This document shows positions 1 through 39,858 of a DNA stretch of 39,858 bases, piece after piece (the first letter of the stretch is position 1; each line of letters opens with the position of its first letter). This DNA is from Rhodohalobacter halophilus (GTDB lineage Bacteria > Bacteroidota > Rhodothermia > Balneolales > Balneolaceae), in the NCBI RefSeq assembly GCF_001715195.1, contig NZ_MDWE01000014.1, forward strand, positions 1-39,858, in the 5' to 3' direction. The notes under the pieces are model-generated. The model had not been told where the DNA came from. It saw nothing but the letters and a program-made list of their open reading frames with translations, and did no database searches. A program made the position numbers and the translations under genes.

Positions 1-127
1 AATGATAAACTATATAAATACCATTTCGATTAAACGGGACACATTTTATCGATTCCGAGTATACCCACAGTGTTGATTGTTTGAGAATCAGCATTTGAAC
101 TAAAACACGAAAAAGAAAGGATTATAT
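1..127. other. Left edge, no gene seen
   Basis: This AT-rich stretch lies ahead of the first gene. No open frame of useful length enters from the left edge. The only useful signal is the purine-rich AAAAAGAAAGG ending at 120, a plausible but weak ribosome binding site for the gene at 128. No convincing promoter was found. Confidence 0.5.
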
Positions 128-808
128 ATGTCTCATCGAGTGAAATTGCATCACGACGCTCCCCATAAAAAGAAGATTTTTGAACTGACCGATGAGTTGA
201 TTGACGGCTCGGTCATGATTATTCCAACCGATAGCCAGTACGCGCTGATATGTGACTACAAAAATAAAAAAGGTCTCGAGCGAATCCGAAAGATCAGGCA
301 GTTGGATAAAAATGATCACTTAACAGTGATGTGCCATAGTCTGGAAAATGTTTCAATTTTTGCTCATCTGAGCGATGATAGCTTTAAACTGATCAAGCGC
401 CTGATTCCGGGGCCGTACACGTTTATTCTGCCTGCAACCCGTGAAGTTCCTCGCCTTCTCACTCACCCCAAAAAGAAAACGGTGGGTATTCGGGTACCGG
501 ATCACTCCGTTTCTCTGGAGCTGATTGAGGAGCTTGGTCATCCTGTGGTAGCCATTACGGCAAAACTGCCGGGTGTGGAGTTTGGTAGCCCCGAGGATGG
601 AAATCGTGAAATGTTCCTGAACCGGTTTGACAAAGTAGTGGATGTGGTTGTGGATGATCAGATGGATGAACTTTCTGATGAAGAGACCACCATTGTTGAT
701 TTAACCGAAGATATTCCCGTACTACTTAGGGAAGGACTGGGTATGGAACGGTTACGTGAAGCCCTGGCACTGGAAGGCTTTGATCTGAAAGAGCCGGAGA
801 CTGTATGA
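128..808 (+). CDS. Sua5/YciO/YrdC family protein, YciO-like
   Basis: This 226-residue protein has the Sua5/YrdC fold signature PTDSQYAL at residues 33-40. It continues with IRKIRQL, a TVMC segment and a PGPYTFIL stretch that match the YciO branch better than TsaC. TsaC and Sua5 make threonylcarbamoyl-AMP for the t6A modification of ANN-decoding tRNAs. YciO proteins share the fold, but their cellular role is less certain. The protein has no C-terminal Sua5 domain. The stop overlaps the start of the phosphofructokinase gene by 4 bases (ATGA), so the two are probably translationally coupled. The family call is firm; the reaction is inferred, and a true threonylcarbamoyl-AMP synthase role is not excluded. 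Confidence 0.85.
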   Translation: MSHRVKLHHDAPHKKKIFELTDELIDGSVMIIPTDSQYALICDYKNKKGLERIRKIRQLDKNDHLTVMCHSLENVSIFAHLSDDSFKLIKRLIPGPYTFILPATREVPRLLTHPKKKTVGIRVPDHSVSLELIEELGHPVVAITAKLPGVEFGSPEDGNREMFLNRFDKVVDVVVDDQMDELSDEETTIVDLTEDIPVLLREGLGMERLREALALEGFDLKEPETV

Positions 809-1881
809 AAATAGCGATCAACACCGGCGGCGGTGATGCTCCCGGACTGAACGCAGCTATTCGATCCGCTACTCTCTCAGCCATACGACGTGGCTGGGAG
901 GTAGTAGGAATTCGGAACGGATACGGCTCACTCTACTCGGATGAGCCGTTCATTCCGCTTACACGGGCCCGGGTTCGTGGAATTACACTGCAGGGCGGAA
1001 CCATTCTGGGAACAGCCAACCGCGGGAACCCGTTTGAGATGCCCTATAAAAAGGAGGATGGAAGCTGGGAGTTGGTGGATCAATCGGATGAGGCTGTATC
1101 ACAGTTTAAGAAGCACGGTATTGATGCACTGGTGGCTATAGGCGGCGACGGGTCGATGAGGATTGCCAACAGGCTGTCGCAGAAAGGAGTTCCGGTTGTA
1201 GGGGTTCCGAAAACCATCGACAACGATATCTGGGGATGTGAAATCACTCTTGGATTTGATACCGCCGTTACAACCGCCACAGAAGCGATCGATAAGATTA
1301 CCACAACGGCGGAGTCTCATCGAAGAATTATGGTGATTGAAGTAATGGGAAGATATGCCGGGTGGATTGCACTACACTCCGGGCTCTCTGCATCGGCTGA
1401 TGTAATTTTGATGCCGGAAATCGATTTTTCGCTTGAATCGGTTGCTCAAAAAATTCTGGAGAAAGAGGAGAAGGGAGAATCATACTCAATTGTTGTTGTG
1501 GCCGAAGGAGCTAAGGAGAAAGGAGGCGAACATTTTGTAAAGGGCAAAGTGCCGGGTCAGTCTGAACAACTGGGCGGTGTGGGGGCTTATCTCGAGAGGA
1601 GACTTTCTGAAATGACCGGCAAGGAGTCGCGTTCGTTAGTTCTGGGACATCTGCAGCGGGGCGGAACTCCGTCAACATATGATCGCCTGATCTCCCTTCG
1701 ATTTGGGGCTGCAGCGATCCGTGCAATAGAAAATCGGGATTATAATAAGATGATTGTGATGCAGCAAAACGAAATACGGCGTATTCCGCTGTCTGAAGTG
1801 GCTGATAAAATGAAACTGGTGCCGCTGGATGGAGATACGGTTCAAACCGCAAGGGAAATTGGAATCTGTTTGGGGGATTAG
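805..1881 (+). CDS. pfkA: 6-phosphofructokinase, ATP type likely
   Basis: This 358-residue glycolytic enzyme phosphorylates fructose 6-phosphate to the 1,6-bisphosphate in the cytoplasm. It shows NTGGGDAPGLNA at residues 6-17, GGDGS at 113-117, PKTIDND at 135-141 with catalytic Asp139, and a VMGRYAGW segment. Gly116 sits at the position that is Gly104 in E. coli PfkA, which favours ATP; pyrophosphate enzymes have Asp there. Lys136, however, is the residue usually seen in pyrophosphate-dependent and group III enzymes. The GHLQRGGTPS motif near the C-terminus is typical of the family. It overlaps the upstream YciO-like gene by 4 bases, and the ytxJ gene follows after 3 bases, so the three look like one operon. 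Confidence 0.93.
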   Translation: MKIAINTGGGDAPGLNAAIRSATLSAIRRGWEVVGIRNGYGSLYSDEPFIPLTRARVRGITLQGGTILGTANRGNPFEMPYKKEDGSWELVDQSDEAVSQFKKHGIDALVAIGGDGSMRIANRLSQKGVPVVGVPKTIDNDIWGCEITLGFDTAVTTATEAIDKITTTAESHRRIMVIEVMGRYAGWIALHSGLSASADVILMPEIDFSLESVAQKILEKEEKGESYSIVVVAEGAKEKGGEHFVKGKVPGQSEQLGGVGAYLERRLSEMTGKESRSLVLGHLQRGGTPSTYDRLISLRFGAAAIRAIENRDYNKMIVMQQNEIRRIPLSEVADKMKLVPLDGDTVQTAREIGICLGD

Positions 1882-1884
1882 AGG

Positions 1885-2265
1885 ATGAGTTTTTTAAGCG
1901 GATTGAGAGGAATGATGGGGGGACGTCCCCAACTCTCCGAAGAGTGGAAATTACCCGAGACGTCTGAGGAACTGGATGAACTGTTTGGGAGCGGCACGCA
2001 CGTGATTTACAAGCACAGTTTTAACTGTGCCGTCTGTATTTTTTCAAAAACGAAAGTAGAGGAGACGATGGAGAGTGCATCGAATGTGGCCGGTTTTTCC
2101 TTTATAGATGTGGTTAAACAGAGAGCGCTTTCCAAGGAAATTGCTGCAAAAACAGGTGTCCGTCATGAATCTCCGCAGGTGATTGTGTTAAAAGACGGCA
2201 AGGTGTTTTGGCATGCGTCACATTCGGGTATTACCAAAGATTCTCTTCAAAAAGCGATTCAGTAA
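1885..2265 (+). CDS. ytxJ: Bacilliredoxin of the YtxJ family
   Basis: This 126-residue protein has a thioredoxin-like fold of the YtxJ/DUF2847 family. These proteins are thought to remove bacillithiol from protein mixed disulfides, so their presence suggests that the organism makes bacillithiol. The active-site segment reads HVIYKHSFNCAVC, with cysteines at 48 and 51. Many family members have only the first cysteine (for example TCPIS), so a CxxC version could act as a dithiol reductant. A later RHESPQVIVLKDGKVFWHASH stretch, including the cis-proline, fits the fold. GAGG directly before the ATG is a tight ribosome binding site, and the gene sits 3 bases after pfkA. Confidence 0.82.
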   Translation: MSFLSGLRGMMGGRPQLSEEWKLPETSEELDELFGSGTHVIYKHSFNCAVCIFSKTKVEETMESASNVAGFSFIDVVKQRALSKEIAAKTGVRHESPQVIVLKDGKVFWHASHSGITKDSLQKAIQ

Positions 2266-2310
2266 CCTTACGTTTAGACAAACTTTAAAATTAACTCAGC
2301 ACAAAAATTA

Positions 2311-2637
2311 ATGGACCAAAAAAGAAATAAGAAAAAAGGACAGCAGATAGAAATTGAACTCAAAGATGATGAGGCAACCGGAACATACTCAAACCTGGTA
2401 ATGATTACGCACTCACCGTCGGAGTTTGTTTTCGACTTTATCTCCATGATGCCTGCCGTACCGAAAGCAAAAGTACTGAAACGCATTGTGATGACTCCGG
2501 ATCACGCAAAAAGACTGGCAAATGCCCTGAATGAAAATATTCGGAAATACGAAGCGGAGAACGGAACCATTTCAACCTCATCCAAAGAGCGGTTTGATAT
2601 GCCATTCAACTATCGCGGCCCCAAACCGGAAGCGTAA
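2311..2637 (+). CDS. DUF3467 domain protein
   Basis: This small acidic and basic protein of 108 residues belongs to the DUF3467 family, which is common in Bacteroidota and some other bacteria. The recognisable block is YSNLVMITHSPSEFVFDF (residues 30-47), followed by a PKAKVLKRIVMTPDHAKRLANAL segment and a short C-terminal tail. It has no signal peptide or membrane segment. The function is not known; genes of this family often appear next to housekeeping genes, and no role can be read from the sequence. It is the last plus-strand gene of the first cluster, ends 5 bases before the end of the convergent lptG gene, and has no terminator in between. Confidence 0.8.
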   Translation: MDQKRNKKKGQQIEIELKDDEATGTYSNLVMITHSPSEFVFDFISMMPAVPKAKVLKRIVMTPDHAKRLANALNENIRKYEAENGTISTSSKERFDMPFNYRGPKPEA

Positions 2638-2642
2638 GCTCT

Positions 2643-3722
2643 CTATTTTTTTGCAATCAGCAAGGCGAAGATTCCCAGTATAAAAAAGAATACATGCGGA
2701 AAGAATGCGGCAAACTCCGGAGTGATCGTTCCGGCTGCTCCAAACGGCTCAATCACCTTCATCATGGTGAGATAGATAAAACTGAATGATAATCCTGCGG
2801 CAATGTAGAATCCTTTGCCGCCTTTTCTGCGCTCTGTTGCAATTGCAAACCCGATAAAACAGACGACAACAATTGATATGGGATAGGCCATCCGGCTGAA
2901 TAACTGAACTTTTGGAAGGGAAATACCGCCGGCACCAATTCTTTCGATCGAGGCAATATATTCCAGCGCTTCGGGATAGGTAAGCTGATAGATATCAGAG
3001 GTGCGGCGTGTTAAATCCCGCGGCAGTATGTTCAGTTTGATCTCCTCATCCTCCGTCTCAAACTCTTCATACGCATTTTCGTTAAAAATGCGGTTCTGCG
3101 CACGGTTTGTCACCCAGGTGCGGGTGCTGTCTACCCATGTCATACGGTTGGCGGTGATTATTTTACTGATTTTATCCTCTTCAAACTCAAGGAATGTAAC
3201 CCGATATCCAATATTAGCACTGGCATCATAGAAGTTGATATTCACGACTGTGCTGTCGGAATCCTGCCTGAAAATTCCACCCCGATCGATTCGTTCTCCG
3301 CTTTTGGAGAGGTACTGCTGTTCGAAGGCGATCCGTTCGGCATTGGAGTTTGGGATGACGGTTGCATCCAGGTAACTCACAATCGCTGCAACAGTAACTC
3401 CGAATATTAGATAGGGAACAATGAGCCTGTAGAGACTGATTCCTGAAGCTTTGATTGCGGTGATCTCCAGTCTTTCGGTCATCTGCCCGGTTAAAATAAG
3501 ACAGGCAACCAACACGGCAACGGGCGAAACCAGACGGGTCATTTCCGGTATGTAATTCAGGTAGTATCGCCCCCAGATTTCGGCAAGCTCCGCACCTTTG
3601 TCTGCAAATTCATCACTGTTTTCCGAAAAGTCGATGAGGATGAAGATGAGAATGAGCAATCCGAGTACGAATAGAGTAATCGCAAAGAGCCGCATCAATA
3701 TGTAACGATCGAGCTTATTCAT
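2643..3722 (-). CDS. lptG: Lipopolysaccharide export permease LptG-like
   Basis: This 359-residue YjgP/YjgQ family membrane protein fits the LptG half of the LptB2FG transporter, which extracts lipopolysaccharide from the inner membrane and passes it to the periplasmic bridge. It starts with the typical MNKLDRYILMRLF, has three N-terminal membrane segments (about residues 10-30, 62-80 and 100-118), a periplasmic beta-rich domain, and three C-terminal segments ending in IAKK. The TERLEITAIKASGISLYRL stretch between TM2 and TM3 is the coupling region that contacts LptB. The start overlaps the end of the upstream lptF-like gene by 8 bases (ATGAATAA), which indicates co-translation. Assigning F and G is based on order and length and is less certain than the family. 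Confidence 0.88.
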   Translation of the reverse strand: MNKLDRYILMRLFAITLFVLGLLILIFILIDFSENSDEFADKGAELAEIWGRYYLNYIPEMTRLVSPVAVLVACLILTGQMTERLEITAIKASGISLYRLIVPYLIFGVTVAAIVSYLDATVIPNSNAERIAFEQQYLSKSGERIDRGGIFRQDSDSTVVNINFYDASANIGYRVTFLEFEEDKISKIITANRMTWVDSTRTWVTNRAQNRIFNENAYEEFETEDEEIKLNILPRDLTRRTSDIYQLTYPEALEYIASIERIGAGGISLPKVQLFSRMAYPISIVVVCFIGFAIATERRKGGKGFYIAAGLSFSFIYLTMMKVIEPFGAAGTITPEFAAFFPHVFFFILGIFALLIAKK

Positions 3723-5130
3723 CCTTCTGAAACAGATTGGTAATTCGAATGGAAGTGCTGACGTGAAGTGTTAAAATAATTCCGACAATCAGGAAGAAGA
3801 TATTGATTCCCCACATTCCCCAAAACGGGCTGATGATCATTCGGTCTGCAAGTTTTTCACCCTGTATGATGGCGATGAAATAGATGGTCAACAGTCCGCC
3901 GCCAATCAGGGCTGCCACACCGAGATTTCCTTTTCGGGTGAGCATACCGATGGGGGCTCCGAGAAAAACGAATACCACACATGCAAAAGGGATCGAAATC
4001 TTTTTATGAACTTCTACCAGGAATTCGGCTACACGAAAATCGCGCCAGGTTACATTCGATTTTAAATTGTCCAGCTCGGAGTTGTAGCGGTCGATGGTAT
4101 TGATGGCGCGGTTGATGGCCCCAATCTGAGTAGACGGATTGGGCAGATGCTGAAGTGCAATCAGCCCGGAGTGATAAATGTTCAGTGTATCCTGAATGTC
4201 GTTCCGTATTAGATTAACGGACCGGCTCGGTTCGCTGTAAAAAGGTTTCTGCTGATTTTGCCCTGTATTCTCCTTGAATTTTTCAATTTCACGCCTCTGT
4301 TCGGTACGGATGGTATCAACCACAGCAAGCATCGCCTGTGCACTCATGGTGCGGTCGTTTCGGCTTCGGCGGTCGGGGTTCGATCGTGAAAAGGAGAGGT
4401 CGGTCAGGTCGAAGCTCATCCGGTATCGGGAAAAAGCATTTCGCTCCATCGTCTCTTCACTTCGCCGTTCGCCCGGGATGAACCGAAGTGTGGATCCGTT
4501 ATAGAGATACAGGGATAAGGTGTTTTCGTCCGCGCTCTCAAGCCACCCGCGTTCTGCATTAATGTAGGCGCGTCGTCGGTTATCCGATGCATCCTGAAAT
4601 ACCCGTACATCGTAAAGGGAGTCACTTTCGCTGTCGATCTCTGTGATCAAAAATGTGTAGCCATCCAGATCCTCATAAAATGTACCCGGTTGCAGATCAA
4701 AGGCAGGTTTTTGCATTCGGATATCTAAAAAGAGGGAGCGGGCCTTGTGGTTCGATTCCGGCAGGATATAGTTGGAGAAATAGGTCATGGCGCCAAACAG
4801 AACGAAACCCGTAAGAATCATCGGGTACATCAGTTTAATGGGGTTAATTCCTGCAGCACGGATAGCAGTCAGCTCGTTCCATTCAGAAAATTTACCATAG
4901 GCAATTAACGTTGAGACCAGAACCGCCATCGGCACCGCCAATACCACCATATAGGCAAGGTTGGTGAGGATCAGCTCGGCAACGATAAAAAATGGCAGAC
5001 CTTTTCCAACCAGTTTATCTACGTGAAGAATCAAAAACTGCATCAGGAGCAGAAACATCACTGTAAAAAAACAAAAAAGAAATGGGCCGATATGTTTTCG
5101 GAATAACTCGGTCTGTACGCTGTTAAACAT
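3715..5130 (-). CDS. lptF: Lipopolysaccharide export permease LptF-like
   Basis: This 471-residue YjgP/YjgQ permease is the partner of the downstream gene in the LPS export complex. N-terminal membrane segments lie at about residues 15-35, 50-75 and 100-120, with the coupling motif EWNELTAIRAAGINPIKLMY between the second and third. The C-terminal segments follow a SIPFACVVFVFLGAPIGMLTRKGNLG-type region. It is about 100 residues longer than proteobacterial LptF because of an extended periplasmic and coiled region (about residues 235-370), as is usual in Bacteroidota. The gene is divergent from sprA, with 225 bases between the starts. That interval (5131-5355) must hold both promoters, but no clear boxes were found in it. 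Confidence 0.87.
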   Translation of the reverse strand: MFNSVQTELFRKHIGPFLFCFFTVMFLLLMQFLILHVDKLVGKGLPFFIVAELILTNLAYMVVLAVPMAVLVSTLIAYGKFSEWNELTAIRAAGINPIKLMYPMILTGFVLFGAMTYFSNYILPESNHKARSLFLDIRMQKPAFDLQPGTFYEDLDGYTFLITEIDSESDSLYDVRVFQDASDNRRRAYINAERGWLESADENTLSLYLYNGSTLRFIPGERRSEETMERNAFSRYRMSFDLTDLSFSRSNPDRRSRNDRTMSAQAMLAVVDTIRTEQRREIEKFKENTGQNQQKPFYSEPSRSVNLIRNDIQDTLNIYHSGLIALQHLPNPSTQIGAINRAINTIDRYNSELDNLKSNVTWRDFRVAEFLVEVHKKISIPFACVVFVFLGAPIGMLTRKGNLGVAALIGGGLLTIYFIAIIQGEKLADRMIISPFWGMWGINIFFLIVGIILTLHVSTSIRITNLFQKDE

Positions 5131-5355
5131 GCCTGAATAGTACAGCTATTTTAACATTCATAAAAAGGAGAATTCTAAATTCAGATCCTTTCAAAAGGTT
5201 CTATTTTTAAACATCTTTGCGCAGAGTTTATTATTCTTAGAGAATCTTATTTGAACCCCATAAACCCTCTCTTATCGAGCAAACGTTACGACCCTGATTG
5301 ACACTTTACTTATCAGCAATACACTCCAATGGCCCTCAGGCGGGCCTGATTATAA

Positions 5356-8300
5356 ATGTATGCACCGGTGCCAATAAAACGTTTTCTATATCTCTTATCG
5401 ATGGCTGCATGGATCATGCACGTTTTTGCCATGTCGGTGGTATATGCTCAAGAGGCCGAAGAAGAGGCAGAGGAGCAGCAGCCGGAGATCTTCAGGCCAA
5501 TTCTCGGTGACAAGGTTTCTCCGGTCTATTTCAGACCCATTCCCAAACTTTACTATATCACGCTGCCGTCCGAAGAGCTTCATGTTCAGACACGTGCAGA
5601 TGGCGGTTTTACCATTGAAAAGCGGATCGGGGGGATAAGATCCGGATTTCCGACATCACTATCGTTCCATGATTATGCATTGAAACAGCGTGAGAGAGCA
5701 AAATCGGATAACTGGGGGCAGCTTATTCTGGAAACTTCCCGCAGGGATGAGAGCCGGCGGGGGTTGTTCGATTTTAGCGTGGCGATTCCAGGAGGTCGTG
5801 AATCTGCATTTTCAACTATTTTTGGAAGTCCGGAAGTGAACCTTAGGGTGAACGGTGTGGCCAGCATGAACGTGGGTGCATCCATTCAGAAATCGGAAGA
5901 TCCAAGTCTGCCACCGGATCAGCAAACCAGGATTGATCCAACCTTCGACCAGAGCCTTCAGTTAAACATTCAGGGTAATATCGGGGATAAACTCACCATC
6001 GAAACGGATTGGGACACCGAGAGACAATTTGATTATCAAAACCGTCTGAGCATTCGGTATGAGGGGTATGAGGATGAGATTATTAAAAGTATCGAGATGG
6101 GTAATGTGAACATGAACACGGGTAACTCCCTGATTCGTGGCAGTGGTGCACTGTTTGGAGTGAAATCGGTGGCTGAACTCGGCTCGTTCCGGCTAACTTC
6201 GGTCATCTCTCAACAGGATGGTGAGAGTAACGTAGAGACAATCAGAGGCGGTTCACAAGAGCAGCCGATCAGACTTCGGCCGGCAGACTACAGCGACGAC
6301 CGCCACTTTTTTATGGATTTTTATACCCGCCAGGAGTTTGAAACGAGCATGGCAAATCCTCAGCAGTTAACTCAAACACTTCAAATTGCCGATGTTGAGG
6401 TGTGGGTGCTGCGCGAGAGCATCCAGGCAGATGAGGGAGCGCGGCTGGCTGTGGCGCTGGCTGATATGGGTGTGGTGCAGAATGGTAACGGTTATTTACC
6501 CCCCGATAACAATCAGGATGTCTATTCACCGGAACTTCTGGATCAGTTTCGGGATCCCCAAACCGGAGTTTCACCGGAAGATCTTGGTGTTACCGATTCA
6601 CGAAATTTTGAGGAGGGATACTTCACACCGCTTGATGAGGGGACAGATTACACAATCAATAAAGTTTCAGGTTATCTCTCCCTTCGCAGAAGTCTCGGCT
6701 CCAGAGAGGTGTTAGCTGTCTCTTTTACCTATCGGGGTGCAGGGAATGAAATCGTTAATGTGGGCGAACTGAACCGAAGCGGGAATGACCGGATCTTTCT
6801 AAAAATGCTGCGACCGCAAAATGTGTCTACCGATAATGAGCTTTTTGCCTTAACGATGAAGAATATCTATTCGCTGGGTGTGAGTAACATTAACCGGGAG
6901 ACACTGGAATTGGAGCTGGAGTTTACCGAAGAGAATATTGCCAGGGATCGATTGCCGGGGCGGGCTTCAACCCTTTTGCAGGATCTGGGTCTCGACAGGG
7001 TAGATTCGCAGGGAGCTCTTGAACCGGACAATCAACTCGATTTCGGAACCGGAACACTCGATCCGCAGAATGGACTTGTGATCTTCCCCTATCTTGAACC
7101 GTTTGGCTCGCGTATCAGAAGTGTGCTTGAGGATTCTCCGGCAACAGAGGAGGAGATCGATCGGCTAAGCTATGGTGAGCTCTACACTGAGAGACAACGG
7201 AATGCCTCCCAAAGTTCGAAAAACGGATTTTACAGATTCAGCGGTACATCCAGAGGAGGGCTTCAGGAAAATTATAATCTTGGGATGGCACTGGTTGAAG
7301 GATCTGTTCGCGTCTACGCAAATGGGAATCAGCTGCAGGAAGATGTGGATTACCAGGTGGATTATTCATTTGGCAGCATAACCATTTTAAATGACCGCTA
7401 CACGGCCCCCGGGCAGGATATTCGAATCGAGTATGAAAATCAGGCCCTGACCTCCATCGAGCAGAAAACATTTACCGGGCTCCGGGCTGAATACGATATC
7501 ACAAACAACTTTACGCTTGGCGGTACTTACTTTCGGTTTAATGAGCGTCCGCTGGATGACAAAATTAGAATTGGGGATGAACCGATAAGCAATGCCGTGA
7601 TCGGGTTGGATGCCAACGCCCGATTTAATACTCCGTTCATCACAAGGGCTGTTGACTGGCTTCCGCTTATTCAAACACGCGAAAATTCTGAGTTCGAATT
7701 TAGCGGTGAGTTTGCACAGCTTCGTCCGGGTGTTGCCGAAACCAGGGCTGTTCGTAGGGCAATTCGTAATAATGAACTTTTCGAAGATGAGGAGGATGGT
7801 CTCTCGTTTATTGACGATTTTGAAGGGGCAAATATCAAAATCAATTTGCTAAATGCCACCAGATGGAATCTGGCTTCGGCCCCGGCTGCGGTTCCCGGAT
7901 ATGAGCCCGATGAGCCTATATTTGAGGAGGATGACTTTCCGGGTGCTCCGGTTTCTAATCAACAGTCCCGGCTGGACCGATCAGACCTGCGATCCAAATT
8001 TTCCTGGTACTCCATTCCGCGAAATATCACCTCTATTCTGGGTAATGTTGAGTTTACCCCGGAATCCCAGCCGGTTCAGGTTACGGATGTTTTTCCGGGA
8101 AGGGAGACACAAAATCCGCAGGATGAGATTATTACAACCATGGATCTGTTTTTCGATCCAACATCGCGCGGGCAGTATAACTATAATTCTGAACTGCGAA
8201 CGCTGCTTGAGGAGGAACCTGAGCGAACCTGGGGCGGTATGACTGCGGTGATCCCGTCGGGGCAGGAGGATTTCTCTCAGAATAACATCGAATTTCTGGA

Positions 8301-11300
8301 GTTTTGGGTTCAGCCAATTTTGGCAAACGGTCAGCCTGCACCGGCCGGATCAGTTGAAGATTTTGATGGCAAAATTTTTATTGATGTGGGATTGGTCTCC
8401 GAAGATGTGATTCCAAACTCCAAATTAAACACAGAGGATGGACTGGCGTTAAATCCCGAAACGTTGATTTTGGACAGCCAGATGAATCCTCGTTCTGCTC
8501 TACCCGCAAATCCGCCGCCACCGGAGGGACAGTTTTCAAACGAAAACAGGGAGCTGGAAGATGTTGGCCTAGATGGAATGCCAAATTCCGGCGGGGTTAA
8601 CGGTTTGAATGAGCAAACCATTTTTCAGGATTTTGTGGATCAGATGAGGGATCAGTGGGGGGCGAGCAGTGATAAATTTCAGCGTATTGAGCAGGACCCT
8701 TCAAATGATGACTATCGGTTTTATGGAGAGTCATCAGTCCAAGATCTGCCGCTGCACGAGAGATTTCATCGAATGCTCGGGTTTGGTGACGGCAACACGC
8801 CAATTGATCAGAGTGACCGGAGGGCATCCACAAACCGGCCCAATACCGAAGGGTTGGTCAATCCGTCAACGGTGGCCCTCACCAACGCCTACTATCAATA
8901 TGAAGTTGATCTGAATCCGGCTGATGAAAACCGCCTTGAGATTGGAGCAGAGGGAACCTACATCGTTGACAGGGTTCCGGGATCCCGCCAGCAGGATCGC
9001 TGGTATCAGGTTCGCATTCCTCTGGATGAGTTTAAACGAAAAGTGGGTGATATCAATGACTTTCAGAATATCACCTACATTCGAATATGGATGTCCGGAT
9101 ATAAACAGCCGTTCACCTTGCGGTTTGCCACATTGGAGTTTGTAGGCAGCCAGTGGCGGCAAGATGAGAATATCAATAATCAGAGTGATCCGAATGCGGA
9201 TCTTAGAATCAGTACTATCAACATTGAGGAGAACTCCAATCGCCGCCCGATACCCTACAGACAGCCACGGGGTGCGATTCGGGCACAGAACAGAGGTACA
9301 CAGCTGCAATCCCTTCAGAACGAACAGTCGATTGTGCTCCAGGCTGAAAATCTGGGTCCGGGTTCACTACAGCTCATAAAAAGAGTATTTCCGGGTGGGT
9401 TGAACCTGCTCAACTACTCCAATATGCGAATGTTTGTTCACGGTGAGGGGTTTGAGCAGCGCGGCGATGCTGAGCTGGTGATGCGGTTTGGTAACGATCT
9501 GGAGAACAACTATTACGAATATCGTCAGCCGGTAACCCCGTCAAATCCCAACTTTCCATACCAGGAGTTTGATCCGGCAGGAAATCAACTTATTGATGAG
9601 GAAGCGGAACAGGTTTGGTTGTATGATGAGAATAGTATGAATATTGTACTTACTGCATTTAATCAGCTCAAGCAGCTTCGGGATCAGGAGGGGGGCGGAT
9701 CGCTGTCAGAGGTTTATGAACGGGCAGATATTCTTGAAAATAGCGTACCCGGTGCTGTAGTGGCAATTAAGGGAAATCCATCTTTGGGAAGAGTTTCTGA
9801 AGTGGGAATGGGAATTCGAAACCCCTTTGATCCGGAGAACCCGGAGGGAGCCGGAACCCCGATATTGGATGCGGAGCTGTGGTTGAATGAATTGAGGGTT
9901 TCCGGTTTTGACAATGAGAGCGGATGGGCTGCCAACGCTAAATCTTCGCTTACAATTGCTGATTTTGCCACTGTGAATGCAAATTTAACCCGCCAAACAC
10001 AAGGTTTCGGGTCGCTCGATTCACGGCTCGGGCAGCGCAGGGTAAGTAATGAAACGGCTTACGATCTCTCCACAACCGTAAACCTGGATAGTTTTATACC
10101 GGAGCGGTATGGATGGAATATTCCGGTCAGTCTATCCACCCGGCGGTCCACCTCCGTGCCTAAATATCTGCCCAATCAAGGGGATATTCGTTTTGATGAT
10201 TTTGAACGTGCGGTTCGTAATCGGTCAGATTTAAATGAAGATCAGCAGGATCGGCTGATTGAACAGCAGGTTCGTGAAGTAGAAACGTATATGGAGAGCT
10301 ACTCCGTAAACCTGTCCAATTTATCGAAGCGGAATTCACAAAACCGACTGGCCAGATATACCCTCGACAACACAACCATCAACTATGTGTACAATACAAC
10401 GGATGGTCGCTCACCTGAATATCTGTTTCAAGACAACTGGAACTACAATGCTTCTATCCGTTACAACCACAATTTCAGAACGGCACGCTATGTTCGTCCG
10501 GCCGGATTTCTTTCCGGAGTACCGATAATCGGTGCTGTTGGAGGTCTTCAGCTTGGCTACATGCCAACGAATATACAAACCTCATTTAGCACCCGGCGAT
10601 CGTATGAGGAGAGGAAGAGAAGAGTAGAGCTGGGGCAGGAGTTTCCCCTTCAGCAAACACACAGCTTTACCTATACTACAGACTTCGGTTTCGGTTATAA
10701 CCTGACCCCCTCTATTTCCACTTCATTTCAGTCGCAGAATATTTACGATCTGGCCCGGATTGCCGTAGAAGATGCAGGGCTTTCCGGGGCAGACAGCACC
10801 GCCTACAATCCATTACCGTCATTTGATGTATTTCGGGATCTTCTTTTTGATGATCTTTCTCCGCGCCAAAGCAGTTATACTGAAAACTATACGGCAAGCT
10901 GGCAACCCCGCTTGAACCGGATCACGCTGCTGGACTGGATGAATTACAACGCACGATACTCCGGAGGTTTCAGGTGGGAAAATTCCCCGTTTGGATCTAA
11001 CCAGGGAGCCAGAGTTGCAAACACCTTCAGGCTTGATCACACACTGAGAATTAATACCGAGTCTCTGTTCAACAAAGTTCCGTTTTATGAAAATGCCGTA
11101 GAAGCGGACCGCAATGAAGGTAGGGAGAGAGATGCCGGAGGTGCTGAAGAGGGATATACATTCGGTGAGCAGGTCACCTACTACAGCCGCAAAATGTTCC
11201 TGGCGGTTTTCAGTATGAGAAGTGCGGACATCAATTACAGTAACTCAAAAACTAGTTCTCAGGCAGGTTATGATGGGGAATCAAGCTTTTTTGATATGTT

Positions 11301-12534
11301 CGGCGGGGATTCATTCACGCCATCCATTGGTTACCGGCTGGGGATTGAGGAGAGAATCAAACAGGACAGATTGATTTCAAACCCCGATGGTGTTTCATCC
11401 ATTCAGATACCGGCCAACAATACCTACTCAGATAACATCACCCTGGGCACCAGAATTAACCCGTTTAATAACTTGTCTATCGATCTGAACTGGCAGACGC
11501 AGTGGGATGAACGCAGAACGGAATCGATTTCGCTAAGTGCTGATAATGAAATTTCATCTGTGATCACATCTTCAGGGAACATCAGTTCAACAATCTGGGC
11601 GTTTGGTCCGGGGTATGAGTCACTCTTCAAAGATCAGCTTCAAACCGCTTTTGATGATATGAGTGCAACAGAGAATATTATTTCATCGTCAGATGGAAGC
11701 ACGGTGCTAAACAGTGTAGCGCTGCAGCGAGATTTTAGAAAAGCCTATCTGGGGCGCAGCTCCTCAGTAGGAAACAAGAATTTCACTCCAATTCCACTTC
11801 CAAACTGGAGGATTAACTGGACCGGTGTGGAAAATCTGATCCCCTGGTTGGGCAGATATATGCAAAGAGCCACCCTTACACATGCGTACAACGGTCTTTA
11901 TAGAATCGGGTGGAGCTTGAACAATAACGCTGATACACCCTTTACACGGCGGCTCGGTGTTTATCAGGTTGAAGATATTCGACCTGAGTTTGATCCGTCA
12001 TCCGTTAATATTGAGAAACGTTTCGCCCCGTTAATTCAGCTCAATGTAACGTGGGATAACGGCCTAAGAACTCAGATAGGGTATGAAACAAGCAAGATCA
12101 CGAGTCTGTCACTTTCTAACACACAGGTTTCTGAGCGTACATCGAAAGGGTTGCGCGTACAGTTTAATTATACACTTCGAAATTTTAAGCTGCCGTTATT
12201 AAACCGCTTGTCAAATAATGTGGATTTGAAGTTGAACGGCAACCTGATTGAGGATACGGAACAGAGGTTTTTACTGGATGCCGACCTGGAACGAGCCCTG
12301 CAGACGGATGCGAATCAGATTAACCGTGACCCCAATGCCTACGACTTCAACCCAAGGCCGCCAACCGGACAAACACGCATTAACGGATCGGCCGTAGTCG
12401 GGTACCGGTTCTCAAACACTCTTCAGGCAAATTTTGAATATGGATATACCCAGATCTTGCCGAAATCTTCCAGAACATTCAAGCGAACCACGCATGATAT
12501 TCGATTCAATATCCGGATCAATATTCGTTCGTAA
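5356..12534 (+). CDS. sprA: SprA/Sov type IX secretion translocon
   Basis: At 2392 residues this is the largest gene in the window. SprA (Sov) forms the very large outer-membrane beta-barrel of the type IX secretion system, which exports proteins with a C-terminal signal and, in gliding species, adhesins. An N-terminal signal peptide (KRF then a hydrophobic core, likely cleaved after YA at residue 31) is followed by an acidic Glu-rich linker. SprA hallmarks include a QLNIQGNIGDKLTIETDWDT block, the IEMGNVNM and SLIRGSGALFGVKS stretch, and a long series of aromatic, alternating beta-strands to the C-terminal FNIRINIRS. No strong Shine-Dalgarno is present; this ATG was chosen because it gives a complete signal peptide. 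It is divergent from lptF and convergent with coaBC. No other secretion components lie in the window. Confidence 0.93.
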   Translation: MYAPVPIKRFLYLLSMAAWIMHVFAMSVVYAQEAEEEAEEQQPEIFRPILGDKVSPVYFRPIPKLYYITLPSEELHVQTRADGGFTIEKRIGGIRSGFPTSLSFHDYALKQRERAKSDNWGQLILETSRRDESRRGLFDFSVAIPGGRESAFSTIFGSPEVNLRVNGVASMNVGASIQKSEDPSLPPDQQTRIDPTFDQSLQLNIQGNIGDKLTIETDWDTERQFDYQNRLSIRYEGYEDEIIKSIEMGNVNMNTGNSLIRGSGALFGVKSVAELGSFRLTSVISQQDGESNVETIRGGSQEQPIRLRPADYSDDRHFFMDFYTRQEFETSMANPQQLTQTLQIADVEVWVLRESIQADEGARLAVALADMGVVQNGNGYLPPDNNQDVYSPELLDQFRDPQTGVSPEDLGVTDSRNFEEGYFTPLDEGTDYTINKVSGYLSLRRSLGSREVLAVSFTYRGAGNEIVNVGELNRSGNDRIFLKMLRPQNVSTDNELFALTMKNIYSLGVSNINRETLELELEFTEENIARDRLPGRASTLLQDLGLDRVDSQGALEPDNQLDFGTGTLDPQNGLVIFPYLEPFGSRIRSVLEDSPATEEEIDRLSYGELYTERQRNASQSSKNGFYRFSGTSRGGLQENYNLGMALVEGSVRVYANGNQLQEDVDYQVDYSFGSITILNDRYTAPGQDIRIEYENQALTSIEQKTFTGLRAEYDITNNFTLGGTYFRFNERPLDDKIRIGDEPISNAVIGLDANARFNTPFITRAVDWLPLIQTRENSEFEFSGEFAQLRPGVAETRAVRRAIRNNELFEDEEDGLSFIDDFEGANIKINLLNATRWNLASAPAAVPGYEPDEPIFEEDDFPGAPVSNQQSRLDRSDLRSKFSWYSIPRNITSILGNVEFTPESQPVQVTDVFPGRETQNPQDEIITTMDLFFDPTSRGQYNYNSELRTLLEEEPERTWGGMTAVIPSGQEDFSQNNIEFLEFWVQPILANGQPAPAGSVEDFDGKIFIDVGLVSEDVIPNSKLNTEDGLALNPETLILDSQMNPRSALPANPPPPEGQFSNENRELEDVGLDGMPNSGGVNGLNEQTIFQDFVDQMRDQWGASSDKFQRIEQDPSNDDYRFYGESSVQDLPLHERFHRMLGFGDGNTPIDQSDRRASTNRPNTEGLVNPSTVALTNAYYQYEVDLNPADENRLEIGAEGTYIVDRVPGSRQQDRWYQVRIPLDEFKRKVGDINDFQNITYIRIWMSGYKQPFTLRFATLEFVGSQWRQDENINNQSDPNADLRISTINIEENSNRRPIPYRQPRGAIRAQNRGTQLQSLQNEQSIVLQAENLGPGSLQLIKRVFPGGLNLLNYSNMRMFVHGEGFEQRGDAELVMRFGNDLENNYYEYRQPVTPSNPNFPYQEFDPAGNQLIDEEAEQVWLYDENSMNIVLTAFNQLKQLRDQEGGGSLSEVYERADILENSVPGAVVAIKGNPSLGRVSEVGMGIRNPFDPENPEGAGTPILDAELWLNELRVSGFDNESGWAANAKSSLTIADFATVNANLTRQTQGFGSLDSRLGQRRVSNETAYDLSTTVNLDSFIPERYGWNIPVSLSTRRSTSVPKYLPNQGDIRFDDFERAVRNRSDLNEDQQDRLIEQQVREVETYMESYSVNLSNLSKRNSQNRLARYTLDNTTINYVYNTTDGRSPEYLFQDNWNYNASIRYNHNFRTARYVRPAGFLSGVPIIGAVGGLQLGYMPTNIQTSFSTRRSYEERKRRVELGQEFPLQQTHSFTYTTDFGFGYNLTPSISTSFQSQNIYDLARIAVEDAGLSGADSTAYNPLPSFDVFRDLLFDDLSPRQSSYTENYTASWQPRLNRITLLDWMNYNARYSGGFRWENSPFGSNQGARVANTFRLDHTLRINTESLFNKVPFYENAVEADRNEGRERDAGGAEEGYTFGEQVTYYSRKMFLAVFSMRSADINYSNSKTSSQAGYDGESSFFDMFGGDSFTPSIGYRLGIEERIKQDRLISNPDGVSSIQIPANNTYSDNITLGTRINPFNNLSIDLNWQTQWDERRTESISLSADNEISSVITSSGNISSTIWAFGPGYESLFKDQLQTAFDDMSATENIISSSDGSTVLNSVALQRDFRKAYLGRSSSVGNKNFTPIPLPNWRINWTGVENLIPWLGRYMQRATLTHAYNGLYRIGWSLNNNADTPFTRRLGVYQVEDIRPEFDPSSVNIEKRFAPLIQLNVTWDNGLRTQIGYETSKITSLSLSNTQVSERTSKGLRVQFNYTLRNFKLPLLNRLSNNVDLKLNGNLIEDTEQRFLLDADLERALQTDANQINRDPNAYDFNPRPPTGQTRINGSAVVGYRFSNTLQANFEYGYTQILPKSSRTFKRTTHDIRFNIRINIRS

Positions 12535-12573
12535 ATGTGGTAGGTACAAAATTTCAGGAAGGGGAACTCTAAT

Positions 12574-13779
12574 TCAGTGATCTCCAAAGATCTCATCTAA
12601 AATCTCAAAGGCGATCTCAGACTTTTTACCGGAAAACTCTTTATGATCATCTTTTCCAAGCAGATGAATTGTGTTGGTGTCACCTGCAAAACCTGAACCC
12701 CGGGTATTCAGTGAATTTGCACAGATCCAGTCCAGATTCTTTTTTTCAAGTTTGGACTTCGCGTTTTCGATCAGATTTTCAGTCTCCATGGCAAACCCGA
12801 TAAAGGTTTGATGCTTTTTCTTGTTTTTTCCAAGATTGGCGAGAATATCGGGTGTGCGTGTGAGTTCAATGGAAGATGACTCGTCGGTTCGATCTTTTTT
12901 GATTTTTTGATCTGATCGGGAAATCGGTTTATAGTCGGCAACGGCAGCAGCCATAATCACAACATCAGCATCTGTATAGCTCTTCATCAGTTCAAAAAGA
13001 TCCTCAGCGGAAGTGAACTCTCGGGTTGGTAATCGATCCGGTATTGGTACAGACACCGGGCCGTGTAGCAGCATTACATCTGCACCCAGTGCACGGGCTG
13101 CATCGGCCATAGCCACGCCCATTTTTCCGGAACTGGGATTGGAGATAAATCGCACAGGGTCGATAAATTCGCGGGTGGGACCAGCTGTTACAATTACCTT
13201 TTTACCGGTTAAGGGTCCCTGGATCCTGTGGGTTTTAATTATTTCAGCTGATTTTTTAAGAATTGTCTCAGGTTCGGGCAGACGTCCAACTGCCTCAAGT
13301 CCACTGGCCAGGTATCCTTCATCCGGTTCAAGCAGATGGTAACCCATCTCCTGAACCGTAGTCAGGTTTTTTGATACGGCGGGACTCTCATACATCTCGC
13401 CATCCATGGTAGGGCAGATGAGTACAGGGCATCGCGCAGCGAGCAGGGTGGAGGTGAGCATGTTGTCGGACTGGCCATGCACAATTTTTGAAAGCGTGTT
13501 GGCCGTGCAGGGAGCAATCACAAATAGGTCGGCCCATTCGCCCCAGTGGATGTGTTTGGTCCAGTTTTTACCCGGCTTCTCATCGTTGAAAACTTCAACA
13601 GCCACTTCACTCCGGCTGAGAGCCGCAAAGGTTTCAGAACCAACAAAGCGGGTGGCCGAGGGGGTCATCGTAACCCGAACTTCAGCTCCCGCTTTTTGAA
13701 AATCACGTAAAAGATAAACCGCTTTATAAGCAGCTATACCACCGGTAACGCCCAGTATGATGCGTTTCCCGGCAAGCAT
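12574..13779 (-). CDS. coaBC: Bifunctional phosphopantothenoylcysteine synthetase/decarboxylase
   Basis: This 401-residue CoaBC (Dfp) enzyme carries out two steps of coenzyme A synthesis, joining cysteine to phosphopantothenate and then decarboxylating the product. The N-terminal flavoprotein CoaC half (about 1-185) has [10 protein letters not shown] (10-19), the catalytic His76 in [17 protein letters not shown] (123-130) and [15 protein letters not shown]. The C-terminal CoaB half begins [19 protein letters not shown] and has NPSSGKMG and [10 protein letters not shown]. Compared with E. coli Dfp, the conserved Asn of PxMNxxMW is Asp126 and the clamp Cys is Ser159; I believe such changes are common in Bacteroidota enzymes. 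It is the last gene of the yicC-gmk-rpoZ-coaBC group and begins 2 bases after the rpoZ stop. Confidence 0.94.
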
Positions 13780-13781
13780 CT

Positions 13782-14075
13782 TTAAATCTCTTTATTTGGG
13801 TAACGGTAAGTAACTTTGTCATCCAGCATTTCGCTCACCGCACGCTGCGTAGGGTGTGGCAGTTTTTCGAACGCTTTTGAAATTCTCTCTTGCTCTTCGT
13901 TGAATGTGAACTCATCTTCATCTTCAAAGCCTTCAAAATATTTAAGCTTTTCGTCGAGCTCCATTTTTTCCTGAGCAGCAATCTGACGGGCACGCTTAGA
14001 CATCGCAACAATTTTCTCGTAGCGATTACCTTTTTTGCTACCCATTTCTTCTAAGTTGAGTGTTCGAATCGGCAT
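13782..14075 (-). CDS. rpoZ: RNA polymerase omega subunit
   Basis: This 97-residue protein matches the omega subunit, which supports assembly and stability of RNA polymerase. The diagnostic part is NRYEKIVAMSKRARQIAAQ (about residues 17-35), the conserved helix that contacts the beta-prime subunit. A very acidic middle (EGFEDEDEF, about 49-57) and a short C-terminal tail follow, giving the divergent Bacteroidota form. The position between gmk and coaBC is the same as in many bacteria and supports the call independently of the weak overall similarity expected for such a small protein. The spacing is 9 bases to gmk upstream and 2 bases to coaBC downstream, so it belongs to the same transcript. 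Confidence 0.85.
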   Translation of the reverse strand: MPIRTLNLEEMGSKKGNRYEKIVAMSKRARQIAAQEKMELDEKLKYFEGFEDEDEFTFNEEQERISKAFEKLPHPTQRAVSEMLDDKVTYRYPNKEI

Positions 14076-14084
14076 AATAGTGTG

Positions 14085-14657
14085 TTATGAATTAATAAAA
14101 TTTGAAACCGTTTCTTTGATCTGGTTATACGCTGTTTCCAGATCATCATTAACAATAACTGTATCAAAATCGGATGCGTACTCCAGCTCTTTTTCCGCGC
14201 GTTCGATACGCGTATTCAGAGTCTCCTCACTTTCGGTTCCGCGAGCAATTAACCGCTCTTTCAGAACTTGCAGGGAGGGAGGCTTGATGAAAAGAGCCAG
14301 GGCTTCGTCACCGTAAAGCTCCTTTACATTTTTCGCACCCAATACGTCAATGTCAAGCAAAATAAAATAGCCTTTATTCAACTCATTTTCAACGACAGAG
14401 CGTAATGTTCCGTACATGGTACCATTATAAAACTCCTCCCACTCTAAAAAATCTCCGTCGGCCACTTTCTGTTTAAAATTTTCTTTCGTGAGAAAATGGT
14501 AGTGAACCCCGTCTTCTTCACCTTTACGGGGAGGGCGTGTTGTGGCGCTTACTGAAAATTTGATCTTGTCAAAATCCCGAAGCAGGCGTTTGGTCATGGT
14601 AGATTTGCCGCCACCGCTGGGTGAAACCAAAATTAAAATTTTTCCTCTTTTACTCAT
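14085..14657 (-). CDS. gmk: Guanylate kinase
   Basis: This 190-residue enzyme phosphorylates GMP to GDP with ATP in the cytoplasm. The P-loop is SPSGGGKST (residues 12-20), with Ser in place of the first glycine of the usual GPSGxGKS. The GMP-binding SATTRPPRKGEEDGVHYHF block follows, then FLEWEEFYNGTMYGT and LLDIDVLGAKNVK, and the lid region contains RGTESEE. The length is normal for the family. It lies 33 bases after yicC and 9 bases before rpoZ on the same strand, part of a widely conserved gene order that links nucleotide supply, RNA metabolism and transcription. Confidence 0.96.
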   Translation of the reverse strand: MSKRGKILILVSPSGGGKSTMTKRLLRDFDKIKFSVSATTRPPRKGEEDGVHYHFLTKENFKQKVADGDFLEWEEFYNGTMYGTLRSVVENELNKGYFILLDIDVLGAKNVKELYGDEALALFIKPPSLQVLKERLIARGTESEETLNTRIERAEKELEYASDFDTVIVNDDLETAYNQIKETVSNFINS

Positions 14658-14690
14658 TCTATCAGATTACTAAATGCAGTTTTGAGGCGA

Positions 14691-15572
14691 TTATTCAATA
14701 TTCTGAACCTGTTCGCGGATCTGTTCCAGTTTCTCCTTGCCGAGTACAATGTGATGAGCTACGGTCGAATCGTTGGCTTTGGATCCGATGGTGTTCAGTT
14801 CCCGGTTGATCTCCTGGCACAAAAAGTTGAGCCTCCGTCCAACCGGTTCGTCTGCTTCCAAAGCTTCGAGGAAAAATTTGAGGTGAGACTGCAGCCGAAT
14901 GATCTCCTCGTTGATATCCATTTTATCTACCAGTAGCGCAATCTCCATCTCCATACGATCCGGATCAATCTGCTCCTCAGTGACCATTTTTGTAATACGG
15001 GTTTTCAGTTTTTCCCTAACCTCCGGGGCGCGCTTATCCGATAAGATGGTCACCTCATCCAGCAGTTCAGAAATACCGGTAATCAGATTGGATAAATCAT
15101 CTTTCAACTCCTGGCCTTCATTTCGGCGCATGGTGTTGAGATTTTCGAGAGCCGTAACCAAGGCAGACTTGGTGCACTCCCAGATGATTTTCACCTCCTC
15201 TTCATCCTCTTTCTTCGTTTCAAAAATATCATTGAACTGCATGAGATCCTGAACGGTAACCGGCTGATCGATACTCCCGGCACTTCGCAGATCATTGAGA
15301 ATTGAGCTGTAGCTTTGAGCCAGCTCTTCATTCAGTTTGATATCAATTCCGGCACCTTTGGATTTATCAACGTTGATGTTCACGTTCACTTTCCCGCGGG
15401 AAAGGTGTTTTTGTACGCACTCTTTCAACTCAATCTCTTTATCCTGAAGGGTGCCGGGCATTCTGACGGAAACATCGAGGTAGCGGCTGTTGAGAGTTTT
15501 AATTTCAACTGTTACCTGGTAGCCGTTCGACGATGATTCGCCCCGGCCAAAACCTGTCATTGAAGTGATCAT
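14691..15572 (-). CDS. yicC: YicC family endoribonuclease
   Basis: This 293-residue YicC family protein opens with the signature MITSMTGFGRGE. It has the family RYLDVSVRMP segment near residue 30 and ends with the conserved EPVGRRLNFLCQEINRELNTIGSKA stretch (about 255-279), followed by a short helix. YicC proteins are metal-dependent RNA endonucleases; in E. coli YicC affects the small RNA RyhB. The length matches the family. It is the first gene of the yicC-gmk-rpoZ-coaBC group. The 78-base gap to the glmM-like stop upstream probably holds the promoter, although no clear motif could be picked out. Confidence 0.93.
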   Translation of the reverse strand: MITSMTGFGRGESSSNGYQVTVEIKTLNSRYLDVSVRMPGTLQDKEIELKECVQKHLSRGKVNVNINVDKSKGAGIDIKLNEELAQSYSSILNDLRSAGSIDQPVTVQDLMQFNDIFETKKEDEEEVKIIWECTKSALVTALENLNTMRRNEGQELKDDLSNLITGISELLDEVTILSDKRAPEVREKLKTRITKMVTEEQIDPDRMEMEIALLVDKMDINEEIIRLQSHLKFFLEALEADEPVGRRLNFLCQEINRELNTIGSKANDSTVAHHIVLGKEKLEQIREQVQNIE

Positions 15573-15650
15573 GTTGTATGTCGTTCTTTATAGAAAGTGA
15601 AGTTCAAAAATAGCAAAGCGTTGTGTTGAAAGCACCCATTGTTTTTTGTC

Positions 15651-17000
15651 TTAAGAGCGAATCACCGATATAATTTTTTCCGCAAGTTCATTTGCTTTCT
15701 CTTTCGTCTCTGCTTCACTGTACACCCGTATGATCGGTTCGGTATTTGATTTTCTGAAGTGCACCCAACCCTGTTCAAAATCAATTTTAACGCCGTCAAC
15801 GGTGTTTGGATTTTGGTCGGCAAATGTTTTTTCTACTTTTGTGAGCAGGTCATCGGCATCCATCCCCAGATCGTTCAGCTCCATTTTCTGCTTGCTCATT
15901 TCGTAGTCTGGGAGTGAGTTTCGGTAATCAGACGCTTTGATGTCGCGTTCGGCCAGCAGCTGCAGTATCATCGCGGTTCCAACCAGGGCATCGCGTCCGG
16001 GGTGCAGGTCGGCATTAATTACTCCTCCGTTTCCTTCACCGCCTATAACGGCGCCTTGCTTCTGCATCACCTTTACTACATTAATCTCGCCTACAGCAGA
16101 ACGATGACAGGTTTGTCCATATTTTTTTGTGATGTCATCAGCCGCCCGTGAAGAGGAGAGATTGGTGGCGGTATCGCCAGGCTTTTTTGACAAAAACAGA
16201 TCAAAAGCTGCCACCTGTGTGTACTCTTCACCAAACAGCCGGCCGTTTTCATCCACTAACGCGAGACGGTCGCCATCGGGATCTGTGACGACCCCCAGGT
16301 CGCACTCATTGTTTTTTACGAACTCACAGATCTCCGTCAGGTTTTCAGGCAGCGGCTCCGGATTGTGCGGGAAGATACCGTTCGGTTCACAGTTAATTTT
16401 CTTCACATTTACGCCAAGGGCCTCCAGCAGTTGTGGGAGCGCAACCGATCCGGCGCCGTTTACCGCATCCACGGCTACGGTAAAATTCCTCTTTTTGATC
16501 AGATCCGCATCGATATAAGGCAGTTTCAGAATCCGGTCAATATGGTCGGTAATTGCGTTCGTATCTTCATTTACGGACCCAATTTGATCGAACGGTTTGT
16601 ACTCAAACTCTCCCTTGTCGGCGATATCCAGCACCTCTTTACCCTGATCTGCATCCAGAAATTCACTCTTGCTGTTCAGCAGTTTCAGTGCATTCCATTG
16701 GGCCGGATTGTGGCTGGCCGTTAAAATAATTCCTCCATCAGCCTGATGTTTCAGAACCCCCATGGCCACGGTGGGAGTGGGAGCAATGCCTACTTTGATG
16801 ACATCACAACCCACGCTCTGAAGTGTTGCACAGACGATGTCTTCACAAATCTGTCCGGTTACGCGGGAGTCGCGGCCAACAACCACGGTGCCGCTATTGA
16901 GCCACATGCCGTAAGCGGAGGTGAAGTTAACAAGGTTTTGGGGTGTCAGATGGGAACCGAATATTCCACGAATTCCGGATACGGAGATCATTAATGCCAT
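15651..17000 (-). CDS. glmM: Phosphoglucosamine mutase/phosphohexomutase
   Basis: This 449-residue enzyme of the alpha-D-phosphohexomutase family most likely converts glucosamine 6-phosphate to the 1-phosphate for cell-wall and LPS precursors. The four family motifs are present in order: the phosphoserine loop TASHNPAQWNALK with Ser96, the magnesium loop DPDGDR at 240-245, the sugar loop GEGNGGVI, and the phosphate loop RKSNTEPIIRVYSEA near the C-terminus. The start MALMISVSGIRGIFG carries the usual N-terminal SGIRG. Substrate preference (glucosamine, glucose or mannose phosphate) cannot be fixed from motifs alone; length and GEGNGG favour GlmM. The 298 bases upstream contain repeats and presumably its promoter. 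Confidence 0.87.
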   Translation of the reverse strand: MALMISVSGIRGIFGSHLTPQNLVNFTSAYGMWLNSGTVVVGRDSRVTGQICEDIVCATLQSVGCDVIKVGIAPTPTVAMGVLKHQADGGIILTASHNPAQWNALKLLNSKSEFLDADQGKEVLDIADKGEFEYKPFDQIGSVNEDTNAITDHIDRILKLPYIDADLIKKRNFTVAVDAVNGAGSVALPQLLEALGVNVKKINCEPNGIFPHNPEPLPENLTEICEFVKNNECDLGVVTDPDGDRLALVDENGRLFGEEYTQVAAFDLFLSKKPGDTATNLSSSRAADDITKKYGQTCHRSAVGEINVVKVMQKQGAVIGGEGNGGVINADLHPGRDALVGTAMILQLLAERDIKASDYRNSLPDYEMSKQKMELNDLGMDADDLLTKVEKTFADQNPNTVDGVKIDFEQGWVHFRKSNTEPIIRVYSEAETKEKANELAEKIISVIRS

Positions 17001-17110
17001 AAAGCTTGAAAATTTTTGAATTGTTTGGTTTTAAATTAGATGAGTTTGGGATAAGAATTTGGAAAAAGTCTCTGAAGTTGTTTAATAGCTTAAATAATTC
17101 AGACCTTCAA

Positions 17111-17135
17111 TCCCTCTCTATTTGGTAGAGAGGGA
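17111..17135. repeat. Palindromic hairpin in intergenic region
   Basis: TCCCTCTCTA (17111-17120) and TAGAGAGGGA (17126-17135) are perfect 10-base arms around a 5-base loop. The hairpin lies upstream of the minus-strand glmM gene and downstream of the cobalamin adenosyltransferase gene on the same strand. No clean T-run follows on the minus strand, so it is more like a dispersed palindromic (REP-like) element than a terminator. This is an inference from shape. Confidence 0.5.
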
Positions 17136-17183
17136 AATAGGGTGAGTCTGATAGAAAACCCCAAATTATTTAAGCGGCTTTTA

Positions 17184-17219
17184 AATGTGTAATACATCTT
17201 TAATGTGTAATACATCTTT
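17184..17219. repeat. Two-copy perfect 18-bp tandem repeat
   Basis: The unit AATGTGTAATACATCTTT occurs twice without mismatch, at 17184-17201 and 17202-17219. It contains the short palindrome TGTGTAATACA. It sits in the 298-base gap between the cobalamin adenosyltransferase gene and glmM, and a second weak hairpin (TCTCCC at 17237-17242 with GGGAGA at 17251-17256) follows. No other function is visible in this gap. Confidence 0.65.
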
Positions 17220-17298
17220 TTGGACACCCCTCTTAATCTCCCCCTACTAAGGGAGAATTTGTTATCAGTTTTTATATATCAAATTCACTGTAAAACGG

Positions 17299-17847
17299 TT
17301 ACTTTTTCCGGGGCGTCCACGGAGTTTCCGGTTCTTTGGCCTGTTTGTTTTCATATCGTGCCAGTACAAAGAGAAGGTCCGACAGCCTGTTCAGGTAGAT
17401 CACGGTTTCGGCAGAGATTGGATTGTTTTGCTTCAATGCCACGGTATTACGTTCAGCCCGGCGGCAAACGGTTCGCGCCTGATGAATGGCAGCACCGGCC
17501 TGTGATCCGCCCGGAAGAATGAAATTTTTGAGAGGAGGGAGCTCTTCTTCCAGCTCATCGATCCAGTTCTCCAGTTTTTCAATATCTCCCGCACCGATTC
17601 TTTCGATCTTAGCCTCTTTGGTTTGAAGGGTAGCCAGGTCGGCGCCGAGCACAAAAAGTTGTGACTGAATCGCATTCAGGACCTCCGCACTCTTATCGCT
17701 GATGGGATGGGAGAGAGCTACACCGATAACGGAGTTTAGCTCATCAACAGTGCCATACGCGTGAATTCGCAGACTGCTCTTTTCCACGTTTGCCCCGCCA
17801 AAGAGGGATGTATAGCCCTGATCGCCTTTCTTCGTATATATCTTCAT
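17299..17847 (-). CDS. PduO-type cob(I)alamin adenosyltransferase
   Basis: This 182-residue protein transfers the adenosyl group of ATP to cob(I)alamin to make coenzyme B12 (PduO/MMAB family). It shows the N-terminal ATP loop TKKGDQGYT (residues 5-13), AYGTVDELNS, the FILPGGS segment followed by CRRAER, and YLNRLSDLLFVLAR near the C-terminus. These are the defining motifs of the family, and the length is normal. The C-terminal tail is basic and proline-rich (EPETPWTPRKK). No other cobalamin gene lies in the window, so its role may be to recharge imported B12 for enzymes elsewhere. The gap of 39 bases from yigZ upstream allows co-transcription. Confidence 0.94.
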   Translation of the reverse strand: MKIYTKKGDQGYTSLFGGANVEKSSLRIHAYGTVDELNSVIGVALSHPISDKSAEVLNAIQSQLFVLGADLATLQTKEAKIERIGAGDIEKLENWIDELEEELPPLKNFILPGGSQAGAAIHQARTVCRRAERNTVALKQNNPISAETVIYLNRLSDLLFVLARYENKQAKEPETPWTPRKK

Positions 17848-17886
17848 AAATTTTTGTTTTTAAGGTAACAAGCTGATCACTGATTT

Positions 17887-18513
17887 TCAGCTTCTAATTT
17901 TGTTGATGTGATAAGAATCTCCTCCCTTTTGATAATCTTCAAAAAGATGAATGGAAGATTTGAGCTGTCCTTCAAAACGTTCAGCTTCTTCCTTCGGAAT
18001 ACCCAGCTCAAGTGTTACATTTTCCATGTACTCAGAGTTCAGCTCAATCACCGTAAAATCGTTTTTCAGTTTGTCGATGATCCCCTGGTGTTCATATCCG
18101 TGCACAATTTGATAAACCCGGATTGGGATGACCGGATGAAGAGTGGCTTTTTGAATACAGAGTCTGGCCGATTCGCCGTATGCATCAATCAAGCCGGACT
18201 TGCCAAGTTTGGTTCCTCCGTAGTAGCGAACCGAAACCATCATGCAGTTTACAAGTTCGGCGGATCGCAGGGCATTTAAAATAGGCATGCCCGCTGTTCC
18301 GTTCGGTTCCCCGTCATCCTGCTCAAACTCTTCAATCTGATTGGGATGTATACGCCACGCGTAGCAGTGATGGGTGGCGGTGGGATGCTCATTTTTTACC
18401 CAATTTAGAAAAGAATCTGCGTCCTCTTTCTGTTCAATCTGTTGAAGATAGCCCAGGAATTTGGACCCTTTGATACGATAGTCGCTTTGATAAAGTTTTG
18501 TAACGGTATACAA
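17887..18513 (-). CDS. yigZ: YigZ/IMPACT family protein
   Basis: This 208-residue protein of the UPF0029/IMPACT family shows GSKFLGYL (about 16-23), HHCYAWRI, DDGEPNGTAGMPIL, the strongly conserved VSVRYYGGTKLGKSGLIDAY, and a C-terminal alpha-beta domain. Eukaryotic IMPACT regulates Gcn2; the bacterial YigZ role is not established. The frame has no upstream ATG before an in-frame stop. The likely start is a TTG at 18513, followed closely by the family core, so the TTG start is supported by conservation. It is divergent from sdhC with 211 bases between them. Confidence 0.9.
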   Translation of the reverse strand: MYTVTKLYQSDYRIKGSKFLGYLQQIEQKEDADSFLNWVKNEHPTATHHCYAWRIHPNQIEEFEQDDGEPNGTAGMPILNALRSAELVNCMMVSVRYYGGTKLGKSGLIDAYGESARLCIQKATLHPVIPIRVYQIVHGYEHQGIIDKLKNDFTVIELNSEYMENVTLELGIPKEEAERFEGQLKSSIHLFEDYQKGGDSYHINKIRS

Positions 18514-18657
18514 GAAGTTGGTTTAGTTAGATGGAGTTTACGGCTGCAATTTAGACTTTTTCTGAATAAGACGAATCCCCGAATCGAAGCGCTTCTACCT
18601 TGCCTTTTATATTAAAAGAGACGACTTTTATTAACTGAATAAAGGAACAGAAAAATA

Positions 18658-18687
18658 TTGATGGTTGTTTATCTGAACAATTATAAT
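18658..18687 (+). promoter_or_regulatory. Possible sdhCAB promoter
   Basis: TTGATG (18658-18663) and TATAAT (18682-18687) are separated by 18 bases and lie 37 bases before the sdhC ATG. They look like a sigma70-type promoter. Many Bacteroidota promoters instead use TTTG and TAnnTTTG boxes, so this is a tentative call based only on match and position. Confidence 0.35.
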
Positions 18688-18724
18688 TCATCTAACTGAT
18701 CACGTTAATAATAAAATCTACAGT

Positions 18725-19432
18725 ATGCCAAATCTACTACAAGCAGCGACGTCACAGGTTGGGCGAAAATTTTTGACCGGCTTGACCGGTGTTTTCCTCG
18801 TCTTGTTCATCATCTTTCACCTTGGCGGAAATCTGGCCATTTTTGGTGAACCTGATGCGATGAACCGGTACTCAATGACACTTCACGAACTGGGTCCACT
18901 TCTCTGGTTTGCAAGAATCGGACTTCTGGCCGTCTTTTTAATTCACGCCTGGATCGGGATTTCCATCTGGATCAAGAAGAAAAAAGCGCGCCCAAATAAA
19001 TATGAAGTGTATAGCAGTAAGGGCGGACCAAGCAAACAGAGTCTGAGCTCCCGCAGTATGGCATTTACGGGAATTGTGCTGCTCATCTTCGTTATTCTCC
19101 ACGTCAATACGTTTGCCCTGGGCGATACGGGTACCGTAATGATTGACGGTAAGGAGACGCACGATATCAAAACTCTTGTTATTGATACATTTCAAAACAG
19201 TGCAGGGTATGCTTTCGGATACGCTTTTGTCATGCTTCTGCTCGGAACCCACCTGGGCCACGGTATCTGGAGTGCATTCACCTCTCTTGGCATGAAGAGT
19301 AAGAAACTATCCGCTGCGATGTACACTATCGGCGGAATATTAGCTGTTGTTTTTGCCGTTGGCTTCCTGTTTATCCCTCTCTATATCTATTTTGGAGGCG
19401 GTTGCGAAGCAGCTCTCATTCAATGCCAATAA
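18725..19432 (+). CDS. sdhC: Succinate dehydrogenase cytochrome b558 subunit
   Basis: This 235-residue membrane anchor of respiratory complex II has five predicted membrane helices (about residues 16-40, 60-83, 112-133, 158-178 and 200-224). It is of the single-subunit, two-heme b type found in Bacteroidota, Bacillus and Wolinella. Histidines in or near the helices at 32 (FHLGGN), 74 (IHAW), 126 (LHVN), 176 and 179 (GTHLGHG) are candidate heme ligands. The protein passes electrons from SdhB to menaquinone. It is the first gene of sdhCAB, with a spacing of 27 bases to sdhA. The absence of an sdhD gene is expected for this type. Confidence 0.93.
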   Translation: MPNLLQAATSQVGRKFLTGLTGVFLVLFIIFHLGGNLAIFGEPDAMNRYSMTLHELGPLLWFARIGLLAVFLIHAWIGISIWIKKKKARPNKYEVYSSKGGPSKQSLSSRSMAFTGIVLLIFVILHVNTFALGDTGTVMIDGKETHDIKTLVIDTFQNSAGYAFGYAFVMLLLGTHLGHGIWSAFTSLGMKSKKLSAAMYTIGGILAVVFAVGFLFIPLYIYFGGGCEAALIQCQ

Positions 19433-19459
19433 TCATTTTGTAAATCTACCTAAACTATT

Positions 19460-21379
19460 ATGAAATTAGATTCAAAAGTACCCTCAGGACCACTTGAAGA
19501 GAAGTGGAGTAAGCATTTACAGGATATTAAACTGGTTGCTCCCAACAATAAAAGAAAGCATAACGTCATTGTTGTGGGAACCGGGCTGGCCGGTGCTTCG
19601 GCTGCCGCGAGTCTGGCCGAACTCGGCTACAATGTGAAAACTTTCTGTATTCAGGATTCAGCCCGGAGGGCTCACAGTATTGCCGCCCAGGGTGGGATTA
19701 ACGCTGCCAAAAACTATCAGAACGATGGTGATAGCGTCTGGCGACTCTTTTATGATACCATTAAAGGAGGCGACTACAGAAGCCGTGAAGCAAATGTGTA
19801 TCGGCTGGCACAGAATTCCAACAATATTATAGATCAGGCGGTAGCGCAGGGCGTTCCGTTTGGCCGTGATTACGGCGGTCTGCTTGACAACCGTTCATTT
19901 GGCGGTGCGCAGGTATCACGAACATTCTACTCCCGCGGACAGACCGGTCAGCAGCTGCTGCTCGGTGCCTATCAGGCGATGATGCGTCAGGTACACAAAG
20001 GAAAAATCCAAAACTTCCCGCGCCAGGAGATGCTCGACCTGGTTGTGGTTGACGGTAAAGCGCGCGGTATCATTACCCGCGATCTGGTAAATGGAACCGT
20101 ACAAAAATGGGAAGCTGACGCGGTGGTACTCTGCACTGGCGGTTACGGCAACGTTTTCTACCTCTCCACAAACGCCAAGAACTCAAACGTAACGGCTGCC
20201 TGGAGATGCCATAAGCGCGGCGCGGCATTTGCCAATCCCTGCTATGTGCAGATTCACCCGACCTGTATTCCCGTTTCGGGCGACTACCAGTCCAAGCTGA
20301 CACTGATGAGTGAGAGTTTACGGAACGACGGACGGGTATGGGTTCCCCGCAAGAAAGGAGATAAGCGTCATCCGAATGACATTCCCGAGGATGAGCGGTA
20401 TTACTACCTTGAAGAGCGCTATCCAAGTTTCGGTAATCTTGTTCCGCGTGATGTAGCGTCCCGAAATGCGAAGATGGTTACAGATGAAGGACTGGGAGTG
20501 GGAGAGACCGGCAAAGCGGTTTATCTCGATTTCCGTGATGCCATCAAGCGAGACGGCAAAGAGGCGATAGAAGCCCGCTACGGTAACCTCTTTGACATGT
20601 ATCAGAATATTACCGATGACAACCCGTACGAAGTGCCGATGAGAATTTTCCCTGCGGTCCACTATACGATGGGTGGTCTTTGGGTAGATTATAATCTGAT
20701 GAGCAACATCCCGGGACTGTTTGTGGCCGGTGAAGCGAACTTCTCTGATCACGGAGCCAACCGGCTCGGAGCGAGTGCGCTGATGCAGGGACTCTCCGAC
20801 GGTTATTTCATCATTCCTTACACAGTGGGTAACTATATTGCAGGTGAAGATTTGCAGAAAGTAGATACCGATCATGAAGCCTTCAACGAAGCGGCGAAAG
20901 CTTCACAGGATCAACTCGACAGACTGCTGAACGTGAAAGGTGACAAATCCCTGATTGAGTTCCACCGTGAACTGGGCAAGATTATGTGGGACAAAGTGGG
21001 AATCTCCCGCAGCAAAGAGGGACTCGAATCTGCCATTGAGGAGATCCGTGAGCTCCGCGAAGATTTCTGGAACAACGTACGCGTTCCCGGCGAATCGAAC
21101 TACTACAACAAGTACCTGGAATTTGCCGCGAGAATTGCCGATTTCTTTGAATTGGCTGAGCTGATGGCGCTCGACGCGCTGCAGCGAGAAGAGTCGTGCG
21201 GATGCCACCTCCGGGAGGAGTATCAGACCGAAGAGGGCGAAGCTCTGCGAAACGATGAGGATTACTCGTATGTAGCTGCCTGGGAGTTTCTGGGTGTAAA
21301 CGGCAAACTTGAAACAAAACTCCACAAAGAGGATCTGGAGTTCGATTTTGTGGAACTGAAACAAAGAAGTTACAAATAA
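19460..21379 (+). CDS. sdhA: Succinate dehydrogenase/fumarate reductase flavoprotein
   Basis: This 639-residue catalytic subunit of complex II oxidises succinate to fumarate with covalently bound FAD. It has the dinucleotide fold [19 protein letters not shown] (GxGxxG at 40-45) and the [10 protein letters not shown] motif, in which His72 is the expected covalent FAD ligand. The substrate region includes [15 protein letters not shown] and a [10 protein letters not shown] block, followed by [18 protein letters not shown]. The C-terminal helical domain contains [11 protein letters not shown]. Sequence style and length fit the B. subtilis/Bacteroidota type. It acts on the cytoplasmic face, bound to SdhB, whose gene begins 11 bases downstream. 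Confidence 0.97.
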
Positions 21380-21390
21380 CAGGATTTGAT

Positions 21391-22143
21391 ATGAGTACTA
21401 GTTTGATGACAATACACCTGAAAATCTGGAGACAGAAAAACGCCGAGGATAAAGGCGGTTTCCATGATTATACACTGGATAATGTAAACGAACACATGTC
21501 GTTTCTTGAGATGCTGGACGTGCTGAATGAGAAGCTGATCATGGAGGGTATCGATCCTGTTGAGTTTGATTACGACTGCCGCGAGGGGATTTGCGGTTCG
21601 TGTAACCTGGTGATTAACGGTCGTGCGCACGGGCCGAAGCATAAAACGGCGGCCTGCCAGCTCCACATGCGGAATTACAACGACGGGGATACCATCGTGA
21701 TTGAACCGCCTCGGGCGGCTGCATTCCCGGTCATTAAAGACCTCGTTGTGGACCGCTCTGCGTTTGACCGGATTATTGAAGCCGGCGGATATGTTTCGGT
21801 GAACACCGGCCAGGCTCCGGAAGCGAACCTGATTCCCGTTAAGAAGAAGGTTGCGGATGAAGCATTCGACTATGCAACCTGTATTGGGTGCGGTGCCTGT
21901 GTGGCGGCCTGCCCGAACTCTTCGGCATCCCTGTTTACCGGCGCCAAGCTGGCTCATCTGAACAGCCTGCCTCAGGGACAGACAGAACGTGAAGAACGGA
22001 CCCTTGCCATGGTAGAGCAGATGGAGAAGGAAGGTTTTGGAGACTGCTCCAACTTTGCCGAGTGTGAGGCGGTATGTCCGGTAGGGATCAGCATTTCAGC
22101 CATTGCACAGATGCGTCGCGACTACATGAAGGCGCTTGTGTGA
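21391..22143 (+). CDS. sdhB: Succinate dehydrogenase iron-sulfur subunit
   Basis: This 250-residue electron-transfer subunit has three iron-sulfur clusters that can be read directly. The [2Fe-2S] cluster is bound by Cys63, 68, 71 and 89, the [4Fe-4S] by Cys164, 167 and 170 with 229, and the [3Fe-4S] by Cys174, 219 and 225 (assignments follow the family pattern CxxCxxxCP and CSNFAECEAVCP). It passes electrons from FAD to the heme b subunit. The ATG at 21391 was chosen over an internal ATG at 21406 because AGGATTTGAT precedes it, although both are possible. It closes the sdhCAB operon and is followed by a strong terminator. Confidence 0.97.
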   Translation: MSTSLMTIHLKIWRQKNAEDKGGFHDYTLDNVNEHMSFLEMLDVLNEKLIMEGIDPVEFDYDCREGICGSCNLVINGRAHGPKHKTAACQLHMRNYNDGDTIVIEPPRAAAFPVIKDLVVDRSAFDRIIEAGGYVSVNTGQAPEANLIPVKKKVADEAFDYATCIGCGACVAACPNSSASLFTGAKLAHLNSLPQGQTEREERTLAMVEQMEKEGFGDCSNFAECEAVCPVGISISAIAQMRRDYMKALV

Positions 22144-22170
22144 TCAGTTAGAAGCATGCAACATAATTGA

Positions 22171-22202
22171 AAAGGTGTGGGCAAAAGCTCACACCTTTTT
22201 TT
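22171..22202 (+). terminator. Rho-independent terminator of sdhCAB
   Basis: AAAGGTGTGGGC (22171-22182) pairs with GCTCACACCTTT (22187-22198) through 12 positions with one G-T wobble around an AAAA loop. A run of seven T residues (22196-22202) follows. It lies 28 bases after the sdhB stop and is the clearest intrinsic terminator in the window. Poly-A before the stem may also let it work in reverse. Confidence 0.9.
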
Positions 22203-22478
22203 GTTTCAGGGAGGCGTGATACAGGAAGTAGGTGATGTCGCAATTTGGACATTACCAGACATTGACAAGCTTTAGGATGTCGTATAAACTCCCAATTAAC
22301 AGCCTCTAATTGCAACTCACAATAAAATCAGATATTCTGCGACAGGCAGGACAGTCTGAGTTCTGTCGTATAATTATATGTTAACGCACCCTTCTCCAAT
22401 ACACTTCCTTTTTTTCGTTAACTTATTATGTATTAATATTGTACATTAAAGATACGTTTAAAAGAAAACCAAATCGTT
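22203..22478. other. Intergenic region before toxin-antitoxin genes
   Basis: These 276 bases hold no gene that could be supported. A short inverted repeat, CGACAG at 22340-22345 and CTGTCG at 22363-22368, lies in front of the AT-rich TATAATTATATG. GTTAAC occurs twice (22379-22384 and 22421-22426). The interval must hold the promoter of the YefM-ParE pair, and such operons are normally repressed by their own antitoxin; no operator was proven. Confidence 0.4.
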
Positions 22479-22772
22479 ATGCCCACAGCGCGAATTGAAA
22501 TAGACAAAGACATTCAACCGCTTTCCGAATTCCGGAAACACGCAGCGGATTTCATTGACCGAATCAAAAAGCAGAAGCGATCCATTGTTTTAACACAGCA
22601 CGGAAAAAGTGCGGCTGTTTTAGTGGATGTATCTGAGTATCAGCGTATGGTTGATAAAATCGATTTGATGGAAGAGCTGATTGAAGCGGAACGCCAAATT
22701 GCAAGAGGAGAAGTCGTTTCCCATGATGAAGCCAAAAAGCAGATTAAAGAAAACCTTGCCAAGTGGAAATAG
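22479..22772 (+). CDS. Phd/YefM family antitoxin
   Basis: This 97-residue antitoxin has the Phd/YefM signature: PLSEFRKHAADFIDRIK (about 14-30), IVLTQHGKSAAVLVDVSEYQRM (about 36-57), then a helical, charged C-terminal tail that would bind and block the toxin. Proteins of this family bind their own promoter as dimers and are degraded under stress. The toxin gene overlaps its last 10 bases, the normal arrangement. It starts an accessory island after the sdh terminator; the gap upstream is 335 bases from sdhB. Intact and probably functional. Confidence 0.92.
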   Translation: MPTARIEIDKDIQPLSEFRKHAADFIDRIKKQKRSIVLTQHGKSAAVLVDVSEYQRMVDKIDLMEELIEAERQIARGEVVSHDEAKKQIKENLAKWK

Positions 22773-23068
22773 TCTGGACCAATCAGGCATTGCACAAGCT
22801 AAACAAGTTTGTCGACTACATTGCTAAAGATGATGTAACAACTGCTGAAAAGTGGGTTTTGAAAGTGATCAAAAAAACTGATCAGCTTATTGAGCAACCC
22901 GAGTCAGGGCGGATTGTGCCAGAATATAATGAGCCAACTTTGCGTGAATTGATATTCGGAAACTATAGGGTAATATACCGGATACGTAAAGAAGATAATA
23001 CGATCTATATTCAGACTGTGTGGCATGTTAGGCAGAATCCACCTAAATCAAGTGCGGGGTTGCGTTAA
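22763..23068 (+). CDS. RelE/ParE superfamily toxin
   Basis: This 101-residue protein is the toxin partner of the upstream antitoxin. The pattern VWTNQALHKLNKFVDYIA, then IEQPESGRIVPEYNEPTLRE and the core strand LIFGNYRVIYRI, matches the RelE/ParE fold, closer to ParE by its N-terminal helices. ParE toxins inhibit gyrase and RelE toxins cut mRNA on ribosomes; motifs alone do not settle which applies. Translation starts at GTG (22763) inside the antitoxin gene. The stop codon lies within an attC-like structure at 23063-23152, which could mean that the pair moved as a cassette. Confidence 0.9.
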   Translation: MEIVWTNQALHKLNKFVDYIAKDDVTTAEKWVLKVIKKTDQLIEQPESGRIVPEYNEPTLRELIFGNYRVIYRIRKEDNTIYIQTVWHVRQNPPKSSAGLR

Positions 23069-23152
23069 CAAGTGTTTCCTGCGGACCGGTTCCGGTTTTT
23101 TGTTTGACTTTCAAGTTCATAGCCCGGCCGCAGAAACACCAAACCGTTAAGT
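23063..23152. other. attC-like inverted structure (candidate recombination site)
   Basis: This 90-base imperfect palindrome overlaps the toxin stop codon. It begins CGTTAAC (23063-23069) and ends GTTAAGT (23146-23152), the latter matching the integron core GTTRRRY. Inside, GTGTTTCCTGCGG (23072-23084) pairs with CCGCAGAAACAC (23128-23139) except for one extra base in the left arm, like the extrahelical base of attC sites. The left core is only a 5 of 7 match to the RYYYAAC consensus, and the spacers are unequal (2 and 6 bases). A weak hairpin with a T-run (23085-23101) lies within and could end toxin transcription. The attC identity is an inference. Confidence 0.35.
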
Positions 23153-23237
23153 GGCTCAATGAATCTTCTTTTCTTTCGTCGAAATGTAATTACATTGTAA
23201 TTATATTAGATAGTCAATTTTCATAACGAACGAAGCC

Positions 23238-23354
23238 ATGAAAACAAAAATAATCCGTATTGGAAATTCCCAAGGGGTTCGAATTCCAAAACCGTTTATC
23301 GAAGAAAGTGGATTAACCGAAGAAATCCGGTCCGAAGATTTGAGGTTCATCTGA
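23238..23354 (+). pseudogene. Truncated MazE-type antitoxin fragment
   Basis: The ATG at 23238 opens 38 codons. The first 30 read like the N-terminal half of a MazE/AbrB antitoxin: MKTKIIRIGNSQGVRIPKPF followed by IEESGLTEE. The DNA-binding swapped-hairpin part is therefore present, but the reading then runs into codons that fit MazF in another frame and stops at 23352. The toxin-binding C-terminal half, normally 40 or more residues, is missing. The junction (about 23322-23338) points to a deletion that joined mazE directly to mazF. Confidence 0.75.
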
Positions 23355-23656
23355 TTTCGCTTGATTCACCCCGAAGGCTTTCGGGGTCTGAAATCAGGAA
23401 AACCCGTCCCTGTGTAATCATTTCTCCCGATGAAATGAATAAGCATATCAGAACCGTAATTATCGCACCGATGACTTCTACAATCAAAAGTTACCCAACC
23501 CGGGTCACCACTACATTTCAGGGCAAAAAAGGGCAGGTTGTTTTAGATTAAATTCGTACCGCAGATAAAAGCCGTTTGATCAAAAATCTTGGCTCAATCA
23601 GCAGTTCAGCCGAAGAGAAGGTACTCAGTGTGTTGCAGGAAATGGTTGCTCCGTAG
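23339..23656 (+). pseudogene. Broken MazF/PemK-type toxin
   Basis: Reading from TTT at 23339 gives FEVHLISLDSP, then GSEIRKTRPCVIISPDEM, NKHIRTVIIAPMTS, TTTFQGKKGQVVLD and, after an in-frame TAA at 23549-23551, IRTADKSRLIKNLG and a last part ending LQEMVAP with TAG at 23654. This is a nearly full-length MazF endoribonuclease. The start codon was lost with the upstream deletion, and the TAA stands where the family usually has Gln (CAA), so one C-to-T change explains it. A perfect 7-base palindrome with a 4-base loop (CCCCGAA/TTCGGGG, 23369-23386) lies in the early loop and may be a small insertion. Confidence 0.82.
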
Positions 23657-23726
23657 ATTCGCCCACTTAACCAGAGGCTCAATCGATACTTACCCAATAA
23701 GTGTGTCTTGCGGGTAGAATAAAAAA

Positions 23727-23785
23727 GTCTTCTTGTGTAGGTTTGGCAGCGTCCAAACCAACCAAAACTCAAAACACAAGAAGAC
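23727..23785. repeat. Nested perfect palindrome before a short ORF
   Basis: The outer arms GTCTTCTTGTGT (23727-23738) and ACACAAGAAGAC (23774-23785) are 12-base perfect complements. The inner arms GGTTTGG (23740-23746) and CCAAACC (23753-23759) are nested within. The structure ends 2 bases before an ATG at 23788. Such a structure could hide the start of translation, or mark the end of an insertion sequence. There is no T-run after the outer stem, so it is not a standard terminator. Confidence 0.6.
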
Positions 23786-23787
23786 CA

Positions 23788-23904
23788 ATGATTGTCTCAA
23801 AAGTACTACTCAAAAATCTAATTGCCAACCACCTCCAGCAGGAAAACGGATTGATTGAGGTGCTCGATCTTTTTGAATTAGTGCGGACTGAAATTGCCTT
23901 ATAG
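23788..23904 (+). CDS. Short ORF of 38 codons, unknown
   Basis: This frame reads MIVSKVLLKNLIANHLQQEN and then a short acidic, leucine-rich part ending in RTEIAL. A longer in-frame reading from 23701 would pass through the palindrome and looks unnatural. The text resembles the first residues of some transposases (an LLxxLIxxHLQxENGL helix), so a truncated transposase start behind an insertion-sequence end is possible. Nothing resembling a transposase continues after the stop at 23904. It may not be expressed. Confidence 0.3.
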   Translation: MIVSKVLLKNLIANHLQQENGLIEVLDLFELVRTEIAL

Positions 23905-23914
23905 AGGTCTTGTC

Positions 23915-24322
23915 TCAATTTGGTTTTTGAATGACTGTGTATAAAAAATTTTCTGATGCTGCGCTGTAGTTAGGTTTGTCATTGCTCACATAAACATTTC
24001 CTTCATAATTACCCAGAATACTTGGGGCTTCAGTTTTATAAACATTGGTCTCAGTTCTGATCTGTATGTCTGATTCAATATCTGCGATCCAGAGATAATA
24101 GAATTTAGGATCCAGACTATCTTTAATAAAACAGATGAAAGTGACTGATTCTCCTGCAATAGCAGGGTTTGGTTCAATCTCTATTCGAAGAATTTCTGTT
24201 TCAGAACCATACCATTCCTCCTCATCATCCCAGAAATTATCTCCAAAAATATTTCCACAAGAGACTGTAATTACAGCTATAAAGAGTAATATGAAGAGCC
24301 ATATGATGTAAATTGTTTTCAT
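23915..24322 (-). CDS. Small lipoprotein, unknown function
   Basis: The start at 24322 was chosen because AAAGGAGGTCAC precedes it, one of the best Shine-Dalgarno sites here, and it begins a lipoprotein signal: MKTIYIIWLF, a hydrophobic core, then TVSC with lipidated Cys22. A longer frame from 24514 is open but improbable. The mature 114 residues begin acidic (DDEEEW) and then form a predicted beta-rich, Ig-like region (EIEPNPAIAGESVTFICF then YYLWIAD). The family was not recognised. It would be anchored in the outer or inner membrane. It stands alone at the end of the toxin-antitoxin island. Confidence 0.65.
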   Translation of the reverse strand: MKTIYIIWLFILLFIAVITVSCGNIFGDNFWDDEEEWYGSETEILRIEIEPNPAIAGESVTFICFIKDSLDPKFYYLWIADIESDIQIRTETNVYKTEAPSILGNYEGNVYVSNDKPNYSAASENFLYTVIQKPN

Positions 24323-24800
24323 GTGACCTCCTTTTTTAAGTATAAAATTAATTTCCAAAGATGTTTGTAAGCGCAGCTCCATATCGGTTGTAATGGATAT
24401 GCTTAATTCATTGATGACAGTTCTGTTATATGATATTAGGGATTGATTTCTATTGAGATCATTTCGGTCAACAACATTGAGTAACAACAGTTTTTTAAAG
24501 ATGGAGATTCGCACGAGTTGGATGGATTCGTCCTCTTTTGAGGAGCGGGATATTTCTATGACTCAACATGATCTGCTACTGATATCATCGAAAGGCAGTA
24601 ATCGAGTGTGCATGTAATTAGCTGAATAGATGATCGGCAAAACGATTAACCACCCGCTCCAATCCTTTTATGAACTAAAGCTTTCTACTATTTGTAAGAA
24701 GTTATTGAGCATGTTCATCTATAACTATTGTTTCCGGAAAGTCTGATCTCTTCTCGTAAGCTCTCATCAGGCATAACATGAATCATTTAAATAATATACA
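24323..24800. other. Intergenic region, no supported gene
   Basis: These 478 bases are AT-rich and hold no convincing gene on either strand. A minus-strand frame continues through 24323-24514 upstream of the small lipoprotein, but it lacks a ribosome site and hydrophobic or conserved features. The lipoprotein promoter must lie here on the minus strand and that of the TlpA-like gene on the plus strand. No clear motif was seen. Confidence 0.5.
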
Positions 24801-25931
24801 GTGTTCTCTAAAATCTCTATTCTGTTCCCAGTTCTATCAGCTCTATTATTCATTTCCTGCACAACCGGTTCAAATGAAACCGTATTTTCTCTGGAGGGAA
24901 ATATAGCTGACAACAGTGTGGAGAACGCATTACTGTATCAAGCGAAAGGGCTGAATGCCAATGAGTTTGACAATGTGGACACCCTGACAATAGAAGCTGA
25001 TGGAAGATTTTCAGAATCCTACAGTCTTGAGCCGCATTTCTACCAGTTGAGGATCTTTGGCTATCCGGACGTCTCCTTTGTGGCTGATTCCGGGCAACAG
25101 ATAACGATTCAAATCACTTCTGAAGAGGATTTTGAAATTTCCGGCTCTCCGGACACGGAGCTTTTTGAAGAGTATGAAGCGTTCCGGATGAAAATTCTGG
25201 AAGAATCGGTCTATCTGATTCGGACTGATCTTGAAGATTTACTGGATGAGAACAATCCGGAAAATGCCGAACGAATTGAACGTCTCGGCGACCGTGTGCT
25301 TCAAGCTGAGGCAGCCTACCGCGACACCCTTAGATCTGCGGTTGAAAAGATGGGGACATCGATCGCGATCTATCCAACCATGGTGCGATGGGACGGTGAC
25401 AAGGATATGGAGTTCTACGAGAATCTTTCCGCCGAATTTTCTGAGCGTCACTCGGGGCTGAAGGTGGCTGAGCTCGTCTCGGAAAAAGTGAGAATACTGG
25501 AGCAGGTTTCCATTGGGGGAGAAGTGGCGGAAATTGTAGCACCGGATACATCCGGCGTGGAGCAGTCCCTTTATAACAATCTCGGCACATACACGCTGAT
25601 CGATTTTTTTGGCAGTTGGTGCGGGCCGTGCAGATCAGAAAGCGCTCATTTGGGCAGAATGTACGAACGGTTCAGCGACGAGGGGTTTGAAATTTTTGGA
25701 TTTGGTATTGAATTTGAGGAGAACAGATGGAAGGACGCAGTCAGGAATGACAACCGAACCTGGACCAATGTCTCAACGGTTGACGGTTACGAAAGCGATA
25801 CGGCCAGGGAGTATTCCGTTACGGCCCTTCCCAAAAACTTCCTTGTGGATGAAAAAGGAACAATTGTGGCCAAAGATCTTCATGGCCGGGAGCTTGAAGA
25901 GAAACTGGAGGAGTTGTTTTCTGAAGAGTAG
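24801..25931 (+). CDS. DUF4369-TlpA thioredoxin lipoprotein
   Basis: This 376-residue envelope thiol protein has a lipoprotein signal (hydrophobic core, then FISC with Cys20), a DUF4369-like beta domain at about 27-115, a helical middle rich in Glu and Arg, and a TlpA/AhpC-type thioredoxin domain at about 245-375 with the active site W273-CGPC (Cys274 and Cys277) and the cis-proline in TALPKNF. Family members reduce disulfides outside the cytoplasm, often for cytochrome c maturation or metal enzymes. The start is GTG; no in-frame ATG offers a better signal sequence. It has no near partner genes, with 190 bases to the next gene. Confidence 0.88.
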   Translation: MFSKISILFPVLSALLFISCTTGSNETVFSLEGNIADNSVENALLYQAKGLNANEFDNVDTLTIEADGRFSESYSLEPHFYQLRIFGYPDVSFVADSGQQITIQITSEEDFEISGSPDTELFEEYEAFRMKILEESVYLIRTDLEDLLDENNPENAERIERLGDRVLQAEAAYRDTLRSAVEKMGTSIAIYPTMVRWDGDKDMEFYENLSAEFSERHSGLKVAELVSEKVRILEQVSIGGEVAEIVAPDTSGVEQSLYNNLGTYTLIDFFGSWCGPCRSESAHLGRMYERFSDEGFEIFGFGIEFEENRWKDAVRNDNRTWTNVSTVDGYESDTAREYSVTALPKNFLVDEKGTIVAKDLHGRELEEKLEELFSEE

Positions 25932-26121
25932 AAGTTGTCATCTTCTTTGCTATTCGAATTTCTGATCATCAGAGTCAATCAATAAAAATCCATGCAGGAA
26001 TATTTTATTCGATATCCTCATTGATTTGCTATTTAATCATACAGCTTATTAATTGATGCAGTTTGATGAGGTAAATTTGACAGTATGTATTCAAAACTCA
26101 ATGCCCCTAAAACGCTGGTAA

Positions 26122-28116
26122 ATGGTAAATAAGATTAAACGCCGTATCGTTGAAAGGTTTAATTTTTTCCTGGAACGACAGTTCATTAAGGGAACACATG
26201 TTCAGTTACTGTTTGTCATAGCATTGATTGGGGTTCTTTCTATTGTCGGCGGGTTGATGGTAATGCCGGTTGATGAACCTTCAAACTCTCCCGGCGACAC
26301 ACTTTGGTGGGCCTTTCTAAGACTAACGGATCCCGGCTATCTCGGTGATGACGAGGGAACCTGGATGCGAATTGTTTCTACATTTTTAACGATTGCGGGA
26401 AACGTTGTGTTTATCGGTTCACTGGTGGCCATTATTACAACCTGGCTGAACCGAAAAATTCGAAGTCTGGAACAGGGTCTCACAAAAGTATCCGCACGGA
26501 ATCACATTATTATACTGGGCTGGACGAATCGTACTGTTCACATTGCAGCTGAACTGTTCCAATCGAGCAAAAGAGTTAAAAAATTTCTCAAGAGGCACGG
26601 TGCAAGAGCGTTGAAACTCATTGTTCTGTCTGATGATGTGAGCCCCGCGAGACTTCAGGAACTAAAAGATCATCCACGGTTAGGAAAGCGTGCAGGAGAG
26701 ATTATTTTACGATCCGGTGAGTCGATAGATCGCGAGCATTTACAGCGAGTAGACAGCCGTCACGCTTCTGCGATTATTATACCGAGTCCGTCTATAGCCG
26801 GCAAGGAGTTAATTACTCCCGATGTAGAGACCATTAAAACACTTCTTTCATTGAATGCAGAAATGGATTCCCAAAATGGGATTGATACTAAGCCATACGT
26901 GGTCGCAGAAATTCTGGATCAAAATAAAGTGAAAGCTGCTCAGCGAGCCTATTCGGGTCCGTTGGAAGTGATTCCAAGTGATGCGATTTTGAGCCGCCTG
27001 ATCGCGCAAAACATTCACCATAATGGTTTATCGGCAGTTTTTAATGAGATGTTGTCACATAGCCAGAATAACAATTTATATATCCTTGATCTTCCGGATG
27101 CAGATGGGAATACGTTGATTCAGCTTAAACAGGCCTTTTCCAAGGCTATAATATTGGGAATACTTCGGGAAGAAAATGGGGAGTTGATACCATTTCTCAA
27201 TCCGGATTTCAATATGGTTTTTAGGAAAAGTGATAAGTTGGTTGTGCTGGCACGGAAACTTAAAGATGTAGATATTACAGCTGGATCGATCTCAAAAAAG
27301 TCAGTAGCCGGCATTCCTGAAAACAAGAAAAAACGGCCGAGAACTGGAAAATATAACGGTTTATCGAATATTCTTGTGTTGGGCTGGAATCATCACATAC
27401 CAGCACTTATAAAAGAACTTGGAACCTATACAAGAGAGACATTTCAACTTACCTTAGCTTCTGTTCGGCCTTTAGAAAGTCGTAAAAAAGAGATTGATTA
27501 TATTCTGAAAGAAACCAAAAATGTAGAGTGCCGGCACGAGTTCCTCGACTACATTCGCGAGTCTGAAATGCGTTCACTGAATCCCCATAAGTATGATCAC
27601 ATTCTGATGGTGAGCAGTGACAGACTTCTGGCAGGTGAGGAAGCTGATGCGCGGACGATTGTTGGATATACACTACTTGAAGAGATACTGAAATCGGCGG
27701 AGAAACGTCCGCAAATTGTAATGGAGCTGGTAGATCCGGGGAATGAGTTATTAATCAGAAACTTTAGAAGTGAATCGATTATTAGTCCGCTTATACTAAG
27801 TAACCTTCTGGCTACCATTGCCATGAGGCGGGAACTGCATGTGGTTTATAATGAGCTTTTTACAGTAAATGGAGCTGAAATAATACTCAGAAATCTGGAT
27901 GATTACGAGCTTAACCCCGGCCTGATGACTTTTGAAGATCTTGAAAATCATATTGCTGAATACCAGGATACGGCACTCGGCCTGTATTGTAATACGGGAG
28001 ATGGGAAGATCGATTTGCAGTTAAATCCATCCAGGACGGAAAAATTGAATCTTCAGAATCAGGATCGACTTGTGGTTTTAAGCACCATTGATTCTGATGA
28101 AGGAGATGGGAATTAA
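26122..28116 (+). CDS. CASTOR/POLLUX-like ion channel with RCK domains
   Basis: This 664-residue protein has one membrane helix at about 27-48, a pore region DTLWWAFLRLTDPGYLGDDEG (about 59-79), a second helix at about 82-108, and then two cytoplasmic Rossmann RCK/TrkA-N-like units starting near HIIILGWTNRT (128) and NILVLGWNHHIP (416). This layout matches the bacterial relatives of plant CASTOR/POLLUX nuclear ion channels (DUF1012 family). The filter region reads TDPGYLG (69-75), not the TVGYG of potassium channels; plant members have ADSGNHA there. Ion choice is therefore uncertain. It directly precedes an MscS-type gene, suggesting a common role in ion or osmotic control. Confidence 0.83.
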   Translation: MVNKIKRRIVERFNFFLERQFIKGTHVQLLFVIALIGVLSIVGGLMVMPVDEPSNSPGDTLWWAFLRLTDPGYLGDDEGTWMRIVSTFLTIAGNVVFIGSLVAIITTWLNRKIRSLEQGLTKVSARNHIIILGWTNRTVHIAAELFQSSKRVKKFLKRHGARALKLIVLSDDVSPARLQELKDHPRLGKRAGEIILRSGESIDREHLQRVDSRHASAIIIPSPSIAGKELITPDVETIKTLLSLNAEMDSQNGIDTKPYVVAEILDQNKVKAAQRAYSGPLEVIPSDAILSRLIAQNIHHNGLSAVFNEMLSHSQNNNLYILDLPDADGNTLIQLKQAFSKAIILGILREENGELIPFLNPDFNMVFRKSDKLVVLARKLKDVDITAGSISKKSVAGIPENKKKRPRTGKYNGLSNILVLGWNHHIPALIKELGTYTRETFQLTLASVRPLESRKKEIDYILKETKNVECRHEFLDYIRESEMRSLNPHKYDHILMVSSDRLLAGEEADARTIVGYTLLEEILKSAEKRPQIVMELVDPGNELLIRNFRSESIISPLILSNLLATIAMRRELHVVYNELFTVNGAEIILRNLDDYELNPGLMTFEDLENHIAEYQDTALGLYCNTGDGKIDLQLNPSRTEKLNLQNQDRLVVLSTIDSDEGDGN

Positions 28117-28134
28117 TTGTATAAGAAGGAATAT

Positions 28135-28998
28135 ATGTTTGAAGGTCTATCTAATCTGCAAGATCAAATGGCTATCTCTGAGGAGTTACTGACGCTGCTG
28201 ATTGAGACAGGATTCTTAATTGTAGCTGTAGGCTTAATCCGCGCCATCATTTCGCGTTTCATTAAAAAAAGAGTTCAATCAAAAGAGCTGCAGAGACGCT
28301 GGTTGGTACAAACCCGGAATGCATTTATTTTACTGCTTATTCTCGGATTGATTTTTATCTGGGGAGAAGCGCTGAGAACGTTTGCACTATCGATTGTTGC
28401 TATTGCGGTAGCATTTGTTGTGGCCACAAAAGAGCTGATCCTCTGTATAACCGGATCGATTTTGAAAACCGGTGCCGGTTCGTTTAATATAGGCGATCGT
28501 ATTCAGGTAAAAGATTTTCGAGGGGATGTGATTGATCAGAACATTTTGGCAACAACAATACTCGAAGTAGGCCCCGGAAAACTAACTCATCAGCGTACAG
28601 GCCGTATGACGGTTATTCCGAATGCCCTTTTTGTATCCGAACCGGTGATCAACGAAAGCTATACGCACGATTATGTACTCCATGTTTTTACGGTTCCGTT
28701 TAAACGGGAGGAGAACTGGCGGGCGGCACAGAAGGAGTTTCTGAAAGCGGCAAACAAGTTTTGTAAACCATATCTGAATGAAGCGCGATCTCATATGGAA
28801 CAGCTTAGCAAGGAGAAGGGGCTGGATGTACCAACCACGGATCCGCGGGTTTCCATTCAGGTACCTGCAGCCGGTGAAATTCATCTGATAGTTCGGGTTC
28901 CCGTAAAATCGACTCAACGAAGCTACATAGAACAGTCCATTCTGGCTGAAGTATTTAGTAACAGTGATTTTGTAATGAAGAAAGAAGAACCCAAATAG
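28135..28998 (+). CDS. MscS family mechanosensitive channel
   Basis: This 287-residue protein has three predicted membrane helices (about 15-35, 55-75 and 79-99) and then the MscS beta domain, with NIGDRIQVKDFRGDVIDQNI and TGRMTVIPNALFVSEPVINES. The pore helix is FALSIVAIAVAFVVATKELI. The C-terminal alpha-beta domain follows. MscS channels open under membrane tension to release solutes. The ATG at 28135 has AAGGA four bases upstream; a TTG at 28117, directly after the stop of the upstream channel gene and behind AGGAGATGGG, would add six residues and is also possible. The near-zero gap indicates co-transcription with the RCK channel. Confidence 0.88.
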   Translation: MFEGLSNLQDQMAISEELLTLLIETGFLIVAVGLIRAIISRFIKKRVQSKELQRRWLVQTRNAFILLLILGLIFIWGEALRTFALSIVAIAVAFVVATKELILCITGSILKTGAGSFNIGDRIQVKDFRGDVIDQNILATTILEVGPGKLTHQRTGRMTVIPNALFVSEPVINESYTHDYVLHVFTVPFKREENWRAAQKEFLKAANKFCKPYLNEARSHMEQLSKEKGLDVPTTDPRVSIQVPAAGEIHLIVRVPVKSTQRSYIEQSILAEVFSNSDFVMKKEEPK

Positions 28999-29111
28999 TG
29001 CTTACCGGTTCTTGCCAGAGTACTATTTTATTGCTACTCTTTACGATACATACAGTTGTGGATTTTCAAAATTGTATGGAGTAAAAGTAACAATGAAAGG
29101 GATTAAATGGT

Positions 29112-29477
29112 ATGCAACCAACACCGGAGCATAACGAGAGAATGGCAATTCTGACGTTTGCATCTGTTTATCCGCACTATGTCACAAAAGTGGAGAAGAA
29201 GGGCAGAACAAAAGAGGAACTGCATCAGGTTATTGAGTGGTTGACCGGTTTTGATGATAACAAGATTCAAGAGCTCATTCATCGTGAGGTTACGTTTAAA
29301 GATTTCTTTAACGAGGCTATATTGAATCCGAATGCTCACCTCATCACCGGAGTCATTTGCGGTTACCGGATCGAGGAGATTGAAAATACACTCACAAAAC
29401 AGGTCAGATACCTGGACAAACTGGTGGATGAGCTGGCAAGGGGTAAAAAGATGGAGAAGATATTGAGGAGCGAGTAA
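29112..29477 (+). CDS. DUF2200 family protein
   Basis: This 121-residue soluble protein matches the DUF2200 family across its length: MAILTFASVYPHYVTKVEKK (about residues 11-30), a TKEELHQVIEWLTGFD segment, ITGVICGYRIEEIE, and the ending RYLDKLVDELARGKKMEKIL. The function of this family is not known. There is no signal peptide, membrane segment or known catalytic motif. It sits 113 bases after the MscS gene and 69 bases before the BtaA-like gene; it may be transcribed alone. Confident in the family, silent on role. Confidence 0.88.
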   Translation: MQPTPEHNERMAILTFASVYPHYVTKVEKKGRTKEELHQVIEWLTGFDDNKIQELIHREVTFKDFFNEAILNPNAHLITGVICGYRIEEIENTLTKQVRYLDKLVDELARGKKMEKILRSE

Positions 29478-29546
29478 ACGCTTCAGGCCTGTTTTCTTTT
29501 TATCTTGATTTAAGAGAGCCACTATCAAATCAATTGGAGAGGTTCT

Positions 29547-30659
29547 ATGTTTAAGAGAGAATTTATATACGATTTCGGGTTGGCACAGGATGACGCTAAA
29601 AGTGAATTATCAGCCCTCAGTCTGAAAGAGAATGACCGCGTTCTCTGTATTGCCAGTGCCGGGGAAATTCCGTTAGAGCTATTGGTAAACAGCCACGAAT
29701 CGGTCATGATTGATGCCGTTGACATTGCCGCATCCCAGATTTATCTCTCCCGTCTTAAGTTAAAGGTAGCTCTTCATTTTGAGAGGATTCAGGCGGCTCA
29801 ATTCCTGGGGTATATGCCTGCTAAAGAAACAGACCGGGCTTTATGGTTTCATCAGATTGCACCTGAACTCACTGAAACGGAACTGAAATTCTGGATGAAT
29901 CACCTCTCCATTTTGAAATACGGCCCGGTCAATCTGGGGAAATATGAGACCTATATTCGTAGATTTTCTCCTCTGGGCCGCCTGCTGCTGGGTGGAAGAA
30001 AAAAACTGAACGGGCTGTTTGAGGCCAGGAGTATAGAGGAACAGAAATCGTACTTTGATGAGATCTTACGAGCGGGATTACTGAAGAACCTGTTCAATGT
30101 CATGTTTCACCCGAAGTTGTATAAGCAGCGGGGAATCTCTGAACAAGGATTGATACACTGGAAGGATCAGCATCTGGGGCACAAATTATATAATCAGTTC
30201 AGAGATTTCTGTACCAACACCCCGGTGAGGGAAAACTGGATGCTTCAGTTTGTGCTGTTTAACCGGGTGCTCTTTGAAGAGTCCCTGCCCGATTACTTAC
30301 AGCCTAAGGGAATATCTCGTCTACATGAGGAATCTGAACGGCTCCGTTTTCGTAAGGAGTCAGTAACTGAAAGTATGAACAGGAGGGATGCCGGCTATTA
30401 CAACAAGTTTGCCCTTTCTAATGTGAGCGACTGGCTGTCAGCAGAGGATTTCACAGAGCTTTTACAGATTATTGCTCAAAAGTCCGGCCCGGATGCGAAA
30501 GGATTAATCCGGTACATCCACTCGGCTCGTGTGACAGACCTCAAACTTCCTGAAATTTTAGGGTTTGACGAGAAAGGCGGAGAGAAACTTTTGGCGGAGG
30601 ATCGCTTCCCATTTTACAAGCTTATTCCGTTTAGCTTCAGGAATCATGACAAAATTTAA
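29547..30659 (+). CDS. BtaA-like DUF3419 aminocarboxypropyl transferase
   Basis: This 370-residue DUF3419 protein is related to BtaA, which moves the 3-amino-3-carboxypropyl group of S-adenosylmethionine onto diacylglycerol to form diacylglyceryl homoserine, the first step to betaine lipids. Visible motifs are the AdoMet loop VLCIASAGE (32-40), the second strand DAVDIAASQ (56-64), and a late FALSNVSDWL segment typical of the family. Ribosome site GGAGAGG lies 4 bases before the ATG. Its last 14 bases overlap the next gene. The usual second enzyme, the N-methyltransferase BtaB, is absent, so the final lipid or substrate may differ. The family call is good; the reaction is inferred. Confidence 0.8.
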   Translation: MFKREFIYDFGLAQDDAKSELSALSLKENDRVLCIASAGEIPLELLVNSHESVMIDAVDIAASQIYLSRLKLKVALHFERIQAAQFLGYMPAKETDRALWFHQIAPELTETELKFWMNHLSILKYGPVNLGKYETYIRRFSPLGRLLLGGRKKLNGLFEARSIEEQKSYFDEILRAGLLKNLFNVMFHPKLYKQRGISEQGLIHWKDQHLGHKLYNQFRDFCTNTPVRENWMLQFVLFNRVLFEESLPDYLQPKGISRLHEESERLRFRKESVTESMNRRDAGYYNKFALSNVSDWLSAEDFTELLQIIAQKSGPDAKGLIRYIHSARVTDLKLPEILGFDEKGGEKLLAEDRFPFYKLIPFSFRNHDKI

Positions 30660-31770
30660 TAACATAGAGCTTGACCTGTCATGTTATGAGGTAAAAGGCT
30701 TACCCGAAAGCTGGAATGATAGATTTCTTGAGATTAGCCGACAATCGCCGGTGAAAACAGATAAGATCAGCATTCATTTCGACCGTTCTCCTGATATTTT
30801 TTCCATTCCTAACATGCTGTCGTATAAAGTAGTACCGCTTGGGCTTTTCTGTAGAAAAAAGCTCATTGGGATCGCGATTGCATCCTATCAGAAACGATTC
30901 ATCCGCGGAGTTATCACAGATGTGATCTACCTGGGGAATATGCATGTTATCCAAAAAGGAACGGGGCATATCTTTCTGAAGAAACTGGGAGAAAGAGTAG
31001 CCTACAAAGTTAAAAACCGGCCGGAAGTAAAATATCTGTATGGTTATGTAATGCAGGACAACCGGCCGGGAGAACGGATTGCCAAACTGGGAGAGCTTGA
31101 ATCAAAATTGTGCGGATCAATCTCTATGTTGACGCTACTAACCCTCAAGCCGATGGCACTGAGCAGTAAATACACAATTCGAAATGCTTCTTTGGCGGAT
31201 GTTGAACAGATTGTTTCACTGCTTGCCAATGAATTCATGAACCTGTTTCTGGCGCCGGTAATGAACCGGGAAATTTTTCTTAGCAATCTGCAAAACCGGC
31301 CGGGAGTTAAGATCGAAGATTATTACCTGGCATTGAAAAACGGAGAGATCGTGGGGGCTTGCCTCGCCTGGGATATGACCACGATCAAAAAGAACAGGAT
31401 CAAGTTTAGAGGATTTAAAATGAATTTTGTTCACAAAGCTTATAACCTGATAGCCCGGTTCAACGGCAGTGCTAAACTTCCGGAGCCGGGAGAACCGTTC
31501 AGAGATGTGACCATTGCTGAATATGCATTGGCTGACCGGGACCCTGAGATCATGGAGGCTCTCCTGAGATCTGTTTATATAGACTATCGGCAGAGGGGAT
31601 TCCATTCGATTATTTTCGGCTGCAGTTCCGAAAACCCGATCCGTCAGGCCACAAAGCCATTTCTCTCCAGGGAAGTTCGTTCCGGTGTTGTCATCGCACC
31701 GATGCAAGAAGATTCTGTTCGAAATTTCGGGAACGTGCCCGGGATCTATGCAGATGCGATTCAGATCTGA
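30646..31770 (+). CDS. Two-domain GNAT-like acyltransferase, unknown substrate
   Basis: The start at 30646 lies behind AGGAATC and overlaps the BtaA-like gene by 14 bases. The 374-residue product has two GNAT-like halves. The first (about 45-170) contains LGLFCRKKLIGIAIASY and GNMHVIQKGTGHIFLKKL. The second (about 180-374) starts YTIRNASLADVEQIVSLLANEF and includes YYLALKNGEIVGACLAWD. The second half has the clearer GNAT core; the acetyl-CoA loop (R/QxxGxG/A) is not obvious in either half. Tight coupling to the BtaA-like gene suggests a product in the same lipid or amino-acid head-group pathway, possibly N-acylation. That is an inference. Confidence 0.68.
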   Translation: MTKFNNIELDLSCYEVKGLPESWNDRFLEISRQSPVKTDKISIHFDRSPDIFSIPNMLSYKVVPLGLFCRKKLIGIAIASYQKRFIRGVITDVIYLGNMHVIQKGTGHIFLKKLGERVAYKVKNRPEVKYLYGYVMQDNRPGERIAKLGELESKLCGSISMLTLLTLKPMALSSKYTIRNASLADVEQIVSLLANEFMNLFLAPVMNREIFLSNLQNRPGVKIEDYYLALKNGEIVGACLAWDMTTIKKNRIKFRGFKMNFVHKAYNLIARFNGSAKLPEPGEPFRDVTIAEYALADRDPEIMEALLRSVYIDYRQRGFHSIIFGCSSENPIRQATKPFLSREVRSGVVIAPMQEDSVRNFGNVPGIYADAIQI

Positions 31771-31992
31771 CGATGAAAGTATAATGGCGAATGTAATGGT
31801 AGATCAAGATATTCAATACCTGTTTGATTTTCATTCAGACCGAACCTTGTAACAAAAGGGGATTCGCCTGAATTGATAAGATTGAACAGGGCTACTGTGC
31901 CGGCATCGAAGCATGAAACGTTTGCAGAAAATAGTCTGCAGGTAACATTTAAACGATTATATCAACATAGATAGGGTTAAAAATAATTGGCT

Positions 31993-32982
31993 ATGAAAAC
32001 CGTCAAATGGGGAATTTTAAGCACGGCGAAAATTGGTGTAAAGCATCTCATTCCCGCCATCAAGGAGAGTGAACGAGGGGTGGTTCAGGCGATCGCCTCC
32101 AGAAATGCTGAAAAGGCCGCATCTGTGGCCGGAGAATTGAATATTCCGGTCAGTTACGGAAGCTATGAAGAGTTGCTGGCTGATGAATCCGTTGACGTGA
32201 TTTACAACCCGCTTCCAAATCATCTGCACGTTCCCTGGACGATCCGTGCGATGAAGGCCGGAAAACATGTTTTGTGTGAGAAGCCGATTGCCATGGACAG
32301 TGAGGAAGCAGAATTGCTGATGAATAAAACCCGTGAATTTCCGGACCTAAAAGTGATGGAAGCGTTTATGTATCGCTTTCACCCACAGTGGGATGAGGTG
32401 AAAACATTGATCAACAAAGGAGAGATCGGCAAACCGGAGACCATACACTCGGTGTTTACCTATTTCAATGATGACCCGAATAACATCCGAAATCAACCCG
32501 GCATGGGTGGGGGCGGTTTGATGGATATCGGCTGCTACTGTATTTCCGCGGCACGGTTTCTATTTGAGGAGGAACCGGACACAGCTTTCTGTGATCTGGA
32601 GACTGACTCAAAATTTGGTGTTGACACCCGGGCATCCGGAATTCTACGATTCGGAAACAAAACAGCGACTTTTATATGTTCCACCAAAATTGAGAACAGC
32701 CAGAGAGTTACTGTTTATGGTTCAGACGGACTAATAGAGGTGGATACTCCTTTTAATCCATCCGGTCATGAGGGCGCCCGTGTACACCTAATCAAAAACG
32801 GTGAGCGTAAAACCATTGAAACGGATGCCGTGGATCAGTATCGGCTGCAGGTGGACGCTTTTTGCAACTCCATACGTTACGAAAAACCGGTTCCCACATC
32901 GCTTGAGGATGCGGTTGCCAATATGAGAGTGATCGATGCGGTTTTTCGAAGCGCGGATTCCGGAGCAGTGATTGAACTGTGA
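31993..32982 (+). CDS. Gfo/Idh/MocA family oxidoreductase
   Basis: This 329-residue NAD(P)-dependent oxidoreductase has the N-terminal Rossmann motif GILSTAKIGVKHLIP, the family EKP motif at residues 96-98 (CEKPIAM) with the catalytic Lys97, and YRFHPQW and a DIGCYCIS block with the conserved His/Cys region of the substrate domain. Members act on sugars, inositols or related compounds; the substrate cannot be told from the sequence. The ATG at 31993 was preferred to a TTG two codons earlier, because the core starts MKTVKWGILS. It stands alone: 222 bases of gene-free sequence separate it from the GNAT-like gene, and recQ begins 110 bases later. Confidence 0.93.
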   Translation: MKTVKWGILSTAKIGVKHLIPAIKESERGVVQAIASRNAEKAASVAGELNIPVSYGSYEELLADESVDVIYNPLPNHLHVPWTIRAMKAGKHVLCEKPIAMDSEEAELLMNKTREFPDLKVMEAFMYRFHPQWDEVKTLINKGEIGKPETIHSVFTYFNDDPNNIRNQPGMGGGGLMDIGCYCISAARFLFEEEPDTAFCDLETDSKFGVDTRASGILRFGNKTATFICSTKIENSQRVTVYGSDGLIEVDTPFNPSGHEGARVHLIKNGERKTIETDAVDQYRLQVDAFCNSIRYEKPVPTSLEDAVANMRVIDAVFRSADSGAVIEL

Positions 32983-33092
32983 TGTAATTCAGAATGTAGG
33001 TCAGACGGTGTCACAAAAAGGCTTCATTTTCCTTTCCAATTCGTTAGCTTTGACATAACCAACAAGCAGTGACAACCACATCAGGTGAAGCA

Positions 33093-35021
33093 ATGAGCCG
33101 GCCAACTATCGACGACGCCAAGGGGGCGCTAAAAAAATATTGGGGTTTCGACTCTTTCCGGACCGGGCAGGAGATGGCGATTCAGTCTGTTTTGGATGGT
33201 AACGAGACGCTGGTTCTGTTTCCCACGGGCGGCGGGAAGTCTCTCTGTTACCAGGTGCCTGCCATGGTTCTGGATGGGCTTACCATTGTCATCTCCCCGC
33301 TCATCGCTTTAATGCAGGATCAGGTAGAACAGCTCCAAAAAGCCGGAATCCGCGCAACATTGATCAACAGCACACTGCCGGGACATGAGGTGGAGCAGCG
33401 GCTGGTTAACGCCCGAAATGGAATGTATAAACTACTCTACATCGCCCCGGAACGGCTGGCGTCGGAGAGGTGGCAAATTGAGATTCAAAATCTGAACATT
33501 TCTCTTGTGGCGGTGGACGAAGCGCACTGTATTTCGGAATGGGGGCACGATTTTCGGCCAAGCTACAGACACATCCGGGATGAACTCTCACTGTTAGGTG
33601 ATGAAGTCCGATGGATTGCCCTGACGGCAACGGCCACGCCCGAGGTAAAAAAGGATTTACTTGAAGCGCTGAAATTCAAAGATCCAAAGGTGATAACCGG
33701 CGGATTCCAGCGTCCGAATTTGCACTGGTGGGTTAATGAGACCGACCAGAAAAAAGAACTGCTGATGAAGGCGGTCAGGCGTGGAGTGAAAATGGGCAGC
33801 GGTATTGTGTATGCCAACACGCGCCGCGATTGTGAGTATTGGTCTAAAGTTTTTAGTCAAAAAGGAATTGAGGCCAAAGCGTACCATGCCGGTTTAAATA
33901 ACAAGGTGAGGGAGCAGGTTCAAAATGAGTGGATTAACGGTGAATTCCCTTTGGTAGTGGCAACCAACGCATTTGGGATGGGAATCGACAAACCCGACTG
34001 CCGGTTTGTGATACACTACTCGATGCCGTTTACACTGGAATCGTACTACCAGGAGGCCGGGCGTGCCGGCCGGGACGGTGAGACAAGCTATCCGCTGCTG
34101 ATCTACAAGGGCAGTGATACCGATTTGCTGAAGTCCAGGATTTTGCGCTCCTATCCGGAATATGAGGAGTTGAATAAGGTGTATATGGCACTTTGTGATG
34201 AAATGAACCTGGCCGTAGGTAGCGAACAGGAGAACTCAGAGGCTGTGGACTATGCAAACGTTGCTAAACGAGCCGGTATATCGGCAAAACAGATCCGGAT
34301 TGGAATCGAGGTTCTGCACAGGTTAGAAATTCTGGAACTAACGGAGCTGCACAAGCCAAAAACCGGAATTCACTTTCTGGTAAGCCGCGCATACATCCGG
34401 GAAAAAGTGGAAGAGCTGGATTCAAAAAAAGGGGAGTTTCTGGATCAGCTGTTCAGAATCTACGGTCCGCCGTCGTTTTCTGATTTCCATTTTATCGATC
34501 AAAATTATCTTCTTGAAAAGCTTCAGGTGACTGAAAATCAGCTGCAAAAAGCGCTTAATGTGTTTTCAGAGCACGATCAGATCCTGCGTGTGAAGCAGAT
34601 CGGGGAGACACCGCTCATTCGGTTAATCAACCCAAGGATGCCGAAGCTGCATATCGATCAGAAGAAAGCGTATCACTACCGGGATGTTTTGCTGAAAAAA
34701 CTCGAGTATATGGAAGGTTATGCTACAACAAAAGGATGCCGTGAAGTGTACCTGAGAACCTATTTTGGGGAAACCGAAGCGAAGCCGTGCGGTAATTGTG
34801 ATAACTGCCGTTCAGCGGAATCAGTCGATCATCACCCGGTAACCGATGCAGAGATCAACAAGGTCCGTGAGTTGCTGATGTCCGGTGAAAAGGATATCGA
34901 TACGATTCAAAGAAGAACCCGGTGGAGACGTGAGAAACTAAAGCAGGTGATTGAATTCATGGAGAGGGAAGAGGTAATCACAAAGGCAGAAGAGGGCAAT
35001 GAGACCTATCGGTTAACATAA
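33093..35021 (+). CDS. recQ: ATP-dependent DNA helicase RecQ
   Basis: This 642-residue superfamily 2 helicase unwinds DNA with 3'-5' polarity in recombination and repair. Motifs are in order: FRTGQ (22-26), FPTGGGKS (43-50), [28 protein letters not shown] (from 142), [20 protein letters not shown], and [10 protein letters not shown]. The RecQ zinc site uses Cys549, 566, 569 and 572, followed by a winged-helix-like RQC domain. A typical HRDC domain at the end was not seen; the tail is short and helical. The ATG at 33093 was chosen because AGGTGAAG precedes it; a GTG at 33069 would add eight residues. Confidence 0.95.
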
Positions 35022-35339
35022 ATTTAATAGATCGTGACTTGTCTGTAACTGTCTGAAATAAATTTAGATAAAAATATTATCGGCCAACTTTATCGAGGTG
35101 ATAGGAAGATTTAATCCTGATTTATTTTACTGTTTGGTCTCAAAATGCTTACATTTGGTCGGTTTTAAAAAGCAGTGCGAAATTCAATGTTTTTAGGGTA
35201 CATAGTTGTCAAGTATATGTATTGAATAATTTTAAGCTCAATTCCCACCATTACAAATTGGTATGCCTCTGTTTTGATTGACAGAGCTGCCGGTTTTTAA
35301 CCGACCTTAACATAAACAACTAAAAATTATATCATCTGT
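35022..35339. promoter_or_regulatory. Leader region of NRAMP-like gene with direct repeats
   Basis: These 318 bases lie between recQ and the NRAMP-like gene and contain no gene. TTTGGTC occurs at 35133-35139 and again at 35154-35160, exactly 21 bases apart, two helical turns, so a dimeric regulator could bind both. TACATTTG (35150-35157) matches the Bacteroidota -7 box TAnnTTTG, but no correctly spaced -33 box was found. A short hairpin, CGGTT (35291-35295) with AACCG (35299-35303), lies in the leader. Function is not established. Confidence 0.3.
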
Positions 35340-36587
35340 ATGAAAGAGTTTTTTGCAAATTTCTTTGACAAGTATGGTCTGTCTTTTATTATGGTCGCCA
35401 GCTACTTTGGCTCCGGTTCAATATTCATTGCCAGCCAGGCAGGCGTTGAATATGGATACGTTCTGATCTGGGCCGTGATTGGTGCTGTGTTGCTTGGTTT
35501 TATGGCACAGGACATGAGCGCTCGTCTTGGTATTTTTGGCGACACCCTGATGACCTTTATCCGAAAGAAACTTGGAAAAAACGGGGCACTTACGATTGCA
35601 CTATTCTTATCGATCGGGTGTATTGCCTGGACACTTGCACTAACCGCGGCAGTTGGGAAAAGTGTTGAAATTTTATCAGCCGGTGCACTACCCTGGCAGC
35701 CTCTCGCTGTAGTCACCGGGGCCTTGGCCATCTTGGTTGGTATTTTGAATTACAACTATGTAGAGAAGGTGATGACCGGAATGATGTTCCTTCTTTTGAT
35801 TCTATACATTGTTGTAGCAGGTGCCAGTGGCCCGGATATGATGGAAGTAGCCAAAGGATTTGTTCCTGCCATTCCGGATGTGGGGGCAATGCTTTTAGGA
35901 GCAGCTATTCTGGGAACTACAGCTCTCTGGCCTAACTTTTTTCTGGAATCCATTCTGGTAAAACGTAAAGGATGGAACAGTTTTAAGCATGTAAAAATGA
36001 TGCGTACGGACTTGGCAATGGGATACACCGTAGGCGGTTTGATTACACTGGCGATTATCATTGTAGCGGCTGCTGTACTGAGGCCTGCCGGGTACACTGA
36101 ACTCTCCTCATTTGTGGCACCGGGCGAAGCACTCGAAATTGTTCTGGGCCAATGGGCGATGATCGTATTTCTGATCGGTGTAATTGCCGCCGCTTTTAAT
36201 AGTATTGTACCGATTATGTGGACGGTTCCTTTTATGATTCTGGAAGCCCTCGATATTGATCATAAAGATGGAAGCAGTAAAGCATTCAAGATGATTTTTG
36301 CCGGTGGTATTTTGATCGGTATGTTTTCTCCGTTGGTATCGCACATCACCGGATTGAGTGTCGTTGAGATGGTAACCCTCTTCCCGGCATATAACGGTGT
36401 ATTTGGTTTACCGATTACTGCAGCACTTCTGTTCTGGGCAGTGAACGATAAGAAGCTGATGGGTGCAGAAACCAACAACTGGAAGCTAAATATTGCCAAC
36501 AGTGCTTTGGTGATCTTCTCTCTCTATATTGCAATTAACTCCGGAAAAGGTGTGCTCCAAGCCATCTTTGGCGGAATGCTCGCATAA
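35340..36587 (+). CDS. Non-canonical NRAMP-family transporter
   Basis: This 415-residue membrane protein has about 11 helices and follows the NRAMP (SLC11) layout: the YFGSGSIFIASQAGVEYGY segment in TM1, the GFMAQDMSARLGIFG segment after it, and the LGTTALWPNFFLES segment in TM6. In manganese and iron NRAMP proteins, TM1 carries DPGN and TM6 carries MPH, which bind the metal. Here the aligned positions are GSGS (residues 24-27) and LWP, so the Asp, Asn and Met ligands are all missing. The substrate is therefore unlikely to be bound in the usual way; magnesium, another ion or an organic solute are possible. A TSUP permease gene follows after 10 bases. Confidence 0.78.
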   Translation: MKEFFANFFDKYGLSFIMVASYFGSGSIFIASQAGVEYGYVLIWAVIGAVLLGFMAQDMSARLGIFGDTLMTFIRKKLGKNGALTIALFLSIGCIAWTLALTAAVGKSVEILSAGALPWQPLAVVTGALAILVGILNYNYVEKVMTGMMFLLLILYIVVAGASGPDMMEVAKGFVPAIPDVGAMLLGAAILGTTALWPNFFLESILVKRKGWNSFKHVKMMRTDLAMGYTVGGLITLAIIIVAAAVLRPAGYTELSSFVAPGEALEIVLGQWAMIVFLIGVIAAAFNSIVPIMWTVPFMILEALDIDHKDGSSKAFKMIFAGGILIGMFSPLVSHITGLSVVEMVTLFPAYNGVFGLPITAALLFWAVNDKKLMGAETNNWKLNIANSALVIFSLYIAINSGKGVLQAIFGGMLA

Positions 36588-36597
36588 ACCATACTGA

Positions 36598-37428
36598 ATG
36601 ATTTTTTTAAACACGCTGCTGTTTATAAACAACCTTTCAATGAGTCCCGAAATGGCGATCCTGATGTTTGTGATCGCCCTTGTCGGGGGATTCTGTATCA
36701 CCACAATCGGCCCGGGCGGGATTTTTGTAACCATTGCTCTGTTCGCCCTGCTGCCGCTGGATCCAAGTACGGTAGCCGGCACGGCCAGTGCCACATTTAT
36801 CGCAACCGGTATAGTGGGAAGTCTTGGGTATTTACGGTCCGGCCAGCTGGGTACCAAAGAAGCGATGAAAGGAGCGTTTATCCTTAGTATTGCTTCTGTC
36901 ATTGGCGCGTTTGCCGGGTCACAAATAAATACCCTGCTTGATGCGGCTACGTTCGCTGTGCTCTTGGGATTGTTTGTCTTTTTTACCGGGTTGTTGATTC
37001 TGTATCGTCAAAAGAACAAACTTGCACCGGAGAAAAAATTACAGATGGATACTCTGAAAGGGATGCTCTATCTGGGGGGCGTTGGGATAGCCGTTGGCCT
37101 GCCCGGCGGACTTCTTGGTGTAGGCGGACCTGTGCTGGCTGTACCGATACTGGTTGTTCTCGGTGTTCCAATGCTGTTGTCTGTAGCGCTTGCGCAGGTT
37201 CAGTCTATTTTTATTTCAGGCATGGCCACGGCCGGCTATATGATTCACGACGCTGTTGATTGGTGGCTTGCACTGTTTTTAGTGGTGCCGCTGTTAATTG
37301 GAACCGTAGGTGGATGGATGGCTGCTCAGAAAATACGCGCAGCCCGGCTGCAGATTTTTCTGGCTATTGTGCTTGTAATACTGGGTGTTTATCTGATGGC
37401 AGGCGGGGCGACACCTGGAGCAGCTTAA
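36598..37428 (+). CDS. TSUP (TauE/SafE) family permease
   Basis: This 276-residue inner-membrane protein has about eight hydrophobic helices and the two duplicated glycine-rich family signatures, GFCITTIGPGGIFVTIALF in the first half and GLPGGLLGVGGPVLAVPILV in the second. TSUP proteins move sulfite, sulfonates or other small anions, and some export thiosulfate or taurine products; the substrate cannot be fixed here. The ATG at 36598 has no good ribosome site; an ATG at 36640 (MSPEMAIL) is an alternative that keeps both signature halves. It sits 10 bases after the NRAMP-like gene on the same strand, so the pair is probably one operon. Confidence 0.85.
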   Translation: MIFLNTLLFINNLSMSPEMAILMFVIALVGGFCITTIGPGGIFVTIALFALLPLDPSTVAGTASATFIATGIVGSLGYLRSGQLGTKEAMKGAFILSIASVIGAFAGSQINTLLDAATFAVLLGLFVFFTGLLILYRQKNKLAPEKKLQMDTLKGMLYLGGVGIAVGLPGGLLGVGGPVLAVPILVVLGVPMLLSVALAQVQSIFISGMATAGYMIHDAVDWWLALFLVVPLLIGTVGGWMAAQKIRAARLQIFLAIVLVILGVYLMAGGATPGAA

Positions 37429-37440
37429 GTAGATTAGTTT

Positions 37441-37473
37441 ACCCGTCAGACCGATCCAAGCGGTCAGACGGGT
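37441..37473. repeat. REP-like palindrome after TSUP gene
   Basis: ACCCGTCAGACCG (37441-37453) pairs with CGGTCAGACGGGT (37461-37473) around a 7-base loop, with a single A-A mismatch. It lies 13 bases after the TSUP stop and could act as a transcription stop, though the following T content is low (TTAGTCGTTTC). A related element occurs at 38291-38319, so this is a member of a small dispersed repeat family. Confidence 0.7.
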
Positions 37474-37496
37474 TTAGTCGTTTCATATCAAACGCT

Positions 37497-37523
37497 CGTG
37501 GCACGACTTTGAGTCGTGCCACG
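37497..37523. repeat. Perfect 12-bp inverted repeat, REP-like
   Basis: CGTGGCACGACT (37497-37508) and AGTCGTGCCACG (37512-37523) are exact complements around a 3-base loop. It lies between the convergent ends of the TSUP gene and the minus-strand lipoprotein gene. No T-run follows on either strand, so it is more like a dispersed palindrome than an intrinsic terminator. Confidence 0.75.
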
Positions 37524-37540
37524 AATGTTTTGACTCTCCC

Positions 37541-38107
37541 TTAATCACAAGATACATTCGGGTTGAAAGGTGTAAATGTTCCGTTTGGGTTATCTTTATA
37601 GAGCCAAACGTGAAGGCTGTAGTGAGGATCCGGAACAGGTGTACCACCCACATCCAGCGTATAATCACCGAAGTGAGGATGTGGCTGGCCAACATCAATT
37701 ACAATGTACTCCACTGCAACCAGTTTTGAATTTCCATTCTTGTCTTTTTCATAAACCAGCACTTCCGGAGTTAGCGGATCAAAAACCGGATCAACCAACT
37801 CTTCATTCAACCAGTGGTAACCCATGCCGCCCATGTCAGGGTGCGCAACACAGTGAGTGTCTTCCATATATCCGCCCTTCACAGCCTGAGTTGTGGAATT
37901 GTAACGGGCAGTGGCTTTCTTTACATCCTGTAAAAGTGCTGACATGTCATTGTGGTGTGATTGAGTTGCAGTTGATTCACTTTTCTGTAAGACCGTCAGT
38001 GCATCACTCTCGAATTGATGATCCGTCAAGGCATTGTCACTGCAAGAAACTGCCAGAAGTGCCATACTTAGTAATCCTGTAAAAAGATAGGTGTTCATTT
38101 TTAACAT
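37541..38107 (-). CDS. Secreted lipoprotein, conserved unknown family
   Basis: The start at 38107 is set by GGAGGGGATC just upstream and gives MLKMNTYLFT, a hydrophobic core and AVSC with lipidated Cys22. A longer frame to 38155 is less likely. The 188-residue product has a helical segment near 45-75 and then a conserved block: YMEDTHCVAHPDMGGMGYHW, NEELVDPVFDPLTPEVLVYE and LVAVEYIV. I recall similar blocks in secreted proteins of unknown function from several soil and marine bacteria. The paired Cys and His residues (CVAHP, GYHW, QPHPHFGDY, DPHYSLHVW) could bind a metal or be structural. Function not known. Confidence 0.75.
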   Translation of the reverse strand: MLKMNTYLFTGLLSMALLAVSCSDNALTDHQFESDALTVLQKSESTATQSHHNDMSALLQDVKKATARYNSTTQAVKGGYMEDTHCVAHPDMGGMGYHWLNEELVDPVFDPLTPEVLVYEKDKNGNSKLVAVEYIVIDVGQPHPHFGDYTLDVGGTPVPDPHYSLHVWLYKDNPNGTFTPFNPNVSCD

Positions 38108-38290
38108 GATCCCCTCCATTGTTTGTTTTTGGTTTCGATTGAACGAATGCTTCAACCATTAGCTGTCTAATATGGAAAAAGGGAGGGGAGGGCTCCATAC
38201 ATTTATGGAGGATATGCATGTAAGAATGTCTCAATTAATGAGCGGCAAGAGTGGTAAGTATCCTTGGGTAATTATAATTGAAAAATTTAT

Positions 38291-38319
38291 CCGTCGGACC
38301 GGCTTTAGCGGTCTGGCGG
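38291..38319. repeat. Second copy of REP-like palindrome
   Basis: CCGTCGGACCG (38291-38301) and CGGTCTGGCGG (38309-38319) form a hairpin with a 7-base loop and two G-U type pairs. The arms resemble those at 37441-37473. It lies in the intergenic region between the lipoprotein promoter and the end of the minus-strand YfcC-type gene; the region 38108-38356 has no other supported feature. Confidence 0.65.
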
Positions 38320-38356
38320 AGCCTTAAAGCCTATCTTATCGCGTAATCCGTATTAA

Positions 38357-39733
38357 TCATGAATACCCAATCCATACGGACACAACCAGGGCAATAGAGG
38401 AGAGGACAAGCAGCTTCAATATGAGCGGAGCAATGAATTTGAACCAGCGATCATAAGAGATGCCGGCCAGGCCAAGAATTCCCATCAATACCGGATTTGT
38501 GGGAACAATCATATTCATCAGGCCATCACCAAATTGGAAAGCTAAAACAGAAATCTGCCGGGAAACGCCAACCAGATCACCGATTGGTGCCATCAGAGGC
38601 ATGGTTACAAAGGCCTGACCGCTGCCGGATGGAATAAAGAAGTTCAGAATACTCTGGATGAAGAGCATGCCCACAGCCGAAAACTCAGCACCGACAGAAG
38701 CCAGCGGAGTTGCAAGAGCATTGACAACCGTGTGAAGCACTTCACCGTCTTCCAGCAGGAGTGCGATGGATCGTGCAAATCCGATCAAAAGGGCGGTTGC
38801 GGTTAGTTCGGAAGCTCCCTTCCCGAAGACCTTTGCCGTTTCATTCATACTCAACTTTGATATCAGCCCAACTACTACGGCAAGAGCAAAAAACATGGCG
38901 CCAAGCTCAACCAGGTACCAGGCATACTGATAAATCCCGAAGACGAGGAGGATCAAAGCTGCAGACGTAGCAATCAGTACACTTTTATGGCGTTTTGTCA
39001 TTTCAGGGTAGGTAGTTTGCTCTTTGGATGCCGGCGTTGCAACAGCCCCCACCATCAGACTTTTTGTTGGGTCCAAACGAATTTTACGAGCATAGCTCCA
39101 GACGTGATGGAATCCCACGGCCAGAAAAGGAAAAGCTAAAATAGCCCGGTACTCAATGCCTGAAGCAGGCTGAAGTTCGGCCACTTCCTGCGCCACTAAA
39201 AGCGTGAACGGATTCATTAAAGCAATTCCGTACCCGATTCCGTACCCAACCACCATTGTACCGATCGCAGTAATTGCATCCAGCCGAAGAGCTACGCAAA
39301 CCGATATGAGAATGACGGCAAATGGTATATACTCCTCAGCCATACCCAGTGTGGCAGAAGCTGCAGCAAATGCAAACATGGCAAAAAAGAGAAGTAAGAA
39401 GGGCCGGTCTCCAAAACGTTTGATTAATTTACCAAGCAATGCGTCGATGGCTCCGGTCTCCCGAACCACAGCCAGTGCTCCGCCAATGATCAAAACAAAA
39501 AAGATGATTCCCTGTGCATCGGCCAAGGCCCGCGGAACAACCGTGAATAGTGAAAGGGGTGAGAGTATCACCTTTTCGTCTACTTCAGTAAACGTTCCCG
39601 GCATTACAACTTCACGTCCTTGCTCCGTCATTTCGGTTTGAAATTCTCCAGAAGGGATGACCCAGGTCAACACCAGAGAAACAATCATCAAAAAGAAGAG
39701 AAGGACAAGAGTGTGCGGGACTTTAAATTTCAT
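38357..39733 (-). CDS. YfcC-type C4-dicarboxylate carrier family protein
   Basis: This 458-residue inner-membrane protein has about 11 to 12 helices and fits the YfcC/DcuC-related carrier family. It starts MKFKVPHTLVLLFFLM, has WVIPSGEFQTEM in the first loop, FVLIIGGALAVVRETGAIDALL in the next helix pair, AMFAFAAASATLGMAEEYIPF, and the late signature SGSGQAFVTMPLMAPIGDL followed by FQFGDGLMNMIVPTNPVLMGI. Substrate is unknown; family members are annotated as dicarboxylate or amino-acid/peptide transporters. The start ATG at 39733 was chosen; a TTG at 39757 would add eight residues. It stands apart from neighbours. Confidence 0.9.
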   Translation of the reverse strand: MKFKVPHTLVLLFFLMIVSLVLTWVIPSGEFQTEMTEQGREVVMPGTFTEVDEKVILSPLSLFTVVPRALADAQGIIFFVLIIGGALAVVRETGAIDALLGKLIKRFGDRPFLLLFFAMFAFAAASATLGMAEEYIPFAVILISVCVALRLDAITAIGTMVVGYGIGYGIALMNPFTLLVAQEVAELQPASGIEYRAILAFPFLAVGFHHVWSYARKIRLDPTKSLMVGAVATPASKEQTTYPEMTKRHKSVLIATSAALILLVFGIYQYAWYLVELGAMFFALAVVVGLISKLSMNETAKVFGKGASELTATALLIGFARSIALLLEDGEVLHTVVNALATPLASVGAEFSAVGMLFIQSILNFFIPSGSGQAFVTMPLMAPIGDLVGVSRQISVLAFQFGDGLMNMIVPTNPVLMGILGLAGISYDRWFKFIAPLILKLLVLSSIALVVSVWIGYS

Positions 39734-39858
39734 AAGCAGGTGCAAATAGTTGATCAAATTTCAAACCATTATACGAAAAGTAGGTTTGAGATGTGATGAA
39801 TTGGCGGCATAGAAGCGATTATTTGAACATCATGAATGGGCCGATTTTTTCTCGCAGA
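39734..39858. other. Right edge, no gene seen
   Basis: These 125 bases lie upstream of the minus-strand YfcC-type gene and reach the window edge. They should contain its promoter, but no clear boxes were found, and no partial gene enters from the right. Confidence 0.4.

Follow-up and report, generated by a model that had tools for sequence, protein, structure and literature searches.

The analysed window, a stretch of 39,858 nucleotides of Rhodohalobacter halophilus, contains an intact open reading frame with an ATG start that codes for a carrier related to the Nramp family (Table 1). Its stop codon is separated by 10 bases from the start codon of a second gene, the product of which belongs to the TauE/SafE family (PF01925; 115.6 bits, cut-off 32.6), so that an Nramp relative has a member of that family as its neighbour, a gene that the earlier note left unmentioned. 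A sequence search among solved structures retrieved no relative of this partner. The hairpin beyond the pair resembles a terminator on both strands and is a possible end of a two-gene transcript. Farther downstream, a 204-amino acid protein (37541-38155) displays, on our own reading, an apparent lipoprotein signal and had no Pfam match at E 0.1. A carrier of the DcuC family (PF03606; 307.8 bits) is encoded on the minus strand (38357-39757) and scored 338.8 bits with the NCBIfam model for YfcC, a putative basic amino acid antiporter, which is below the cut-off of 500.

Table 1. Positions, in the window, of the carrier gene, its partner gene and the codons of the residues discussed
Feature	Position	Strand	Basis
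Nramp-related (PF01566) carrier, GSGS/LWP type, 415 aa	35340..36587	+	ORF and Pfam match
Codons of G24-S25-G26-S27, TM1 break replacing DPGN	35409..35420	+	Alignments; G24 and G26 in 73/73 clade sequences
Codons of T193-T194-A195-L196-W197-P198-N199, TM6 break replacing ATxMPH	35916..35936	+	Alignments and clade conservation
Codon of E203, TM6b, place of the second canonical His	35946..35948	+	Alignment; 73/73 clade sequences
Codons of N287-S288, TM8	36198..36203	+	73/73 clade sequences
TauE/SafE-type transporter (PF01925), 276 aa	36598..37428	+	Pfam match and linkage survey
Hairpin with 13-14 pairs, located between convergent genes and resembling a terminator on either strand	37495..37525	.	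Consensus match only

The carrier was assigned to the Nramp family by a Pfam match (PF01566) over residues 32-380 (180.6 bits, E 5.8e-53, cut-off 29.8), and no added domain was found by Pfam search in its 415 residues. Indeed, the anchors by which the earlier note had aligned the protein with Nramp transporters turned out to be real, YGY being present at positions 38-40 and AQDMSARLG aligning with the canonical QxLSAxLG. The NCBIfam model NF037982, named 'Nramp family divalent metal transporter', was matched with 70.7 bits (cut-off 50), and the MntH model, the cut-off of which is 430, gave 98.6 bits, E. coli MntH itself scoring 622.6. A sequence search among solved structures returned EleNRMT as the best match (3.1e-17; 6.6e-28 by profile for PDB 7qia), followed by DraNramp (7e-16). 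Similarly, DraNramp and EleNRMT came out on top (TM-score of about 0.6), with ApcT, LAT2, and AdiC lower in the list, when Foldseek was run with an AlphaFold2 model of poor quality (mean pLDDT 51.8). Within the R. halophilus genome, which is 97.8% complete, the carrier gene was the only PF01566 gene found and a canonical MntH was not retrieved, so that manganese uptake must use another system, unless the assembly missed this gene.

Compared with the canonical Nramp/MntH proteins (DraNramp and E. coli MntH), the carrier shares the overall alignment and the anchor in TM2 but possesses neither DPGN nor MPH. First, the D-P-G-N of TM1 falls on G24-S25-G26-S27 without gaps in pairwise, multiple, and profile alignments, as the earlier note had stated. 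Second, the M-P-H of TM6 falls, again gap-free, on L196-W197-P198, and the second canonical His on E203. The replacement of AMPH by ALWP that had been read from the sequence therefore holds for Met, Pro, and His, whereas T193 is the counterpart of the Ala that serves as a ligand in the A-x-x-M motif, the whole A-x-x-M-P-H motif reading T-T-A-L-W-P in the carrier. Third, the ungapped alignment confirmed that the Asp, Asn, and Met ligands of the metal are gone, and a search for ligands at shifted positions, through the alignments and the charges of the core stretches, yielded no Asp, Asn, Met, or His to take their place. Indeed, Asp and His are absent from the presumed stretches of TM1, TM3, TM6, TM8, and TM10, in which E203 is the sole acidic residue in mid-helix, E37, E110, and E343 being located near the ends. 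The middle of TM3, which two alignments place differently, has no acidic residue in the carrier, while position 100 is occupied by Glu in 32, by Gly in 24, and by Ala in 17 of the 73 sequences of its clade.

The loss of these ligands is not the unusual trait that the earlier note took it for, as the absence of DPGN and MPH is a described state of Nramp-related proteins. In the text available of two papers by Cellier, an outgroup within PF01566 ('orphan') is reported without the features for manganese and proton transport (PMC9606685, PMC10606218). Similarly, paraphyletic Nramp-related proteins without DPGN, MPH, and the proton pathway are described in the accessible part of a 2026 preprint (PMC12873925), and the carrier agrees with that description in lacking DPGN and MPH. 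The legend of Figure 1 of this preprint names 'NRMT-like' and 'G-motif 3' groups and, except for EleNRMT and the hypothesized importer MntG, calls the Nramp-related groups entirely uncharacterized (PMC12873925). The 'G-motif' of this group name is, on our reading, G-x-G. Nramp-type loci from related genomes lack DPGN as well and have GPGT, GTGS, or GPGS instead, or GVSH and GSGE in the case of distant ones. Nramp-related proteins without DPGN and MPH are thus already known; new here are a tight clade, its linkage with TauE/SafE, and partly matching trees of the pair. What makes the present case valuable is the linked TauE gene together with the strict conservation of a non-metal site, rather than the absence of DPGN.

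The NRMTs, with which the carrier had been compared in the earlier note, do not provide the right comparison, because they retain the Asp of TM1 (DxxG in TM1 and TxxA/T in TM6, according to the text available of PMC8806188), whereas the GSGS clade does not. Both EleNRMT and the carrier, which reads GSGS and T193-T-A-L196, have Thr at the TM6 Ala position, but the Asp of EleNRMT (D-A-G-G) is Gly in the carrier, and the Met position of TM6 is occupied by Ala or Thr in NRMTs versus Leu in the carrier. Assignment of the carrier to the NRMTs was therefore rejected. By motif and profile, a GPGT group from related genomes appears to be the closer comparison, as profile comparison (hhalign) of the clade yielded a score of 278 (E 4.5e-39) for this group and of 145 (E 1.1e-19) for canonical MntH. 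Like the carrier, this group belongs to PF01566, has GxG for DPGN and no MPH, and shows GTT before the TM6 break. Its equation with the 'G-motif' proteins PxpT of Corynebacterium glutamicum and YcsG/MntG, the homologue of PxpT in Bacillus subtilis, is based on pxpA neighbours and not on a comparison with the PxpT sequence itself. Nevertheless, the groups differ in TM6 (VVPYN in the GPGT group versus ALWPN in the carrier), in TM3, and in their neighbours, namely oxoprolinase genes in the former case and TauE in the latter.

A 58-row tree with midpoint root, from which the DraNramp part and loci L007, L055, and L056 had been left out beforehand, bore out the distinct clade that the earlier note had suspected. 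Indeed, 23 GSGS-type rows grouped together (100/99), two haloarchaeal GAGS-type rows stood beside them (25 rows, 100/99), and the canonical rows (six, 100/100) as well as the NRMT-like rows (four, 100/98) were separate from the clade. The GPGT rows were found on the canonical and NRMT side under this root (24 rows, 95/91) and not beside the GSGS clade, indicating that the profile likeness to PxpT does not reflect close kinship; owing to long branches, the deep forks are uncertain.

Conservation was assessed in 73 distinct clade sequences, drawn from 130 loci selected with minimum values of 250 bits, 45% identity, and 300 residues. Invariant in all 73 were G24, G26, L101, A104, T194, A195, W197, N199, F200, E203, N287, S288, P291, and W294; S27, W97, S204, and P349 were present in 72, and S25, C94, T193, L196, and P198 in 70 sequences. 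This indicates that the lost metal ligands have been replaced by a conserved set of residues and that the site is not decaying, so that the option of a decayed gene was rejected. The clade was found, by searches with the carrier at E ≤ 1e-60, in 41 of 292 genomes of the Halobacteria (50 genes, of which one is in two pieces), in 18 of 244 genomes of the Rhodothermia, to which R. halophilus belongs, and in 7 of 394 genomes of the phylum of the window, as well as in 4 of 246 genomes of the haloarchaeal phylum, all four being among the 41 Halobacteria. A single scan of 84,980 species, the reach of which is limited to close relatives, gave 12 loci, two of them with BRINE in the record title. Among 72,556 plasmid records, seven matches with at least 50% identity were found, all of which were haloarchaeal, and the yield of three viral contig scans was a single, partial canonical locus. 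Annotation describes the relatives on plasmids as transporters of iron or divalent metals. Together with the NF037982 score, these annotations ascribe to the carrier a transport of metal for which its binding site offers no support.

In the Rhodothermia, TauE was located downstream of the carrier gene and on the same strand in 18 of 18 genomes, one TauE gene being cut by a contig end and one carrier gene being split over two contigs. Of the 50 haloarchaeal carrier genes, 30 had a same-strand TauE gene beside them (23 downstream and 7 upstream), one had TauE on the opposite strand only, and 19 had none within about 6 kb, or within less at contig ends. In terms of genomes, a linked pair was present in 29 and absent in 12 of the 41 haloarchaeal carrier genomes. 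A TauE homologue (E ≤ 1e-30), linked or not, occurred in 39 of these 41 genomes versus 19 of the 251 others (Fisher p 1.4e-31, a value that ignores shared ancestry). Moreover, TauE was found at none of 36 other Nramp-type loci, with flanks of at most 1.5 kb. In the open-licence literature searched, as far as its text was available, no paper linking an Nramp relative to TauE or dealing with the GSGS clade was found.

The history of the pair was followed in quick trees of 47 linked pairs with SH-aLRT support only, six loci, and pairs with a TauE identity of at most 42%, having been left out. Both trees contained a group of Balneolaceae and other members of the class (L168, L171, and L172), and both joined the bacterial pair L169 and L170 to a Halocatena plasmid (L103). 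The trees conflicted in that L142/L145/L148 and L151-L157 formed one carrier group but were split for TauE, and in that L136/L137 joined L123-L126 for TauE alone, for which partner exchange or poor resolution is a possible cause. Distances of carrier and TauE correlated with r 0.86 (47 pairs) and 0.82 (32 haloarchaeal pairs), the best permuted value being 0.17, although shared species history alone could explain much of this correlation, as the Mantel approach ignores ancestry. In the 58-row tree, the three Balneolaceae rows were nested among the haloarchaeal ones, the inner branches being weakly supported. The simplest, though not proven, explanation is that at least two transfers took place between domains, the direction of which is only suggested.

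Neighbouring genes were clustered for 71 loci, after leaving out five duplicate loci, and not all clusters were annotated. The commonest neighbour family, present at 46 of the 71 loci, is by its position TauE. Two clusters came next, with 13 and 9 loci; all of their members lie on the opposite strand, the distances being similar, and they probably represent antisense ORFs. No further neighbour family occurred at more than 6 of the 71 loci, and no enzyme was consistently linked. Creatininase homologues were encoded at six loci, adjoining the carrier gene in L043, L097, and L115 and farther away in L131, L151, and L153, and homologues of AMP-binding acyl-CoA synthetases at five (L171, L100, L120, L138, and L141). 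AdoMet synthetase and ThiI (L116) and SecY (L125) fell in groups of four loci each, and L103 contained a sodium:calcium antiporter gene. An attempt to deduce the substrate from the gene neighbourhood failed, as no common family was present beyond TauE.

A first explanation, to which we assign an even chance, is that the protein has the LeuT fold, carries a small anion or an organic acid, which would bind at the G-x-G break of TM1, and acts with the TauE-type exporter. It would be an Nramp-related secondary carrier that no longer binds transition metals, in which the breaks G24-x-G26-S27 and T193-T194-A195-L196-W197-P198-N199 would form an uncharged pocket, predicted to involve S25, S27, T193, W197, and N199. 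In amino-acid carriers of the APC type, a G-x-G break in TM1 lets backbone amides hold carboxylates. By analogy, the backbone amides at G-x-G of the present carrier would most likely hold the negative or polar end of an organic acid or another anion, and N287-S288 may sit, as we presume, where some LeuT-fold carriers hold Na+. The carrier and its TauE/SafE-type anion exporter would constitute a two-gene module, so far encountered in haloarchaea and the class of the window, and TauE would probably export the same compound, or a product or a counter-anion. The frequent presence of TauE beside the carrier gene in relatives, including haloarchaea, points to a substrate of the pair other than metal. 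Hence, the changed substrate proposed in the earlier note is supported as the likelier reading; the substrate class, the direction of transport, the coupling ion, and the division of labour between both proteins are what we infer. In favour of an anion or organic acid are the missing metal ligands, the strictly kept replacement residues, the profile similarity to the GPGT group with its pxpA neighbours, and the linkage with TauE. Evidence that speaks against an anion consists of the manganese reports for YcsG and MumT, the unlinked haloarchaeal genes, the neighbours that are ion carriers, the disagreement of the trees, and the poor structure model. Because the GPGT group does not stand beside the clade, the agreement between the pair trees is partial, and a heavy-metal ATPase recurs near the carrier, the anion reading was lowered to the chance stated above and that of a metal substrate was raised. 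A broader form of the anion proposal, lowered for the same reasons, is more tentative and, on balance, doubtful. It considers the pair a portable module of hypersaline life, in which an Nramp relative with its metal site rebuilt for an anion or organic acid and a TauE/SafE exporter would form an uptake-export pair, for exchange or overflow, that would have moved between haloarchaea and bacteria as one unit.

Alternatively, the protein may carry a divalent metal (Mn2+, or hydrated Mg2+) by means of backbone carbonyls, T193, W197, N199, and E203, which is unlikely yet has to be taken seriously. The protein belongs to the Nramp family by sequence and, according to the weak model, by fold, and EleNRMT, its best solved match, is a Mg2+/Mn2+ carrier (PMC8806188). 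Also, it is encoded by the sole PF01566 gene found in the genome, E203 is invariant, and a homologue of heavy-metal P-type ATPases is encoded 1.4-4.9 kb from the carrier gene at 4 of the 71 loci (L043, L097, L115, and L167). Furthermore, induction of ycsG raised the manganese content of the cells, and YcsG, 50% identical to PxpT, is reported as a manganese importer in the accessible part of PMC10448178. MumT, the identity of which to reported Nramps is below 25%, is likewise reported as a manganese importer that raises cell manganese (PMC5050338, available text). Nramp-related sequences in the alignment of another 2026 preprint are considered likely metal transporters in the portion available (PMC13060092). 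However, the evidence on YcsG comes, as far as that text goes, from induced expression (PMC10448178), and the breaks of TM1 and TM6 contain no acidic ligand in the carrier, whereas NRMTs keep their Asp. In addition, no metal regulator was annotated flanking the carrier gene or the pair in the seven plasmid neighbourhoods of the clade, the annotation of which is incomplete, whereas canonical MntH genes on two plasmids had an adjacent metal regulator annotated. A helix-turn-helix protein flanked the carrier gene or the pair in two of the seven. A clade with a strictly kept non-metal site and a linked partner offers a good system for shifts of the Nramp fold between organic and metal substrates.

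A further candidate substrate is 5-oxoproline or a similar cyclic amide or amino acid, the carrier then being a divergent counterpart of PxpT for osmolyte-like uptake in halophiles, which we judge improbable. The use of 5-oxoproline requires PxpT in C. glutamicum and its homologue YcsG in B. subtilis, both being Nramp-family proteins encoded with oxoprolinase genes, and metal transport could not be excluded by the authors, according to the part of the paper available (PMC13274462). Taken together with the reported manganese import, this implies that the substrates of members without DPGN may be organic acids, metals, or both. GPGT-group genes were located 30-106 bp from pxpA (PF03746) in five of the six relatives possessing pxpA among 58 genomes of the order (G030, L009; G031, L010; G032, L013; G034, L008; and G042, L020). 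GPGT itself was seen in four of these loci, the L020 locus not including TM1, and no Nramp match was obtained for the sixth genome (G049). The profile similarity to the GPGT group favours this substrate for the carrier, but pxpA was not found in the R. halophilus genome, no oxoprolinase gene was annotated in the seven, incompletely annotated plasmid neighbourhoods of the clade, no neighbour cluster besides TauE was common, the residues of TM3 and TM6 differ from those of the GPGT group, and the clade is separated from that group in the tree. On plasmid pHME505 of Haloferax mediterranei (L191:4998-9853), a gene for a GPGT-type Nramp relative is directly followed by the oxoprolinase genes hyuA and hyuB, which constitutes a haloarchaeal parallel to pxpTABC.

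Least probable of all is a non-transporting sensor or subunit that regulates or stabilizes the TauE-type transporter, since the pairing with TauE in both gene orders, which would suit such a role, is set against the strict conservation of both helix breaks and the TM8 residues, the lack of an added domain in the 415 residues, and the 19 of 50 haloarchaeal genes without TauE close by.

Outside the clade and the 36 control loci, a GAGS-type gene on a plasmid of Haladaptatus halobius (L104) has a TauE gene on the opposite strand 1.6 kb away. The same plasmid contains a short Nramp-type gene (166 amino acids) beside TauE (L104:6155-7431), located 2.3 kb from the intact GAGS-type paralogue and 33% identical to the R. 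halophilus carrier over 78 residues, which is perhaps a decayed copy. Finally, genes coding for universal stress proteins adjoin the GAGS-type genes, upstream in L104 and on both sides in L190.
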